Notes: generated from the sequence alone by a model not told the origin. Positions 1 to 64,000 are shown, numbered from the stretch's first letter. The stretch is DNA of 64,000 bases from Methanobrevibacter sp. TLL-48-HuF1 (GCF_023617305.1 NZ_CP081485.1:1540501-1604500), one strand, 5' to 3'. Made by a program: numbers and translations.

Positions 1-219
1 TCTTATGATGCTTTAGGAGAATTTTCAAAAGATGCTATGCTTATTTCTTGCATGCACTTTATGGATCCATTTAATTTTGATGAAGATAGGGTTAAAAAAT
101 GTATTATCCATTATGCAACTCCCGATGGTAGAATTATCCCGTTCTGTACTATGAATTCTATGTATCGTGAAAGTGTGGAAGAAGAATTCTCAACACCTTT
201 AAAAGAAGATAAGAACTGA
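1..219 (+). CDS. C-terminal end of a radical SAM protein, tetraether lipid synthase (Tes/MJ0619)-like; 5' partial
   Basis: The reading frame is open from the first base, so this is the last 72 codons of a gene that starts outside the window. The tail contains CIIHYATPDGRIIPFCTMN, which I recognise as the conserved C-terminal stretch of the archaeal MJ0619-like radical SAM family. Members of that family were first linked to pterin methylation and later shown to join lipid chains into tetraethers. The radical SAM cysteines would lie upstream and cannot be seen. It ends 12 bases before the methanopterin gene mptG, so the two are probably co-transcribed. Family assignment from the tail is moderately sure; which substrate it acts on is inference. 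Confidence 0.6.
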   Translation, partial: SYDALGEFSKDAMLISCMHFMDPFNFDEDRVKKCIIHYATPDGRIIPFCTMNSMYRESVEEEFSTPLKEDKN

Positions 220-231
220 GGGTTTGAATAC

Positions 232-1221
232 ATGATTATTAAGTCACCTTCAAGACTTCATTTAACTTTAATTGATATGAATGGGTCTTATGGAAGGATA
301 GATGGAGGTATAGGTCTTACAATTAAGGACCCTAACTTTGTCTTATACGGAGAACCAGCAGAAAAAGGAATTACTGTTGATTTCAAGGATAATACTCAGT
401 TTAACGATGTGATTCGCAATGAATGTGTGTCTAAAATAACTTCTGCAGCACAAAAAGTAATTGACCATTTTGATATTGGCGAAGGATTTTATTTTAGAGT
501 AGATGAAGCTTATCTTCCCCATTCTGGTTTAGGTTCTGGAACTCAAATGGGTTTATCAACCGGAAAGCTTATTGCTGAACATATTGGTGCTTATTCAAAC
601 GGATATTCTTTAGGAGAAATTATAGGACGTGGAGGAACTTCTGGAATTGGTGTGTTTTCATTTGATTTTGGAGGATTTATTGTGGATGGTGGACATAGCT
701 TAAAATCAAAATCATCATTTTTACCATCATCTGCTTCACAAGCTAAACCGCCTCAATTATTGGCTCACTATGATTTTCCTGATGATTGGGAGATTTTACT
801 GGTTATTCTTAATTCCAAAAATACAGTAAACGGTCAAAAAGAAGTAAACATATTTCAGGATTACTGTCCTGTTCCTAAAAATGAAGTGGAACAAACTTCT
901 CACATTATATTTATGAATATGATTCCTTTTTTACTTGAAAGGGATTTGCCGGCATTTGGCCATTCAATAGATGAAATTCAAAAAAGAGGCTTTAAAAATG
1001 TGGAAGTTTCACTTCAGTCTCAACAAATCAGGGATTTGATGGATAAATTAAGGGAAATTGGAGCTTATGGTGTAGGTATGAGCTCTTTTGGACCTACAGT
1101 TTATTCAGTATTTGATAAAAATAATAAACACATAGTTGAAGAGATTAAAGAGTATGTTGGAGACAGAGGCATAGTTCTTACAACTAAAGCACAAAATTAT
1201 GGTCATGAAATCCAAAAATAA
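232..1221 (+). CDS. mptG: beta-ribofuranosylaminobenzene 5'-phosphate synthase
   Basis: This enzyme condenses p-aminobenzoate (or 4-hydroxybenzoate) with PRPP and releases CO2, which commits carbon to methanopterin, the C1 carrier of methanogenesis. The 329-aa product has the family's GHMP-kinase-like fold. Its start, IKSPSRLHLTLIDMNG, is characteristic, followed by the glycine-rich loop SGLGSGTQMGLSTG near residue 98 and the GRGGTSGIGVF segment near residue 132. The length is normal for the family. It starts 12 bases after the radical SAM gene and is followed at once by hacB, so a cofactor operon is likely. The ATG at 232 sits after GAGGGTTTGAATAC, which holds a weak ribosome binding site. 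Confidence 0.88.
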   Translation: MIIKSPSRLHLTLIDMNGSYGRIDGGIGLTIKDPNFVLYGEPAEKGITVDFKDNTQFNDVIRNECVSKITSAAQKVIDHFDIGEGFYFRVDEAYLPHSGLGSGTQMGLSTGKLIAEHIGAYSNGYSLGEIIGRGGTSGIGVFSFDFGGFIVDGGHSLKSKSSFLPSSASQAKPPQLLAHYDFPDDWEILLVILNSKNTVNGQKEVNIFQDYCPVPKNEVEQTSHIIFMNMIPFLLERDLPAFGHSIDEIQKRGFKNVEVSLQSQQIRDLMDKLREIGAYGVGMSSFGPTVYSVFDKNNKHIVEEIKEYVGDRGIVLTTKAQNYGHEIQK

Positions 1222-1230
1222 GTGATATGT

Positions 1231-1716
1231 ATGGATATAATTAAAGGAAAAACATGGACTTTTGGTGAGAATATTGATACGGATGTTATTATTCCAGGAA
1301 GATATTTGAGAACCTTTAATCCTCAAGATTTGGCTGATCATGTACTTGAAGGAGAACGTCCAGATTTTACAAAGAATGTTAAAAAAGGAGACATAATAGT
1401 AGCTGATGAAAATTTTGGTTGCGGTTCATCAAGAGAGCAGGCTCCAGTAGCTATTAAAACTGCAGGTGTGGATGCTATTGTGGCTAAATCTTTCGCCAGA
1501 ATTTTTTACAGAAATGCAATTAATATTGGATTGCCAGTAATTGTTTGTGATATTCAGGCAAAAGACGGAGATATTATAAACATTGATTTGTCAAAAGGAA
1601 TATTAACTAATGAAACTACTGGTGAATCAGTTACTTTTGAACCTTTTAAAGAGTTTATGTTGGATATTTTAGAAGATGATGGTCTTGTTAATCATTATCT
1701 AAAAGAAAAACAATAA
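1231..1716 (+). CDS. hacB: homoaconitase / 3-isopropylmalate dehydratase small subunit, HacB type
   Basis: This is the small 'swivel' subunit of an aconitase-family hydro-lyase, 161 aa from the ATG at 1231. The GTG at 1222 lies inside the ribosome binding site AAGTGAT and is less likely as the start. The family signatures [13 protein letters not shown] near the N-terminus and [13 protein letters not shown] near residue 70 are intact. After GRYL comes RT, giving YLRT. In the literature on methanogen enzymes this loop motif marks homoaconitase (coenzyme B side-chain synthesis), whereas leucine-pathway isopropylmalate isomerases have a hydrophobic residue in place of the arginine. I therefore favour HacB over LeuD. 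The large subunit is not in this window. Confidence 0.8.
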
Positions 1717-1741
1717 TTTTTATTTTTTGGAGGCATTAATA

Positions 1742-2368
1742 ATGGAGTGTCCAATTTGCGGTTCTGATGATTTCGATATTTTAAATTCAAAGCAGAAATC
1801 ATCTAAAAAGAAGATTACGGAAGAATATTTATTAAAATGTGTGGATTGCGGATATGTTTTTAAAAATGTTGTTTCATCTAAAAAACCTCAATTGTATAGG
1901 GTTATCATTTCAAAACAGGGAGAATCTATAAAAACATTCATTGAATTATCACCTAATGATGAATTAGCTGTTGGAGATAGTTTACTTACTGATGAAGGGC
2001 ATGTTGAAATAACAAGTATTGAAATTAAAAATAAACGTGTTAAAAAAGCTTTAGTTGAGGATATTGTTACAATATGGGCTAATTCAGTTGAGATTCCTGC
2101 ACGTATTGGATTTTCTGTTGATTTACATGGGGAAGTTGATTCCTATAAATTGGATTTAGATAGGGATTTCCAAATATCTACAGAAGATATTGTTAAAATT
2201 GACAAGCATATCGTTAGAATTCATGTTATTAAAACACAGGAACGTAAAATTACCTCTGGATTTGCCAGAGCTGAAGTAATTAAAAGAGTTTATGGAAAAC
2301 CTGTTAAATTCAATAATTTTGATTATGATTTAACTAAGTATATTGTTAAGAAAACATTAAGTGAGTAA
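1742..2368 (+). CDS. HVO_0476-family zinc finger protein
   Basis: The 208-aa product begins with a four-cysteine zinc ribbon, CPICGSDDF near residue 3 and CVDCGYVF near residue 33. It resembles the ribbon of transcription elongation factors. A conserved archaeal domain follows, without motifs that reveal an enzyme activity. I recognise it as the family of uncharacterised archaeal zinc finger proteins named after HVO_0476. The ATG at 1742 is chosen because GGAGG at 1729-1733 lies eight bases upstream; an upstream TTG at 1727 overlaps that site. It is followed after five bases by the tRNA-modifying methylthiotransferase, so a link to RNA metabolism is plausible but unproven. Confidence 0.65.
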   Translation: MECPICGSDDFDILNSKQKSSKKKITEEYLLKCVDCGYVFKNVVSSKKPQLYRVIISKQGESIKTFIELSPNDELAVGDSLLTDEGHVEITSIEIKNKRVKKALVEDIVTIWANSVEIPARIGFSVDLHGEVDSYKLDLDRDFQISTEDIVKIDKHIVRIHVIKTQERKITSGFARAEVIKRVYGKPVKFNNFDYDLTKYIVKKTLSE

Positions 2369-2373
2369 GTTTC

Positions 2374-3654
2374 ATGAAAGTATATATTGACACATATGGC
2401 TGTACATTTAATAAAGCAGATGCTCAGATAATGGGGGGAATTCTACAGGAAAATCAAATTGATTTGGTGGATGCTCCTGAAATAGCAGATGTTATAATTG
2501 TAAATACATGTTATGTAAAGCTGCCGACTGAAAATAAAGTAGTTTATAAAATTCAGCAATTACAAAAAAACTTTCCAGATAAAAAAATTATTGTAAGCGG
2601 ATGTATGGTTGAAATTGATCCTGAAAAATTAGAAAAAGTAGCTCCGAATTGTAGCTGGATAGGACCTCATCAACTTAATAAAACAGCAGATGTAGTTAAT
2701 GAAACTTATTGCGGTAATGTTATTCGTGAGTCAGGATTTTCAAAAGAAAGTAAAGTTGGTGTTCCTAAAGTTTCTGATGGTTCTTTAATTCATATAATTC
2801 AAATTGCTGAAGGCTGTTTAGGAGCATGTACTTTTTGCTGCACTCGTTTTGCAAGAGGGCCATTAAACAGTTATCCAATTAAGGACATAGTCGCTGAAGC
2901 TAAAAAAGCTATTGATGATGGTGCTGTTGAAATTCAACTTACTGCTCAGGACACTGCTGCTTTTGGACATGATAGTGGTGAAAAACTATCTGATTTAATT
3001 AAAGAAGTAGCTAATTTAAATGGCGAATTTCGAGTTCGTGTTGGAATGATGCATCCTAAAAATATTTTAAACAATGTTGATGAAATAATTGATGCTATTA
3101 AACATCCTAATGTATATAATTTCATCCATTTACCAGTACAAACAGGGAGTAACAAAGTTTTATCTGAAATGAGAAGAGGCCACACATTGGATCAGTATAT
3201 TGATATAGTTTCAAAATTTAAAAGTGAAATTCCAGATTTGACTTTGGCAGTAGATATTATTGTAGGATATCCGACTGAAAGTGATGAAGATTTCCAGTTA
3301 ACTGTTGATTTACTTAGAAATATAAAGCCAAGTCTGATTCATTTGTCAAAATATCAGCATAGAAAAGGTGCAATTTCATCTTCTCTTAAAGAAATTCCTC
3401 ACGAAATCATGAAAAAAAGGTCTAAGGATTTGTCTAAAATCAAGACAGAAATTACTGAAGAAGAAAACAAAGAATTAGTTGGTTCTATTCAAAATGCCGT
3501 TGTTGTGGAAGTAGGTTCTAAAGGTGGATTTATAGCTAAAACAGATTCTTATATTCCAGTAATTGTTGATGATGTTAACTTAGGGGACTTTATTAAAGTT
3601 AAAATCACAGATGCAACAGCTACTTACCTTAAGGGTGATGTTGTGTCAAAATAA
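2374..3654 (+). CDS. tRNA N6-threonylcarbamoyladenosine (t6A37) methylthiotransferase, archaeal MtaB/CDKAL1 type
   Basis: This enzyme inserts sulfur and adds a methyl group to t6A at position 37 of tRNAs reading ANN codons. The 426-aa protein has the three domains of the family. An N-terminal cluster-binding domain (YIDTYGCTFNKADAQIM, with further Cys near residues 49 and 75) comes first. The radical SAM core GCLGACTFCCTRFARG around residue 145 carries CxxxCxxC. A C-terminal TRAM-like domain runs over roughly residues 365-426. CIHLPVQTGS-type and RRGHT motifs of the MiaB superfamily are present near residues 250-270. It starts five bases after the zinc finger gene, which suggests an operon. 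Assignment to the archaeal MtaB branch rather than MiaB rests on taxonomy and on the N-terminal sequence. Confidence 0.85.
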   Translation: MKVYIDTYGCTFNKADAQIMGGILQENQIDLVDAPEIADVIIVNTCYVKLPTENKVVYKIQQLQKNFPDKKIIVSGCMVEIDPEKLEKVAPNCSWIGPHQLNKTADVVNETYCGNVIRESGFSKESKVGVPKVSDGSLIHIIQIAEGCLGACTFCCTRFARGPLNSYPIKDIVAEAKKAIDDGAVEIQLTAQDTAAFGHDSGEKLSDLIKEVANLNGEFRVRVGMMHPKNILNNVDEIIDAIKHPNVYNFIHLPVQTGSNKVLSEMRRGHTLDQYIDIVSKFKSEIPDLTLAVDIIVGYPTESDEDFQLTVDLLRNIKPSLIHLSKYQHRKGAISSSLKEIPHEIMKKRSKDLSKIKTEITEEENKELVGSIQNAVVVEVGSKGGFIAKTDSYIPVIVDDVNLGDFIKVKITDATATYLKGDVVSK

Positions 3655-3810
3655 TTTTTTATTTTTCTGTTATGGTTTATTTTTCTATCATTACTTATTT
3701 TTGTTCTTTAATTTTTAACTTTGTTTTTTAAATTTTTCAATTTAGAAAACTATATCCTATTATGTTCATGGTTATTATATAGAGAGTAAATAGCCATTAT
3801 TGTCGATACA

Positions 3811-3820
3811 TTTATATACT
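3811..3820 (+). promoter_or_regulatory. TATA box of the histone gene
   Basis: TTTATATACT is a near-perfect archaeal TATA element, preceded by a purine-poor stretch (GTCGATACA) that could serve as a BRE. It lies about 40 bases before the histone start codon, which would leave a short leader carrying the ribosome binding site GGAGGTG. Confidence 0.7.
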
Positions 3821-3853
3821 ATATGGTACTATGTTTTAATTGGAGGTGTCATT

Positions 3854-4054
3854 ATGAGTGAATTACCAATCGCACCAGTCGGTCGTATCTTAAAAAATGC
3901 TGGCGCACAAAGAATTAGTGATGATGCAAAAATTGCATTAGCTGAAGCATTAGAAGAAAAAGGTGACGCAATTGCACAAAAAGCTGTAAATTTCGCACGC
4001 CACGCTGGTAGAAAAACTGTAAAAGCTGAAGATATCAAATTAGCTATCAAATAG
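3854..4054 (+). CDS. archaeal histone (HMf/HMt family)
   Basis: The 66-aa protein is a single histone fold of the HMf type that wraps DNA in archaeal nucleosome-like particles. The start [17 protein letters not shown], the loop-1 [10 protein letters not shown] segment and the C-terminal [17 protein letters not shown] all match the family. Length is exactly typical. ATG 3854 follows GGAGG at 3842-3846 with seven bases between. Its own strong TATA box and a T-rich terminator make it a single-gene transcript. Codons are the preferred ones (for example GCA and AAA throughout), as expected for an abundant protein. Confidence is high; which histone paralogue it is cannot be told here. Confidence 0.96.
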
Positions 4055-4079
4055 GCTTTTTAACAATTTATTAAATCTA

Positions 4080-4107
4080 TTGGCCATTTTCTTGGTCAAT
4101 TTTTTTA
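4080..4107 (+). terminator. histone gene terminator
   Basis: TTGGCCA (4080-4086) pairs with TGGTCAA (4093-4099) over seven base pairs with one G-U pair and a six-base loop. A run of eight T follows directly. Confidence 0.65.
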
Positions 4108-4145
4108 TATTTTTATTTTTCATCGGTTTAGCTGTAACAGATAAC

Positions 4146-4155
4146 TTTATATACT
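4146..4155 (+). promoter_or_regulatory. TATA box of the tRNA-Val/tRNA-Phe unit
   Basis: CTTTATATAC lies about 30-39 bases before the 5' end of the tRNA-Val gene, at the expected distance for an archaeal tRNA promoter. No second TATA box is seen in the three bases between the two tRNAs, so they should be made as one precursor. Confidence 0.6.
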
Positions 4156-4184
4156 ATGTTTGATAAATTAAGTAATGTTGCACA

Positions 4185-4256
4185 GGACCGGTGGTCTAGG
4201 GGTATGATTCCTCCTTGACATGGAGGAGATCACGAGTTCGAATCTCGTTCGGTCCA
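4185..4256 (+). tRNA. tRNA-Val (anticodon GAC)
   Basis: The acceptor arm GGACCGG pairs with TCGGTCC (one G-U pair). The anticodon stem CCTCC/GGAGG encloses the loop TTGACAT, giving anticodon GAC. The T arm is CGAG-TTCGAAT-CTCG. There is no encoded CCA; the next bases are TATG. Reads valine GUC/GUU codons. Confidence 0.93.
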
Positions 4257-4259
4257 TAT

Positions 4260-4332
<73 letters not shown>

Positions 4333-4416
4333 TTAACTATTTTTAAAATATTATTATCTTTATTGAAAAAAGCTATTTTTTATTATTTAAATTATAAAAA
4401 AAGTGATGGGAAGATT

Positions 4417-5139
4417 CTAGTCGAATCTTATAGGTTTTGGAGTTACTTGTGTGTTTTCTCTTAAAGTACGGTATTTTTCTACGATTTCATAACCGCAGTT
4501 ACTTCCAATTAAATCAGCTCCACCGGTTAAAAGCTGATTAGCTAATTTATAAGTATCAACACCACCATAAATTTCAATTTTAAGTTGCGGTGCATATTTT
4601 TGGATGATATTAATATCATTAACTTTTGAATAAATATTGTCTGGTGCAATAAAGCCTGTAGATGTTTTGATGAAATCTACTTTATTTTCTTCCAGTACTT
4701 TTGCAATACTTGCTTTTTCGCTGTCATCTATTGTCTGCATTTCAACAATGACTTTTAAAGTTTTGTCTCCTAAAAGTTCTCTTAATTGCTTAAGTTCTTC
4801 ATGAATTAAATTATATTTGTGGTCTTTTAGGTGGTTTAAATTGATTACTGATTCAATTTCATCTGCTCCATCTTCAAGAGCTTTAGCTGCTTGTGCTATT
4901 TTGCCTTCGGCTGTTTCAAAACCTAAAGGAAATCCAACAACGGTGCTTATTTTTGTAGTGCTGTCAGCTAATTTTTCTTTAGCTAATGATACATATGTTG
5001 GACTTATTGTAATGGAATTAAAGTTTAGTTTTCCTACTTTATCTAAATATTCTTCCATTTCTTCTTCACTTATCATGTTATTTAAGTTTATACAATTGAT
5101 AAGGCTTGCTAACTCTTTTGAGTTTTTTATTTTATACAT
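4417..5139 (-). CDS. deoxyribose-phosphate aldolase-like protein (DeoC family) with altered active site
   Basis: DeoC enzymes cleave deoxyribose 5-phosphate through a Schiff-base lysine. The 240-aa product has the family fold signatures TVVGFPLG near residue 87, GADEIESVINL near residue 113, DFIKTSTGF near residue 174 and GGVDT near residue 216. The Schiff-base lysine in KTSTG is kept. By alignment to the E. coli enzyme (GADEVDVV and KPAGGVRT), the catalytic Asp102 is Glu here and the pKa-setting Lys201 is Glu (EIYGGVDT). Aldolase activity on the usual substrate is therefore uncertain. It lies downstream of elp3 on the same strand, but an intervening TATA-like ATTATATAG near 5187-5196 and its own AGGAGTG site suggest its own promoter. 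Confidence 0.72.
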   Translation of the reverse strand: MYKIKNSKELASLINCINLNNMISEEEMEEYLDKVGKLNFNSITISPTYVSLAKEKLADSTTKISTVVGFPLGFETAEGKIAQAAKALEDGADEIESVINLNHLKDHKYNLIHEELKQLRELLGDKTLKVIVEMQTIDDSEKASIAKVLEENKVDFIKTSTGFIAPDNIYSKVNDINIIQKYAPQLKIEIYGGVDTYKLANQLLTGGADLIGSNCGYEIVEKYRTLRENTQVTPKPIRFD

Positions 5140-5215
5140 TATATAACACTCCTATATAAGTAATTTAATTAGTACTATTACGAATAATCTATATAATACT
5201 TTTGTCTTGATTTTT

Positions 5216-6880
5216 TCAGATTAATTTTTTAGCCATATACGGACCTTTTCTTTCATATCCAAATTTACGATAATAATTTCTGGTTCCGATTCCGCTAATT
5301 ATAGCTATTTCATCTTTTCCTTTCTTGATAGCTAATTTTTCAGCTTCTTTTAATAGTTTTTCTCCAAATCCTGTGTGCTGACCTATTTTGGGATTTTTAC
5401 CGCCTATTTTAATCATATTTCCATAGACGTGCAATTCACGTATAAGTGCAGTTTCATCGCTGATTTCAGGTCTGTAGTGATTTGGTGAAGGAATTCTGAA
5501 TCTTAAAAATCCTGCGATACTTTCTTCGTTTTTATCTTCAATTGATAAAAAGGTTTCTTCACCGCCGCATGCATTGTATGATTCTTTAAATAATTTAAAA
5601 TCATTTAAACTATATTCCTGACTTGTTTTTTTATGACCTATTTCGCGGCAGCGGATACATTGGCAGTTAATGTCATGTTCTTCTAATTTGTTGTAAACCA
5701 GTTCTCCAAGGTTGGATTTTTGAACTCCTGCTTCAATTAATGTTGATGGAATGTCTCTTTGAATTCTCATGGTTCTAACCCATTTTGGAAGAATCTGTTT
5801 AATTTTAACAATTAAATCAACAGCTTCTTCATCAGTATATGGATTATATTTTCCTTCTTTCCACAGGTCATATAACTCGCTGCCTTTGGTAACAAGACAT
5901 GGGTAAATCTTAAGCATGTCCGGTTTAAAATTATCATCGCTAAATAGCTTTTTGAACATATTTAAATCTTCATCAGGACTTACAAACAATCCAGGCATCA
6001 TATGCATTGCTACTTTTACGGCACTGTCACGAAGAAGTGTATTTGATTCTATTACATCAGCTATTGTATGACCTCTTTTAATTTTAGTGTATAATTCGTC
6101 AGATAAAGTTTGAACACCTAATTCAACTCTTGTAACTCCAAAATCAAGCATTCTATTTATGTGTTCTTTTTTACAGTAGTCCGGACGTGTTTCAAATGTC
6201 ATTCCGACACATCTTACTTTGGAATTTTCATTGGCTTTTTGAACATCATCAATAAGTACATAATTGCTTGGTTCATAGCTTTTAAGAATATCTTTTTCAA
6301 AGCATTTTATTTCTGCAGGATCTAAATTGTATTCGTTGTCTTCAGGTTTGTTTTTAAGTATCAATCCAAAATCAACCATTGCCTTTAGACATTGTGATAC
6401 AAACCATTCCTGATAACATAAGTCTCTGGAAGGGAATGTTCCCCCCATTATGATGAGTTCCACTTTATCAATTGGGTGTCCTATTTTTTTAAGCTGTTTC
6501 AAACGGTTAAAACATTGTATATATGGATGGAATTCATACATTCTACCTCTTAGGGCTGCAGGTTCTTCACCGGTATAACTTGGTGGTGCATTGTTACTTT
6601 TTGGACAGTAGAAACACCTTCCGTGAGGGCATTCATGAGGATGGCACATTACAGCAACTATTGCAACACCGGACATTGTTCGGGTAGGTTTTTTCTTTAA
6701 GATGTTTGAAACAATTTCTTTTTCCTGGGGAGTTGCATATTCCAAGATATCTGCATTACTCATAAATCTGGATAGCTTTAAGTCACGACATAACTGTCTT
6801 TTTTTGACTTCCAGCTCTTTTCTGGTGTTTATTTTGTTTTTTAAAATGTCCTCAATTATTATGCGACAAGCATTTTCCAT
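5216..6880 (-). CDS. elp3: Elp3-family tRNA uridine-34 modification enzyme (radical SAM plus acetyltransferase)
   Basis: Archaeal Elp3 adds a carboxymethyl-type group to C5 of wobble uridine 34 in tRNA, using S-adenosylmethionine and acetyl-CoA. The 554-aa protein has the expected layout. An N-terminal tRNA-binding segment comes first. The radical SAM cluster motif [13 protein letters not shown] lies near residue 85, and the [16 protein letters not shown] motif near residue 146. A GNAT domain occupies about residues 390-554, with [11 protein letters not shown] as its acetyl-CoA loop near residue 505. A second Cys cluster, [10 protein letters not shown], lies near residue 395. The length is standard. 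It is monocistronic or read into the DeoC-like gene. Confidence is high. Confidence 0.93.
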
Positions 6881-6995
6881 ATTATTCTAACCTTTTATAA
6901 ATTTAATAGTTAATTATTTATATTGATATAATTATAATATTTACTGTTTTATAGAAGATATTTTCTTTAAAATATCTAAAAATAAGGTGATAACT

Positions 6996-7274
6996 ATGAA
7001 TATTAAAGAAGTTTTAAACTCTAAAGTTTTAGATAAAAACGCATATGAAGTTGGAACTGTAACTGATTTCGACATTGATCAAAAAGAAGGAACTATCAAT
7101 TCCATGATTGTTTCTTTAAAAAAAGGAGTATTTTCTAAAGAAGAACTTGAAGTACCTTTCGAAGACATTGAAACCATTGGTGGATATGTTATTTTAGCTA
7201 AAGAATTACCTAAACCTGAAGAAGCTGAAGAAGAAGTTGAAGCTCAAAAAGTTGAAGTAGAAAAAGAAGAATAA
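6996..7274 (+). CDS. PRC-barrel domain protein
   Basis: The 92-aa product carries a PRC-barrel fold, the small beta-barrel shared by photoreaction-centre subunit H and RimM, over roughly residues 5-70 (VLDKNAYEVGTVTDFDID, then PFEDIETIGGYVILA). An acidic tail rich in glutamate ends the protein. PRC-barrel proteins are numerous in methanogens and bind RNA or protein partners, but none has a firm function in this order. ATG 6996 follows AAGGTGAT at 6984-6991. A paralogue of similar size occurs at 32605. It sits 30 bases before a DUF2098 gene on the same strand. Confidence 0.78.
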   Translation: MNIKEVLNSKVLDKNAYEVGTVTDFDIDQKEGTINSMIVSLKKGVFSKEELEVPFEDIETIGGYVILAKELPKPEEAEEEVEAQKVEVEKEE

Positions 7275-7304
7275 ATAAGTATTCTTAAAAAGGGGTTTTT
7301 AAAA

Positions 7305-7601
7305 ATGATTGTTGATGCAAGAAATAGGGAAATAAATCTTGGATCACATGTAAGATATGTAGATACTGGAACTGTTGGTGAGGTTACTGACAGTAAAGTG
7401 GAAAATGATGCTTCCTGGGTTAAAATCGATAAAACTAATTTATGGTATCTTGCAAATAAATTAGAATTATTAAATGATGAAGATTTTAAAACTAAAACTT
7501 ATCATGATGATAAGGATATAGATATTGAAGCCATTAAAAACTCTGAAAAAATGTTTGAGGATGTTGAAATATCTTCCAGTGCAGCTAATGGTGGAGGATA
7601 G
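7305..7601 (+). CDS. DUF2098-family protein
   Basis: The 98-aa protein has the pattern of the archaeal DUF2098 family: MIVDARNREINLGSHVRYVDTG-like start, then TVGEV and WVKID..LWYL. This pattern suggests a small SH3-like barrel similar to KOW-type domains. The function is not known to me. The family is found mainly in methanogens. AGGGG at 7291-7295 serves as ribosome binding site for ATG 7305. It converges on hel308, whose stop lies 18 bases away, and the T-rich spacer probably terminates both. Confidence 0.6.
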   Translation: MIVDARNREINLGSHVRYVDTGTVGEVTDSKVENDASWVKIDKTNLWYLANKLELLNDEDFKTKTYHDDKDIDIEAIKNSEKMFEDVEISSSAANGGG

Positions 7602-7618
7602 TTTCATCCTTTCTTTTT

Positions 7619-9691
7619 TTAATGATTCATAGTAAATATTTTAACTTTACCTGCAAGTTGGGGACCGATACCTTCTACTTTTTGTAAATCTTTTTCACTT
7701 GCTTCACTTAAATTATCGCCGAATGTTTTCATAAGAAGTCTTGCTCTTTTTCTTCCAAGTCTTTTAACTCCTACAACAAGGGGGATTATATCTTCTTTTA
7801 CTCCGTAATATAATCTGGCAGATAAATAATCCATGTCTTTCAGGTTGGAATAATTTCCAAGAACTTCAAGTGTGTTTTTAGCAAATTTAACTAAACGGGA
7901 AGCTTCATAAGCTGATCTTCTGGTAGATGCTGAATAAACATTGTATGCATTTTCAATTTCATACTCATTTCGCTCATCAATCCATTCGATTAAAGAAACG
8001 GCAGTGGCTTCGGGGTTTCCTATATCAACTGCAAAAAGGCCGCATTCAGACAGTTTGTCACGAACAGGATCTTTGCTTTTTCTTCCTTTAAATGAAATTA
8101 ATGGTAAATCAGGAGTTTCAGCTAAGGCATAAATCATTTCTGCAGTGTTTAATTTTTCCATAGTTGAAACATATTCCTTAATTTTAACGGCTGTTTCAAC
8201 TGCATAGTTTGATTTAGCTATTAAATTACCGAAGTCTGTTGTTTTAAGTCCTTCTGGGGTGGCTCTTATTATTCCATTTTGAAGCAGGAATTCAAGAGCA
8301 CTTTCAAGCTCCCAGTTTAAACTGTCCTGGGCAAACATGGACATGGAAGGATTGTTTTTCATTTGGAACCCGTATAATGTTTTTCCAAAGAAATCATTCA
8401 AATCATCAAGGTTTTTGGAAAGTGAGGATGCGATTTGTGCTATAATCTGTTTGTAGATGGCATCTTTGTTGTCTATTAATTTTGAATTTGTTAATTCAAT
8501 TTCACCGTTAACATAACGTGCTTCCAAATCAAATGCCTCATCCATTGTTTTAGCTACCAAATAGGAATACCCTACATCATCATATTGTGGTCTTCCGGCT
8601 CTTCCGGACATCTGTTCATAATCAAAAACAGGTATTGATGCAGGACCGTTGCTTGTCCATCTGGTGTGGTCTCTAATTACTACATATTTTGATGGCAAAT
8701 TAACACCATACATCAAACTTGGAGTTGCAGTAATCATCAGTATATTTCCGTTTCTGAATTCATCTTCAATTATTTCTTTCTGTTCATTGAAAAGTCCAGC
8801 ATGGTGGAACACAACACCTTTTTCAGCAGCTTCAGCCAGTTTAAGACAGGTTGTAGTTGGAAGTGATCCTTTTTTCTTTGGAACTTCCAGTAATTTATCA
8901 GCTACCTGTTTAAATTTCTGTTTTTGTTCATTTGTTGTTTTTTTATCTATTTTTTTAGCAACATACGTAGCTAAGCTTTCTGTAAATCTTCTTGTTGACA
9001 CAAAGCTTAATGCCTGTGAATTGTCTTCAATAGCTTTTTCAACAATTTTTACAATAACATCGTTTTTATTTTTTGTATTGAACATTTCAGCATCTAAAAC
9101 TTCTTTATTTAAAGGCACTGGTCTGTAATCGTGTTCTACAGTTTTTCCGTCAAGCCACTGTTCAATTTCATCAATATTTTTTAAAGTAGCTGAAAGGGCA
9201 ATTATTCTTAAGCTAGGATTAATAATTTTAGCTCTTGTAATAGCTGATTCTAATGTTGGTCCTCTTGAGTATTCTCCAATCATATGGAATTCATCAATGA
9301 TTAAGGTATCTACTTCGCGAAGTACATTCCAGGAAAATCTTGTAAGTGCATCAAATGATTCAAAAACCATAACTGATAAATCTGAACTGGAGGGGTGTTT
9401 GCCTACTTTGATTCCATGTTCTTCAAATGCTTTAAATTCTTTTACTTTTTCATTTTGAATTGAAAGTAATGGAGCTGCATAAACTGCTTTTCCACCATTT
9501 AGAATAGTTTTTAGAGCAGGGAGAATTCCAAGTACTGTTTTACCACTGGCAGTTGGAATTGAAATAATATAGTTGGAATTATCTTCTAAATAACCTGATT
9601 CAATTACTGCTTTTTGCGCGGGATTGAATTCCTTAATGTAGGGATAAGCAGTATTTATTATTGTTTTTATATCATTTGACAAATTTTCCAT
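7619..9691 (-). CDS. hel308: Hel308-type Ski2-like DNA helicase
   Basis: Hel308 unwinds forked DNA 3'-5' and helps process stalled replication forks. The 690-aa protein shows helicase motif I SIPTASGKT near residue 46 and the DEFHMIGE (DExH) motif II near residue 136. Motif III SATL lies near residue 169, and motif VI as QMSGRAGRP near residue 362. A C-terminal helix-hairpin-helix segment ends in VEGIGPQLAGKVK. This length and layout match archaeal Hel308. The ATG at 9691 is chosen over 9700 because TGATT lies at the spacing used elsewhere in this window (GGTGATTATTATG at 35042). It converges on the DUF2098 gene and is divergent from the adhesin gene. Confidence 0.88.
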   Translation of the reverse strand: MENLSNDIKTIINTAYPYIKEFNPAQKAVIESGYLEDNSNYIISIPTASGKTVLGILPALKTILNGGKAVYAAPLLSIQNEKVKEFKAFEEHGIKVGKHPSSSDLSVMVFESFDALTRFSWNVLREVDTLIIDEFHMIGEYSRGPTLESAITRAKIINPSLRIIALSATLKNIDEIEQWLDGKTVEHDYRPVPLNKEVLDAEMFNTKNKNDVIVKIVEKAIEDNSQALSFVSTRRFTESLATYVAKKIDKKTTNEQKQKFKQVADKLLEVPKKKGSLPTTTCLKLAEAAEKGVVFHHAGLFNEQKEIIEDEFRNGNILMITATPSLMYGVNLPSKYVVIRDHTRWTSNGPASIPVFDYEQMSGRAGRPQYDDVGYSYLVAKTMDEAFDLEARYVNGEIELTNSKLIDNKDAIYKQIIAQIASSLSKNLDDLNDFFGKTLYGFQMKNNPSMSMFAQDSLNWELESALEFLLQNGIIRATPEGLKTTDFGNLIAKSNYAVETAVKIKEYVSTMEKLNTAEMIYALAETPDLPLISFKGRKSKDPVRDKLSECGLFAVDIGNPEATAVSLIEWIDERNEYEIENAYNVYSASTRRSAYEASRLVKFAKNTLEVLGNYSNLKDMDYLSARLYYGVKEDIIPLVVGVKRLGRKRARLLMKTFGDNLSEASEKDLQKVEGIGPQLAGKVKIFTMNH

Positions 9692-9862
9692 AATAATCAT
9701 TTAAAATTTATTTTTTTCATATATATTAAGCTTTTCACTAATTGTTTTGTTGAGCGCTGTTTTTATATTAATACTTTTTTTTATTTTATTATTAATGAAG
9801 TATTACTTTTTTTAATTAAAATCATAATAATTATATAGTTTGGTGATTAATAGGATTATCAT

Positions 9863-9886
9863 TAATGAATTTGGATTAATTCGTTA
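9863..9886 (+). promoter_or_regulatory. 5'-UTR hairpin before the adhesin gene
   Basis: TAATGAATT (9863-9871) pairs with AATTCGTTA (9878-9886) over nine base pairs with one G-U pair and a six-base loop. It lies 14 bases before the GGAGG site of the adhesin gene. A TATA-like AATTATATAG is near 9829-9838. A comparable hairpin precedes the second adhesin gene at 63271-63331. Confidence 0.4.
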
Positions 9887-9912
9887 TGTTATTAAAATTT
9901 GGAGGAAATTAA

Positions 9913-12900
9913 ATGAATTTTAACAATGGATTAATAGTTGTTTTAGCAGCTGTTTGTTTAATTTTCATGTCGTTAACTGCTGTATCTGCAGAAGAATTAA
10001 TATATAATTCTAATGATGATGCTCTGGTTAATAATTTAAATGATAAATTAGGTAGTGGATATACTAATTTAAACGGTAATATGGAAGGGGCAGGATATGC
10101 TACTGAAAATCTGGTCCCTGTAAATTCAACTGAAATATATGTTAGTGTTGATGGTATGGGTGATGGATCTAGCAGTAATCCTACAAATTGGACTGCTGCT
10201 ATTGATAATATTGGGGATAATGGGACAATATATTTTAATGATGGTGAATATAAGTTCGCAAATCAAGTTATCTCTAAAAACTTAACATTAAGTGCTCTAG
10301 AGAATACCTCCCCTATAATCAATGGTGAAAAATTAGGGAATATTTTTGTTGTTAAAACAGGAAATTCTTTAACTGTAAATTCTTTAACTTTCATAAATGG
10401 TGAAGGCAAAGTGGGAATTGTCTCTAATGGTGGTGCTATTGAAGTTAGCGATAATGCTAATTTAAATGTTATTTGCTGTACTTTTAAAGATAATACTGGC
10501 ACTATTGGTGGTGCGGTTCATATTTCTAATAAAGGAACTGGAAGTTTTGTTAATTCGACATTTATAAGAAATACTGGTAAAACTGCTGGTGGAGCTATTG
10601 GTTCTGTTGGTAGAATAATCACTATTGATAATTGTGTTTTTGAAAATAATAGGGCTATTACAAGAAATACTGGAAATGGTGGAGCTATTTATTTAAGTAG
10701 TTTTTCAAAAGCTTTAATAAGTAACTGTAATCTTACAGGAAATAATGGAAGTAAATCTGGAGCTATTTATCTGAGTTCTGCACTTGGTAGTAATAATGCA
10801 GGTATTACAAACTCTAATTTTGTAAATAATAAAGCAACTTATAATCAGGGAAGTGCCAGCTATGGGCATGGTGGAGGAATTTATGGAACTTCTGAGACAA
10901 AATTAAATATTATGGGGTGTAGTTTTGTAAATAATACCAATCCTAAAGGTAATTCCAATGATTTATACATTGACTATAACTGTATAGCTAATTGTGATTA
11001 TAATTGGTGGGGAAGCAATTTAGCTCCTGTATCTAATGTTAACTATAATTTTAAAGGTGATGTTACATTAAATTATTGGCTAATTGCATCTAATAATACT
11101 GATAATGGTCAAGTTTCAATTAATATAAATAAATTCACTGATAAAGAAGGTAATATTGACAGTATTGAAGGTATTTTGGTTAAAAGACAAGTATTTTTTA
11201 ATTCAACTGAAATGATGCCTAATTCTACAGTAACAGGTATGATTTCTATGTTTAATGGTATTGAAGCTAAAAATATCACTGCCATTGTTGATAATCAAAT
11301 ATTGAATTTAAAGATAACTCCTTATGTGGAACCTAAATTTGAAGGTAAAGAATTATATGTTGATGGAAGTATTAGTGAATCAGGCAACGGTTCTTTACTT
11401 AATCCTTTTAAAACTATTTTGGAGGCTGTTGATTTAGCAAATACTGCTGATCATTTAGTGACTATTTATATTTTGGCAGGTATCTATGAAGATATTAATA
11501 TGACTGTTACAAATAATTTAACTATTAGTAGTTATAATGGAGCTAAAGTTGTTTTAGATGCAAACAAGAAAGGTTATTTCTTTAATTCAAATAATTCATC
11601 AAATACTTTAACCGTCAATAATTTAATATTTAATAATGCGACAGGATTGTATGGTGATGGTTTTTCAAAGACTATAGGTGGTGCAATAAACTCTGAAGGG
11701 CATTTGAATGTTTATAACTGTGAATTTAACAACAATGTGGCAGAGTCTAATGGTGGAACTATCTTATCAAGAAATGGAGCTACTTTAATTAATTCTACAA
11801 TATCTAATGGTGTTGCGGACTATAATGGTGGAGCTATATGTGTTTATGAAAATCTTAGTGTAGTTAATTGTACTTTTATAAATAATCATGCTCAATATCG
11901 TGGAGGTGCTATTAAATCCTTTGGTAATGCAAGTATTATAAATTCTACTTTTATGGATAATATTGTTAAACGAAAAGGAGAAGCAGGTTATGGTGGAGCT
12001 ATCTCAGTTACTTTAGGTAATTTATATATTGATAATTCTATCTTTTTAAATAATACTGCATACTATGGTGGTGGAGCTATTTATTTGGGTGATGGTGATG
12101 AATATAGTGTATCCAAATATCTCTTTACTGTTAAAAATTCCATTTTTGATGGCAATTTAGCACCTTTCGGTGGAGCAATAGGAACTAGTGACCGTGGTAT
12201 AAATATGACTGGTTCTAAAGTTTGCAACAATGCTGTTCCTCAGGACAGTGTAATGTCTAGATATGGAACAGGTACTGGTATTTATATTAAACAGGGAAAC
12301 AGTCTTATTAATGGAAGCATATTTGCAGATAATGTTAATTTGGGAAATGGTAAAGACATTTATATTGGTCATGGAAATATTATAGCTAATTATAACTGGT
12401 GGGGAAATAATGCTAAAGTAGCAATTCCAAAAAATGTTCAGGTTAAATCAGGTACTTTAACTTTAGATAATTGGGTAGTTATGAATACTACTTATGAAAT
12501 TAAAGATAATGATATTGAAATTACATCAAACTTTAATAATTGTATTGATGGTGAAGGAACCTACATTAAATCATCTGTTAAATTAATGGATATTGATGTT
12601 GCATTTGATAATGGTGTTGAATCTAGAGTAATTAAAAGTAAAGATGGAATAGCTAGCACTGTCTTTGATTTAACAACAAGCGGCAGTGTATTTACAATAA
12701 CTGCAAATAATGAAGTTCAAAAAATTAATATTTCTACAAAACAAGACCCAATAATTAATATTACAGTAAATGATGTTATTGTGGGTAATGATGTGGTTGT
12801 TAAGGTTGATATAACTTCTGGTGCTACTGGTAATGTTACTTTTACTGTTGGTGAGGTGTCTAAAAATGTTACTATTGTAGATGCTATGGCTAGTGCCACT

Positions 12901-15738
12901 TTCAAAGATTTAGGTATTGGTGTGTATAATGTTACTGTTGTTTATTCTGGTGATAATAATTATCGTCCGGCTTTAAATAGTTCTTCATTTAATGTAGTGT
13001 TGCCTGATGTTGTTATTGGCTCTGTTTCTACTCAATGGTCTTCTGGTATTTATGCTGGTGTAGATAATATTTTTACTATTAACATTAATAATAAAGAGTA
13101 TGTTAATCTTGGCGGAGTGATTGTTGAGCTGTATTCTAATGAGACTAATAAACTTATTGCTAGTTATGCTATTGATAATTTAGTTTCTGGTAATAATAAG
13201 ATTACTTTAGTTGATCCTACTATTAGACCTATTGATGAAAATACTGTTTGGCCTAAGGCAGCAAGTAATAAGATTGATTTTATTGTTAAATTAAAATATA
13301 AAGAGTTTGATTTAAGTAATAAGACTATTACTAAAATTTTGGCTTATAATGGTTATTTAAATAAAACTTATGCCTATAATGGCTCTGGCAATATTATTAA
13401 TCGTAATTATACTATTTCCGGTGATGTGATTATTTCAAGTCAACCTACTTCTCAGTATATGAGTCAATTTTCCAAATTTAGAAATGAAACTTGGAATATT
13501 ATGATTCCTGAGGATTCTAATGTTGTTAAAGCAATTCTTTACTTTAATTATAATTGGGATACAAGTTTATTCCCTAATGGCTGGAATTTAACATTTAATG
13601 GACATGATATAACTAATAAGTATATTAATCATGAAATTGATCAGGGTAATTTAGGTGGTTATGGTGCATATCGATATGGAAGTTTAGTATTTGATGTAAC
13701 TGATTATTACAATAGTAATGGAAACAATAGTTTTGTAATTAATAAAACTGTCAATTGTGCTCTTTATCCTAGTACTTTAGCTGTTTTATATAATATTACA
13801 GGCAGTAAAAGTATTAAAGATGTTTACTTTAGTGATTGTTGTGATATTTTCTACCCATATTATAATCAATATGGTTATGATGATAAACTTAGTTCATTGT
13901 TTACATTTAATAATTTAAATATAAATGGTGTTATTAATGCAACATGGTATGCTTTTGCTGGTTCTGGTAACAATGGTGATGGTAATTTAACTTTCAATGG
14001 TGTTGAATATGTCAATGTTTGGGATGGGGGTAGTCAGGAGAGTTGTAATGCATTTATTGTTGATGTAACTAGTATTATTAAAGAAAATAATGCTGCATAT
14101 TTCCTCACTTCATCTGATGGTAAGGTTCAAACTACTGTTGTTGCTTATGAGCAAATTTTAGTAGTTGAAAGACAAAAAAGAAATTCAACAATTATTATTG
14201 ATGTTAATGATGTTAAAATAGGTGAAGATGTAGTTGTTAATGCTAGTGTAACCTCTGGGGCTACGGGTAATTTTACTTTTACTGTTGGTAATAAAACTCA
14301 AACTGTTGCTATTAGTGATGGTAAAGCTTCTGCTATTTTTAAAGGTTTAGCTAGTGGTAATTACACTGTTAAAGTTGAATATTCAGGGGATGATAATTAT
14401 AATGCTAATCAAAGCACAGCGAACTTTATGGTGTCCAAAATATCTGATTACAATATGGATATTTCTGTTCCTGAAATTAAAGAAGGAGTAAATTCCACTA
14501 TTGGTGTAGATTTACCTAAAGATGCAACCGGAACAGTTACTGTTGAAATTGACAGCAAAAAATACACTGCAAATGTAATTAATGGAACCGCAAATGTAAT
14601 TGTTTTTGGTTTAAGTGCTGGAGATTATAATGTCACTACCACTTACTCCGGTGATGCTAAATATGAGTCCATGACTAAAAAAGGAAACATAACCGTAATT
14701 CCAAATGTAAATGTAAATCTTGATGTTGGTGATGTTGAAATGATTTACCATGATGGAAGTCGTTTAGTTGCCAAATTAACAGATTTCCAAGGCAAACCAA
14801 TAGTTAATGCCACAATATATTTCAGTATTAATGGTGTAAATTATGCTAAAACAACTGATGCAAATGGTACTGCTTCTATAGGTCTTAATTTAGATTCCAA
14901 CACATATCAAGCAACCATAACTTATAACGGATCTGCTAATTATAGTAAAATCTCTAAAAATATTACAGTTACTATTAATCCAAGTATCATAGCTGATGAT
15001 TTAGTTAAAATGTATAAAAATGCTACAGATTTCAGAGCTAAATTCTTAGGTAGTGATGGAAAAGTATTAGTTAATACTCAGGTTAAATTTAACATCAACG
15101 GTGTTTTCTATACTAGAAGCACGGATAAATATGGTGTAGCCAGTTTGGCTATTAATTTAAGGCCGGGAGATTATATTTTAACTGCATATAATCCGGTAAA
15201 TGGTGAGCAACAAGGATTTAACATAACAATAAAATCATTAATAATACAAAATGACTTAACTAAGTATTATATGAATACATCCAAGTTCCAAGCAACTATC
15301 TATGATAAAAACGGAAGTTTAGCAGTAAATAAAAATGTAACCTTCAACATCAACGGAGTATTTTATACAAGAACCACAGATTCCAACGGTGTAGTTAATT
15401 TGAATATTAATTTAAGGCCTGGAGGATATATTGTCACAACAATATATGGGGGATTAGACATAGGTAACAATATAGTTGTTTTACCTACGCTGGTTACTCA
15501 TGACCTTAATATGGCTTATGGGGACGGCAGCAAATTTACTGCACAAACCTTAGACGGTCAGGGAAAACCATTAGCTAATCAAAATGTATCATTTAACGTA
15601 AATGGTATATTTTATAATGAAATAACTGATGATACTGGTATTGCTTCATTAAATATTAATTTAATGAGTGGAAAATACATTATTACATCTTATTGGAATG
15701 ATTTCCAAACAGGAAACAATATAAAAATTAGTCCTTAA
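9913..15738 (+). CDS. adhesin-like surface protein with beta-helix, DUF3344 and Ig-like repeat domains
   Basis: The 1941-aa protein begins with a clear signal peptide (hydrophobic core LIVVLAAVCLIFMSLTAVSA, cut near residue 27). Two right-handed beta-helix regions with GGAI/GGGIY repeats follow at about residues 75-385 and 480-860. An Ig-like domain lies at about 943-1030, then a DUF3344-like domain at about 1031-1423 (GDGNLTFNGVEY, VWDGGSQESCNAF). Two more Ig-like domains follow. The C-terminus has four tandem repeats of about 80 residues with the core FNINGVFYTRTTD..G. Asn-rich N-glycosylation sequons are frequent. No C-terminal membrane anchor or sorting signal is visible, so attachment may be through the repeats. 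Such adhesin-like proteins are typical of gut Methanobrevibacter and probably bind host or bacterial surfaces. GGAGG at 9901-9905 sets the start. Confidence 0.9.
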   Translation: MNFNNGLIVVLAAVCLIFMSLTAVSAEELIYNSNDDALVNNLNDKLGSGYTNLNGNMEGAGYATENLVPVNSTEIYVSVDGMGDGSSSNPTNWTAAIDNIGDNGTIYFNDGEYKFANQVISKNLTLSALENTSPIINGEKLGNIFVVKTGNSLTVNSLTFINGEGKVGIVSNGGAIEVSDNANLNVICCTFKDNTGTIGGAVHISNKGTGSFVNSTFIRNTGKTAGGAIGSVGRIITIDNCVFENNRAITRNTGNGGAIYLSSFSKALISNCNLTGNNGSKSGAIYLSSALGSNNAGITNSNFVNNKATYNQGSASYGHGGGIYGTSETKLNIMGCSFVNNTNPKGNSNDLYIDYNCIANCDYNWWGSNLAPVSNVNYNFKGDVTLNYWLIASNNTDNGQVSININKFTDKEGNIDSIEGILVKRQVFFNSTEMMPNSTVTGMISMFNGIEAKNITAIVDNQILNLKITPYVEPKFEGKELYVDGSISESGNGSLLNPFKTILEAVDLANTADHLVTIYILAGIYEDINMTVTNNLTISSYNGAKVVLDANKKGYFFNSNNSSNTLTVNNLIFNNATGLYGDGFSKTIGGAINSEGHLNVYNCEFNNNVAESNGGTILSRNGATLINSTISNGVADYNGGAICVYENLSVVNCTFINNHAQYRGGAIKSFGNASIINSTFMDNIVKRKGEAGYGGAISVTLGNLYIDNSIFLNNTAYYGGGAIYLGDGDEYSVSKYLFTVKNSIFDGNLAPFGGAIGTSDRGINMTGSKVCNNAVPQDSVMSRYGTGTGIYIKQGNSLINGSIFADNVNLGNGKDIYIGHGNIIANYNWWGNNAKVAIPKNVQVKSGTLTLDNWVVMNTTYEIKDNDIEITSNFNNCIDGEGTYIKSSVKLMDIDVAFDNGVESRVIKSKDGIASTVFDLTTSGSVFTITANNEVQKINISTKQDPIINITVNDVIVGNDVVVKVDITSGATGNVTFTVGEVSKNVTIVDAMASATFKDLGIGVYNVTVVYSGDNNYRPALNSSSFNVVLPDVVIGSVSTQWSSGIYAGVDNIFTININNKEYVNLGGVIVELYSNETNKLIASYAIDNLVSGNNKITLVDPTIRPIDENTVWPKAASNKIDFIVKLKYKEFDLSNKTITKILAYNGYLNKTYAYNGSGNIINRNYTISGDVIISSQPTSQYMSQFSKFRNETWNIMIPEDSNVVKAILYFNYNWDTSLFPNGWNLTFNGHDITNKYINHEIDQGNLGGYGAYRYGSLVFDVTDYYNSNGNNSFVINKTVNCALYPSTLAVLYNITGSKSIKDVYFSDCCDIFYPYYNQYGYDDKLSSLFTFNNLNINGVINATWYAFAGSGNNGDGNLTFNGVEYVNVWDGGSQESCNAFIVDVTSIIKENNAAYFLTSSDGKVQTTVVAYEQILVVERQKRNSTIIIDVNDVKIGEDVVVNASVTSGATGNFTFTVGNKTQTVAISDGKASAIFKGLASGNYTVKVEYSGDDNYNANQSTANFMVSKISDYNMDISVPEIKEGVNSTIGVDLPKDATGTVTVEIDSKKYTANVINGTANVIVFGLSAGDYNVTTTYSGDAKYESMTKKGNITVIPNVNVNLDVGDVEMIYHDGSRLVAKLTDFQGKPIVNATIYFSINGVNYAKTTDANGTASIGLNLDSNTYQATITYNGSANYSKISKNITVTINPSIIADDLVKMYKNATDFRAKFLGSDGKVLVNTQVKFNINGVFYTRSTDKYGVASLAINLRPGDYILTAYNPVNGEQQGFNITIKSLIIQNDLTKYYMNTSKFQATIYDKNGSLAVNKNVTFNINGVFYTRTTDSNGVVNLNINLRPGGYIVTTIYGGLDIGNNIVVLPTLVTHDLNMAYGDGSKFTAQTLDGQGKPLANQNVSFNVNGIFYNEITDDTGIASLNINLMSGKYIITSYWNDFQTGNNIKISP
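14710..15735 (+). repeat. four tandem ~80-aa C-terminal repeats in the adhesin
   Basis: Within the adhesin, four units begin near nt 14710, 14986, 15238 and 15490. Each runs VxxDL..YxN.TxFxAxxxDxxGKPLxNxxVxFNINGVFYTRTTDxNGxASLxINL in outline. The second and third units are most alike (FNINGVFYTR shared). The same domain type opens the second adhesin gene at about 63650, so it is a shared building block of these surface proteins. Confidence 0.75.
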
Positions 15739-15767
15739 GAGAATTTCTATTATTCTCTTAACTTTTT
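15735..15767 (+). terminator. adhesin gene terminator overlapping the stop codon
   Basis: TTAAGAGAAT (15735-15744) and ATTCTCTTAA (15752-15761) form a perfect ten-base-pair stem with a seven-base loop, followed by CTTTTTCTTTTTT. The stop codon TAA at 15736-15738 is part of the stem. Confidence 0.75.
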
Positions 15768-15779
15768 CTTTTTTAACAA

Positions 15780-16600
15780 ATATTGTTGATAAAAACAGAA
15801 ATTCCACTAATAAATTGAAAAGTGAATCTGAACATTTGATTTCAGATTATCTTGGAAGTTTAAAAAATGTTTACAATTTATTTGAAATTCTTTGGAAGTA
15901 CGGTTTAATATAATCAATTGAAGATTGGCTTTTTGTTAACAAAAACATTATATAATTCGATTTAGGTTTTTGATTGAGTTATCATGTCTTTAATTTAGAA
16001 TGGATAAAAATCAACGGGAAATTAAAATATCACTATACATCATGAGTCTATTTTTAATTGCATTGTAGCTGATGTAATATATGATAATAAAGATAAAACA
16101 ACTATTGAAAAGTTTTTAAAAGAATCTGCATGAAATAAAAATAAAATTGCAATCACAACAGATTTAGATAAAAAGATATTCTACAAGAATCTTATTTCTG
16201 ATGAAGAATATCATGGATGCTACCAACAACTGAAAATAATTAGATATTTGTTTGATTTAAATAATTGCAATGAATTCACAAATAAATTATAATCTTTAAT
16301 TTATCATAAAACTGAATTTCGTCTAATAATAATTTCAAATATTTATGAAACTTGCACAAAGATATAAAAGTTTCATTCATCACTTAAAAGATAAGAAAAT
16401 TGAAAAAAAAAACAAGTAAAAATTGAAAATGTATTTAAAAAAACAATGCCAAAAATCTAGGAAACAAACATTCAAGACTAACCAAGGAGTTTTAAAATGA
16501 ATATATTTCAGAAATTTGATTTGGAGCTAAAATAGAAAACCGATTTTGAAAATCAACAAAGTTTTTGAAAGGGTTCTGTAGGGAATTAGCTAAATAATTA
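15780..16600 (+). pseudogene. decayed transposase (DDE type) remnant
   Basis: This 900-base gap between genes has no intact frame, but pieces of one protein can be read across several frames. Around 16066-16290 the frame gives ADVIYDNKDKTTIEKFLKE, then an in-frame TGA, then KIAITTDLDKKIFYKNLISD. Near 16370-16480 come RYKSFIHHLKDKKIEKK and IENVFKKTMPKI. This order (EFLK, ITTDLDK, then IExxNNxIENxFKxTMPK near the end) matches transposases common in methanogens. Many stops and frame changes show it is long dead. I could not find clear terminal inverted repeats or a target duplication. Confidence 0.65.
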
Positions 16601-16656
16601 TATATTAGTTTTAATAAATTATCATCATTCAATTAATTTAATAGGAGATAAAAACC

Positions 16657-16917
16657 ATGGTAGTGAAAGTAGAAGTATTTACATCTGATAGCTGTCCTCA
16701 CTGTCCTGCTGCAGTTAGTGTTGCTAATGAAGCAAAAGAAGTTTTAGGTGATGCTGCAGATATTATTGTTTGTAATATTGCTTCAGAAGAAAATAGGCAA
16801 AAAGCAATTAGCCTTGGAATTATGGCTGTTCCTACAATAGCTATTAATGATGAAGTGGCATTTGTTGGTGCACCTGCTTTAGATGAACTTGTTAATAAAG
16901 TTAAATCTTTGATTTAA
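16657..16917 (+). CDS. thioredoxin/glutaredoxin-like small redox protein
   Basis: The 86-aa product is a minimal thioredoxin fold with the active-site CPHC at residues 14-17 (SDSCPHCPAA) and the cis-proline segment AVPTIAIN near residue 66. It resembles the short archaeal glutaredoxin-like thioredoxins (the MTH807 type), which are reduced by a thioredoxin reductase and act in general disulfide exchange. AGGAGAT at 16642-16648 precedes the ATG. In Methanothermobacter, as I recall, the homologous gene also neighbours cbiD, the shikimate kinase, chorismate mutase, S17e and the lysine operon; the same order is seen here, so the block is old. Confidence is high for the fold. Confidence 0.88.
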   Translation: MVVKVEVFTSDSCPHCPAAVSVANEAKEVLGDAADIIVCNIASEENRQKAISLGIMAVPTIAINDEVAFVGAPALDELVNKVKSLI

Positions 16918-16947
16918 TTTTATCTTCTTTTTTTATAACCTGTAAAC

Positions 16948-18033
16948 ATGACAAATGAGAATTATACTGGAGTTACTACTGGAACTATAGCTACTGCCTG
17001 TTCTCTTGCAGCTTTAGAATCTATTTTAAATACTTCAGATATTGATTGTGTTAAAGTCAAAACACCTAAAAAAACTTTAGACATTATAATTGATGAGTGT
17101 AAAAAATTATCTCATTCTTCTGCTTGTGCTGTAGCTCATAAGAATCCTTATAATGATCCTGATGTTACTGTAGGATTATCTATTGTTGCTACTGTTGAAT
17201 TATTGGATAAAACCAGTGGTGAAGATAGTGTCATAATAACTGGTGGTGAGGGTGTTGGCAAAATAACAAAACCTGGCCTTCAAATTCCGGTGGGGGAATA
17301 TGCAATAAATCCTGTTCCCCGTAGGATGATTAAAAAAAATTTGGAAAAAATTTTGCCTGATGATAAAGTAGCTAAAGTAACAATTTCAATTCCTGAAGGT
17401 CGAAAGATAGCTAAAAAAACAATGAATCCTAAATTAGGTATTGTTGATGGAATATCTGTTATCGGAACTACTGGAATAGCCAGGTCAATGTCTAGTGAAG
17501 CATATAAAAATTCTATTGTTACTCAAATAGATGTGGCATTGGCTTTGGATTTAGATAATCTGGTTTTTGTTCCAGGAAACATTGGTGAAAAATTAGCTTT
17601 AAAACAGTTAAATATTACAAAACAGCATATTATTCAGACTGGTAATTATATTGGCTTCATGTTTGAAGAAGCTAAAAAAAGAGGAATTGATGAATTTACT
17701 TTCTTTGGACACATCGGAAAATTAATTAAGGTCGCTGGTGGAATTTTCAATACTAAACATGCAGTTGCGGATGGTAGGAAAGAAATAATGATTACTCATG
17801 CAGGTATTTGCGGTGCAGATACATCAACACTTAAGAAACTGTATTATTCTAAAACAACAGAAGACATGTTGGATATCCTGGATGAAAAAGATTTGCATTT
17901 GGATGTGTGTAATAGTATTGCATTAGCTATCAAAGAGCGATGTATGCAGAGATTTGAATTGGATTTAAATGTTATTTTGGTTGATATGGAAGGTAACTAT
18001 TTAAATGATAATTTTGAAAGGTTTTTATTATGA
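16948..18033 (+). CDS. cbiD: cobalt-precorrin-5B (C1)-methyltransferase
   Basis: CbiD methylates C1 of cobalt-precorrin-5B in the anaerobic corrinoid pathway, which supplies the cobamide of the methyltransferase Mtr. The 361-aa protein has the family start YTGVTTGTIATACSLAAL, the GGEGVGKITKPGLQIPVGEYAINPVPR block near residue 90 (quoted in outline), and the FFGHIGKLIKVAGGIFNTKH-like segment near residue 253. Length is typical. The ribosome binding site before ATG 16948 is weak (AACCTGTAAAC). Its stop overlaps the next start by four bases (ATGA), so translation of the glycosyltransferase is probably coupled. Confidence 0.92.
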   Translation: MTNENYTGVTTGTIATACSLAALESILNTSDIDCVKVKTPKKTLDIIIDECKKLSHSSACAVAHKNPYNDPDVTVGLSIVATVELLDKTSGEDSVIITGGEGVGKITKPGLQIPVGEYAINPVPRRMIKKNLEKILPDDKVAKVTISIPEGRKIAKKTMNPKLGIVDGISVIGTTGIARSMSSEAYKNSIVTQIDVALALDLDNLVFVPGNIGEKLALKQLNITKQHIIQTGNYIGFMFEEAKKRGIDEFTFFGHIGKLIKVAGGIFNTKHAVADGRKEIMITHAGICGADTSTLKKLYYSKTTEDMLDILDEKDLHLDVCNSIALAIKERCMQRFELDLNVILVDMEGNYLNDNFERFLL

Positions 18034-19109
18034 AAATAGCAATGGTTGGTCAGTTTCCACCTCATATAGGTGGCGTAGGGGTTCATATTCATACTTTATC
18101 CAAGGAACTTGTAAAACAGGGGCATGAAGTTTATGTAATAACTTATCCCCATAAGGATATTAAGGATATTGATGGCATTCATGTAATCGGAACCAAAGGA
18201 GTTAATATTCCCGGAATTCGGGGATTGATGTTTAAGATAAATGCAAAAAAGGCATTGGAAAAATTATTGAAAGAAGTTGATATTGACATTATTCATGGCC
18301 ATTATCTGTTTCCGGCAGGCGCAGCCAGTGTTGAAGTTGGAAAAAAACATAATATTAAAACATACATAACTGCACATGGTTCTGACATGTTTGAAATGTA
18401 TAAAAAACAATTTTTCATGAGACCTATTATTAAAAATGTATTAAAAAAGGCAGATGTTGTTTTTGCAGTAAGTAATGCTTTGAAAGATGAAATATTAGCT
18501 ACTGAAGTTCCTGGAATTGAAAATAAAACAAGATTATATTGGAATTCTGTAGATATTGCCAAGTTTAATAATGATGGAAATACTTCATTCAAATCCGATT
18601 TTAAGAATAATAAACCTGTTGTTCTTTTTGTAGGTAATATTATCAAACGTAAAAATGTAGATTCTTTATTGGAAGCTAAAAAAATAGCCAAAAGTGATTA
18701 TAATCTCGTTGTAGTAGGTGACGGTCCTCTTTTAAAACAGCTTAAAGATAAAGCAGAAAAAGAAAATATTTCTGATGTTTATTTTACAGGAGCTAGAAAA
18801 GATGTAGAAAAGATTATACCAAGTGCAGATGTGCTTGTGTTGCCGTCTTTTTCAGAAAGTTTTGGTTTAGTTTTAATTGAAGCTTTAGCTTGCGGCAAAC
18901 CTGTTGTTGGAAGTGATGTTGGAGGAATTAAAGAAATCATAACTCCTGAAGTGGGGCTGTTGATTGACCCGAACAGTCCTGAAACTATAGCTGATGCTGT
19001 TGATAAAATAATTTTAAATGAGGAATTCAGAAGTAATTTAGCTTCAAATGCAAGAAACAGAGCTAAAATATTCAGTAAAGTTGAAATTCCTTATGATGAG
19101 GTTAAATAA
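18030..19109 (+). CDS. glycosyltransferase, GT4 family
   Basis: This 359-aa protein is a retaining GT-B glycosyltransferase. It opens with KIAMVGQFPPHIGGVGVHIH, the usual GT4 N-terminal loop that binds the acceptor. VLFVGNIIKRKNVDSLLEA near residue 195 and the nucleotide-sugar EX7E motif ESFGLVLIEALACGKPVV near residue 270 identify the donor side. No membrane segment is seen, so it acts in the cytoplasm or on the inner membrane face. The sugar and acceptor cannot be read from sequence; glycolipid, pseudomurein or S-layer glycan synthesis are all possible. It overlaps cbiD by four bases and the shikimate kinase by one, so it is part of that operon. Confidence 0.85.
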   Translation: MKIAMVGQFPPHIGGVGVHIHTLSKELVKQGHEVYVITYPHKDIKDIDGIHVIGTKGVNIPGIRGLMFKINAKKALEKLLKEVDIDIIHGHYLFPAGAASVEVGKKHNIKTYITAHGSDMFEMYKKQFFMRPIIKNVLKKADVVFAVSNALKDEILATEVPGIENKTRLYWNSVDIAKFNNDGNTSFKSDFKNNKPVVLFVGNIIKRKNVDSLLEAKKIAKSDYNLVVVGDGPLLKQLKDKAEKENISDVYFTGARKDVEKIIPSADVLVLPSFSESFGLVLIEALACGKPVVGSDVGGIKEIITPEVGLLIDPNSPETIADAVDKIILNEEFRSNLASNARNRAKIFSKVEIPYDEVK

Positions 19110-19975
19110 TGAAAAAATCAGTAAGGTCTCCAGGTTCAGCAACAGTAATTAATGCAATAGCTACAGGCTTTGGTTCTGCTTTCGGTATTGATTTGGATAT
19201 AAAATGCAGTGCCAATACTCAAAATAACTCCATAACCTGTTCTAATGATGTTGGAGCACCAACTACATTAATGGAAATCTGTGCTAAAAAAACTTTTGAA
19301 AAATATGAAATTTCTCCAGATGATTTTGGAATAAATATTAAAACAGAATCTGAATTGCCGATGGCATCAGGATTATCAAGCAGCAGTGCATTATCCAATG
19401 CTGTTGTAAGTGTAACTTCTAAAATTATTGCAGATGAATTTAATTTGAAGCCACTTGATGATTTGGAAATAATCAATTTAGCTATTGATGCATCCCTGGA
19501 GGCAAAAGTTACTATAACAGGATCATTTGATGATGCAACAGCTTCATATTTTGGAGGAGTTGTTGTTACAGATAATAAAAATAGAGAATTTATCATCAAA
19601 GAAGAAATGGATGAATATCCTGTTTTAGTTTATATGCCTAATTTTGGTTCCAAATCTGGAAATTCTGATGTTAACCGTATGAAAGTATTGTCTCCACTTG
19701 TTGAAACTGCTTTTGAATTGGCTAAATCCAAGGATTATTTTAAAGCACTTAATTTAAATGGTTTGATTTATGCAAATACATTAGGTTTCGATTCCAATAT
19801 AGCTATTGATGCTCTGGAAGTTGGAGCAATAGCTTCAGGATTATCTGGAACAGGTTCTTCATTTGTAGCTGTCTGCGAAGATGAAGCAATTGATGATGTT
19901 AAAGAAACCTGGTCTAAATATGAAGGAAGGATTATTGAAACTAAAGTGGATAATGTCGGTTGCAGTTTAATTTAG
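19109..19975 (+). CDS. archaeal shikimate kinase (GHMP superfamily)
   Basis: This enzyme phosphorylates shikimate in the aromatic amino acid pathway. The 288-aa protein belongs to the archaeal GHMP-type shikimate kinases, unrelated to bacterial AroK. Signs are the start RSPGSATVINAIATGFGSAF, the ATP-binding loop PMASGLSSSSALSNAVV near residue 84, and the C-terminal GLSGTGSSFVAV near residue 245. Length fits. It overlaps the glycosyltransferase stop by one base and precedes chorismate mutase, two steps later in the same pathway. Confidence is high. Confidence 0.92.
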   Translation: MKKSVRSPGSATVINAIATGFGSAFGIDLDIKCSANTQNNSITCSNDVGAPTTLMEICAKKTFEKYEISPDDFGINIKTESELPMASGLSSSSALSNAVVSVTSKIIADEFNLKPLDDLEIINLAIDASLEAKVTITGSFDDATASYFGGVVVTDNKNREFIIKEEMDEYPVLVYMPNFGSKSGNSDVNRMKVLSPLVETAFELAKSKDYFKALNLNGLIYANTLGFDSNIAIDALEVGAIASGLSGTGSSFVAVCEDEAIDDVKETWSKYEGRIIETKVDNVGCSLI

Positions 19976-20063
19976 TGTTAAGTTTTCAAATAATCCATAG
20001 TATTAAATAGTATAATACAAATAAACTATATTATTATCATTATTATCAAAAGATGGTGATTTC

Positions 20064-20399
20064 TTGAAAAATAATTACAAGCTAAAATCTTTTAAAGATA
20101 AAAAAGATGCCGAGAAAGTGCTTTTAGACTCTAGAAAACGCATTGATGAAATTGATAATGAAATTTTTGATTTAATTTGTCAGAGAACTTCATTTGCTAT
20201 GGATATAGCCCTTGCAAAGGACTATATTGGTATGCCTGTATATGATAAGAAAAGAGAGGATTCAATTCATAAAAAAATTGAGAAGTTATCTGAAAAAAAC
20301 CATATTGATGTTGATATTAGTAATCAAATCATGGATATGCTAACTACATTAAGTAAAAATGAGCAAAAAGAAATTTTAAGGAGGAATGTTAATGGGTAA
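20064..20399 (+). CDS. chorismate mutase, AroQ class
   Basis: Chorismate mutase converts chorismate to prephenate for phenylalanine and tyrosine. The 111-aa all-helical protein has the AroQ pattern: [19 protein letters not shown] in helix 1 (active-site Arg), [20 protein letters not shown] around residue 52, and the closing helix. The start is TTG at 20064, supported by GGTGAT at 20055-20060; there is no nearer ATG. The 3' end overlaps the S17e gene by eight bases, and the S17e ribosome binding site lies inside this gene. This ties an aromatic amino acid gene to a ribosomal protein gene. Confidence is high. Confidence 0.88.
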
Positions 20400-20589
20400 T
20401 ATTAGAACTTCATTTGTTAAACGTTTAGCAAAAGAACTTATAGAAACTCACAAAGGTGTTTTCACTACTGATTTTGATCAAAATAAAAAATTAGTTATGG
20501 AATATTCTACTGTAAGTACTAAACATTTAAGAAATAAAATCGCAGGATATGTTACAAGACTTGTGAGATTAGAACAAACTCAAGAATAA
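20392..20589 (+). CDS. rps17e: 30S ribosomal protein S17e
   Basis: The 65-aa product matches archaeal S17e, with [16 protein letters not shown] at the start and [19 protein letters not shown] at the end. S17e is an archaeal/eukaryal-specific protein of the small subunit. ATG 20392 is preceded by GGAGG at 20380-20384 within the end of the chorismate mutase gene; the ATG at 20386 overlaps too closely to be used. A T-rich run after the stop looks like a terminator. Confidence 0.95.
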
Positions 20590-20781
20590 GTCTTTTTCAT
20601 TTTTTTTTAATTTTTTTATTATTATCATTATTTTGTTCAATTTTAGTATTCTACTTTTTTTAATTTTAGTCTTTTGTAGCCTATTTTAAAAGTTTATTAA
20701 TGTGTTTATTCATATAAATAATTAGGTATTTTTGTTTATTCAAAAATCTAGTGAAATTTTTATGGAAATAGGTGAATATTA

Positions 20782-22002
20782 ATGGATTTGATAGTAGCAA
20801 AATTCGGAGGTACATCGGTTGGAGATGGCTCCAGAATTAGAAAAGCAGCGCAATCTGTGGTAAATGAATATATGAAAGGCAATCAATTAGTTGTAGTTGT
20901 TTCTGCAGTTAATAATTCAACTGATGAGTTAATTGAATTGTCTACTGAAGCTATTGGTGGAGGTTTAACTGATAAGCAAAAGGCAGAAATAATGGCTATG
21001 GGTGAATTAACTAGCTCAAGATTATTTGCTGCAGCTATTGAATCTTTAGGTGTGAAGGCAGAATTTATTGATCCATACAATGATAAATGGCCGGTTATAA
21101 CAGATTCTAATTCACTCAATGCCAAAATTGATTTTGCAACAACTGATAAAAAATGTGATGGAATAAAAGATCTTATTAGTCAAGGTATTATCCCAGTTAT
21201 TTGCGGATTTTTAGGAAAAGGCCCTAGTGGTGAAATTACAACTATTGGGAGAGGTGGAAGTGATGTAACTGCATTTTTACTTGGCCATTGTTTAGGTGCT
21301 AATGATGTAGTTATTGTTACTGATGTTGATGGAGTAATGTCAACTGACCCCAATAAAATAGAAGAAGCTGAATTATTAGATGAAATTTCTGTTGAAGAAA
21401 TGAGAGATTTAGCTACTCATGGAGCACAGGTTTTACATCCTCATGCTCTAAAATATAAAGACCCATTGATAAGTGCAAAAATTATCAACTTCAATAATGG
21501 TGATTTAAGTGCTAAAGGTACAAAAATAACTGGTCCTTTTGAAGGAGACATGTTAAAGACAGTATCTTTATATAAAAATCCTATTTCTGTCATTGCTATT
21601 GTTGGAGAGGAAATGCTTAAGAAAGTGGGACTTTTAGCAAATTTAACTTCATGCCTTGCAGAAAATAAAATTAATATATTTGGCATTTCAGCAGGTCAGA
21701 ATTCTATAACAACCTTTGTAGAAAAAAAGGATTCTGATAAAGCATATCATTTATTGCACAGTTGGGTAATTGATGAAGATGTTTTAAGTTCATTATCTCT
21801 TGGTGATGATACAGCTATGATTACTGTAGTTAGTCCTGAGTTTATTGATGAACCGGGCATCATTTCTAATATTACAAACCCGCTTAGGAAAAACAATATC
21901 AACATTGTTGAGATATCTTCTTCTCAAACTGCTGTGGTATTATTTGTCGATTGGAAAGATGGTGAAAAAGCACTTGAATTAATTAAAGAGGTTTTAAAAT
22001 GA
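20782..22002 (+). CDS. lysC: aspartate kinase
   Basis: Aspartate kinase makes aspartyl phosphate, the first step to lysine, threonine and methionine. The 406-aa protein has the kinase signature [12 protein letters not shown] at residue 4, the [13 protein letters not shown] loop near residue 155 and [11 protein letters not shown] near residue 180. Two ACT domains cover about residues 265-406; one contains [13 protein letters not shown], a typical allosteric segment. Feedback inhibition by lysine or threonine is therefore likely. It opens the operon lysC-dapA-dapB-asd and overlaps dapA by four bases. GGTGAATATT sits before ATG 20782. Confidence 0.94.
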
Positions 22003-22892
22003 ATTTTGAAGGAACATATGTTGCAATGATAACTCCATTTACTGATGATGGGAAAATTGATGAAGAAGGATTTAGGTCCAATATTAATTATTTGATTGAT
22101 AAAGGTGTAACTGGTTTGGTTGGTGCCGGAACTTCTGGTGAATCAGCTACATTAACTCATGATGAACACAGAAAAGTAGTAGAAATTTTAATTGATGAAG
22201 TTGACGGCAGAGTTGAAACAGTAGCAGGATCAGGCAGTAATTCTACACATGAAGCTATTGAATTAACTAAATCTGCAGAAGAATTAGGTGCTGATGCTGC
22301 TTTAGTAATCACCCCTTATTATAATAAACCACAACAGCATGCATTGATTAAACATTATCAGGCTATTAGTGATGTAACTGATATTCCGATTATAGCATAT
22401 AATGTTCCGTCACGTACTGGTGTGGACATAAGTGTTGAAACTATTGTGGAATTAGCTAAAATTGATGGTATTGATGCAGTTAAAGAAGCTAGTGGAAGCA
22501 TAGATAAAGTATCTAAACTTTATAAAGCTTTAACAAAAGAAGGTCTTGAAGAAGATTTCAATATATTGTCTGGTGAAGACGGTTTAACTTTACCTATTAT
22601 GGCTTTGGGAGGAACTGGTGTAATTAGTGCATCAGCTAATGTGGATCCTAAAAGGATGGTTTTAATGGTTGACAGTATATTGAATGATGATTATACCAGA
22701 GCTCAAGAGCTTCATTACGAAATGATTAATGTAATTGATGCTCTTTTCATTGAAAGTAATCCAGTACCTGCAAAAACAGCAATGAATATAATGGGTCTTC
22801 CTGCAGGACCTCTTAGGGCACCATTAGCAGATATGAAAGATGAAAATGTTGAAATTCTCAAAAAAGCTTTAAAAGAAGCAGATTTAATTTAA
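21999..22892 (+). CDS. dapA: 4-hydroxy-tetrahydrodipicolinate synthase
   Basis: DapA condenses aspartate semialdehyde with pyruvate in lysine synthesis. The 297-aa protein has the N-acetylneuraminate-lyase fold marks: [14 protein letters not shown] at residue 12, [11 protein letters not shown] near residue 42, and the [18 protein letters not shown] segment near residue 106. YNVPSRTG follows near residue 133, and the Schiff-base lysine is in DAVKEASGS near residue 160. The ATG overlaps the lysC stop (ATGA), showing translational coupling; GAGG in lysC is its ribosome binding site. Confidence 0.95.
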
Positions 22893-22904
22893 GTTGGTAA
22901 TATT

Positions 22905-23726
22905 ATGATTAAAGTAGCAGTCACTGGAGCAGCTGGAAGAATGGGCTCCGGTATTATTAGAAAAATAACACAGCAAGATGATATGGAAGTAGTTGCAGCT
23001 ATTGAAATTCCTAACTCTCCATTAGCTGGAGTGGATGCAGGTATTCAAGCTGGTGCTGGTGAACTTGGAGTTAAAATTGTCGGTGCTGAAAAATTAGAAG
23101 AAACATTAAAAGAATCTGAAGCAGATGTTTTAGTTGATTTCACTATAGCTCATGCAGCAGTGGAAACAGTTAAAAAAGCTACTACATGTGGTGTTAATGT
23201 TGTAGTGGGCACTACTGGTTTTACTGATGAACAAATGGCTGAAAATATTAAAAATGTAAAAGACAATGATGTAAAAGCAGTTATTTCATCTAATATGTCT
23301 ATTGGGGTAAATGTATTTTTCAATACTTTGAAAAAATTAACTCCTGTCTTAAATGATTTTGACATTGAAATTATTGAAGCACATCACAATCAGAAAAAAG
23401 ACGCTCCATCTGGAACTGCAATGACTGCATTTGAAGTAATAGCTAATGAACTTGACCGTGACCCTGAAGAAGTAGGAGTTTATGGAAGACAGGGAATGGT
23501 CGGTAAAAGAACCAAAGAAGAAATAGGTTTACATGCTATTCGTGGTGGAGACATTGTTGGAGACCATACTGTAATGTTTGTTGGTGATGGTGAAAGAATA
23601 GAATTTACTCACCGTGCTCACACAAGGGAAGTTTTTATTGCGGGGGTAATTAGAGCTATCAGATACATTCCAGATGCTGAATCTGGTATTGTAAGTAGTA
23701 TGAATGATGTTTTAGGATTAGAATAG
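22905..23726 (+). CDS. dapB: 4-hydroxy-tetrahydrodipicolinate reductase
   Basis: DapB reduces the DapA product with NAD(P)H. The 273-aa protein has the nucleotide-binding VAVTGAAGRMGSGII at residue 4, VVGTTGFTDEQ near residue 104, and the catalytic EIIEAHHNQKKDAPSGTA near residue 158 (His and Lys of the family intact). RGGDIVGDHTVMFVGDGERIE-like text near residue 210 is also typical. It lies 12 bases after dapA in the same operon, with AAGTTGGT as a weak ribosome binding site. Confidence 0.95.
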   Translation: MIKVAVTGAAGRMGSGIIRKITQQDDMEVVAAIEIPNSPLAGVDAGIQAGAGELGVKIVGAEKLEETLKESEADVLVDFTIAHAAVETVKKATTCGVNVVVGTTGFTDEQMAENIKNVKDNDVKAVISSNMSIGVNVFFNTLKKLTPVLNDFDIEIIEAHHNQKKDAPSGTAMTAFEVIANELDRDPEEVGVYGRQGMVGKRTKEEIGLHAIRGGDIVGDHTVMFVGDGERIEFTHRAHTREVFIAGVIRAIRYIPDAESGIVSSMNDVLGLE

Positions 23727-23735
23727 GTGTTATCT

Positions 23736-24785
23736 ATGGTAAATGTTGGTATACTTGGTGCAACTGGAATGGTTGGTCAAAGATTTATCCAATTACTTGA
23801 TAATCATCCAGATTTTGAAATTACAGCATTAGCAGCATCTTCAAGATCTGCAGGTAAAAGATACGAGGATGCTACTACATGGTATCTTGATAATGAAATG
23901 CCTGAATCTGTTAAAGATATTATTGTAAAAGAAACTGATGCTGATGCAATGGATAATGATGTGGATATTGTATTTTCATCTCTTCCAACAGAATTTGCAG
24001 CTAAAGTTGAAAAAGATTTTGCTAGGGATTATGTTGTTGCAAGTAATGCTAGTGCTCACAGGATGAAGAAAAATATTCCTTTAGTTATTCCTGAAGTTAA
24101 TCCAGAATATTTAGACATGATTGATGCTCAGCAAAAGGAAAATAACTGGGATGGATTCATTGTAACTAATCCTAATTGTTCAACTATTGCTTTAACTTTA
24201 TCATTAAAACCTATTGTTGATAATTTTAATGTAGATGCAATTAGGGTTTCAACAATGCAAGCAGTGTCAGGTGCAGGATATAATGGTGTACCTTCTATGG
24301 CTATTGTTGATAATCTTGTTCCTTATATTGGTAATGAAGAAGAAAAGATGGAAAGTGAAACATTACATCTTTTAGGTAATTATGATGGGGAAAAAGTTTC
24401 TGATGCTGATTTTAAATTAAGTGCTTCCTGTCATAGAGTTCCGGTTATTGATGGTCATACTGAAGCAGTATTTGTTGAGTTGGATGATGACTTTGATATT
24501 AACGATGTTAAAGATAAAATGGCTAATTTCAAAGCATTGCCTCAAAAATTAAATTTATTCTCTGCACCTAAAAATCCAGTCATTGTTAAAGAAGAAATTG
24601 ATCGTCCTCAACCAAGAATGGATAGAAATGCAGGTAATGGTATGTCTGTTTCAGTTGGAAGGTTGAGAAAAGACAAAGTATTTGATAATAGTTTTAAATA
24701 TGTGTTAGTTGGACATAATACAATTCGTGGAGCTGCTGGAGCTTCTGTATTAAATGCTGAATTAATTAATGATAAAATACTCTGA
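23736..24785 (+). CDS. asd: aspartate-semialdehyde dehydrogenase
   Basis: Asd reduces aspartyl phosphate to the semialdehyde used by DapA and by homoserine dehydrogenase. The 349-aa protein has VGILGATGMVGQRFIQLL at its start, the catalytic cysteine in VTNPNCSTIAL near residue 150, and SCHRVPVIDGHTEAVFV near residue 227. It belongs to the archaeal/yeast branch. ATG 23736 is preferred to GTG 23727 because AGGTGT at 23726-23731 is its ribosome binding site and overlaps the dapB stop. Last gene of the lysine operon, ending in a terminator. Confidence 0.95.
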   Translation: MVNVGILGATGMVGQRFIQLLDNHPDFEITALAASSRSAGKRYEDATTWYLDNEMPESVKDIIVKETDADAMDNDVDIVFSSLPTEFAAKVEKDFARDYVVASNASAHRMKKNIPLVIPEVNPEYLDMIDAQQKENNWDGFIVTNPNCSTIALTLSLKPIVDNFNVDAIRVSTMQAVSGAGYNGVPSMAIVDNLVPYIGNEEEKMESETLHLLGNYDGEKVSDADFKLSASCHRVPVIDGHTEAVFVELDDDFDINDVKDKMANFKALPQKLNLFSAPKNPVIVKEEIDRPQPRMDRNAGNGMSVSVGRLRKDKVFDNSFKYVLVGHNTIRGAAGASVLNAELINDKIL

Positions 24786-24800
24786 TTTTATCATTTTTAT
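24771..24800 (+). terminator. lysine operon terminator overlapping the asd stop codon
   Basis: GATAAAAT (24771-24778) pairs with ATTTTATC (24785-24792), eight base pairs with a six-base loop that contains most of the TGA stop, followed by ATTTTTATTTTTTT. Confidence 0.65.
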
Positions 24801-24988
24801 TTTTTTATTTTTCCTAATATTTTTCTTATTTTTAAGATAATTTCTGTTTACTTTTAGTTTTAATTTTTGATGATGTTTAGAGTTTAATTTAAATAGTATG
24901 AATTTCATAATACTTTATTAGTTATAATATTTGAATTTTTATTATTCAACTAGATATTGGGATAAAAATTTTTAAATTAAGGGATAAC

Positions 24989-25840
24989 ATGGAATTAGGT
25001 GCTGGTATTGAAAATGAAACATTACAAAATTTAATTCGTGATTGTCTATTAGAGTTAAACAGGCTTAAATTCAATTTAACTGAATTGGAAATAGCTAAAG
25101 CTAAAGATACCACTCCTCAGAAGATTCAGGAACTTGAAAATCATATTCTTAATAAAGAAAAAGAAGTTTCTCTTATTAAATTTAAAGCTGAGGATGAAAT
25201 TAATCTTTTGAAAAAACAACTAGATGAAAAAGATGCTCTAATTAAAAATCAAGAAGATAGAATTTATGAATTAGATTATGTAAATAATTCTCTTGATGAA
25301 ATTAAAGAATATTTTGCAGAACAATTGAGGGATTATAAGAAAAAAGAGCTTGCTGAAGTTAATGAAAGATTAAATGAATCTTTTAAAAGTATTGCTGAGA
25401 AAGAGGCTCAAATTAACATGCTTTCAAGAACTATTGATGATTATAAAATTCAGGTTATTAAATTGGAAAATAATGCTGAATTTAAAAGTAAGATTTCTAA
25501 TCTTGAAAGAGAAATTGAATATAAAAATAATGAGTTATCTGAAAAAAATAACATAATTACTGCTAAAGAAAATGAAGTATCTCTTTTAAGAGAATCTACT
25601 ATTCCTAAAGATAATTATATTAATCTTCAAAAAGAATTATCTCTTTTAAGAGAATCTACTATTCCTAAAGAGGATTATATTAATCTTCAAAGGGAATTAT
25701 CTTCTAAAGATGATAAGATTAAACGTTTGGAAGAAATTAACAATTTCTTTAATGAGCTTCAGGAAGAACAGGAAGCTTATGAAACTATGGACAGGACTCC
25801 CCCATTTAGGTTGGAGAAAAAGCGATTTAATAAAAAATAA
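24989..25840 (+). CDS. uncharacterised coiled-coil protein
   Basis: The 283-aa product is charged and almost entirely helical. Heptad-like spacing of Leu/Ile runs from residue 10 to about 260, and Lys+Glu dominate. There is no signal peptide, membrane segment or enzymatic motif. A 20-residue unit (SLLRESTIPKDNYINLQKE) occurs twice in tandem at about residues 197-236, coded by a 60-base DNA repeat. The last 25 residues (RTPPFRLEKKRFNKK) are basic and probably not coiled. ATG 24989 follows AAGGGATAAC. It stands alone, 200 bases from asd. I do not recognise the family; a scaffold or filament role is only a guess from composition. A second coiled-coil gene at 51051 has a similar make-up. Confidence 0.7.
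   Translation: MELGAGIENETLQNLIRDCLLELNRLKFNLTELEIAKAKDTTPQKIQELENHILNKEKEVSLIKFKAEDEINLLKKQLDEKDALIKNQEDRIYELDYVNNSLDEIKEYFAEQLRDYKKKELAEVNERLNESFKSIAEKEAQINMLSRTIDDYKIQVIKLENNAEFKSKISNLEREIEYKNNELSEKNNIITAKENEVSLLRESTIPKDNYINLQKELSLLRESTIPKEDYINLQRELSSKDDKIKRLEEINNFFNELQEEQEAYETMDRTPPFRLEKKRFNKK
25577..25696 (+). repeat. 60-base tandem duplication inside the coiled-coil gene
   Basis: Two units of 60 bases (25577-25636 and 25637-25696) differ at only a few positions and begin with TATCTCTTTTAAGAG. The period is a whole number of codons, so the frame is kept and the protein gains 20 residues. Near identity of the DNA points to a recent duplication that may vary between strains. Confidence 0.85.
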
Positions 25841-25849
25841 TCTCTTTTT

Positions 25850-26470
25850 TCAATCTTTTTTTAGAAAAGCTCTAACTGGTGAAGCTTCTGCTTCAATATT
25901 TAATGGAATAAAGAATGAGTTATAGTTGGTTTTATTTAAATCATCACAATTTGTTATATTTTCAACAATCCAAACATTATTTTCAAGTAATTTTTTATGA
26001 ATTGTATTTTCTCCATATTTATCAACTGAGCATGTATCTATTGCAATCCCTTTAATATTTTTTTCTATAATCATGTCAGCTAATTCATTAGAGATGTAAG
26101 GATTTTCATAGAAGTACTTTTTACTGCCAAAATATTCGCCCCATCCTGTGATTATTATAGCTATCTTTTCTTTTGAATTTTTTAAATTACAATTTTTAAC
26201 TAAAATTTCCTTACTTTTACTTTCAACGTAATTTATGCTAGCTTCACCAATAAAATTTTCTAGAGGCAACTGGGATATTTTTTTCCCATTTGTGATGTAA
26301 TGGAATGGTGAATCCATATGTGTCCCTGTATGAAGTCCAGTTTCTAATTTAAACAATGTGGAACTGTCTGTTTCATCAGCTTTCTTAAAATAATCAAGTT
26401 TTGTTTTGGGATCTCCAGGGTATTCTGGAATTTCATTTTTTAGTTTGTATGTGAGGTCAATATATTCCAT
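25850..26470 (-). CDS. cyclase / kynurenine formamidase-like metal hydrolase
   Basis: The 206-aa protein is of the 'putative cyclase' family that includes arylformamidase. The metal-binding motif HTGTHMDSPFHY at about residues 47-58 is intact (HxGTHxDxPxH), and IEYIDLTYKL-like text opens the protein. GIAIDTCSVDKYG near residue 142 and the C-terminal EAEASPVRAFL are also typical. These enzymes hydrolyse amide or lactone bonds using Zn or Mn; the substrate here is unknown. It ends ten bases after the convergent coiled-coil gene and is divergent from the thermosome gene. Confidence 0.8.
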   Translation of the reverse strand: MEYIDLTYKLKNEIPEYPGDPKTKLDYFKKADETDSSTLFKLETGLHTGTHMDSPFHYITNGKKISQLPLENFIGEASINYVESKSKEILVKNCNLKNSKEKIAIIITGWGEYFGSKKYFYENPYISNELADMIIEKNIKGIAIDTCSVDKYGENTIHKKLLENNVWIVENITNCDDLNKTNYNSFFIPLNIEAEASPVRAFLKKD

Positions 26471-26607
26471 TTTTTTACAACCGATAAGTATTTATATAAC
26501 CTTAAACTCATTATATGGTAGAAGGGTTATTCAACAATATAATTATTTTTCATGTTGATATTTAAACTGTTCTATAAATAATAAATTAATTTTAAAAGGT
26601 GATTTTA

Positions 26608-28227
26608 ATGGCACAAGGTGGACAACCAATTTTTATTTTACCTGAAGGAACAAACAGGTCCGTCGGAAGAGATGCTCAAAGAAACAATATTTTAGCAGGA
26701 AAAGTACTTGCTGAAACTGTAAGAACCACATTAGGTCCAAAAGGAATGGACAAAATGTTAGTGGATGGACTTGGAGATATTGTTGTAACCAATGATGGTG
26801 TTACAATCTTAAAAGAAATGGATATTGAACATCCTGCAGCTAAAATGTTGGTGGAAGTAGCTAAAACTCAAGAAGACGAAGTTGGAGATGGAACTACTAC
26901 TGCAGTAATTATTGCTGGAGAATTATTGAAAAAATCCGAATCTTTATTAGATCAAGATATTCACCCAACAATCATTGCAATGGGATACAGACAAGCAGCT
27001 GAAAAAGCACAAGAAATTTTAGATGATATTGCAATTGATTCAGTTGATGAAGAAACTTTAGTTAAAGTAGCTATGACTGCTATGACTGGTAAAGGAACTG
27101 AAGCAGCACGTGAACCATTAGCAAAATTAATCGTAGATGCAGTTCAAAAAGTAGCTGAAGATGGTGTAGTAGACACTGACAACATTAAAATTGAGAAAAA
27201 AGATGGTGCTGTTGTAGAAGATTCTACTTTAGTTGAAGGAGTAATTGTTGACAAAGAAAGAGTACACCCAGGTATGCCTTCTGAAGTTAAAGATGCAAAA
27301 ATCGCATTAGTTAACTCTCCTCTTGAAGTAAAAGAAACTGAAGTTGATGCAGAAATCAGAATAACCGACCCTGCTCAAATGCAAGCTTTCATTGAACAAG
27401 AAGAAAAAATGGTTAAAGATATGGTAGATAAAGTAGCTGAATCTGGTGCTAATGTATTATTCGCACAAAAAGGTATCGATGATTTAGCACAACATTACTT
27501 ATCTAAAGCAGGTATTTTAGCTGTAAGAAGGGTTAAAAAATCAGATATTGAAAAATTAGCTAGAGCTACTGGTGCTAATGTAGTAACTAATTTAGAAGAT
27601 TTAACTGCTGACGACTTAGGTGAAGCAGGTATTGTAGAAGAAAGAAAAGTATCTGGCGAAGAAATGATCTTTGTAGAAGAATGCAGTGTAGCTAAATCTG
27701 TAACTTTATTCGTAAGAGGAAGTACCAAACACATTGTTGATGAAATCGTAAGAGCTATTGAAGATGCAATTGGTGTTGTAGCAGCTACTGTTGAAGATGA
27801 CAAAGTTGTAGCTGGTGGAGGAGCTCCAGAAATTGCAATGGCTAAAAAACTCAAAGATTATGCTGATTCAATCAGTGGAAGAGAACAATTAGCAGTTAAT
27901 GCATTTGCAGAAGCTTTAGAAATTGTTCCTAAAACCTTAGCTGAAAATGCAGGTTTAGACAGTATTGATTCATTAGTAGACTTAAGAGCTGCTCATGAAA
28001 ACAGTGCTGTAATGGGATTAGATGTATTTACTGGTAAAGTAGCAGATATGAAAGAAGCTGGTGTAATTGAACCTAAACGTGTCAAAAAACAAGCTATCCA
28101 ATCTGCTTCTGAAGCAGCTGAAATGATTTTAAGAATTGATGATGTAATCGCATCTAGCGGTAAAGGTGACGCTGACATGGGCGGTATGGATCCTGCTGCT
28201 ATGGGCGGTATGCCTCCAATGATGTAA
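26608..28227 (+). CDS. thermosome subunit (group II chaperonin)
   Basis: The thermosome is the archaeal ATP-driven folding chamber. The 539-aa subunit has [20 protein letters not shown] near residue 36, [16 protein letters not shown] near residue 89 and [16 protein letters not shown] near residue 400, all standard nucleotide-site motifs. The C-terminal tail is Gly/Met rich ([15 protein letters not shown]). ATG 26608 follows AAGGTGAT at 26596-26603. Codon use is strongly biased, as in the histone gene, which fits high expression. The TATA-like TTTATATAA near 26489-26497 belongs to the divergent promoter region, and TATGGTAGAA lies nearby. Confidence 0.96.
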
Positions 28228-28231
28228 ATTT

Positions 28232-28260
28232 AAAGAAATTATTTAATTTCTTTTTTTCTT
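28232..28260 (+). terminator. thermosome terminator
   Basis: AAAGAAATT (28232-28240) pairs with AATTTCTTT (28245-28253), nine base pairs with a four-base loop, running into a T-rich tract just after the stop codon. Confidence 0.65.
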
Positions 28261-28282
28261 TTTATTTTTTTAAGGTATTATC

Positions 28283-29302
28283 TTGCAAACCAAACGACTT
28301 ATTTTTAAAAATTCAACTGGAGATAGGGCATATATCTATGAAAACTCCATAGTAGTTGAGTTTGGAGTTTGCAGAAATGGAATTTCAACATCTGAGTTAA
28401 ATGGCGGATACAAAAAAAATTTTAAAATAGCTTTTAATCATTATTTATCTCAGGAAAACATTGATTTTTTAGAAAATCATAGTGTAAATGATTATTTAGT
28501 TAGACAAAGCGGAATTTTGGGAATTGATCCTAAATTTACTACAGGTCTTTTAACTTCTGCGCAAATGGAAAATGCATGCGTTGTTACAAAACAGTATAGG
28601 AACTTGGAAGTTAGTGCAATAACTACTGCCGGTGTAAGAGTAAATGCCTCAAGAGCAGGGGACAGTGCAAGTTATTATGAGGAAAATGGAGACTTTCAAT
28701 TCGATGTTGGAACAATTAATGTAATTATTTTAACTAATGTTTGTTTAGAGCCAGGAACATTGGCTAATGGATTAGTAACAGCTACTGAAGCAAAAACTGT
28801 TGCTTTAAATAATTTAAGAATTCCCAGCCAGTTTTCAAATGGATTTGCAACAGGAACTGGAACTGATGGAATAGCTATTTTTTCAAATTCAGAATCTGAT
28901 AATATACTGTCTAATGCAGGAAAACATTCAAAACTTGGAGAATTAATAGCTAAATGTGTTATTGAATCAATAAGTGAAGCTATTAAAAGACAAGTCTGGA
29001 TTACAAAAGAGTCACAATGCAGTGTTTTAGCTCGATTAAGAAGGTATGATTTGGATATTAACGAATTTTATAAAAACATAACTGATAAAGAAGAGTTTAT
29101 AAGATTATTGCAGGCGGCTGCAAGAAAACAGGAAAATGTAGCTATAACCACTTCAATTTTACATTTAATTGATGAAGTTGAAAATAATTTATTGGATAAG
29201 AAAATAGCTTATAACTTGGCAGATTCTATTTTAGAAAATAATTGCAGTGATTACTGTATTTACAGGCTTTTAAAATTTTGGATTGATAAATTTTTAAGTT
29301 AA
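28283..29302 (+). CDS. cbiZ: adenosylcobinamide amidohydrolase
   Basis: CbiZ cleaves the aminopropanol side chain from adenosylcobinamide to give adenosylcobyric acid, letting archaea salvage incomplete corrinoids. The 339-aa product has the family signatures TTAGVRVNASRAGD near residue 113, GTINVIILTNVCLEPGTLAN near residue 142 and TATEAKTVALNNL near residue 165. FATGTGTDGIAIFS follows near residue 188. The C-terminal 100 residues are extra compared with the minimal family. The start is TTG 28283 with AAGGT upstream; no ATG is available in frame near it. With cbiD at 16948 this shows both synthesis and salvage of cobamide in the organism. Confidence 0.85.
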   Translation: MQTKRLIFKNSTGDRAYIYENSIVVEFGVCRNGISTSELNGGYKKNFKIAFNHYLSQENIDFLENHSVNDYLVRQSGILGIDPKFTTGLLTSAQMENACVVTKQYRNLEVSAITTAGVRVNASRAGDSASYYEENGDFQFDVGTINVIILTNVCLEPGTLANGLVTATEAKTVALNNLRIPSQFSNGFATGTGTDGIAIFSNSESDNILSNAGKHSKLGELIAKCVIESISEAIKRQVWITKESQCSVLARLRRYDLDINEFYKNITDKEEFIRLLQAAARKQENVAITTSILHLIDEVENNLLDKKIAYNLADSILENNCSDYCIYRLLKFWIDKFLS

Positions 29303-29334
29303 TTTTTTATAATAATAATTAGTAATGATATTGT

Positions 29335-29799
29335 ATGATAAGATTAGCAGGCATAAGAGACATTAACGGAATCAACAGGTTATTGCTTCAGGTTCAAAAG
29401 GTTCATTCAAATATTCGTTCTGATTTATTTAAAGAGGGCGGAAAAAAGTATAGTGATTCTGAACTTGAGGAAATTGTAAAAAATAGTGAAACACCAATAT
29501 TTGTTTGTGAATTAGATAATAAAATAGTAGGTTATGCGTTTTGTGTTGTAATCAATCATCATAATGAAACTTCTTTTTGCAATCATAAAACCATTTATAT
29601 TGATGATTTGTGTGTTGATGAAAAAACAAGACATGAAGGAATTGGAACTGCATTGTATGAGTATGTTTTAGAGTATGCAAAAAGTATCGGATGTTATAAT
29701 CTTACTTTAAATGTTTGGGAAGGCAATGACAGTGCTATGGATTTTTATAAAGGCAGGGATATGAAAATTCAAAAGGTATGTATGGAAAAGATTTTATAA
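29335..29799 (+). CDS. GNAT-family N-acetyltransferase
   Basis: The 154-aa protein is a single GNAT domain. The acetyl-CoA loop is RHEGIGTALYEYV near residue 102, preceded by the beta-strand IDDLCVDEKT and followed by the ALxFYxxxGF-like AMDFYKGRDM near residue 137. It most resembles small-molecule or protein N-acetyltransferases of the RimI/PaiA type; the substrate cannot be told. The ribosome binding site is weak (TAATGATATTGT). It sits between cbiZ and the PPDK-like gene on the same strand with only 32 bases after cbiZ, so they may be co-transcribed. Confidence 0.82.
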   Translation: MIRLAGIRDINGINRLLLQVQKVHSNIRSDLFKEGGKKYSDSELEEIVKNSETPIFVCELDNKIVGYAFCVVINHHNETSFCNHKTIYIDDLCVDEKTRHEGIGTALYEYVLEYAKSIGCYNLTLNVWEGNDSAMDFYKGRDMKIQKVCMEKIL

Positions 29800-29888
29800 A
29801 ACTTAAATATTTTAATACTTCTTTGAACATATTTATAATTGATGTTAAAATTTAGCTGAAAAATTGAATGTTTTTAGGAGTTTTTAAT

Positions 29889-32537
29889 ATGGTTGCTTTT
29901 GAAAGAATAAAATCCGGTATTCCGCAACTAGACGAAACCTTAGATAATATTCGTTTAGGGGATAATGTAGTATGGCAGGTTTCTAATCTGGATGAATTTT
30001 TATATTTTGTCAAACCTTTTGTTAAACAGGCTTTAAAAGATAATAGAAACCTGATTTATGTAAATTTTGGTCAGCATGAGCCGTTAATAGATATGACTGC
30101 TGATGATTTCTTAAAATTGGATGTTGAAAAAAATAATCCTGAAACAGAATTTGCTATGATTGAACGTGACGGGATTAAAATTTATCAGGTAGATCCAAAC
30201 AAGCAATTTGAACCTTTTACTTTGGAAGTTCATAATATTATTACAAAAGAGGGAAGGGATGCTTTTTATGTATTTGACTGTTTGTCTGATTTACAGGCAG
30301 CATGGTCTACAGATTTGATGATGGGAAATTTCTTCAGAGTAACATGCCCGTATTTATTTTCTCTTGATACAGTAGCTTATTTTCCAATTATTAGAGGTAA
30401 ACATTCCTTTGAAGCAATAGCTAAGATTCGTGAAACAACACAACTTTTTTTAGATTTATATTCTCATAAAGATGATGTATATTTACATCCGTTGAAAGTA
30501 TGGAACAGATATTCTCAAAATATGTTTTTAGGCCATAAATATGAAACTAAAAAAGAAGTTTTAACAACATTAACTGATGGTTTGGAAGTAAGTAATTTTT
30601 ATAAAGTTGTTAATCGGGCAGCTGATTATCATAATGAGCAGAACAGTGATAGCTGGGAAAGATTCTTTGAATTAACCAAGTTACAATATGAAAACAATGA
30701 AGACATATCTGAAAAATGTGATTTAATGTGTAAAATGCTCATGACTAAAGATAAAAATATGATTGAAAAAGTTAAAGAGTATTTTTCCCCACCTGATTAT
30801 TTTTCAGTTTATAACCGTGTTGTTGGCAGTGGTATGATTGGAGGTAAAGCATGCGGGATGCTGCTTGCACGTAAAATCATAGAACATGACCGTCCGGATA
30901 TTTATGCTGATTTCGAACCGGATGATTCATTTTATATCTGTTCTGATTTGTTTTATACATATATTGTTTCAAATGATTTATGGGATATTAGGGTAAAACA
31001 AAGAACTAAAGAAGGTTATTATGAAGCTGGAAAAGAACTTGAAAAAGGTTTGAAAAACGGTACATTTTCTGATGATATCCGTGAGAAGTTTAGACGGCTT
31101 CTGGATTATTTCGGTCAAAGTCCGATTATTGTAAGATCAAGCAGTTTTTTGGAAGACGGTTTTGGAAATGCTTTTGCCGGAAAATATGAATCAGTTTTCT
31201 GTGTTAACAGAGGATCTCTTGAAGAACGTCTGGAAGCTTTTGAAGAGGCTGTTAAAACAGTATATGCAAGTACAATGAACATATCTGCTTTAGAATATAG
31301 AAGCTTAAATGATTTGGATGATAATGATGAACAGATGTCTTTACTTGTTCAGAGAGTATCCGGGTCTTATTATCAGGATTATTTCTTCCCTTCTGCAGCA
31401 GGAGTTGGATTTTCATATAGTCCATATTCTCCATTGCCGGATATGGGGCATAATGGTGGAATGTTAAGATTGGTTATGGGTTTAGGTACAAAAGCAGTAG
31501 ATAGAACTCAAAGAGATTATCCGCGTATTGTTAATTTAGACAAACCGAAAGCTATGGATGTACCAAGTGTTGTTGAGAGACATAAACATTCCCAACATTA
31601 TTTGGATGTTTTAGATTTAAAAAATATTAAAGTAAGTGAAATTTCTGTTGATGAAGGTGTTGAAGTGGTTCCAGTTTATGCAAAAAGAGCAGTGGTGGAA
31701 CATGATACTGATGCAGAGCGCAGATTCCGTGAAAGAGGTCAAAGAAGGGAGGTTACTTTTGTAAACTGTAATGGTTTAGTTAACAATGACAGATTTACGT
31801 CACTGATGAGGGAATTACTTCAAACTTTAGAGGCAGCTTATGAATACCCTGTTGACATTGAATATACAGTAAATGTAGGTCAGGAAGGTTCTTTTGTTAT
31901 TAATTTATTGCAGTGCAGGCCTCTGCAGGTTGCAACTACTAAAGAAGCTATTGAAATTCCTCAGGATAAAGGAGAAGTATTTTTCCATATTAAAAATTCT
32001 TCAATGGGAAGATCAAGAAAACAGGACTTTGATATTTTAGTTTATGTTGACCCGCATAAGTATTATGAATATCCTTTTACTAAAAAAGCTTCATTGGCTA
32101 AATTAATAGGTGCCATTAACAGTTATTGTAAAAATCATAATAAGGAAGCTATGTTAATTGTTCCTGGAAGGTTAGGTACTTCTTCACCGGAACTTGGAAT
32201 TCCAGTAGTATTTGCAGATATCAGCAAATTTTCAGCTATTTTGGAAGAGTCATATAGTGAAGTGGGTTATGTTCCTGAATTGTCCTTTGGAAGTCATATG
32301 TTTCAGGATTTAGTTGAAGCGGATATTTATTATGGAGCTATTTTTGAAAACAGCAACAGATTAGATTTCAATAAAAATTTATTTAAAGATTATCCGAATA
32401 AATTATGTGAATTTATTCCGGAATTTGATAAAGAATTGTATGATATGGTTAAAATTTTTGAATTCAGTAAAAACAAGCTTGAGTTTTATCATGACATGAA
32501 AAATGATGAGAGTATTTGTATTATAGATAGTAAATAA
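29889..32537 (+). CDS. PEP/pyruvate-binding (PPDK N-domain) protein with KaiC-like N-terminus
   Basis: The 882-aa product joins two parts. Residues 1-230 begin FERIKSGIPQLDETLDNIRLGDNVVW, like the start of KaiC/RecA ATPases, but no Walker A loop (GxxxxGKT) is present. Residues from about 310 form an ATP-grasp domain as in the N-terminal part of phosphoenolpyruvate synthase and pyruvate phosphate dikinase (GGKACGMLLARKI, SPIIVRSSSFLEDGFGNAFAGKYESVF in outline, LLQCRPLQ near residue 680). The phospho-histidine and PEP-binding domains of the full enzymes are missing. It may be a kinase or regulatory protein using the same nucleotide site. ATG 29889 follows AGGAG at 29876-29880. Confidence 0.7.
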   Translation: MVAFERIKSGIPQLDETLDNIRLGDNVVWQVSNLDEFLYFVKPFVKQALKDNRNLIYVNFGQHEPLIDMTADDFLKLDVEKNNPETEFAMIERDGIKIYQVDPNKQFEPFTLEVHNIITKEGRDAFYVFDCLSDLQAAWSTDLMMGNFFRVTCPYLFSLDTVAYFPIIRGKHSFEAIAKIRETTQLFLDLYSHKDDVYLHPLKVWNRYSQNMFLGHKYETKKEVLTTLTDGLEVSNFYKVVNRAADYHNEQNSDSWERFFELTKLQYENNEDISEKCDLMCKMLMTKDKNMIEKVKEYFSPPDYFSVYNRVVGSGMIGGKACGMLLARKIIEHDRPDIYADFEPDDSFYICSDLFYTYIVSNDLWDIRVKQRTKEGYYEAGKELEKGLKNGTFSDDIREKFRRLLDYFGQSPIIVRSSSFLEDGFGNAFAGKYESVFCVNRGSLEERLEAFEEAVKTVYASTMNISALEYRSLNDLDDNDEQMSLLVQRVSGSYYQDYFFPSAAGVGFSYSPYSPLPDMGHNGGMLRLVMGLGTKAVDRTQRDYPRIVNLDKPKAMDVPSVVERHKHSQHYLDVLDLKNIKVSEISVDEGVEVVPVYAKRAVVEHDTDAERRFRERGQRREVTFVNCNGLVNNDRFTSLMRELLQTLEAAYEYPVDIEYTVNVGQEGSFVINLLQCRPLQVATTKEAIEIPQDKGEVFFHIKNSSMGRSRKQDFDILVYVDPHKYYEYPFTKKASLAKLIGAINSYCKNHNKEAMLIVPGRLGTSSPELGIPVVFADISKFSAILEESYSEVGYVPELSFGSHMFQDLVEADIYYGAIFENSNRLDFNKNLFKDYPNKLCEFIPEFDKELYDMVKIFEFSKNKLEFYHDMKNDESICIIDSK

Positions 32538-32604
32538 AATTTAGAAAAATTTAATATATGTCAAAGATTATAATAAAACATATTAAAAAATAAGGTGATT
32601 ATTT

Positions 32605-32838
32605 ATGAGGATTAAAGAAGATTTAATTAACAAAGAAGTGCTTGACGGCGGTGCTGATTTAATTGGTAAAGTTATTGATGTTGTAATGGATAAGGATACA
32701 TTTGAAGTAACTGATTTGGTTATTAAAAAAACAGGCATCACAGATCAAATTAAAGCTGGCGGAGAAAATGTTGTTCCTAGTGAACTTGTAAAAGTCATTG
32801 GGGATAAAATTTTACTTAAAAGTGATGATGATATTTAA
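32605..32838 (+). CDS. PRC-barrel domain protein
   Basis: The 77-aa protein is a PRC barrel with little else (KEVLDGGADLIGKVIDVVMD, then VVPSELVKVIGDKILLK). It is shorter than its paralogue at 6996 and lacks the acidic tail. AAGGTGAT at 32592-32599 precedes the ATG. It lies 15 bases before pyrE on the same strand, so the two are probably one transcript. The function is unknown; binding to a larger protein or RNA partner is the usual guess for the fold. Confidence 0.75.
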   Translation: MRIKEDLINKEVLDGGADLIGKVIDVVMDKDTFEVTDLVIKKTGITDQIKAGGENVVPSELVKVIGDKILLKSDDDI

Positions 32839-32853
32839 ATTTCGGTTATTTAG

Positions 32854-33378
32854 ATGATTACTAAGGAATATTTAATTAATTTGTTAAAAGAAAACGGTGT
32901 TTTCTTAAAAGGGGATTTCACATTATCTTCTGGTAAGAAAAGTGATTATTACATAAATATGAAAAAAGCTATTACAGAGCCGGAAATCTTATCAACAATA
33001 GCTAAATTAATCACAAAATCCATTAGTGAAGATAATATTGATAAAGTAGCAGGTCCAGCACTGGGAGCTGTTCCAATAGCTACTGCAGTTTCTCTTGAAT
33101 CTAACATTCCATTGTTAATGATTAGAAAAGAGAAAAAAGGTTACGGAACTTCTAAACTTATTGAAGGTGAATTAAAAGAAGGTGATGATGTTATTGTTGT
33201 AGAAGATGTTACAACTACTGGCGGATCATTGCTTAAAGCTATTAAAGCTATTCAAGACAATGGAGGAAATGTAAAAAGAGCTTTTGTTGTTGTTGATAGG
33301 CAGGAAGGAGCTATTGAAGCTTTTGATAGTGAAGGTATTAAATTAGAACCTTTAATAACTGTTGATGAATTTTTTTAA
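32854..33378 (+). CDS. pyrE: orotate phosphoribosyltransferase
   Basis: PyrE makes orotidine monophosphate from orotate and PRPP in pyrimidine synthesis. The 174-aa protein has [20 protein letters not shown] at residue 17, the [12 protein letters not shown] loop near residue 88 and the PRPP-binding motif [18 protein letters not shown] near residue 112. Length is normal for archaea. The ribosome binding site is weak (TCGGTTATTTAG), which suggests coupling to the upstream PRC-barrel gene. It ends at a terminator shared with the convergent moaB. Confidence 0.94.
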
Positions 33379-33380
33379 TT

Positions 33381-33420
33381 AAAAAAAGATGATGAATGGT
33401 TAAGTTCATCATTTTCAAAT
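33381..33420. terminator. bidirectional terminator between pyrE and moaB
   Basis: ATGATGAA (33389-33396) pairs with TTCATCAT (33405-33412), with an A run on the left and a T run on the right. The hairpin can therefore end transcription from both sides. Confidence 0.65.
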
Positions 33421-33422
33421 TT

Positions 33423-33929
33423 TTATTTTTTTGCATGGAATACTAGATGAGGGAATTCATCTATTATGATGTTAGATGCTGTTTTAACTGCATTAGGAGA
33501 GCCAGGCATGGAAAAGATTACTGTTTTTTTATATACTCCTGCAGTTGCTCTTGAAATAAGTGCTCCTGAACCGATTTCTAAGAAAGATTGATGTCTGAAA
33601 ATTTCACCAAAACCTTCAATTTTTTTATCAAAAAGTTCCTCTACAGTTTCAACAGTTATATCTCTACTGTCTAGTCCTGTTCCACCTGTTGTTAAGATAA
33701 CATCAATATTTTTATTAATCATTTCTTTAATGGTTTTAATTAATGATTCTTTATCATCAGGTATTATTGTTTTGGATTTTAATGTGTATCTTTTTGATAT
33801 TTCATCTGCAAGATATTGTCCTGATAGATCATCCTTATCCGTAGTGATGCTGTCACTTAGTGTTATTACACCACAGGCAATATCATTAGATGATAATTTT
33901 TTATGTTTTTCGGTTGTTTCACTTTTCAT
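33423..33929 (-). CDS. moaB: MoaB/MogA-family molybdopterin adenylyltransferase
   Basis: MoaB-type proteins adenylylate molybdopterin (or tungstopterin) before metal insertion. In methanogens the cofactor serves formylmethanofuran dehydrogenase and formate dehydrogenase. The 168-aa protein has CGVITLSDSITTDKDDLSGQ near residue 19, the LTTGGTGLDSRDIT motif near residue 80 and MPGSPNAV near residue 145. AGGGGATT precedes the ATG. It is the last gene of a leftward operon with three winged-helix regulators, an unusual partnership that might mean metal- or cofactor-responsive control. Confidence 0.9.
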   Translation of the reverse strand: MKSETTEKHKKLSSNDIACGVITLSDSITTDKDDLSGQYLADEISKRYTLKSKTIIPDDKESLIKTIKEMINKNIDVILTTGGTGLDSRDITVETVEELFDKKIEGFGEIFRHQSFLEIGSGALISRATAGVYKKTVIFSMPGSPNAVKTASNIIIDEFPHLVFHAKK

Positions 33930-33944
33930 AATTAATCCCCTTTA

Positions 33945-34235
33945 TTATGCAGTTATTGTCATCATCTCTTTTATTTTTTCGTATTCCTCATGATTTTTTA
34001 ATAGTAAATCTGTAGGGTAGTATAATGAGCCATAACTGTCAGATTCACACATAACTAATTTACTTTTGCATAAAATCTCTAAATGGTATTCAATGGTATT
34101 ATAATCCATATCTATGATTTTTGCTATTTGACTTCCATTATATGGACGTACAAGCAGTAAATCAACAATTTTTGCAGAAGTTTTCCCTCCTTTTCTTTTT
34201 AAAAAGATTTGATGAAGTAGCTTGTTGATTGTCAT
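33945..34235 (-). CDS. winged-helix (ArsR-like) transcription regulator
   Basis: The 96-aa protein is a single winged helix. SAKIVDLLLVRPYNGSQIAK forms the first helices, DMDYNTIEYHLEIL the recognition helix, and LVMCESDSYGSLYYPT the wing. It lacks cysteine pairs of the ArsR metal site apart from two isolated Cys (near residues 55 and 62). It lies seven bases after the FilR1-type gene and 15 before moaB, all leftward. The target is unknown; local control of this operon is a reasonable guess. Confidence 0.75.
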   Translation of the reverse strand: MTINKLLHQIFLKRKGGKTSAKIVDLLLVRPYNGSQIAKIIDMDYNTIEYHLEILCKSKLVMCESDSYGSLYYPTDLLLKNHEEYEKIKEMMTITA

Positions 34236-34241
34236 TGTTTT

Positions 34242-35042
34242 TCATCTCCACTCTTTTATCTGATTGTATAGTAATTTTCCCCATTTTAATCCGTCTTGAC
34301 TTTTATCAATCAGAATTTGTGAGTCATCGTAGTGACCATCTTTAAAAAATAATGTAAGTGACATAAACTCTTCTCCCAATGTTAAAAAGCTTTTTAAAGG
34401 ATTTTTTATGCTAATTATTTTCACATTTTCATTATTAATTAGCCATTTTTCAAATAATGGATTTCTATGAATTAATGCTAGTATTTCTTGGTGGGTGATT
34501 AATTCAAGTTTATGCAGTGTTTTTTCTTGTATTAATTGAACAATGTTCCTCAAATGGTTTTCTGAAAAAATAGGTAAAGTTATTTTTAATTCTTCGGCAT
34601 TTTCAATTAATTTGCTGTAGCTATTGTAAGCTTTTGATAGATTGCTTGTTGTAGAAGTTATGCATTCTGCATTTCTTAAAAGATAAATGTTTTTGAGATT
34701 TTCTTGGGGAATGGCTGTTAAATCATGGATATTCCAAAAATCTTCATTTTTGTTAGTTGCATACCAATTATCAATTAATTTAATCATGTTGGTGGTTAAC
34801 AGATAACCGTTTGATGTTAATTGATAATATTTTTGAACTTTTTTAACAAAATTTAAATTTTCCAATTCCTTTAAACCATGCAGTATTGTTGCTGATGGCT
34901 TTTCTAGTTCTATTCGTAAATCATCTAAATTTTTTGATTCATTATAAATACTTAATAATAATTTTGTCCGCATAGTTGATGTAAGTATGTATTTTATACC
35001 TTGATATTCTTCTTTCAACTCATTTTTAATTTTTGTTGCCAT
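34242..35042 (-). CDS. FilR1-type winged-helix regulator (second of pair)
   Basis: The 266-aa protein has an N-terminal winged helix (residues about 15-80, SATILHGLKELENLNFVKKV as recognition and wing). A C-terminal domain follows that I place in the FilR1 (formerly DUF1724) family of methanogen regulators. FWNIHDLTAIPQENL near residue 106 marks the start of that domain. ATG 35042 is chosen because GGTGATT lies just upstream; the GTG at 35051 would overlap it. The start region overlaps the end of the preceding paralogue, so translation is coupled. FilR1 domains are thought to sense a small ligand. Which genes it controls is unknown. Confidence 0.72.
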   Translation of the reverse strand: MATKIKNELKEEYQGIKYILTSTMRTKLLLSIYNESKNLDDLRIELEKPSATILHGLKELENLNFVKKVQKYYQLTSNGYLLTTNMIKLIDNWYATNKNEDFWNIHDLTAIPQENLKNIYLLRNAECITSTTSNLSKAYNSYSKLIENAEELKITLPIFSENHLRNIVQLIQEKTLHKLELITHQEILALIHRNPLFEKWLINNENVKIISIKNPLKSFLTLGEEFMSLTLFFKDGHYDDSQILIDKSQDGLKWGKLLYNQIKEWR

Positions 35043-35047
35043 AATAA

Positions 35048-35839
35048 TCACCAGTTTGCTTTCACATTTTCAAAGAGATTATTCGCCCATTTTATGGCTT
35101 GTTGGTTTTCAGATGTTAAAAGTCTATTTTGATCAAAGCTACCGTCATTTTTAAAAAGTCCTAAATTAGTATTTTTATCAGATATAATCAAATATAAGTT
35201 TAAATTATCTTTTAACTCATGTACTTTTAAACATCCGTTTTCAATACTTCTCTTTTTAATTTCCGGGTCTATACTGTCTATTAAACTTTCAAAAATTTCA
35301 TCATTTATTATTAATTCAACATTACCTCCTTTTTGTAGTACCTGTTCAATAATAACAGGATAATCGGGATGTAAATATGGGAATATTGCTTTAATGTTAT
35401 ATGACATTAATAGCTGCCCTTTTATTGTATTGTGAGTTTTATAAATGTCAATTGGGGTTGTTTTAATTAATTGGGAATCATGTAAACTGGTTATATTTTT
35501 CAATGAGTCTAAATTAATCTGTTTTACATCATGTTTATCCCAAAATTCATCAAATTGATCTATTAATTTTATTGCATTTTTAAACTCCAATATTATATTC
35601 AAGTACATTTTTGTTGTTTGAGTTAAATAATATTTGTTTTTTATTTTTTGGATATATTTTTCTTGCTGTAATTTGTGGAGATTACTTGATAGGGTGCTAT
35701 AAGTTATTTGTGTTGTATTGACTAATTCTTTTATATTTTTAGGATTTTTATTCAGTACGTTTAATATATGGAGTCTTATTCCAGACTTTGTTAAAAATTG
35801 TATTTTTTGATTCATGTTTTCTAATTTTGTTGACATCAT
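35048..35839 (-). CDS. FilR1-type winged-helix regulator (first of pair)
   Basis: The 263-aa protein is a paralogue of its downstream neighbour. It has a winged helix over residues 10-75 (TQITYSTLSSNLHKLQQEKY) and the FilR1-like region starting FWDKHDVKQINLDSL near residue 105. Both share the FWxxHD motif. AGGAG at 35846-35850 supports ATG 35839. The upstream region carries a palindrome over the likely TATA box and repeated A/T-rich words, which suggests that this operon regulates itself. Confidence 0.72.
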   Translation of the reverse strand: MMSTKLENMNQKIQFLTKSGIRLHILNVLNKNPKNIKELVNTTQITYSTLSSNLHKLQQEKYIQKIKNKYYLTQTTKMYLNIILEFKNAIKLIDQFDEFWDKHDVKQINLDSLKNITSLHDSQLIKTTPIDIYKTHNTIKGQLLMSYNIKAIFPYLHPDYPVIIEQVLQKGGNVELIINDEIFESLIDSIDPEIKKRSIENGCLKVHELKDNLNLYLIISDKNTNLGLFKNDGSFDQNRLLTSENQQAIKWANNLFENVKANW

Positions 35840-36167
35840 TTTTGTCTCCTTTAATTTTCAATTTGTACTTCAATTTTCAATTTTTGTACAATAATTGTAT
35901 AATATCAAGTTTCTTATACAGATTTAAATAGATTTTTCAAATTTTCATCAAATTTTCCTCCAATTTGTTCCCAATTTTCCTCCAATTCTTTAATAAAATT
36001 TTTGAACACTTATATCTTTTTTAAGCTATTTTTAAGAATTTTTTGTACACTTTGATGTAAATTTTAATTATTTTGTTAATTAGTTAATAACTTAATTATA
36101 ACTATTTTTTCAATGATTTAATCCGATTTGGCAATATTTATTAATTTTTAAAATCATAATAAAAATC
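35840..36167. promoter_or_regulatory. divergent regulatory region with operator-like repeats
   Basis: This 328-base gap separates the leftward regulator operon from rightward nob1. It holds two copies of AATTTTCAATTT(TT)GTAC at 35853-35868 and 35872-35889, and the perfect palindrome TACAATAATTGTA at 35887-35899. Two copies of AATTTTCCTCCAATT start at 35951 and 35973, exactly 22 bases (two helical turns) apart. Such spacing fits dimers of a DNA-binding protein. No reading frame of note was found. Confidence 0.5.
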
Positions 36168-36668
36168 ATGGAAATTTATTTTGTTTTAGATGCATCTGCT
36201 TTTATCAATGGTTTTGACTTGGAATCAGATAATAATTATACTGCTCCGGAGATTACTCAGGAAGTTAAAGATTTTGAGTCAAAATTAACATTGGATATGG
36301 CTATTAGAGATGGAAAATTAATTATTCGGGATGTTGATGAAAAATATATTGATGAGGTTAATGAAATTATATCAGAATCTGGTGATGTTCTACGTTTGTC
36401 TGCTCCAGATAAAAAATTAATAGCTTTAGCTTTAATGCTTAAAGACGAAGGTAAAAACATTAAAGTTATAAGTGATGATTACACTATACAGAATACTTTA
36501 AAAATTATTAATATTCCTTATTCCGGAATCCTAACTGAAGGGATTAAAGGTGTTTACAATTGGAAAAAGATTTGTGAAGGTTGTAAAAAAGAATTTGATG
36601 AGAATTATCCTTTTGATGATTGTGATGTTTGTGGGTCTAGAATATTTAAAAAAAGAATAAAATTATAA
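36168..36668 (+). CDS. nob1: Nob1-type endonuclease (PIN domain plus zinc ribbon)
   Basis: Nob1 trims the 3' end of 16S rRNA during small-subunit maturation. The 166-aa protein has an N-terminal PIN nuclease domain with the acidic residues YFVLDASAFINGF at residue 4, ALALMLKDE near residue 90 and VISDDYTIQN near residue 101. A C-terminal zinc ribbon follows (CEGCKKEF near residue 138, CDVCGSRIF near residue 154). This order and length match archaeal Nob1. The start ATG 36168 lacks a clear ribosome binding site and lies about 30 bases after AATATTTATTA, so a leaderless message is possible. It heads the strand-matched run that continues into DUF2117 and the marker genes. Confidence 0.88.
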   Translation: MEIYFVLDASAFINGFDLESDNNYTAPEITQEVKDFESKLTLDMAIRDGKLIIRDVDEKYIDEVNEIISESGDVLRLSAPDKKLIALALMLKDEGKNIKVISDDYTIQNTLKIINIPYSGILTEGIKGVYNWKKICEGCKKEFDENYPFDDCDVCGSRIFKKRIKL

Positions 36669-36679
36669 TTGGTGTTTTT

Positions 36680-37813
36680 ATGAAAATTGGTGTAGTAGTT
36701 CATGGACCTAATATTATTGATTCGAATTGGGCTTTAAAGTTAATTGATTTATTGTCTGGATATGGTGAGGTTTCAGCTAGATTAGGTGGAACTATGGGAA
36801 GAACTGCAGTTATTGACAAGTCTTTAGAAGATATCATTGACATATCTAAAAAATTAGTTCCAAGTGACTCTTTAAAATTATTTAATGATGCAAATGCGGA
36901 TGTTATATTTTTAATAAACTATGGAAAATCCAGAGTGACAGGCCAGGTTTTTGGTTATAAAGTTTATAATCATTATTTATTAAAAGTAGCTGAAAATAAC
37001 ATTCCACTAATTCAAATTGAAAGGCCAGGTGAAATTGATGGCAGTATAATCTCTTGGAATGGAGATAATAATGCTTTAATCAAAGATCTGTCTCAAAAAT
37101 TAGATTTGAATATTGTTACTCCTGAAGAAATTTATAATAATCATTTTAAGCAGGATAAAATAGATGATGGTAAAATTCAAAGAATTGTGCATGGTGTTAG
37201 TCCTGATGAGAATATAATGGTTAACAGTATGGTCATTGGTAAATCTAAGAGTGATAAAGTTACATTAATAGCTAAAGATGGTTATATTACAGATATTATT
37301 GGTGGAACTATAAAAGAGCATGGTGTTGAAAAATTAGGAAAAGTTGATTTGGAAAATGCTATTGTAAAAACGGGGCTTTTAAGAAAGTCTAAAGTAAAAC
37401 CCAGAGTTGTAGAAAAAAACAAATCAGCAGATATTTTTAAAATAGCTTTTTTAGACCATGCTGGAGAAGATGTTTATCAATTTAAAGATGCTGATTTGGT
37501 TGTTACGGTTGGAGATGATACTACATTAATAGCTTCTGATATTTTGTACAGATTTAATATTCCAATTATTGGCATTACTGATGGGGATTTGGATAAAGTT
37601 GTTGAAGATGGTTTCAAAGCTAAAAATTCCATAATATTTGAATTTGAAAGTGGAACTGATGATATTGTCGGTGAAAAAATACATGAATTGATTTTTAAAA
37701 ATGAAAAGATTTTAATCAGGCCTAGAAACTCTAAAAATATTGATGAAATTCATGGTGAAATCATTAAAATAACAAATCTTTTAAATTGTAAATATAATAT
37801 TATAACTATCTAA
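36680..37813 (+). CDS. DUF2117-family protein
   Basis: The 377-aa protein opens KIGVVVHGPNIIDSNWALKL and contains ARLGGTMGRTAVID near residue 35 and LIQIERPGEIDGSIISWN-like text near residue 112. I recognise it as the archaeal DUF2117 family, restricted mainly to methanogens. A second domain from about residue 250 has VTVGDDTTLIASDIL. No catalytic motif is obvious. GGTG, five T, ATG gives a textbook start. It lies 11 bases after nob1 and about 7-25 before marker 2, so it is transcribed with the methanogenesis marker cluster and may share its role. Confidence 0.65.
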   Translation: MKIGVVVHGPNIIDSNWALKLIDLLSGYGEVSARLGGTMGRTAVIDKSLEDIIDISKKLVPSDSLKLFNDANADVIFLINYGKSRVTGQVFGYKVYNHYLLKVAENNIPLIQIERPGEIDGSIISWNGDNNALIKDLSQKLDLNIVTPEEIYNNHFKQDKIDDGKIQRIVHGVSPDENIMVNSMVIGKSKSDKVTLIAKDGYITDIIGGTIKEHGVEKLGKVDLENAIVKTGLLRKSKVKPRVVEKNKSADIFKIAFLDHAGEDVYQFKDADLVVTVGDDTTLIASDILYRFNIPIIGITDGDLDKVVEDGFKAKNSIIFEFESGTDDIVGEKIHELIFKNEKILIRPRNSKNIDEIHGEIIKITNLLNCKYNIITI

Positions 37814-37837
37814 AAAAGAATGAGGGAAGGTGTTTTT

Positions 37838-38824
37838 ATTTCAGATTTTAAAAACCTTGTAAAGGCAATTCAGGAATTTGAAGGAGTAACTCGTAAAGCT
37901 TCTATTGATACTGTAACATCTCTTTTAACTGAATCTTATAATGTTTCAGGTGATGTTGTAATTGATATTGGTGATGATGCTTCAGCTATTGATATTGGAA
38001 ATAATCAAGTAGTTTTAGTAGCTGCAGATGGTATATGGGGTCAAATAATGAATGTTAACCCATATTGGGCAGGTTATTGTTCTGTTCTTGTTAATGTAAA
38101 TGATATTGCAGCTATGGGTGGAAAACCATTGGCTATGGTTAATATAATGTCAATAAAACATGATGAAATTTATGAAGAATTATTGGCAGGTATTAAAGAT
38201 GGTTGTTTGAAGTTTGGTGTACCTATGGTTGGAGGTCATCTACATCCTGATGGTGAAGTTGATTCTTTGGGAGTAGCTATTGTGGGAATTGCAAAGAAAG
38301 ATAAATTAATCACTAGTTTTGGGGCAGAAGTAGGTGATAAAATCATTGTTGCTATTGATTTAGATGGTAAACCTCATGAAATGTTTGCACTAAATTGGGA
38401 TACTACATATGATAAGGACAAACAATTAGTTCAAGATCAAATTACAGCAGTTCAATATTTAGCTGAAAAAGATTATATTAAATCTGGAAAAGATATCAGT
38501 AACCCTGGTATTTTAGGAACTTTGGAAATGTTACTTGAAACATCTGTTAAAGGAGCAATAGTAAATTTAATGGATATTCCAAGAAATAAAAATATTGAAT
38601 GGGAAAATTGGTTAAAATCATATCCTGGTTCTGGTTTTGTATTTACTGCTGATGAGGAAAATTGTGATTTTATTAAAGAGTATTTGAAGGATTATTCTAT
38701 TGAAGCTAATGTTGTTGGCGAAATTACTGGTGACTGTTCCTTGTATTTAGTTAATGGTGATGGTGAAAAATTGGAAGTTTTTAATCAAAAAACAAATCCA
38801 GTTTTCAAGTTTAAAAAAGAGTAA
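37838..38824 (+). CDS. mmp2: methanogenesis marker protein 2 (AIR synthase/selenophosphate synthetase-like)
   Basis: This protein belongs to the AIR-synthase-related superfamily of ATP-using enzymes and is one of the marker proteins found in essentially all methanogens. Signatures are IDIGDDASAIDIG near residue 45, VNVNDIAAMGGKPLAMVNI near residue 87 and GVPMVGGHLHPDG near residue 127 (conserved ATP-site residues). Homologues, as I recall, begin close to FKNLVKAIQEFEGVTRK. AAGGTG then five T puts ATT at 37838 in the start position. It is the same leader as DUF2117 upstream except that ATG there is ATT here. The alternative start is ATG 37820, in frame but without a ribosome binding site. Its exact reaction is unknown. 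Confidence 0.88.
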   Translation: MSDFKNLVKAIQEFEGVTRKASIDTVTSLLTESYNVSGDVVIDIGDDASAIDIGNNQVVLVAADGIWGQIMNVNPYWAGYCSVLVNVNDIAAMGGKPLAMVNIMSIKHDEIYEELLAGIKDGCLKFGVPMVGGHLHPDGEVDSLGVAIVGIAKKDKLITSFGAEVGDKIIVAIDLDGKPHEMFALNWDTTYDKDKQLVQDQITAVQYLAEKDYIKSGKDISNPGILGTLEMLLETSVKGAIVNLMDIPRNKNIEWENWLKSYPGSGFVFTADEENCDFIKEYLKDYSIEANVVGEITGDCSLYLVNGDGEKLEVFNQKTNPVFKFKKE

Positions 38825-38883
38825 TTATTTTTATAAGCTTTAAAATTTATATATTAATTAAAAAATTCTTTTTGGGAGATTAT

Positions 38884-40425
38884 ATGTTAATAAAAATTAA
38901 TGGAAAAGAAATGAATGTGGCAGAAGGTTCTACAATTCAGGATGTTATTGATGAATCTAATGCTCCATACACTCCCGGCAGTATTATCTGTTTAATTAAG
39001 GGTAAAAAAGAGCTTGAAAAAAATGTTAGCAAGTTTAGAATTAAAACAACACAAGGATCTGTTATTTTAGAACTTCTTGATACTAAAGAAGCACAGCCTT
39101 TAGTTGATGTCTGGAAAAAACAGTATAAAGATTTTGAAAACTTATCTGTTAGATGGTCAACTTCAAATGAAGTAGCTATTGGTCCTGTTGTCACTGATTT
39201 GAAACCTACTTCTGATGAATATAAATATTATGAGGGGGATGTTGTTTTAAGTTTATCTAGTTTTAGTAATGAGTCAACACATTTAATTCTTATTAAGGAA
39301 AACACCACTAATGTTTACAGTGTTCCTCCATTTAATAAAGGAATATTTGCAAAGGTAATTGGTGGTAAAAAAACTTTAAACTTACTAACAGATGATGATG
39401 AAGTAAAAGCTATTGAGCCTATTATTGAAAGAAGTACAACTACAGATTCATCTGCTGTATCTGATTTAGACACTGTTTTAAAAGAGGGCAATGAATTATT
39501 TACTTATGTTTCACTGGAAGTGGATAATAATTCTCCAGTTTCTGTTGAGCATCTGTTTTCAATTATTAAAGACGGCAGAATTAAAGTTGATTTTGAATCA
39601 GAATCATTTTTAGGATTTTATGATTTGAAAGGGATAGATAAACCTAAAGAAAATGTTGCTTCCAGAACAAGAGGAAGCATAACTGTTAGAAACAGTGGTG
39701 TAGGTGTTGGAAAATTATATATTTATAGGGAAAGTAGAGTTTTAAGTCCAAATCACACCAATGTAGGTAAAATCATAAATGGTATGGAAATTATTGATAT
39801 AGCTAAAAAAGGAGAGTTTATAACTGTTAAATCTAATCAGGATAGACTGATGTTACTTGGTCATAATCAAAATGAAATTGATGAAAAATTAGCTAGTTTA
39901 AATATTGAACATGTTAAAGAGGGAGTGACTGGGGAAGATGCTTTAATTGTAGAGCAAACTCCAAAATACACGATTGATATTTTAAATGAAGGAAAAGTAA
40001 CAACCAAATCCATTCATAAAGATGATTTATGTGAAATTGACTTTACTGAAAATGCTTCAAGAACTGTAAAATACTTTAAATTAGTGTCAGGTCTTTTAGA
40101 AGAGCCAATTGGTAAAATTAAAGTTCATTTTTCAGTACCTGGGATGCATATATTAATATTTGAAGGAGATTCAAATATTTCAAAAGGACTTGTTCCAGAA
40201 AATACTCCTGAAAATATTGTAAAAGCATGTGAAATTGGTGTAACTAATATGTCTGCAAAAAATGTTGGTTTAATTGGAGTAAGATTTGAAGATAATAAGG
40301 AATTTGGGCCAACTGCAGAATCATTTAGTTCAACTAACATTGTTGGTAATGTTGTTTCTGATTATTCCAAACTTGAAAAATTTAAAGATGGAGAGATAGT
40401 TTATGTTAAGGAATTTAACGATTAG
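38884..40425 (+). CDS. mmp3: methanogenesis marker protein 3
   Basis: The 513-aa protein is the marker 3 family (UPF0288). It begins with a ubiquitin-like segment, [20 protein letters not shown]. Two related central regions follow, and a cyclophilin-like part contains [20 protein letters not shown] near residue 262. Marker 3 has been found in the ATP-driven activation complex of methyl-coenzyme M reductase, as I recall the structural literature. ATG 38884 follows TTGGGAGATTAT; the TTG at 38872 would overlap that ribosome binding site. Its last 23 bases overlap the marker 6 gene, so translation is coupled. Confidence 0.87.
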
Positions 40426-40879
40426 TCCTGAATTGGATAAAGAAGATTGGGATCCTGATGTAATTACTCGTATGATTATAATTGCTCCTGGAGCTCATGT
40501 TAGTGAAAGTGAAATTGTTAATGAGTTACATATGCTTGATTTACCTCTTACAATAAAAAATACCTGTTATGGTTCTATGGTAAGTGGAAAAACAAAGGAT
40601 GTTTTTGAAGCGATTCGTGAAATAAGAAAATTGGATCCGAATCACATTTTCACAAAAGAGAGAGGTTTTGCTCCTGGGGATCCTAGAAGATGCAGGGGCC
40701 ACAGATTTGGACCAAGGGAAGGTTTCCACCAGATGGAAAATGAATACAGATTGCTTGGTGATGTGGCAGATGCTTTGGAAAATCCTCGTGATGTAAAAGT
40801 TGCGGTTGAAAAACCAATTGATGTTGATGAATTTAAAAAAATTATGAATGAATGTTTAGAAAATAATAATGATAGGTGA
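40403..40879 (+). CDS. mmp6: methanogenesis marker protein 6
   Basis: The 158-aa protein is recognised by [20 protein letters not shown] near residue 20, [10 protein letters not shown] near residue 52 and [20 protein letters not shown] near residue 85, all typical of the marker 6 family. No enzyme is assigned to it. The arginine/glycine-rich centre suggests binding to a phosphate or to a protein partner. It overlaps marker 3 by 23 bases and precedes marker 5 by six, deep within the marker operon. Confidence 0.87.
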
Positions 40880-40885
40880 AAAAAC

Positions 40886-41329
40886 ATGGTGAAAGTAGCT
40901 ATTTATCCTCCAAATTCATTAATCTTAGCAGATTTAATTGAAAGGAAAGGTCACACTCCTTTAGTTCTTCAAAAACAAATAAGACAAAAAATTAAAGATC
41001 CTGAAATTGATTCTCCTCCTATGAATATTACTGAAGAAGACCCAATTAAAGGTCTTAAATATGCAGCTATTGAAGTTCCTTCAGGTGTTCGTGGAAGAAT
41101 GTCTATTATAGGTCCTTTAATAGATGAAGCTGAAGCAGCTATTTTAGTTGATGGTGCTCCATTTGGTTTTGGTTGTGTAGGTTGCGCTAGAACAAATGAA
41201 CTGTCCATATTCCTGCTTAGGCAAAGGGATATTCCTATACTTGAAGTTACATATCCAAAAAATAGGGATGGGACATTTTTAATGGTAAATCAAATTAATG
41301 AGTTTTTAGACTCTCTTAAGGAGGAATAA
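40886..41329 (+). CDS. mmp5: methanogenesis marker protein 5
   Basis: The 147-aa product matches the marker 5 family: [20 protein letters not shown] at residue 2, [19 protein letters not shown] near residue 54 and [16 protein letters not shown] near residue 92. Two cysteines in GCVGC might bind metal or take part in redox, but the function is unknown. AGGTGAAAAAAC supplies the ribosome binding site overlapping the end of marker 6. The gene is two bases before the marker 15 start. Confidence 0.87.
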
Positions 41330-41331
41330 TA

Positions 41332-42573
41332 ATGGTTAAAATTGCTTTAGTTTCATGTGGAACTGAATATAGTGGAATTCAAAAGGAAATTGAAAAAGCA
41401 GCCAATACTTTTGGTGCAGAAATTATTCTTCCGGAAATTGATTTGGATTATATTGATGAATCTTATGCCAAATTTGGATTTTCTGCTCAAAGTTCAAGTT
41501 TAAAGTTAATGATTGCAAGAGCGATGGCAATTGTTGAAGGAAGATGTAAACCTGATGCAGTATTCATCGCTTCTTGTTTTAGATGTGCAGAAGGAGCTCT
41601 TGTAAGAAATGCAGTGCGTAAATTCCTGCAGGATAATACTCGTATTCCTGTAGTTACATATTCATTTACAGAAAGAACAAAAGCAGATGAATTATTTATT
41701 CGTATGGAAGCATTAGCTACTACTGTAACCCGTAGAAGTATTCTTGCTCGTGAAAAACAGGAAGGTCTTACATTAGGTATTGATTCTGGTTCAACAACTA
41801 CAAAAGTTGTAGCTATGGAAAATAATAAAGTTATAGGTACTGGCTGGACAGAAACAAAAGATATTATGGGTTCTGTTTATAAAGGTGTTGAAGAAGCTTT
41901 TGCTGATACTGAATATACAATTGATGATGTTGATGGAATTGGTACAACTGGTTATGGTCGTATTAATATTGGTAAACAATTAAATGCAGAATTAGTTCAG
42001 GAAGAGTTGTCTGTTAATGCAAAAGGTGCAGTATATTTAGCTGATCATCAAAAAGGGGAAGCTACTGTATTGGATATTGGGGGTATGGATAACAAAGTAA
42101 TCACTGTTAATGATGGTATTCCTGATAACTTTACTATGGGGGGAATCTGTGCAGGAGCATCTGGAAGATTTTTAGATATGGCTTCCCGTCGTTTAGATGT
42201 TTCTATTGAAGAATTAGGACCTCTTGCTTTACAAGGGGATTACAGAAAAGCATTACTTAACAGTTACTGTATTGTTTTCGGTATTCAGGATTTAGTTACT
42301 ACTCTTGCAGCAGGTGGTTCCAAAGCTGATGCTGCTGCCGCAACCTGTCATTCTGTAGCTGAACAAGTTTACGAACAGCAACTTCAGGAAATAGATTTAA
42401 GGGAACCTCTCATACAGGTAGGTGGAACATCATTAATTTCTGGACTTGTTGAAGCTGTTAGTGAAATGTTAGGTGGTATTGATGTTATTGTACCTCAATA
42501 TTCTCAACATATTGGAGCGGTAGGTGCTGCTCTTTTAGTATCTGGAATGGGTCATAGGCAAGATAATAAATAG
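41332..42573 (+). CDS. mmp15: methanogenesis marker protein 15 (BadF/HgdC-type ATPase)
   Basis: The 413-aa protein has an N-terminal half unique to marker 15 and a C-terminal ASKHA ATPase domain. That domain has [18 protein letters not shown] near residue 144, [10 protein letters not shown] near residue 246 and [16 protein letters not shown] near residue 266. It resembles activators of 2-hydroxyacyl-CoA dehydratases, which use ATP to push electrons to a low-potential site through a 4Fe-4S cluster between subunits. That analogy fits a role in raising the nickel cofactor of methyl-coenzyme M reductase to Ni(I), which is inference. Cys-rich [10 protein letters not shown] lies near residue 82. 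AAGGAGG precedes the start. Confidence 0.88.
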
Positions 42574-42588
42574 TCAAGAGTTGATTTG

Positions 42589-43149
42589 ATGTTAGTAGAA
42601 TGCTATGATGAAAAAGGCGCAGAAGTCTATGAAATGATTATTAAACAGATTTTTCAGGATTTGGTTCTTGGTCCTGCTGTTGAAGATTTAAAAGCTTTTG
42701 CTAACCCTGATGAAGCAGTTTTTATTTTAGCTATTAAAATGAAAAAGACTTCTGGTGTTATTAAATTTGGTGATGTGGCTAATTTCACTTATGATAAAAG
42801 CAATGATGTTACTAAAATATTTATTGAAAATGAAAATTATCTCCCAAATATTTTGAAGTTATTGTGGAGGAGATTTTCTAGAGATGAGCTTTATCAGCCG
42901 ACCAGGTATAATATTGATCTTGAAGGAAATCAAATGGATCTGGAAGATTTGGTTGTTGATGATCCTCATTCAAATCTTCAAAGAAGAATTTATGATGCAA
43001 TCTTTAGAATTTTGCCGGAAGGGTTTAAAATAATTAAAGATGTTTCTGTTGGGGATATTGTGGCTGTAATAGCTACTGATGAATTAATTAAAGATGATTG
43101 GATTGATAAAGCTAATGACTATATTGCAGAATTAAATAAAGGTTTATAG
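42589..43149 (+). CDS. mmp17: methanogenesis marker protein 17
   Basis: The 186-aa protein matches the marker 17 family, with YEMIIKQIFQDLVLGPAVED near residue 15, LKLLWRRFSRDELYQPTRYN near residue 87 and DDPHSNLQRRIYDAIFRILP near residue 120. Marker 17 has been reported, with markers 3 and 7 and McrC, in the activation complex of methyl-coenzyme M reductase. Markers 7 and McrC are not in this window. ATG 42589 is preferred over TTG 42586. It is the last marker gene before nifB, 62 bases away. Confidence 0.86.
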   Translation: MLVECYDEKGAEVYEMIIKQIFQDLVLGPAVEDLKAFANPDEAVFILAIKMKKTSGVIKFGDVANFTYDKSNDVTKIFIENENYLPNILKLLWRRFSRDELYQPTRYNIDLEGNQMDLEDLVVDDPHSNLQRRIYDAIFRILPEGFKIIKDVSVGDIVAVIATDELIKDDWIDKANDYIAELNKGL

Positions 43150-43211
43150 ATAACTTTATAATATAGTTCGATTATATACAAACATAATTACAAGTAGGGG
43201 AGTGATGTTAT

Positions 43212-44078
43212 ATGAATGAACATAATGGTTCTAGATTTGCACACATAACTAAAGCACATCCATGTTTTAATGAAAAAGTGCATGATAAAGTAGGTAGAGC
43301 TCATGTACCTGTAGCACCAAAATGTAATATTTATTGTAATTTCTGTACTAGGAATATAAATGATGAAGAAAATAGACCGGGGGTTACTAGCTGTATAATG
43401 AAACCAGATGATGCTATTAGTCATATTGATGATGTAACTGCAGAAGGACCAATTTCTGTAGTTGGTGTAGCTGGACCTGGAGATTCTCTGGCTAATGAGG
43501 AAACTTTTGAGTTTTTTGAAAAGCTAGGTAAAACTCATCCTGATTTAATAAAATGCATGAGTACTAATGGTCTTTTACTTCCTAAATATGCAGATAAATT
43601 GGCTGAACTTGGAGTAAATTCTGTTACTGTAACAATTAATGCAATTGATCCAGATATAGCAATGGATATTTACTCATTTATTAAATATGAAGGGAAAGTT
43701 TACAAAGGCTATGAAGCTGCTGAAATATTAATTAAAAATCAACTTGAAGGTGTTGAAAAAGCAGCTAAAAATGGCATGGTTGTTAAAGTTAATTCTGTTT
43801 TAATTCCAGGATTAAATGATGAACATATTGTTGAGATAGCTAAAGAAGTTAAAAAACGTGGAGCTTCTTTAATGAATGTTTTACCACTTATTCCATTAAA
43901 TAAAATGAAAATTTATAAACGTCCGGGATGTTCTATGATGGAAAAGGTTCGTGAAGAAGTTGAAGAAATTATTCCGGTATTTAGAGCATGTACCCAATGT
44001 AGGGCAGATGCTTATGGGATTCCTGGTAAAAAAAGTGAAGACCATCATTTAGGAATGACTCCTCAAAGTCATTACTAA
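43212..44078 (+). CDS. nifB: NifB, radical SAM Fe-S cluster (8Fe-9S-C) synthase, short archaeal form
   Basis: NifB fuses two 4Fe-4S clusters and inserts carbon and sulfur to make the 8Fe precursor of the nitrogenase cofactor. The 288-aa protein has the NifB-specific HPCFNEK at residues 16-22 (Cys18) and the radical SAM cysteines Cys38, Cys42 and Cys45 in PKCNIYCNFCTR. RPGVTSCIMKP near residue 56, GVAGPGDSLANEETF near residue 87 and the C-terminal ACTQCRADAYG near residue 262 are also NifB-like. The NifX-like C-terminal domain of bacterial NifB is absent, as in other methanogens. GGGAGTGAT precedes the ATG. No other nif gene is nearby. It directly follows six methanogenesis marker genes on the same strand. 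Confidence 0.88.
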   Translation: MNEHNGSRFAHITKAHPCFNEKVHDKVGRAHVPVAPKCNIYCNFCTRNINDEENRPGVTSCIMKPDDAISHIDDVTAEGPISVVGVAGPGDSLANEETFEFFEKLGKTHPDLIKCMSTNGLLLPKYADKLAELGVNSVTVTINAIDPDIAMDIYSFIKYEGKVYKGYEAAEILIKNQLEGVEKAAKNGMVVKVNSVLIPGLNDEHIVEIAKEVKKRGASLMNVLPLIPLNKMKIYKRPGCSMMEKVREEVEEIIPVFRACTQCRADAYGIPGKKSEDHHLGMTPQSHY

Positions 44079-44240
44079 TTTTTCTTTTTTTCAATTTTTT
44101 TTATTGTTTTTATTTATTTTTTCAGCAGTAATTGTGTAAAATAATAAATATTTAAAGAAATAAAAGTTATTATATAGCTTAGATTTTTTACTTAATTTAA
44201 GAATTTAAGATATGTTTAATAGATATTTTGGTGTTAAAAT

Positions 44241-45059
44241 ATGGATAAGAAAATTGGAATTATCGCTTGTATAATAGTCATACTCGCAATTGTTGGTGTG
44301 GCGGCATACTCTGGCGTATTTGATGGGGAAAGTAAAGTAGTTAACGATGATAAGACATTAGTTGTTGGATTTGATGCAGAATTTCCACCATATGGTTACA
44401 AAGATGACAATGGGGATTATGTAGGTTTTGATTTAGATTTAGCACAAGAAGTTTGTGATAGAAACAATTGGACTTTAGTTAAACAACCTATTGACTGGGA
44501 TGCTAAAGACAGTGAATTAGATTCAGGCAGTATTGATTGTATATGGAATGGATTTACCATGGATGGCAGAGAAGATCAATACACATGGTCTGACCCTTAC
44601 TTTGATAACAAACAGGTTATTGTTGTTAAAAATGGTTCAGGTATTAATTCTTTAAGTGACTTAAAAGGTAAAAATGTAGAAACTCAAAAAGATTCATCTG
44701 CATTAGCTGCACTTCAAGGAGATCAAAAATCATTGGCAGATACATTTGGAAACTTAGTTGAAGTAGCTGATTATAATACTGCATTTATGGATTTGGAATC
44801 TGGAGCTTGTGATGCTGTTGCAGTTGATATTGGTGTTGCACATTACCAATTAAATTCAAAAAATAACACTGATGATTTTGTAATATTGAATGACAATATA
44901 TCTTCAGAGCAGTATGGTATTGGATTTAAAGAAGGCAATACTGAATTGAGAGATCAAGTACAGTCTACTTTAGATGAAATGTTCAAAGACGGTACTGTTG
45001 ATAAAATTGCTGATAAATACAGTGAATATGATATTAAAGATTCTCTTATAAGAAAATAA
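44241..45059 (+). CDS. amino-acid-type ABC transporter, substrate-binding protein
   Basis: The 272-aa protein has an N-terminal membrane anchor or signal (IGIIACIIVILAIVGVAAYSG) without a lipobox cysteine. It is then the type of solute-binding domain used for polar amino acids: LVVGFDAEFPPYGYKDDNGD near residue 35, then FDLDLAQEVCDRNNW and VDIGVAHYQL near residue 195. ATP-driven uptake of glutamine, histidine, arginine or a similar compound is likely; the exact ligand is not clear. TATA-like ATTATATAG lies near 44170. GGTGTTAAA supplies the ribosome binding site. It leads the operon of three transporter genes. Confidence 0.88.
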   Translation: MDKKIGIIACIIVILAIVGVAAYSGVFDGESKVVNDDKTLVVGFDAEFPPYGYKDDNGDYVGFDLDLAQEVCDRNNWTLVKQPIDWDAKDSELDSGSIDCIWNGFTMDGREDQYTWSDPYFDNKQVIVVKNGSGINSLSDLKGKNVETQKDSSALAALQGDQKSLADTFGNLVEVADYNTAFMDLESGACDAVAVDIGVAHYQLNSKNNTDDFVILNDNISSEQYGIGFKEGNTELRDQVQSTLDEMFKDGTVDKIADKYSEYDIKDSLIRK

Positions 45060-45075
45060 GTCAGGCGAATAATAT

Positions 45076-45726
45076 ATGTTATTAAGTACTGTAATAACAG
45101 AATTGTGTGGAGGTATGATTACCTCCATAGAAATTTTTTTACTTACGTTATTATTTTCACTTCCTCTTGGTCTTGTAGTGGCCTGGGGAAGAATGAGTAA
45201 GTTCAAACCATTAAGATGGTTAATGAAAGTGTATATCTCAATTATGAGAGGCACACCATTAATGTTACAATTAATTGTGGTATTCTTTGCACCATATTAT
45301 ATTTTTGGTGCTTCTTTATCTCCTGATTATAGGATGATATCTGTGATTATTGCTTTTTCAATTAATTATGCAGCATACTTTGCTGAAATTTACAGAGGCG
45401 GAATTGAAGCTATTCCTAAAGGGCAATATGAAGCTGCACAGGTATTAGGTTATAGTAAAATAGAAACATTTTTCATAATTATTTTACCTCAAGTCATTAA
45501 AATAGTTCTGCCTTCAATAACAAATGAAGTAATTACTCTTGTAAAGGATACATCTTTGTCTTTTGTAATAGCTATTCCAGAAATGTTCACAGTAGCTAAA
45601 CAAATTGCTGCTTCAGAAGCTTCAATTATGGCATTGCTTATAGCAGGTGTATTTTATTATATATTCAATGTAATTGTTGCATTTGTAATGGAATATATCG
45701 AAGAAAAATTAGATTATTATGATTAG
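45076..45726 (+). CDS. amino-acid-type ABC transporter, permease
   Basis: The 216-aa membrane protein has about five hydrophobic segments and the HisMQ-type permease motifs RGTPLMLQLIVVFF near residue 57. The EAA loop is ARG..EAIPKGQYEAAQVLGYSKIETFFIIILPQ in outline near residue 112 to 142, where it contacts the ATPase. It probably works as a homodimer because only one permease gene is present. It lies 16 bases after the binding-protein gene and 12 before the ATPase gene. Confidence 0.9.
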   Translation: MLLSTVITELCGGMITSIEIFLLTLLFSLPLGLVVAWGRMSKFKPLRWLMKVYISIMRGTPLMLQLIVVFFAPYYIFGASLSPDYRMISVIIAFSINYAAYFAEIYRGGIEAIPKGQYEAAQVLGYSKIETFFIIILPQVIKIVLPSITNEVITLVKDTSLSFVIAIPEMFTVAKQIAASEASIMALLIAGVFYYIFNVIVAFVMEYIEEKLDYYD

Positions 45727-45738
45727 TGGGGAAATATC

Positions 45739-46422
45739 ATGAGTTTATTAGAAATTAAAAATCTTAAAAAAAGTTTCGGTAAAAATGAAGTATTGAAAGA
45801 TATTTCTCTTAAAGTGGATAAGGGTGAAGTTTTATGTATAATTGGACCATCAGGTTCAGGTAAATCTACATTACTTAGATGTATAACTAATTTGGAAACT
45901 CAGGATAGTGGAATCATTGATTTTGATGGAACCTTTGGTTTAGTTTTTCAGGATTTCAATTTATTCCCTCATCATTCAGTTATGAAAAACATTACTAATG
46001 CACCTATTAAAGTTCAAAAAAGAAATAAAGATGATGTTTATAGGGATGCTAGAAATTTACTTAAAAAATTAGATTTAAGTGATAAGGAAGATTCTTATCC
46101 ATGTGAATTGTCTGGTGGTCAACAGCAAAGGGTTTCTATTGCAAGAGCTTTAGCAATGAATCCGGATATTTTATTTTTTGATGAACCAACATCAGCTCTT
46201 GATCCGGAGTTAACTGGTGAAATTTTAAAAGTAATAAAGGATTTAGCAGCTGAAAAGATGACTATGGTTATTGTTACACATGAAATGAGTTTTGCTAAAA
46301 AAGTTGCAGATACAATTATATTTATGGATGACGGTTTCATAGTTGAAAATGGAAGTCCTGAAGAAGTCTTTGCTTCTGATAATCCAAGAATGAAAGAATT
46401 TTTAGGAAAATTCTATGATTAA
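45739..46422 (+). CDS. amino-acid-type ABC transporter, ATP-binding protein
   Basis: The 227-aa ATPase has Walker [10 protein letters not shown] at residue 36, the Q loop [14 protein letters not shown] near residue 72, the signature [15 protein letters not shown] near residue 122 and Walker [16 protein letters not shown] near residue 145. It is slightly shorter than GlnQ-like relatives because the segment between Walker A and Q loop is compact. TGGGGAAATATC precedes the ATG. Strong terminator just after the stop ends the operon. Confidence 0.93.
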
Positions 46423-46427
46423 TTGAT

Positions 46428-46457
46428 ATACAGGATTTTATCCTGTATCTTTTTTTT
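46428..46457 (+). terminator. ABC transporter operon terminator
   Basis: ATACAGGAT (46428-46436) pairs with ATCCTGTAT (46440-46448) over nine base pairs with a three-base loop, followed by C and eight T. Confidence 0.85.
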
Positions 46458-46570
46458 AATTTTTATAAAATTTAGGATTAATTAAATTAATTCACTAATA
46501 TTTGTTAATATTTTTTTCAATTTCTTCAATAAAATCTTAAAATTTATATAATATTTCAAATATAAAATAT

Positions 46571-46727
46571 AAGTAGATGTAGTTTTACATCTCTAATCAA
46601 TTTCCAATATATGGATAGTTCATTAGGAAGAAAAGCATAATTTTAAAATTAAAAAAACTATTAATTATATTTTATTTAATAGATTTAAATTAGAAACTAA
46701 CGGGGAATTATGCTTTTCCTTTTTTTA
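46571..46727 (+). ncRNA. candidate structured RNA or leader upstream of mtnA
   Basis: A TATA-like TTTATATAATATT lies at about 46545-46557. The first predicted element is AGATGTA/TACATCT (46575-46581 and 46586-46592), a seven-base-pair stem with a four-base loop. GAAAAGCATAATT (46630-46642) then pairs perfectly with AATTATGCTTTTC (46706-46718), a 13-base-pair closing stem around 63 bases, followed by seven T. This looks like a small RNA with a terminator stem, or a transcription attenuator 37 bases before the mtnA start. No reading frame is present. I do not recognise it as a known riboswitch. The transcript ends are inferred. Confidence 0.45.
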
Positions 46728-46764
46728 AAGATTTATTATTTCTAATTAACAGAAGGTATTATTT

Positions 46765-47694
46765 ATGAAAACACTTGAGTGGGAAGATAATAAATTAAAG
46801 CTTATTGATCAAACAAAACTTCCAGATGAATTGACTTATGTTTATTGTAATGATTATAGGGAAGTTATTGTAGCTATTAAGGATATGATTGTTAGAGGTG
46901 CTCCAGCTATTGGAGTTGCAGCTGCTTTTGGGATGGCATTAGCTGATTTACATGGTGAAGATTTAGATAAAGCTGCAGATGAAATTAAAGCAGCAAGACC
47001 AACAGCTATCAATTTATTTTGGGCAGTTGACAGAGTTTTAAATAGTGATGATCCATTAAAAGAAGCTTTAACTATGTATAAAGAAGATATTGATACTAAT
47101 TTAGCTATCGGAAGACATGGTGCTGAGATAATTGAAGATGGAGATACTATTTTAACACATTGTAATGCAGGAGCACTGGCCTGTGTTGATTATGGTACTG
47201 CTCTAGGCGTTATTCGTTCTGCATTCCATCAGGGAAAAAATATTGATGTAATTTGTGATGAAACACGTCCGAGAGGTCAGGGGGCCAGATTAAGTGTTTG
47301 GGAAATGCAGCAGGAAAACATTCCTGTTAAATTGATTTCTGATGTGGCTTCCGGTTTTTTAATGTCTCAATACAAAATCAATAAAGTTGTAATTGGTGCA
47401 GATAGAATAGCTAAAGGTGGTGTTGTAAATAAAATCGGTTCTTTAATGGTTGCTTTAGCAGCTAATCATTTCCATGTTCCATTTTATGTAGCTGCTCCAT
47501 TATCTACTTTTGACATGAATGCCTCTGTATTTGATACTGAAATTGAAGAAAGAGACGGTGATGAAGTAAGATATTATGGGGGATGCAGAATCTGTCCTAA
47601 AGGAACTGAAGTTATTAATCCGGCATTTGATATTGTACCAAAAGAGCTTATTACAGGCATTATAACTGAAAATGGAATTATTGACCCAATTTAG
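46765..47694 (+). CDS. mtnA: S-methyl-5-thioribose-1-phosphate isomerase
   Basis: MtnA turns methylthioribose 1-phosphate into the ribulose form, and in methanogens also acts on 5-deoxyribose 1-phosphate from radical SAM by-products. The 309-aa protein has IRGAPAIGVAAA-like text (VRGAPAIGVAAAFGMA near residue 44), the catalytic Cys in ILTHCNAGALACV near residue 133, CDETRPRGQGARL near residue 167 and the catalytic Asp in VIGADRIAKGG near residue 211. AGAAGGTATT precedes the ATG. A structured leader lies upstream. It is followed after eight bases by the CPBP protease gene. Confidence 0.9.
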   Translation: MKTLEWEDNKLKLIDQTKLPDELTYVYCNDYREVIVAIKDMIVRGAPAIGVAAAFGMALADLHGEDLDKAADEIKAARPTAINLFWAVDRVLNSDDPLKEALTMYKEDIDTNLAIGRHGAEIIEDGDTILTHCNAGALACVDYGTALGVIRSAFHQGKNIDVICDETRPRGQGARLSVWEMQQENIPVKLISDVASGFLMSQYKINKVVIGADRIAKGGVVNKIGSLMVALAANHFHVPFYVAAPLSTFDMNASVFDTEIEERDGDEVRYYGGCRICPKGTEVINPAFDIVPKELITGIITENGIIDPI

Positions 47695-47702
47695 GTGATA
47701 AT

Positions 47703-48509
47703 ATTAATGAAAAATTTTCACAAAAACATGTTATTTTGTTCAGCATACTTTTAGCATTGATTTTTGTTGTGATTTTTGGATTTGGAGCAGTAACTATTGC
47801 TTTAATATTTATACTACCTCCAGAAATACTTAGTTTGCCTGCAATGGATTATGTTTTATCTTCAGTTAACAATCTTGTTGCCTTTGTTGTTTTAATAATT
47901 ATAGCTAAAAAAATCGGATTGTTTGATGATATTCCATGGAATGTAAAAGGAGTTTTTAAAGGGTTGCTTTTAGGAATTCCAGTTTTATTGTTCTGTTTAG
48001 TTCAATTGTCTGGAATTTTGGAATCAACTTATGATTACAGTATTGTAATTAATGTATTTGGTGTGGTAGCTGCTTTAATTTACTGTGTTGCAATAGCTTT
48101 ATGGGAAGAATTCCTTTGTCGTGGAGTTATTCTTACAAATATGCTTAAAAAATGGGGCAACTCTAAGAACGGCATAATTAAATCAGTAATTTTATCTGCA
48201 TTTATATTTGGTGCTGCTCATGTTATTACAGGTTTTGGTGGGGACTGGACTAATACAACTATTCAAATAGTTTATGCATCATTTATGGGGTTATTATTTG
48301 GTGTTATTTATATTAAAACAAAAAGTTTGGCTTCCACTATTGTTCTTCATTTCATATTGAATTTGACAGCTTATACAATGCCATATGTCATGCCAAATTT
48401 CCAATCTATGAATCCCCTAATATTTATATTGTCAATATTTGCATTTGTCTGTCTTTGGGTTATTGAAACTTATGTTTTAATTGATGATATAACTAAAAAG
48501 TTACCTTAG
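47703..48509 (+). CDS. CPBP-family intramembrane metalloprotease
   Basis: The 268-aa membrane protein has about seven hydrophobic segments and the CPBP (CAAX/Abi) motifs: WEEFLCRGVIL near residue 125, FIFGAAHVITGFG near residue 160 and LHFILNL near residue 210. Family members cleave or chelate membrane-bound substrates. AGGTGATAAT, which overlaps the mtnA stop, places the start at ATT 47703. The codons that follow (NEKFSQKHVI) form a soluble N-terminus. The nearest ATG (47707) is in another frame and stops after 15 codons. TTG 47736 would lie inside the first membrane segment and has no ribosome binding site. An AUU start is therefore the simplest reading. Confidence 0.75.
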   Translation: MNEKFSQKHVILFSILLALIFVVIFGFGAVTIALIFILPPEILSLPAMDYVLSSVNNLVAFVVLIIIAKKIGLFDDIPWNVKGVFKGLLLGIPVLLFCLVQLSGILESTYDYSIVINVFGVVAALIYCVAIALWEEFLCRGVILTNMLKKWGNSKNGIIKSVILSAFIFGAAHVITGFGGDWTNTTIQIVYASFMGLLFGVIYIKTKSLASTIVLHFILNLTAYTMPYVMPNFQSMNPLIFILSIFAFVCLWVIETYVLIDDITKKLP

Positions 48510-49497
48510 CATCAATTGCAACATGCCACATTCCTGGACTGCTGGATTTAACTTTGCGGGTATTTAAAATCTCAACTTTTTTATTTTCTTTTTTTGCAGC
48601 TTTTTGCAGGCGTTCTATTCCCTGCCCATAGGAGTCAGAAAATTCATAATAGTTTATAATTCCATTGTTTGCTATTAGGGTCATAGCCAAATCTAAAAAG
48701 TCATAGGCAAGTCCAGGTAAATTCATTATAATTCTGTCATAATTTTTGTTTAGATTTTTGCTGACTTCTCTGATATCTCCACAAATGGATTTAATATTAT
48801 GTAACTTGTTTAAGCGGATATTTTCATTTAAGTATTTTATTGCATTTTCATTAATGTCAACAGCAGTAATTTTTACATTATTGTTTTTAGCTATTACTGT
48901 TGGAAACGGACCGATTCCACAAAACATATCTAAAATATTTTCATTTTCTTTTACACTATCGCTTACTCTTTTTCGTTCAGTAGCTAGTCTTGGTGAGAAA
49001 TAAACTTCCTCAACATTTAGCTTTAATCTTGTTCTATGTTCTTTATGGACGGTTACAGGATTGTTTTCACCGGCAATAAGTTCTAAATCTCTAATTCGTA
49101 TTGTTCCATGGATTGCACTTTTTTTCATGTAAACTGATTTTCTTTTTGTAAATTCTAAAGTAGCTTTTCCGATTTTTGATTTTTTTTCTTCTAAATTTTC
49201 AGGAATTTCTACAATTACAATGTCTCCGATTATGTCAAATGATGTTTTTAAATCTTCAATTTCTTTAGAAGTCAAATCATCTTTAAGCAATTCACTTATA
49301 TTTTTAGGATATCTTTTCATTGCTTCTAATTCAACATCAACAATTTCATAATCACACTTAAAATCCTGAGTATTTATTGGTATGAAACCATAGTCATCTT
49401 GTGTTTTTATTTTATAATCCATATTCATTAACTGTTTTTCCATTAACTTTTTTCTGGTGTTATTTAATTCTTTTAATGGAACTTTAACTGATTTCAT
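48493..49497 (-). CDS. trm5: tRNA (guanine-37-N1)-methyltransferase Trm5
   Basis: Archaeal Trm5 methylates G37 of tRNA to prevent frameshifting. The 334-aa protein has an N-terminal domain, the SAM-binding motif ILDMFCGIGPFPTVIA near residue 194, VTAVDINENAIKYL near residue 215 and the IIMNLPGLAYDFL motif near residue 259 (NPP-like catalytic region). The length is right for the aTrm5 class. It runs toward the CPBP gene and their last 17 bases overlap on opposite strands. It is divergent from dphB. Confidence 0.88.
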   Translation of the reverse strand: MKSVKVPLKELNNTRKKLMEKQLMNMDYKIKTQDDYGFIPINTQDFKCDYEIVDVELEAMKRYPKNISELLKDDLTSKEIEDLKTSFDIIGDIVIVEIPENLEEKKSKIGKATLEFTKRKSVYMKKSAIHGTIRIRDLELIAGENNPVTVHKEHRTRLKLNVEEVYFSPRLATERKRVSDSVKENENILDMFCGIGPFPTVIAKNNNVKITAVDINENAIKYLNENIRLNKLHNIKSICGDIREVSKNLNKNYDRIIMNLPGLAYDFLDLAMTLIANNGIINYYEFSDSYGQGIERLQKAAKKENKKVEILNTRKVKSSSPGMWHVAIDAKVTF

Positions 49498-49561
49498 AGT
49501 AAATACCTCTAATATACTAATTTTTGTTTTAATTTTATTATAATATTTTCTAAAACAACAC

Positions 49562-49570
49562 TTTTATACT
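49562..49570 (+). promoter_or_regulatory. TATA box of dphB
   Basis: TTTTATACT lies about 25 bases before the ATG at 49592. At the normal archaeal spacing transcription would begin at or beside that ATG, which points to a leaderless message. Confidence 0.5.
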
Positions 49571-49591
49571 ATGTTTTTAAAATCTTATAAT

Positions 49592-50383
49592 ATGTTTTAT
49601 TTAGTTGGATTAGGATTATTTGATGCAAAGGATATTAGTCTTAAAGGTTTGGAATGTTTAAAAAGTGTCGATAAAATTTATGCGGAATTTTTCACTTCCA
49701 GGTTATTTGGTTCAAGTTTTGATGAGATTGAAGCTCAGATTGGTAAAAAAATTGAAGTTTTAGTTAGAAATGAAGTTGAAGAAGAAAGTAAATTTTTAGA
49801 TGAAGCTATTGATTCAGATGTAGCTTTGATTACAGGGGGGGATCCTTTAATAGCTACTACTCATAGTGATTTTTTGGTTCAATGTTCTAAAAAAGGCATT
49901 GATTATGAAGTAATTCATGGATCATCTATTTTATCTTCTGCACCAGCTATTTCCGGACTTCAGGGTTATAAGTTTGGTAAAGTTACAACCATTCCTTTCC
50001 CTGACCATAATTTCTATCCAAAATCTCCATACATAGCTATTGAAGAAAATTTAGCTATGGATTTGCATACTTTAGTTTTGCTTGATATTCAAGCTCATAA
50101 TGACCGTTACATGACTGTTAATCAGGGTTTGGAATATCTGATGAATATTAAAAATACTTTGGATTATGATGGCGCAATTACTGAGGATACTTTGGCTGTT
50201 GGTATTGCAAGAGTAGGTTCTAAAGATGTTGTTGTAAAAGCAGGTAAAATCAGCCAGTTAATTGATTATGATTTTGGAGGGCCTCTTCACTGTATTGTAA
50301 TTCCTTCCAAACTTCACATTGTTGAAGCAGAATATTTAGTTGAGATAGCTGGAGCTAACCGTGAAATTCTTGATGAAATTTAA
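49592..50383 (+). CDS. dphB: diphthine synthase
   Basis: DphB trimethylates the 3-amino-3-carboxypropyl group on the target histidine of elongation factor 2. The 263-aa protein begins FYLVGLGLFDAKDISLKGLE and has ALITGGDPLIATTH near residue 80, the HGSSILSSAPAISGLQGYKFG block near residue 103 (outlined) and ending features of the family. A longer frame starts at ATG 49571. I prefer ATG 49592 because homologues start with MFYLVGLG and the TATA box implies transcription starts there. A perfect ten-base-pair hairpin follows the stop. Confidence 0.9.
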   Translation: MFYLVGLGLFDAKDISLKGLECLKSVDKIYAEFFTSRLFGSSFDEIEAQIGKKIEVLVRNEVEEESKFLDEAIDSDVALITGGDPLIATTHSDFLVQCSKKGIDYEVIHGSSILSSAPAISGLQGYKFGKVTTIPFPDHNFYPKSPYIAIEENLAMDLHTLVLLDIQAHNDRYMTVNQGLEYLMNIKNTLDYDGAITEDTLAVGIARVGSKDVVVKAGKISQLIDYDFGGPLHCIVIPSKLHIVEAEYLVEIAGANREILDEI

Positions 50384-50399
50384 ATTAAAATAAGGGGAG

Positions 50400-50434
50400 A
50401 GAAGTAGAACGTGTTTTTTGGATTTTCTACTTCT
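50400..50434 (+). terminator. hairpin after dphB
   Basis: AGAAGTAGAA (50400-50409) pairs perfectly with TTCTACTTCT (50425-50434) around a 15-base loop containing TTTTTT. A T tract does not follow directly, so the role as terminator is likely rather than certain. Confidence 0.5.
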
Positions 50435-50667
50435 TAAATTCAATGAAACATATCTTAATATATTTTTGGAGATTATAAAATGGTTGACTGATGTTCATTG
50501 TCTGACATGAATTTTACTTCACATCGTATTATACTTTATTTTCATGATATATAAATGTTTTTATTTAATTTTTTAGAAAATTAATGTAATTTTTGTTTTT
50601 TGTTTAGCGAATTTATGTGAAAAAACACTTGCTAATTTATGTATAATAAGTTACAGTAGTATTATAC

Positions 50668-50823
50668 ATGACAAAAAACAAACGTGTAACCATTACTATC
50701 AATAATGATTTGGACTTGCATTTTCGTAAACTGGCTTCTTCTAAGATGCTTTTTGAAACAGGGTGGTATTCTAAAGCTGTTGAAGAGGCAATTGAGTTGT
50801 GGATTGAAAATGAAACTCTTTAA
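50668..50823 (+). CDS. small ribbon-helix-helix-like protein
   Basis: A 51-aa frame runs from ATG 50668 to TAA 50823. It begins TKNKRVTITINNDLDLHF, a basic beta-strand followed by helix 1, then ETGWYSKAVEEAIELWIENE as helix 2. This is the layout of CopG/Arc-type DNA-binding dimers (xRVTITI then S/T-x-AVEEAI). No toxin gene is next to it. A TATA-like TTTATGTATAATAA ends about 20 bases upstream, and no ribosome binding site is present, so the message may be leaderless. The gene lies in a 667-base gap, otherwise empty except for the dphB hairpin. It may act as a regulator or an orphan antitoxin. Confidence 0.65.
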   Translation: MTKNKRVTITINNDLDLHFRKLASSKMLFETGWYSKAVEEAIELWIENETL

Positions 50824-51050
50824 ATTTTTATTTTTTTATTTTTTTTATTTTTGAAGTTAATTGGATTGTATTTTCTTGATTTGTTTAAGTACAGCTAATT
50901 TCTACAGGGCAATTTAACAATATCTTATTTTATTTGTTTACAAACTGGAAAGAAAATTGTAATTGCATAATGGATTTTAATTAATCTCTTACTTTTTTGG
51001 ATAAACTATTTAAATTAATAAATTGTATTTATTATTAATAGGTGTTCAAA

Positions 51051-51974
51051 ATGGAAAATGATGATTATAGGACTGTTAGGGTCTATACTAAAAAGTACAC
51101 TAGTAAAGACAAAGATGGTAATGTTATTGAAAAGGAATCAAAACAAAAACAGGTTAGCCTTAAAAAAGAAGACCCTTTTGAAGATAATGATCTTGTTCGT
51201 GTTCTTTCAAGTGAAGAATATGAAGAATTAGTTGATAATCAGTTTTCTCAAAAAAAATTAGATGATTATGAGGAAATTATTAATAAAAAAGATAATCAGA
51301 TTGCTGATTTAAATAATCAGATAAATATACTTAAAAATTCATTTTTTGATGATGTGGATGATTTAAAAGAACAAATTAAGGATAAGGATGAATTAATTAA
51401 AGCAAAAGATGAAATTCAGGAACTTAATAAAAAACTTAATAAAGTGGATGAAGAAAGAGTAGCTATTTTTAAAGAACTGGATTATAAAAATAAGATGATT
51501 TTAGCTTACAATGTAGAATTGAACAAATCTATTCTTAATGCAATTAATGTTGTCATTGATGAAGCAAGAGATAATATTAATAAGAGAAATGCCCAATTGG
51601 TTGAAAATTTGGAAAATTCCATCTCTAAAGCTAAACATGATGTAAATGAGAAGAATAAAGCTATAGCATTTGAGATAAATAGTACTATTGATGACATGAA
51701 TGAGCAAATTCGTGAGACAAGTATGATTAAAATGCTATTAAATAAAAATAAGATTAATTTAAGAGTACCTACTGATGATTTGCTTAAGCCTTTTGAGTTT
51801 GATTTCAGTGTTGAACAATTTTTATCAGGTCAGGCACTGGAACTTGATGCATCTGAAATTCTAAAAGAAGTAATGCCTAAACTTCCAGAACCATTTTCCA
51901 AATATATTGACACATTAGATGATGTGGAAGATGAAATAGCACCTATTGATGTTAAACACAAAAAAGGAGATTAA
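51051..51974 (+). CDS. uncharacterised coiled-coil protein
   Basis: The 307-aa protein has a charged N-terminus (YRTVRVYTKKYTSKDKDG) and a long coiled coil over about residues 65-235 (KDNQIADLNNQINILKNSF and similar). A conserved-looking C-terminal region follows with VPTDDLLKPFEFDFSVEQFL near residue 245. No signal, membrane segment or enzyme motif is seen. ATG 51051 is chosen because AGGTGT at 51040-51045 is its ribosome binding site; GTG 51042 overlaps it. It is followed after three bases by the PsbP-like gene, with AAGGAGATT coded in its last codons, so the two form an operon. I do not recognise the family. Confidence 0.7.
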   Translation: MENDDYRTVRVYTKKYTSKDKDGNVIEKESKQKQVSLKKEDPFEDNDLVRVLSSEEYEELVDNQFSQKKLDDYEEIINKKDNQIADLNNQINILKNSFFDDVDDLKEQIKDKDELIKAKDEIQELNKKLNKVDEERVAIFKELDYKNKMILAYNVELNKSILNAINVVIDEARDNINKRNAQLVENLENSISKAKHDVNEKNKAIAFEINSTIDDMNEQIRETSMIKMLLNKNKINLRVPTDDLLKPFEFDFSVEQFLSGQALELDASEILKEVMPKLPEPFSKYIDTLDDVEDEIAPIDVKHKKGD

Positions 51975-51977
51975 ATC

Positions 51978-52403
51978 ATGGAATTTAGAAGTGTAAACAC
52001 TCCAAATTTAACTTTTAAATATCCTGTCACATGGGAAAAAGAAAAAGCAGATACTTATAATAATCCTGATTGTGTAGCTACTTTGTCTAAAGGGGAAGAA
52101 AATTTACTTAATGTGGTAATGTTTCCAACAAGGACAAATATTGAAGATTATAAGTTATTTATGGAAGATGCTATTAGTGATGATGGAGGGGTTATTTTAG
52201 AATCAGATTTTGTTGAAATAGCTGGAAAACCTGCTATTAAAACACATGCAAATATGGATACTCCTGATATCAACTTTGATATTCACAATTATGTGTTTAT
52301 AGAAAATGGAAATATTTATATCTTTGAATTAAGAACTGTTGAAGCTTCCTTAGAACCAGTTACAGAATTTAAAGATATGATTAATACTTTAATATTAAAA
52401 TAG
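51978..52403 (+). CDS. PsbP-like small protein, function unknown
   Basis: The 141-aa protein alternates beta-strands and starts FRSVNTPNLTFKYPVTWEKE. This recalls the PsbP/MOG1 fold that is often seen with the pattern 'Y..P..W....' near the start. YVFIENGNIYIFELRT near residue 105 and a closing helix (EFKDMINTLILK) also fit. No signal peptide is present, so it is cytoplasmic. It is coupled to the coiled-coil gene three bases upstream. Its last nine bases overlap the convergent archaeosine-synthase-like gene. Confidence 0.55.
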   Translation: MEFRSVNTPNLTFKYPVTWEKEKADTYNNPDCVATLSKGEENLLNVVMFPTRTNIEDYKLFMEDAISDDGGVILESDFVEIAGKPAIKTHANMDTPDINFDIHNYVFIENGNIYIFELRTVEASLEPVTEFKDMINTLILK

Positions 52404-53204
52404 CTGACTATATTCTAAAAGATAATTTTTATGCTCTTTGTCTAATATTTTTAAAGCAGAAACATTTTGGGGATTGGTAAGTGACCTTTCTTCAACTAAA
52501 TTTCTTAATGAACTATTTTTCATATGAGTCTGAATTTCTTTAATTACAAAATTAAGAGTTTCAATGTTTTTTTCTTCAAGTTCGTCTCTTGTTATATTTT
52601 CATAAATAGGATAAGTTTCCAAGTCATATGTTTTAGTTGGAGTTAATAGAACATTTAAATAACTGTAATAATTGCCGGAATCTGCTAAAAATCCATCAAC
52701 ACCCATATAAGCTAATAATGGCATAAATGATGGTTCAGCAAATGAAAATATTAAATAGCTGGTTGGATGCATATTTTTTCTTAAATTAACAATCATATTG
52801 CTGAGGTCTCTTGGATGTAATAATAATTCGTCACTATTAGCTATTATAAATCCATTGTAACCTATCTTTTCTAATTCTTTTAAGCATTCAACTCTTAAAT
52901 CAATGTATTTTGAACCTTGTATTGTAGCTATGTTACATTTATCTGTATTTTCTTTAGCTAGTCTTAATGTTTCTTTAACATTAAATTGTGCAATTTCACG
53001 GTCAATATTATATGCAGATCCTTCGTAAGGCGCTATTTTAATGTCATTTTTAAAAAATAATTTAGGAGTAATTGTATCATTTATTTTTCCAACTCTTCCA
53101 GGTCCATCATGTGATTTTATTTCAAATTTTTCAATCAATTTAAACATTCCATTTATTTTCTTAACATTATATATGGTTTTACTTTCTATTTTAAGGTTAT
53201 CCAA
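52395..53204 (-). CDS. archaeosine synthase / tRNA-guanine transglycosylase-like domain protein
   Basis: The 269-aa product contains FEIKSHDGPGRVGKI near residue 27. Like the start of archaeal tRNA-guanine transglycosylases and of archaeosine synthase ArcS, it continues through a TIM-barrel-like stretch (ANSDELLLHPRDLSN, then FSFAEPSFMPLLAYMGVDGFLADSG in outline). The C-terminal PCSxxKPYxxSxSH motif of ArcS and the PUA domain are absent, and so are the zinc-binding cysteines of TGT. It is therefore either one part of a split enzyme or a degenerate paralogue. The start is TTG 53204. It is divergent from hdrC and shares its promoter region. Confidence 0.5.
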   Translation of the reverse strand: MDNLKIESKTIYNVKKINGMFKLIEKFEIKSHDGPGRVGKINDTITPKLFFKNDIKIAPYEGSAYNIDREIAQFNVKETLRLAKENTDKCNIATIQGSKYIDLRVECLKELEKIGYNGFIIANSDELLLHPRDLSNMIVNLRKNMHPTSYLIFSFAEPSFMPLLAYMGVDGFLADSGNYYSYLNVLLTPTKTYDLETYPIYENITRDELEEKNIETLNFVIKEIQTHMKNSSLRNLVEERSLTNPQNVSALKILDKEHKNYLLEYSQLF

Positions 53205-53216
53205 AATATAATCATT

Positions 53217-53268
53217 AGTGTAATCTTTTAGGTTACACTTTTGGAAATTTTAGTAACCTTTATATATG
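53217..53268. promoter_or_regulatory. shared promoter with nested inverted repeats before hdrC
   Basis: AGTGTAA (53217-53223) and TTACACT (53233-53239) form an inverted repeat with a nine-base spacer. GGTTAC (53231-53236) and GTAACC (53253-53258) form another that ends at the TATA element TTTATATATGG (about 53259-53269). The TATA sequence can read in both directions. This is a good candidate operator for control of hdrCB and the divergent gene. Confidence 0.45.
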
Positions 53269-53336
53269 GTTTTTTGATAGAATATTAGTATGGATTTGAG
53301 GATTATATTCCTATGATTATCCAGGGTGTGTTTTCA

Positions 53337-54362
53337 ATGTCTATTATTGATAATCTAAAATCTCTATTTAAAAGAGGTAAAGATAATGAAGAAAAAGGTA
53401 TTGATGATTTAAAATCTGAAGATACCAAAGTTACATCTTCCAATAATTTTGATAAAAGTATTGTTTCTGGAACTAAAACTACTGAACCTATGGTTAAGAT
53501 TAATATTAGTTCAGATGATGATGAGGATATGACTTTTAAAAAAGACGTTAAAACTTCTGAAACTAGTGATGTTAAAGAAAACGAAGAAATTGCTCCTAAA
53601 ATTGATGATGTAGAGGAAAAAACTGAAGTTCTTGACGAACTGGATATTTTGACTGATGATTCAAATGAGGATGATGAAGTTTCTGAAGATGAAAATGACA
53701 CCACTGAAACTGAAGACGAATCAATTGATGAGTCTGAAGAAGTAGTTAACGACGAAAAAGTTGAAAACGAAGTTTCAAAAGATAATGATAAAAAGAGAGA
53801 TAATATGACTTTATTGACTGATAAAGAATTATTAACCGATGCAAATCGTGATAAAGAATTTACAGCAGAATTCATTGATGCTGGAATTGAAACAGTTAAA
53901 CATTGTTTCCAATGTGGTACCTGTGGTGGAAGTTGTCCTTCTGGAAGAAGAACTCCTTATAAAGTAAGACAAATAGTAAGGAAATGTTTACTTGGATTAA
54001 AAGAAGAAGTAATTTCCGATGACGCTTTATGGATGTGTACTACCTGTTACACTTGTCAAGAAAGATGTCCTAGAAGTGTTAAAATCGTTGAAATCATTAA
54101 AAAAGCACGTAACGTTGCTGCTCATGCAGGTTACATGGCTCTTGCTCACAAAAAAACTGGTTTATTTGTAATTAAAACTGGTCACGGAGTACCTATTAAT
54201 GATGCAACTAAAGCTTTAAGATCTAAAATTGGTCTTTCAGAATTACCTGCAACCACTCATTCATTCCCAGAAGCTTTAGAAGAAGTACAAAAAATATGCG
54301 AAATCACTGCTTTTGATGAATTAATTGGTTATGATAAAGCAACCGGAGATTTAAAAGAATAA
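53337..54362 (+). CDS. hdrC: CoB-CoM heterodisulfide reductase subunit C with acidic N-terminal extension
   Basis: HdrC passes electrons from HdrA to HdrB in reduction of the CoM-CoB heterodisulfide, the last step of methanogenesis. Residues from about 157 on are a full HdrC, starting MTLLTDKELLTDANRDKEF. Two 4Fe-4S motifs follow: CFQCGTCGGSCP near residue 186 and CTTCYTCQERCP near residue 228. The first 156 residues are an extra, low-complexity segment rich in Asp and Glu (for example DDSNEDDEVSEDENDTTETE). GGGTG at 53324-53328 supports ATG 53337. An internal ATG at 53805, after AGAGAGAT, would give HdrC of the usual length. It is followed after 22 bases by hdrB. HdrA is not here. Confidence 0.9.
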   Translation: MSIIDNLKSLFKRGKDNEEKGIDDLKSEDTKVTSSNNFDKSIVSGTKTTEPMVKINISSDDDEDMTFKKDVKTSETSDVKENEEIAPKIDDVEEKTEVLDELDILTDDSNEDDEVSEDENDTTETEDESIDESEEVVNDEKVENEVSKDNDKKRDNMTLLTDKELLTDANRDKEFTAEFIDAGIETVKHCFQCGTCGGSCPSGRRTPYKVRQIVRKCLLGLKEEVISDDALWMCTTCYTCQERCPRSVKIVEIIKKARNVAAHAGYMALAHKKTGLFVIKTGHGVPINDATKALRSKIGLSELPATTHSFPEALEEVQKICEITAFDELIGYDKATGDLKE

Positions 54363-54384
54363 ATTAATTGAGGAGAGTATTAAT

Positions 54385-55281
54385 ATGGAAATTGCATACT
54401 TCTTAGGTTGTATTATGAACAACCGTTACCCTGGTATTGAAAAAGCAACCAGACAATTATTTGACGCATTAGATATTGAATTAAAAGACATGGAAGGAGC
54501 ATCTTGTTGTCCTGCTCCTGGTGTATTTGGTTCTTTTGATGAAAAAACATGGGCTTCCATTGCAGCTCGTAACTTATCCCTTGCAGAAGATATGGGAATG
54601 GATATTATGACTGAATGTAATGGTTGTTTTGGTTCTTTAACTGAATGTAATCACATGTTAAAAGAAAGTGAAGATAAAAAAGCAGAAATTAATGAAGTTT
54701 TATCTGAAGTAGGTAAAGAATTCAAAGGAACTACTGAAGTAAAACACTTTGCACAAATCTTAAGAGATGATGTAGGATACGAAAAATTAGCATCCCTTAT
54801 TGAAAAACCTTTAGACTTAAATGTTGCTGTTCACTATGGATGCCACTTCTTAAAACCAACTGCTGAAATCGGTATTGAAGACCAAGCAGAAGATCCATCT
54901 ATCTTAGATGATTTAGTTGAAATCACTGGTGCTAAATCTGTACCTTATGAAGACAAAATGATGTGCTGTGGTGCAGGTGGAGGATTAAGATCCAGAGATT
55001 TAGATGTAACTTTAAGCTACACTAAAGAAAAACTCGAACACATGACTGAAGCTGGTGTAGATGCTATTGTTAACGTATGTCCATTCTGTCACTTACAATT
55101 TGACCAAGGTCAAACTGAAGTAAATGATAAATACGGAACTGACTACGCATTACCTGTTTTCCACTTAGCTCAATTATACGGATTAGCTATGGGATTAACA
55201 GCTGATGATTTAACTTTAGATGCACAAGCTATTGATGCAGCTCCTGCTTTAGCTAAAGCATTAGGTGAAAACGCTAAATAA
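54385..55281 (+). CDS. hdrB: CoB-CoM heterodisulfide reductase subunit B
   Basis: HdrB holds the two unusual noncubane 4Fe-4S clusters that split the CoM-CoB disulfide. The 298-aa protein has both CCG domains. The first comprises Cys9 in FLGCIMN, ASCCPAPG near residue 40 and ECNGCFG near residue 75. The second comprises HYGCHFLKP near residue 150, MMCCGAGGG near residue 193 and NVCPFCHLQF near residue 230. All ligands look intact. GAGGAGAG precedes the ATG. Codon use is biased as in the histone and thermosome genes, suggesting heavy expression. Confidence 0.95.
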   Translation: MEIAYFLGCIMNNRYPGIEKATRQLFDALDIELKDMEGASCCPAPGVFGSFDEKTWASIAARNLSLAEDMGMDIMTECNGCFGSLTECNHMLKESEDKKAEINEVLSEVGKEFKGTTEVKHFAQILRDDVGYEKLASLIEKPLDLNVAVHYGCHFLKPTAEIGIEDQAEDPSILDDLVEITGAKSVPYEDKMMCCGAGGGLRSRDLDVTLSYTKEKLEHMTEAGVDAIVNVCPFCHLQFDQGQTEVNDKYGTDYALPVFHLAQLYGLAMGLTADDLTLDAQAIDAAPALAKALGENAK

Positions 55282-55451
55282 TTGTAAGGATTAATTTCCT
55301 TTCAATTTTTTCATTTTTTTAGACATTGAAAACACACTTTGGTTTTAATCATTGAATGAAATTATTTTTTCATTCATTTTTTTGTAGATTTTTTTAGTTT
55401 TATTGTTTTTTATCATTTGCATTTTACAATTTTAAATTTTAGTTTTATATT

Positions 55452-55481
55452 TTACGAATAGTTCGTAATTAACTTTATATA
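55452..55481 (+). promoter_or_regulatory. palindromic operator candidate and TATA box before the DUF749 gene
   Basis: TTACGAATAGTTCGTAA (55452-55468) is a perfect palindrome with seven-base arms and a three-base centre. It ends three bases before the TATA element CTTTATATATT (from about 55472). In that place it would overlap the BRE, so a bound protein should block or recruit the basal factors. Confidence 0.55.
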
Positions 55482-55548
55482 TTATTAGTATAAAAGATAT
55501 GATTGTTAAATTCAATGATTTAAATTAAATATATTTTAAGGTGATAAT

Positions 55549-55815
55549 ATGTTTGTAGCAACATTAGATGGTATATTTAAATATCCAGATATTCCTGAAG
55601 AGTACGAACCATACGTACAATTCAAAGCAACTATTGAAAAAAGAGAAGTAAAAGATGGTGATGATTTAGCTATATTAAGTATTTCAGGTACTGATAGCCA
55701 CCATGTATTATTTTTAGATTCTTATAATAATATTAGAGAAATTGAAAAAGAATTAAAAGATGCGGATGCTAAAATCAATCACACAACCTTAAAAATCATA
55801 GGTGGACACTTATGA
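55549..55815 (+). CDS. DUF749-family protein (MTH1880-like)
   Basis: The 88-aa protein FVATLDGIFKYPDIPEEYEP..., with SISGTDSHHVLFLDSYNNIRE near residue 45, matches my memory of DUF749, whose Methanothermobacter member MTH1880 lies beside hdrC (MTH1879) and hdrB (MTH1878). The same neighbourhood is seen here. MTH1880 was described as a small calcium-binding fold without known function. AAGGTGATAAT gives a strong start. Its last four bases overlap the next gene (ATGA), so the pair is translationally coupled. Its position after hdrB suggests a link to energy metabolism, but its own promoter shows separate control. Confidence 0.65.
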   Translation: MFVATLDGIFKYPDIPEEYEPYVQFKATIEKREVKDGDDLAILSISGTDSHHVLFLDSYNNIREIEKELKDADAKINHTTLKIIGGHL

Positions 55816-56336
55816 GTTTGCCTTCTGAGCAAAATTGGTTAATTGTTTTTAATCTTTTAACTGATTTAAATAAAAAAGGTTATGATATTCCTAAGGGAAT
55901 TAGTCCTGAATTAGGTTTAATCAGATCTTCAATAAGCTCATATAAAAAAGATCCATCTCATCCTGATTTAATTAATAGTTTAGCTAAAGCTGAAATGTCT
56001 TTAAATAATATTCAAGAAACACTCTTGGAATTAGCTTCACAGGAAAGTGAAGAATATGTGGATAAATGGTTAGGTTTATTCAAAGATGCAATGCATGGTA
56101 AAGAAGTTTTTGAATTTCCTAAATCTCGTTCAACATTCATTGTTAACACTCCTCCAGGATTAACAACTGGAAGAATAACATTGAAAAAAGCATTGGCTGA
56201 AGAAAGAGTTCAAGAAATAGCTGAATGGAATGGCCTTATAATCGAATTTGAAGATGATGTTACTGTTGATCTTCATGGGGATAAAGAAGATCTTAAAACA
56301 GGTTTGAAAGAAATGGGGTCTTTCTTTTTAGAATAA
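55812..56336 (+). CDS. uncharacterised archaeal protein, DUF2096-like
   Basis: The 174-aa protein is helical in its first half (EQNWLIVFNLLTDLNKKGYD) and has the distinctive FIVNTPPGLTTGRITLKKAL segment near residue 107, then WNGLIIEFEDDVTVDLHGDK. I believe this is the DUF2096 family of methanogen proteins, though I cannot confirm it without a search. There are no catalytic motifs. It overlaps the DUF749 gene by four bases and is followed by the phosphoesterase gene after 13 bases, so the three are one operon. Confidence 0.5.
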   Translation: MSLPSEQNWLIVFNLLTDLNKKGYDIPKGISPELGLIRSSISSYKKDPSHPDLINSLAKAEMSLNNIQETLLELASQESEEYVDKWLGLFKDAMHGKEVFEFPKSRSTFIVNTPPGLTTGRITLKKALAEERVQEIAEWNGLIIEFEDDVTVDLHGDKEDLKTGLKEMGSFFLE

Positions 56337-56349
56337 TTAAGTGGTATTT

Positions 56350-57039
56350 ATGAAAATTTTAGCAATAAGTGACGTTCACGGAGAGGACAACGAGAATTTA
56401 TACAAATATCTTAATAATAATGACATTGACATTGTTATTATTACTGGAGATATTACTAATTTTGGTCCATTGGAATTTGTTGATGAATTTATTAGCAAAA
56501 TACTTGACTGTGACTGTGAAGTAATGGCTGTTCCAGGTAATTGTGATCCTGCAGGAATATGTAAAGCAATTAGAGAATCAGATGCAATATGCTTACACAA
56601 TAACATTTTATCTTTTGATAATGTTGTTTTATTTGGATATGGTGGTTCCAATCCTACACCATTTGATACTCCTGGTGAAATTCAAGATAATAAAATTTAT
56701 GGGGATGTTTATGAATTGTTAGCTAATTATGATTTTGTAGCTAATGATGAAGTACCTAAAGTAAAAATATTAGTTACTCATGCTCCTCCTTATAATACTG
56801 GTGCAGATTTAACTGAAAGCGGAGACCATGTGGGTAGTCAAGGAATATTAAAATCTATTCATGAGTTCCAACCTCAAATTAATATTTGTGGCCATATTCA
56901 CGAAGCAAAATCCATTAGTAAAATTGGAACTACTACTGATGTAGCTAATCCTGGAATGCTTAAGGATAATGGTGCAGTTTTAATTGATATTGGTGAAGGT
57001 TCTGATTATACAATTAATATGATTTCTTTAGATGGATAA
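56350..57039 (+). CDS. metallophosphoesterase
   Basis: The 229-aa protein is a calcineurin-like phosphoesterase with all metal-binding motifs: ISDVHGE at residue 6, ITGDITNFG near residue 33, VPGNCDP near residue 63, VTHAPPYNTGADL near residue 143 and ICGHIHEAKSI near residue 185. It probably uses Mn or Fe and may hydrolyse a nucleotide or phosphate diester; the substrate is unknown. ATG 56350 is favoured over GTG 56341 because AAGTGGT serves as ribosome binding site. Confidence 0.85.
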   Translation: MKILAISDVHGEDNENLYKYLNNNDIDIVIITGDITNFGPLEFVDEFISKILDCDCEVMAVPGNCDPAGICKAIRESDAICLHNNILSFDNVVLFGYGGSNPTPFDTPGEIQDNKIYGDVYELLANYDFVANDEVPKVKILVTHAPPYNTGADLTESGDHVGSQGILKSIHEFQPQINICGHIHEAKSISKIGTTTDVANPGMLKDNGAVLIDIGEGSDYTINMISLDG

Positions 57040-57174
57040 ATAGTTTATTTATCTCTTTTTATTCTTTTTTTATTCTTTTTTCAGTAGCAAAAATTAAATC
57101 ACAAATTTTATTTAATATTAATTTAAGATATCTATTTATATTCCTAAAATTAAAATAATTAGTTTGTGATTATT

Positions 57175-58107
57175 ATGATTATGATTAAAGGTGCTGTTGG
57201 TAAAAAGAAGTACAAAGAGCCTTTTTCAAAGGGCATAATGGCTCGTTCTTTATACATCACTGATTTAGGCTACGATAAATCTTATGAAATAGCTACTTGT
57301 ATTGAAAATAAACTTCTTGAAGAAAATATTTCTGAAATTTCTATTGAAGATTTAGCTATCTTTGTAACTAATTATCTGAAAAATTATGTTGATCCTGTTC
57401 TTGCAGAGAAATATATTAAATGGAGAAATGTTAGAAAATCAAAAGAACCACTTATTATTTTAATTGGTGGAGCTTCAGGAGTTGGAACTTCATCTATGGC
57501 ATTTGAATTAGCTAGTCGTTTGGGATTAAAGAATTTAATTAGCACAGATATGATACGTGAAGTTATGCGTAAAATAGTTTCTCAAGAATTAAGTCCTGTT
57601 ATTCATAAATCTAGTTTTAATGCATATGAAAGTATTAGAACACCACTTTTAGGTCCGGATCCAGTTGTTGAAGGTTTTATTAGTCATGTGGATGTTGTGA
57701 ATGTAGGTGTGGAAGCGGTTATTGAAAGAGCATTAAAAGAAGGAATCAGCATAATTATTGAGGGCGTTCATATAGTGCCGGGATTCATAAAAGAAGACCT
57801 TATTCGTAAAAGTAATGTTATTTTATTTACATTAATTGTTAGAGATGAAAATACTCATAAATCCAGGTTTTATTCAAGGTGTAGGCAACCGTGGGTTAAG
57901 AGGTCACTTGATAATTATTTAAGCAATTTTCATTTAATTAGAAAAACTCAGTCTTTTATGATTGACCAAGCAATAAAACATAATTCAAAAATTATTGATA
58001 ATGTTGATGTTACATATACGATTGATATAATGGTTAATGATATTATTGAAAAATATGGAGGAAGTTATGATGTTAAACAAGAAAGTAAAAGAAATAATGA
58101 CAACTGA
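57175..58107 (+). CDS. pgk2: 2-phosphoglycerate kinase (cyclic 2,3-diphosphoglycerate synthesis)
   Basis: This kinase makes 2,3-diphosphoglycerate, the precursor of cyclic 2,3-diphosphoglycerate stored by Methanobacteriales. The 310-aa protein has an N-terminal ATP-cone-like region (FSKGIMARSLYITDLGYD) and then a P-loop IILIGGASGVGTSSMAFEL near residue 95. STDMIREVMR follows near residue 121 and IIEGVHIVPGF near residue 194. ATG 57175 follows GTGATTATT; ATG 57181 is also possible. The CBS gene starts inside its last codons with its own GGAGG, so the two products are probably made in concert. Confidence 0.82.
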   Translation: MIMIKGAVGKKKYKEPFSKGIMARSLYITDLGYDKSYEIATCIENKLLEENISEISIEDLAIFVTNYLKNYVDPVLAEKYIKWRNVRKSKEPLIILIGGASGVGTSSMAFELASRLGLKNLISTDMIREVMRKIVSQELSPVIHKSSFNAYESIRTPLLGPDPVVEGFISHVDVVNVGVEAVIERALKEGISIIIEGVHIVPGFIKEDLIRKSNVILFTLIVRDENTHKSRFYSRCRQPWVKRSLDNYLSNFHLIRKTQSFMIDQAIKHNSKIIDNVDVTYTIDIMVNDIIEKYGGSYDVKQESKRNNDN

Positions 58108-58459
58108 TGTAATTACTACAACTTCTAATGTGGATGTAGTTAATGCATTTGAAGAACTTATGGAACATAAAATAAGTGCAATGCCTGTTGTTGATGATGG
58201 TAAATTAGTAGGTATTATTACTGCAACTGATTTGGGCCATAATTTAATATTGGATAAATATGAGTTAGGAACTGATGTTAAATCTATTATGATTAAAGAT
58301 GTTGTAACTGTTTCACCTGAAAACACTATTTCTGAAGCTATTGAAACTATGAAAGCTAATGCTCCTGATTCAAACATATTAAATCAGTTGCCTGTTGTTG
58401 AAAATGGTAAATTGGTAGGGATTATTTCAGATGGAGACATAATTAAGTTAATTTTCTAA
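58070..58459 (+). CDS. CBS-domain protein
   Basis: The 129-aa protein is a pair of CBS domains with nothing else. The first has VKEIMTTDVITTTSNVDVVN and VVDDGKLVGIITATDLG, the second SIMIKDVVTVSPENTISEA and VVENGKLVGIISDGDII. Such pairs bind adenine nucleotides or S-adenosylmethionine and regulate partner enzymes. The ATG lies seven bases after GGAGG at 58058-58062; ATG 58067 is an alternative. It overlaps the 2-phosphoglycerate kinase gene by 38 bases, so a role in adjusting that enzyme to the energy state is a reasonable guess. Confidence 0.85.
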   Translation: MLNKKVKEIMTTDVITTTSNVDVVNAFEELMEHKISAMPVVDDGKLVGIITATDLGHNLILDKYELGTDVKSIMIKDVVTVSPENTISEAIETMKANAPDSNILNQLPVVENGKLVGIISDGDIIKLIF

Positions 58460-58740
58460 ATTCTTTCATAATTTCTATTTTTTTCTTATTTTAATAAATT
58501 TCCATGGTTTATTGGAATAAGTTTTTTTTCCAGTATTCTGTTTTTCAAGTTATTATTTTTAAAATAATCTAAATTTTGATTTTTAAGTTGTTTATTTTAA
58601 AATACTTTTGTATTTAGTTTAATCAAATTTAAATTATTATTGTTTAATATAATCAATTTATAGCTATTTTTAGAGATTAAAGAGTGTTATATGTTTGTTC
58701 TAGTAATGGGCGTTTTTTCTAGAATTGGAATTTTTTACCT
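58460..58740. other. AT-rich spacer without recognisable genes
   Basis: About 280 bases of T-rich sequence separate the CBS gene from the SRP RNA promoter. CCATGGTTTATTGGAATAAG contains a short imperfect dyad but no convincing terminator stem. No open frame of note is present. Confidence 0.5.
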
Positions 58741-58743
58741 AAC

Positions 58744-58753
58744 CTTTATATAA
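58744..58753 (+). promoter_or_regulatory. TATA box of the SRP RNA gene
   Basis: CTTTATATAA lies about 25-32 bases before the inferred 5' end of the SRP RNA, the standard archaeal distance. Confidence 0.7.
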
Positions 58754-58775
58754 TATTAGTCTCATATATGTATAT

Positions 58776-59038
58776 GGCTAGACTGGAGGGTTAGGGGTCC
58801 TCTGTAAGCACACACCCCCTTTGGTGCAGTTGAAGTTCAAAAGGCGGCTTTTTAAGGAATTATGAGCCTAAGAAAAACGACATAGAAACTTCGTCCTACA
58901 GGATTGATGGTGATAGGACTTTTACTGGAGGGTAAAAGTTAATTATCTTAAATATGGGAACGTGTCAGGCCCGGAAGGGAGCAGCTCTACTATTAACAGT
59001 TGATGCTTGTAGAACCACGGGGTGGAGTTGGGTTTTTT
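58776..59038 (+). ncRNA. signal recognition particle 7S RNA
   Basis: The sequence GTCAGGCCCGGAAGGGAGCAGC (quoted in parts: GTCAGGCCCG, GAAGGGAGCAGC) at about 58964-58985 is the conserved S-domain loop of SRP RNA that binds SRP54. The 5' part, with GGAGGGTTAGGGGTCCTCTGT and ACACCCCC, forms the Alu-like end. The 3' part GGGGTGGAGTTGGGTTTTTTAG ends in a T tract. The RNA is the core of the particle that targets secreted proteins such as the adhesins. The exact 5' and 3' ends are estimated from the TATA box and the T tract. Confidence 0.9.
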
Positions 59039-59153
59039 AGATAACTTATAGTTTTGAGATTAGTCCACTTTTGAACGTGCCATTTTTATAAAAACAATTA
59101 ACTTTATTAATAAGTTTAAACAGATTATATATTACTTTGTTTTTTTATATATT

Positions 59154-59237
59154 GTCGGGATGGCCCAGCCTGGTACGGCGTCGGACTGCTAATCCGATGA
59201 TCTTATGATCACACGGGTTCAAATCCCGTTCCCGGCG
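59154..59237 (+). tRNA. tRNA-Ser (anticodon GCT)
   Basis: The acceptor arm GTCGGGA pairs with TCCCGGC with one T-G pair and discriminator G. The anticodon stem TCGGA/TCCGA encloses CTGCTAA, giving GCT. A long variable arm (TGATCTTATGATCA) confirms the serine class. CCA is not encoded. TTATATATTA about 25 bases upstream is the TATA box. Reads AGC/AGU codons. Confidence 0.94.
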
Positions 59238-59245
59238 TTTTTAAT

Positions 59246-60151
59246 TTATTTATCTATTTCTTGCTTATGATCATATTTTATTCCTGCAGGACAGGCATGT
59301 ATTGTTACTGATTTTACTAATGGAACTTTTTTAAGCACATTGTTTTGAGCTCTATGGACTATTTTATGGGATTCTTTTAATGTCATATTTTCATCAAGTT
59401 CAATATGCAATGAAACAACGGAATATGACCCCAAATATTCTACTTTGATATTATGTGCTCCCTGTACTTGAGGAGTTTTAATAGCTGCTTTTTCAATATC
59501 TTTAATTAATTTTTTAGAAGGTATTTTTCCCATGATATTGTCTATATTCTCTTTTCCAATAGTATATGCAGTTTTTAAAATAAATAATCCTATAATAAGA
59601 CCTATAATCGGATCAATTATTGGGTATCCACTATTTGATGCAAAAACTCCAACTAAAATAGCTATTGATGAGAAGATGTCTACTTTTTGGTGATTTCCAT
59701 CTGCCACAATAGCAGGGCTTCTTATTTTTTTTCCAAGTGCAATAATATATCTGCTTATACAAAGATTAACTCCAATTCCAATTAATGCCATAATTGCAGC
59801 AAGATAACTTGGGGTTGTTATAAGTTCAGGGTGGAATATTTTGGTTATAGCTCCAGTCATGATTTCATAAGCTACCATAGTTAAAAATAATACAATTATA
59901 AGTCCTGCAATAGCTTCAGCACGACCATGTCCTAAAGGATGTTCTTCATCAGCCGGTTTTTGACCTATTCTAAATCCAAGATATGCAATTATGGAAGTTG
60001 CAACATCTGATAAAGTATGTGCTCCTTCAGAGATTAATGCATAACTTCCAGACATTATTCCAATTGCAATATTAAAAATAGTAAGAAAAGTATTTGATCC
60101 TATTCCGACAATCGCTGCTTTTGTTCCGCCTTTGGTTCTAAATTCATCCAT
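59246..60151 (-). CDS. cation diffusion facilitator (CDF) transporter
   Basis: CDF proteins export Zn, Fe, Mn or Co in exchange for protons. The 301-aa protein has six membrane segments in the first 200 residues. Metal-site motifs in the family's positions are EGAHTLSDVATS in segment 2 near residue 38 and DGNHQKVDIFSS in segment 5 near residue 150. The cytoplasmic C-terminal domain holds VQGAHNIKVEYLGSYSVVSLH-like text (outlined) and binds metal to control transport. Which metal is moved cannot be read. Its start overlaps the end of the upstream aminotransferase gene by one base. Just downstream lies tRNA-Ser on the opposite strand. Confidence 0.9.
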   Translation of the reverse strand: MDEFRTKGGTKAAIVGIGSNTFLTIFNIAIGIMSGSYALISEGAHTLSDVATSIIAYLGFRIGQKPADEEHPLGHGRAEAIAGLIIVLFLTMVAYEIMTGAITKIFHPELITTPSYLAAIMALIGIGVNLCISRYIIALGKKIRSPAIVADGNHQKVDIFSSIAILVGVFASNSGYPIIDPIIGLIIGLFILKTAYTIGKENIDNIMGKIPSKKLIKDIEKAAIKTPQVQGAHNIKVEYLGSYSVVSLHIELDENMTLKESHKIVHRAQNNVLKKVPLVKSVTIHACPAGIKYDHKQEIDK

Positions 60152-61266
60152 TAATTAACACCTTTTTCTAAAATATCCATAGCTTTAACTATATTTTCAT
60201 AAGAGTTTGCATAAGACATTCTCACATGATTTTTACCATTTTGTCCAAATGCAGCACCTGGAACGGTTATAACTCCATTTTCAGCGGATTTTTTAACAAA
60301 TTCTTCAGGATTTTCAATTTTTGGAAATACATAAAAAGCACCTTGTGCATTTACAGTTTTATATCCCATTTCATTTAATCTGGATACAATCAAGTCTCTT
60401 CTCTTTTTAAATTCATTAACCATTTTGTTAACTGTATCTTGAGGTCCTGTTAATGCTTCATAAGCTCCTCTTTGGGCTGTTGAGTTAGCACATGCTATAT
60501 TATATTGGTGAATTTTAAGCAGTTCTTCCAAATATTCTTCTTTTGCATTTAAATAACCTATTCTAAGGCCAGTCATTGCATATGTTTTTGAAAATCCGTT
60601 TATGGTTATTACATTATCACTATATGCTGCAGGGGAATAGTGTTTTTTATCATAGATGATTTTTTCATAGATTTCATCAGATATAATTAAGAAATCGTGG
60701 TCTATAGATAAATCTGCAATAGCTTTAATATCTTCTTTATCCATCACTGCTCCAGTTGGGTTTGAGGGTGAATTTAAAATTATAGCTTTAGTATTTTTGT
60801 TTATTTTTTCCTGAACATCGCTTGCTTTTAATTTAAATTCATTTTCCATTTCACAATTAACTCCAACAACTTTTCCATCAGCTAACTTTATACAGGCTTC
60901 ATATGACAGGAAACTTGGGTCTGGTAAAATTACCTCATCATTTTTATCAATAAATGCCTGTGCACACATATATAATGCTTCACTAGCTCCTGCAGTAACT
61001 ATTATGTTTTCAGGATTTGTATTTATATTGTTGTCCTTTTTGAATTTTTGAGTGATGGCTTCTCTTAATTCAATATAACCTTTATTTGGAGTATAATGTG
61101 TTTCATTATTTTTTATTGATTGTTCCATAGCTAATTTAATGTTTTCAGGAACGTCAAAGTCAGGTTCTCCGATTCCTAAATTTATAGCAGTAGGATTTGT
61201 AACTTCAAACATTTTTCTTATCTGGGATAATTCAATTGTACTGGTTCTTTTTGCAGGATTTATCAT
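60151..61266 (-). CDS. PLP-dependent aminotransferase, class I/II (aspartate aminotransferase-like)
   Basis: The 371-aa protein is a fold-type I aminotransferase. AINLGIGEPDFDVPENIK lies near residue 29, VTAGASEALYMCAQAF near residue 90, NSPSNPTGAVM near residue 163 and the PLP lysine in INGFSKTYAMTGLRIGY near residue 224. RMSYANSYE near residue 350 holds the carboxylate-binding Arg. Aspartate, alanine or aromatic amino acids are possible substrates; the closest family in methanogens is annotated as aspartate aminotransferase. AGGAAAAAAT precedes the ATG. It is transcribed with the CDF gene. Confidence 0.88.
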   Translation of the reverse strand: MINPAKRTSTIELSQIRKMFEVTNPTAINLGIGEPDFDVPENIKLAMEQSIKNNETHYTPNKGYIELREAITQKFKKDNNINTNPENIIVTAGASEALYMCAQAFIDKNDEVILPDPSFLSYEACIKLADGKVVGVNCEMENEFKLKASDVQEKINKNTKAIILNSPSNPTGAVMDKEDIKAIADLSIDHDFLIISDEIYEKIIYDKKHYSPAAYSDNVITINGFSKTYAMTGLRIGYLNAKEEYLEELLKIHQYNIACANSTAQRGAYEALTGPQDTVNKMVNEFKKRRDLIVSRLNEMGYKTVNAQGAFYVFPKIENPEEFVKKSAENGVITVPGAAFGQNGKNHVRMSYANSYENIVKAMDILEKGVN

Positions 61267-61306
61267 ATTTTTTCCTCACTAAGTATTATTATTTATTATA
61301 TCATTT

Positions 61307-62869
61307 TTAATTTAAAAATTTTTTCTGGTTGCATGGTCCACAGTTATAACATGGAGAATCTCCACACCATGGGGTTTGCTTTTTTGTTTTTAATCTTCTG
61401 TTTTCTGTTTTTAAAAAATTAGATTTAATTCCAATATCAATTTTAGACCAAGGTAGTTCATCATTGATATTATAATTTGGCAAGTAACTCTGCCATTCTT
61501 TCAATGTTACCTCTTCTGTTAAAGATTTTTCAATAAGTGCACCAACTTCCCTATTTCCACAAGATAATATATATTGAATCAACCCTTTTTTCGGACTTTC
61601 GAATTTAACATTATATTTCCTTAATTTCTTTTTTAAATATCTTGTTTTTGATTTAATGTCTTTAAAATTATAAAATTCCCATTGTAATGGAGTTTGAGGT
61701 TTTGGAATAATTGGATTGATACTAAATTTCATGTATTTTCTATTTTTATGCATATTTGCTATTTTTTCAATATAGTTAGCTAACTCTTCTATATCTTCTT
61801 TACTTTCATAGGGAATTCCAATTAAAAAGTATAATTTAATATTAAAATCAAGTTCAACTGCATTTTTTATTACGGAAAATATTTTTTCATCAGAAATATT
61901 TTTATTAATCCTTTCACGTAGCTTTGAAATAGACTCTGGAGCAATTGTAATGCTTTTTAAACCACTTTTTTTTAAAGTTTCTAAAGTTTTTCTACTAAGT
62001 GAGTCTATACGTAGAGATGGTGTGGCTATTTGAAAGTCTTCACTTTCAAGAGCTTTTGTAAGACCTTCTAAATCATAATAATCTCCAACAGCAGCTCCAA
62101 TTAATGTTATTTTATTTAAATTAGTATTTTCTCGTGTTTTTATTGCTATGTTAACTAATTCTTCTATTTTAGTTTCTCTTAATGGTCTGTAAAGATAGCT
62201 GGACATGCAGAATCTACAACCTCTTGTACATCCTCTTGAAACATTTAGCATAATTGAATCACTAAACACAGTTTTATAAGCTTCTTCGTCAGTTTTGGTA
62301 ATGATTGGCTGTGTTATATGGTATGCATTTTTCATATCATCTATGAGAGCTATTTTTGTATTGTTGTTAAATTTGGGGATGTATACTCCGGGAATATCTA
62401 AAAAATTATCTAAATTTTTATTTTCCAGGTATTTATCTAAAAATTTATTTATAGTAACTTCTCCTTCGCCGATTATAAACACATCAATATAATCTGATAA
62501 TGGCATTGGATTTGCAGTTGCACAAGGACCTCCAGCTATTATTAAAGGATCATTTTCACTTCTGTCTTTTCTTTTAAGGGGAATTTCAGATTGTTTAATC
62601 ATTTCTAAAACATTAAAATAATCTTCTTCAAATTGCAGGGAAAAACTGATTATATCAAAGTGTTTCATAGGAGTATTTGACTCAATAGATTTAGTATTGG
62701 GATAAATGATTCGTTCACACCATGTGTCTTGCCTTTCATTAATTAAATTATATAATATATTATAGCCTAATGATGACATAGCTGTTTTATAGATGTTCGG
62801 ATATGCAAGTCCAAATCTTAAATCTATGTTTTTATGGTTTTTTTGGAAAATATTTTTTTCATAAATCAT
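61307..62869 (-). CDS. radical SAM protein with B12-binding-like N-terminal domain
   Basis: The 520-aa protein has an N-terminal Rossmann-like domain of the cobalamin-binding type (LAYPNIYKTAMSSLGYNILY near residue 21, IIAGGPCATANPMPLSDYID in outline near residue 110). The radical SAM core NVSRGCTRGCRFCMSSYLYRP lies near residue 209 (CxxxCxxC), and SITIAPESISKLRERINK near residue 300. It ends with a Cys-rich motif CGDSPCYNCGPC, which may bind another Fe-S cluster. No His in a DxHxxG motif was seen, so cobalamin binding is uncertain. The reaction is unknown; such proteins methylate or rearrange unactivated carbons. It lies 40 bases upstream of the aminotransferase. Confidence 0.78.
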   Translation of the reverse strand: MIYEKNIFQKNHKNIDLRFGLAYPNIYKTAMSSLGYNILYNLINERQDTWCERIIYPNTKSIESNTPMKHFDIISFSLQFEEDYFNVLEMIKQSEIPLKRKDRSENDPLIIAGGPCATANPMPLSDYIDVFIIGEGEVTINKFLDKYLENKNLDNFLDIPGVYIPKFNNNTKIALIDDMKNAYHITQPIITKTDEEAYKTVFSDSIMLNVSRGCTRGCRFCMSSYLYRPLRETKIEELVNIAIKTRENTNLNKITLIGAAVGDYYDLEGLTKALESEDFQIATPSLRIDSLSRKTLETLKKSGLKSITIAPESISKLRERINKNISDEKIFSVIKNAVELDFNIKLYFLIGIPYESKEDIEELANYIEKIANMHKNRKYMKFSINPIIPKPQTPLQWEFYNFKDIKSKTRYLKKKLRKYNVKFESPKKGLIQYILSCGNREVGALIEKSLTEEVTLKEWQSYLPNYNINDELPWSKIDIGIKSNFLKTENRRLKTKKQTPWCGDSPCYNCGPCNQKKFLN

Positions 62870-63348
62870 GGAATCAACTATGAAATTTTTAGGTTTTTTT
62901 GGAAAATTTACTTATTTTTTAAATATTTGACTTAAATTCATTATTTTATAATTATTGGATTGTATCGTTGTATTTTTCATTATAAAAATAAATTTTCAAT
63001 GTATTTTCTATTTAAAACTTCAATTGAATTAGATTTTAAATATGCTACTTGATTATATGTAAGATTTATTTTTCATTGTGTGTTTAATTTTTGAATTTAA
63101 ATTGAAGATAGTTTATCCTTTTTTTACTTATTTCAATATTATTTGTTTTTAATTTAAATTTTATAAAACTTTTAATCATTTTCTCACGGATTTAGCTAAT
63201 TTAAATGGGTTTTTTTATCAATGAAGTTGTAAAAACATTTATATAATAATAAATTCTAAATCTATAATTACTCATTATGAATACTATATGTTAGTATAAT
63301 ATAATATTTTTATTAAAATTTTCGTAATGAGAACTAAGAGGTGGAAAA
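62870..63348 (+). promoter_or_regulatory. long AT-rich spacer with promoter and structured leader of the second adhesin gene
   Basis: The first 360 bases are plain AT-rich sequence. TTTATATAAT at 63238-63247 is a TATA box, so the leader should start near 63272. In it CTCATTATGAA (63271-63281) pairs with TTCGTAATGAG (63321-63331), 11 base pairs with one G-U pair. An inner hairpin ATACTA/TAGTAT (63281-63286, 63292-63297) lies inside. The outer stem ends eight bases before the ribosome binding site GAGGTG. Confidence 0.5.
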
Positions 63349-64000
63349 ATTTCAAAGATAAATAAAGCATTGTTTATTTCAGTTATATGTGCATTCTTCC
63401 TGATGTTAGGATCTGTATGTGCTGTGGATTTAAACAATGTTTCTGATATCGAAAATTCAAACTTGATACAAGATGATAATCAATTATCTTATCAAAATTT
63501 AGAAGTTTCTAGTAATGGATCTATCTCAGATAATTATTCTTATAACTCTAATATTGATTATTCCAATAGTGGAGTAATTCGATCTAATTATGAGAATAAT
63601 AATGTTATAGAATTACAACAGATTTCAGACAATGGTGTTATTTCTGAAGCTCAAAGTTCTCTTTCAAATACTACTTTAAGTGGTCATAATACAACTTTGT
63701 ACTTTAAAAATGGCACTACTTATGATGTAAAATTAACTGATATTACTGGTAAAGCATTATCTAATCAAACTGTATCATTTTTAATAAATGGTAAACTTTA
63801 TAATCGTACTACTGGTAGTGATGGTGTTGCATCTATGAATATTAACTTGGCTGTTGGTAAGTATAATATTACAGCAAGTTATGCAGGTTCTTCATTGTAT
63901 GGAGGTTCTTCAGTTACAAATTTAGTTGAAGTATTATCTACAATATCTGCAAATGATGTTGTGAAGTTCTATAGAAATGGTACTCAATATTATGCAAAAT
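63349..64000 (+). CDS. adhesin-like surface protein, N-terminal part; runs off the window
   Basis: An open frame from ATT 63349 continues to the window end (217 codons). It starts SKINKALFISVICAFFLMLG, then SVCAVD, a signal peptide with a basic start, hydrophobic core and AxA-like cut near residue 26. A Ser/Asn-rich spacer follows. An Ig-like repeat of the kind found in the first adhesin comes next (VKLTDITGKALSNQTVSFLI, then NRTTGSDGVASMNINLAVGK). A second repeat begins at the edge. GAGGTG and five bases place the start at ATT. There is no ATG, GTG or TTG between the upstream in-frame TGA (63328) and that ATT. TTG 63370 would remove the basic start of the signal. Confidence 0.82.
   Translation, partial: MSKINKALFISVICAFFLMLGSVCAVDLNNVSDIENSNLIQDDNQLSYQNLEVSSNGSISDNYSYNSNIDYSNSGVIRSNYENNNVIELQQISDNGVISEAQSSLSNTTLSGHNTTLYFKNGTTYDVKLTDITGKALSNQTVSFLINGKLYNRTTGSDGVASMNINLAVGKYNITASYAGSSLYGGSSVTNLVEVLSTISANDVVKFYRNGTQYYAK

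Follow-up and report, generated by a model that had tools for sequence, protein, structure and literature searches.

In the 64,000-nucleotide stretch of Methanobrevibacter sp. TLL-48-HuF1 DNA analysed here (the window), nifB lies directly behind a run of methanogenesis marker genes, which raises the question of whether its product serves nitrogen fixation or methanogenesis. All genes of the block are encoded on the forward strand and run head to tail in the order mmp2-mmp3-mmp6-mmp5-mmp15-mmp17-nifB, with a PIN-domain gene and a DUF2117 gene upstream. The first gene of this conserved block codes for a PIN-domain protein of the PRK12496 family (36168-36668; PF17146, NF009145), which occupies the same position in other genera, and it is followed by the gene for the DUF2117 protein (36680-37813; PF09890, E=8e-131), for which no NCBIfam match was obtained. 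The six markers extend from 37820 to 43149 and each scores above the curated cut-off of its NCBIfam model: the AIR-synthase-like marker 2 (37820-38824; TIGR03267), marker 3 (38884-40425; TIGR03268), marker 6 (40403-40879; TIGR03272), marker 5 (40886-41329; TIGR03271), marker 15, an HgdC-type activator ATPase (41332-42573; TIGR03286), and marker 17 (42589-43149; TIGR03291). Markers 3 and 17 are homologous to chain J and chain G, respectively, of the methyl-coenzyme M reductase (MCR) activation complex (8s7v_J, E=2e-92; 8s7v_G, E=8e-20). After a gap of 62 bp follows nifB (43212-44078; TIGR01290), coding for a 288-amino acid NifB without the C-terminal NifX domain. The initial annotation had described six markers and nifB arranged head to tail on one strand, and this arrangement is borne out by the NCBIfam calls. 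However, the range of 36680-44078 assigned to them also takes in 36680-37813, which codes for the DUF2117 protein and is no numbered methanogenesis marker, and the marker spacings, given as 2-60 bases, are 2-59 bp except at mmp6, which begins 23 bp before the end of mmp3.

NifB and the nitrogenase-type proteins of the genome

TIGR01290 is by far the best-scoring family for the window NifB (E=2e-92). The score of 310 bits lies below the curated cut-off of 343.65; the protein aligns to positions 9-282 of the model, whose 441 positions include a C-terminal part that is absent from the 288-amino acid form. NifB has the same length as the stand-alone methanogen NifB proteins with known structure (PDB 7bi7, 7jma and 7jmb), aligns to them without gaps at 71% identity and shares all conserved cysteines with them. 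The radical SAM motif CX3CX2C is present (C38/C42/C45), and further cysteines aligned with those of 7bi7/7jmb are C18, C115, C240, C260 and C263. The earlier claim that all cysteines are kept thus applies to eight of the nine found in 7bi7/7jmb, whereas the ninth, C52, is replaced by E and is likewise missing from the Methanothrix NifB. With such close homologues solved as NifB, the synthesis of an [8Fe-9S-C] cluster is the predicted activity of the window protein.

Unlike the stand-alone NifB proteins mentioned above, the window NifB has no nitrogenase partner in its genome, which consists of one contig of 1.95 Mb. A search with the nitrogenase-type family PF00148, which covers NifD, NifK, NifE and NifN but not NifH, gave one match in the whole genome, and this protein is the F430-synthesis enzyme CfbD (533 bits to TIGR03282). 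No NifD-, NifK-, NifE- or NifN-type protein is therefore encoded in the 1.95-Mb genome according to this search, and NifH could not form a nitrogenase without these proteins. As the single PF00148 protein is CfbD, nifB is left without a nitrogenase to serve. The absence of other nif genes, first noted for the 64 kb of the window, can hence be extended to the entire genome for NifDKEN-type proteins, and the search for nifHDK suggested at that time yielded no D/K-type protein besides CfbD.

These results bear on the idea that NifB is a leftover or a shared part of nitrogen fixation, in which nifHDKEN were lost and nifB either lingers or serves a nitrogenase-like enzyme. Nitrogenase or nitrogenase-like genes are indeed present in some relatives, and NifB from methanogens can act in the synthesis of the nitrogenase cofactor, according to work cited in PMC8809328. 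Yet the window genome lacks any D/K/E/N-type protein besides CfbD, and in nearly all genomes of the genus that lack nitrogenase, nifB is kept almost intact (84-98% identity), which would be unexpected of a useless gene. Moreover, nifB has already been described as essential for methanogens that lack nitrogenase (PMC12176620). In addition, the nitrogenase-like operons found in genus g12 come with a second nifB: G113, G125 and G128 possess a nitrogenase-like D-K-H operon with its own nifB at its end, while the first nifB stays beside mmp17. We therefore regard it as extremely improbable that the window nifB is such a remnant. In G113, the operon is located on a separate 106-kb contig and its proteins score below the curated NifD and NifH cut-offs. 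In the NifB tree, the second copies of g12 group with the nifB that is linked to the markers in g12, and most likely they arose by duplication within the genus. The second nifB of G129 was also considered as part of a nitrogenase-like operon, but this was rejected, as its neighbourhood contains no such operon and the G129 genome gives a single PF00148 match.

Linkage of mmp17 and nifB across the Methanobacteriales and beyond

A comparison of the marker 17-nifB order across the Methanobacteriales had been suggested, and for this mmp17, nifB and PF00148 matches were located in 151 Methanobacteriales genomes and their coordinates joined. Distances were measured between matched stretches and slightly overstate the real gaps. 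Of the 151 genomes, 142 have both genes, 133 of them as a pair on the same contig, and in 132 of the 142 nifB follows mmp17 in the same orientation at a distance of no more than 600 bp, a count that is derived from related genomes and hence overstates independence. The order is kept with and without nitrogenase, as 96 of the 132 linked genomes have at most one PF00148 match and 16 have at least five. A pairing retained to this extent is more than chance. In G008, G039 (nifB at the contig end) and G108 (nifB near the end), the two genes are on different contigs, which may be due to assembly breaks. Among the high-quality genomes of the order, nifB was found in 89 of 90. The lone exception, G127 (a single contig of 1,767,403 bp), was considered as a natural knock-out with co-loss of mmp15, mmp17 and nifB, but was rejected, since this region consists of a run of N and the loss is an artefact.

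Stronger evidence than these counts comes from two rearranged loci. In G151, which belongs to another order of the same class, PIN-DUF2117-mmp2-mmp3-mmp6-x121-mmp5-mmp15 are found at 1.03-1.04 Mb, and mmp17-nifB stand alone at 1.13 Mb, roughly 90 kb away from the other genes of the block and with a gap of 2 bp. In G014, several genes are inserted between mmp15 and mmp17, and mmp17 and nifB are still adjacent, about 430 bp apart. As the pair survives the rearrangement of the block in both cases, the two genes hold together as one unit. The two genes are apart in genus g13 (G131-G135), most clearly in G135, in which both lie inside contigs. Since g13 is nested inside the family in the NifB tree, this separation is derived.

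Outside of the class, none of the six markers was detected near nifB in 80 Halobacteriota loci with flanks of up to 10 kb, using a single-sequence search that a very diverged Mmp17 could escape. The nifB neighbours in ANME-1/Argoarchaeum include a flavodiiron-type protein and a sirohaem-reductase-like protein. The mmp17-nifB linkage is thus lineage-bound and not universal, and its absence from Halobacteriota and loss in g13 indicate that it is not required for function. Despite the absent marker linkage, NifB tracks MCR in this group: it is found in 144 of 153 Halobacteriota genomes with McrA versus 22 of 104 without (257 genomes in total; counts uncorrected for relatedness, nitrogenase or genome completeness).

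The absence of the linkage from other phyla and its loss in g13 would fit with a NifB that is needed for another Fe-S product or for general Fe-S supply, its place beside mmp17 being historical. This notion also gains from the NifB-like proteins in the 22 Halobacteriota genomes without detected McrA and from the expression of nifB in M. ruminantium, which moves with redox-stress genes and not with the markers (see below). However, 15 of these 22 genomes contain divergent NifB only and others may be incomplete. Furthermore, the 8Fe core is the only known NifB product and such a cluster topology has been seen in McrC and Mmp7, and mmp17 is the specific partner that is kept. On balance, we judge a different Fe-S product to be improbable.

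The mmp17-nifB gap and the control of nifB

The initial arrangement of short spacings on one strand could mean that all these genes form a single operon, with nifB simply as its last member. In the deep lineages G151, G148 and G002, the gap between mmp17 and nifB is only 2-5 bp, which makes one mmp17-nifB transcript likely there. Against a single operon, however, genera g6-g10 have a wider gap of several hundred bp, and in the window's genus a TATA-like box, TTTATATA or a near variant, preceded by purines, is conserved in an alignment of 21 genomes directly after the mmp17 stop codon. In the window, the gap (43150-43211) contains this TATA-like box at about 43155-43162, a degenerate MsvR-type box at 43167-43182 (TTCGATTATATACAAA) and the Shine-Dalgarno-like GGGGAGTGATG. 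Inspection of the gap alignment of the 21 genomes by eye revealed no NrpR-type nitrogen operator (consensus GGAA-N6-TTCC).

Just downstream of the TATA-like box, TTCGTAN4TACAAA is found in most of the 21 genomes, and the MsvR consensus described for methanogen promoters is TTCGTAN4TACGAA (PMC3729527). In a box scan, 13 of the 21 genomes, which are close relatives, are one mismatch away from this consensus compared to a shuffle mean of 0.03. In these 13 genomes, a box of the form TTCGTAN4TAC(G/A)AA, as described for MsvR-controlled promoters (PMC3729527), is located beside the TATA-like box of nifB and is a candidate MsvR site, but the window's own box has 3 mismatches. No MsvR-type box was found in the 400 bp scanned upstream of nifB in G023. 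In several members of the genus, MsvR-type boxes also precede nrdD (family search), where perfect boxes occur, and a deoC-like gene (by eye).

When M. ruminantium M1 was exposed to lauric acid, nifB was upregulated by 2.58 log2, together with deoC, nrdD, recJ1 and an F420H2 oxidase, and none of the block's markers appears in the list of changed genes, from which 71 regulated hypothetical proteins are omitted. This response supports an independent control of nifB, but not the MsvR-type box as such, and it likewise speaks against nifB as the last gene of one operon, a possibility we consider unlikely. Instead, nifB probably has its own promoter in the window's genus, for which a candidate site is located in the 62-bp gap. 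Given such a promoter, a single transcript cannot be deduced from gene order alone.

NifB and the MCR activation complex

Cryo-EM structures of the MCR activation complex of M. maripaludis were published in 2025 (PDB 8s7v, 8s7x and 9h1l; PMC12176620). Its clusters sit in McrC and Mmp7, with a third at the Mmp7/Mmp17 interface, and are coordinated by H49, H118, C55 and C12 of McrC and by H84, C143 and perhaps C90 of Mmp7, whereas no cluster ligand has been reported for Mmp3 (PMC12176620). The initial annotation had placed clusters in markers 3, 7 and 17, which is correct for Mmp7 and the Mmp7/Mmp17 interface, but omits McrC and is not supported for Mmp3. The carbide of these clusters is so far unproven spectroscopically. 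McrC, Mmp7, Mmp17 and Mmp3 are all encoded in the window genome, the McrC and Mmp7 genes being about 4 kb apart and mcr genes surrounding McrC. According to our alignments, every reported ligand is kept, namely H49, H118, C55 and C12 in McrC and H84, C143 and C90 in Mmp7. In contrast, the purified M. maripaludis complex has not been reported to contain Mmp2, 5, 6 or 15 from the block. Mmp15 had also been put forward as an HgdC-type ATPase and ATP-driven electron injector. It carries a PF01869 ATPase-fold domain and keeps both HgdC-type activator cysteines (C273 and C313, aligned with two cysteines of 4eht that serve as activator cluster ligands), but the ATPase of the purified complex is A2 (PMC12176620), and a role of Mmp15 as electron injector into the complex is therefore speculative.

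What the sequences show is the gene content, the missing nitrogenase, the conserved linkage, the conserved ligands and the conserved promoter-like gap. Because the pair is kept when the block splits, the ligands are intact, NifB tracks MCR and nitrogenase-like operons have a second nifB, we think it likely that the [8Fe-9S-C] clusters of the MCR activation complex are the product of NifB in this organism. NifB would then be a housekeeping enzyme of methanogenesis, producing the [8Fe-9S-C] core (NifB-co, L-cluster) that would end up in McrC and Mmp7; together with Mmp17, Mmp3 and the ATPase A2, these two proteins form the complex that reduces the F430 nickel in MCR. That the NifB product reaches this complex here, and how it is delivered, is what we infer. 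The mmp17-nifB pair would be an old unit of the Methanobacteria that was probably once co-transcribed; in the window's genus, the genes are still adjacent, with nifB apparently on its own promoter. Several points count against this reading: the linkage is absent from Halobacteriota and lost in g13, an order conserved in relatives may be inertia, and nifB seems to be transcribed separately in the window's genus.

As mmp17 is the one marker staying with nifB on breakup of the block (G151, G014), and as the published structure places Mmp17 next to the outermost cluster site on Mmp7, close to the surface, one might speculate that Mmp17 docks NifB, which passes an 8Fe cluster to Mmp7/McrC as NifX/NafY/NifEN do for nitrogenase, and that Methanobrevibacter nifB is co-controlled with the redox-stress genes nrdD and deoC to rebuild damaged clusters. 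In this combined form, we consider the proposal unlikely.

That NifB has a role in MCR activation is not new, as it was proposed in 2025 that NifB is probably involved in forming the clusters of the complex (PMC12176620). The view that the gene order points to NifB as cluster supplier is supported by the conserved linkage, the lack of nitrogenase and the kept ligands, but the idea itself had thus already been published. The text of PMC12176620 makes no gene-order argument (synteny, neighbour and gene order are unmentioned), whereas here nifB adjoins mmp17, and this linkage was not found stated in the literature searched, which left out most subscription papers. A nifB placed apart from the nitrogen-fixation genes is also known from Methanocaldococcus sp. 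FS406-22, in which its neighbours have no apparent role in nitrogen fixation, an NrpR operator is absent and a further function has been suspected; unlike the window organism, this strain fixes nitrogen (PMC8809328). New here are the evidence from gene order throughout the Methanobacteriales, mmp17 as the specific partner of nifB and the signs of separate nifB control in the genus. Gene order is a line of support that does not rest on the structure, and from the specific pairing Mmp17 emerges as the subunit in which cluster hand-over should be examined. If the cluster-supply reading is true, MCR activation would be the main job of NifB in methanogens without nitrogenase, NifB would be a candidate inhibitor target in gut methanogens, and [8Fe-9S-C] chemistry would belong to biological methanogenesis and could be older than nitrogen fixation.

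Two cluster-holding proteins of the MCR activation complex

In the genome that carries the window, mmp7 lies approximately 4 kb upstream of mcrC (G000 C1:1354600-1359787; loci L205 and L207), and its product gives a weak match to the McrC profile (26 bits). Given the proximity and the weak profile match, McrC and Mmp7, which both hold clusters, look like distant paralogues.

Marker block and nifB neighbours

In deep lineages of the class, a DUF2111 protein is encoded between mmp6 and mmp5 (L106:6680-7048, with an equivalent place in L105 and L109); no DUF2111 protein is found at this position in the window. In L034, L040 and other ANME-1/Argoarchaeum loci, nifB is preceded on the same strand by the gene for a flavodiiron-type protein. 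In ANME-1, the genes before nifB on that strand also include one for a small sirohaem-reductase-like protein.

Second and divergent NifB copies

A nitrogenase-like D-K-H operon with a second nifB copy as its last gene is located at 7126-12173 of L115 (G113 C2); in G113 this operon is carried by a separate 106-kb contig. Further cases with a terminal second nifB are L138 (G125 C39) and L116 (G128 C59); D-K-H is also present in G010, G013 and G058, but without nifB. A tandem nifB duplication occupies 373-2193 of L132 (G108 C75), the first copy having a much longer branch in the NifB tree. Among the Halobacteriota, a divergent NifB-like protein is encoded in genomes in which McrA was not detected (G164, G174, G184, G202, G217, G240 and others), mostly of about 0.8-1.6 Mb.

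MsvR-type boxes

Within the window's genus, loci with MsvR-type boxes are L193, L201, L208-L213, L215, L217-L223 and L227. Such boxes are located upstream of nrdD and a deoC-like gene, and also precede the genes for two small conserved proteins (MFVATLDGIFKYSDLPEEYEP... and MKxLELTTxxAVxYLKENVKIHD...). It is possible that the box-bearing genes form a redox regulon, with nifB among its members.
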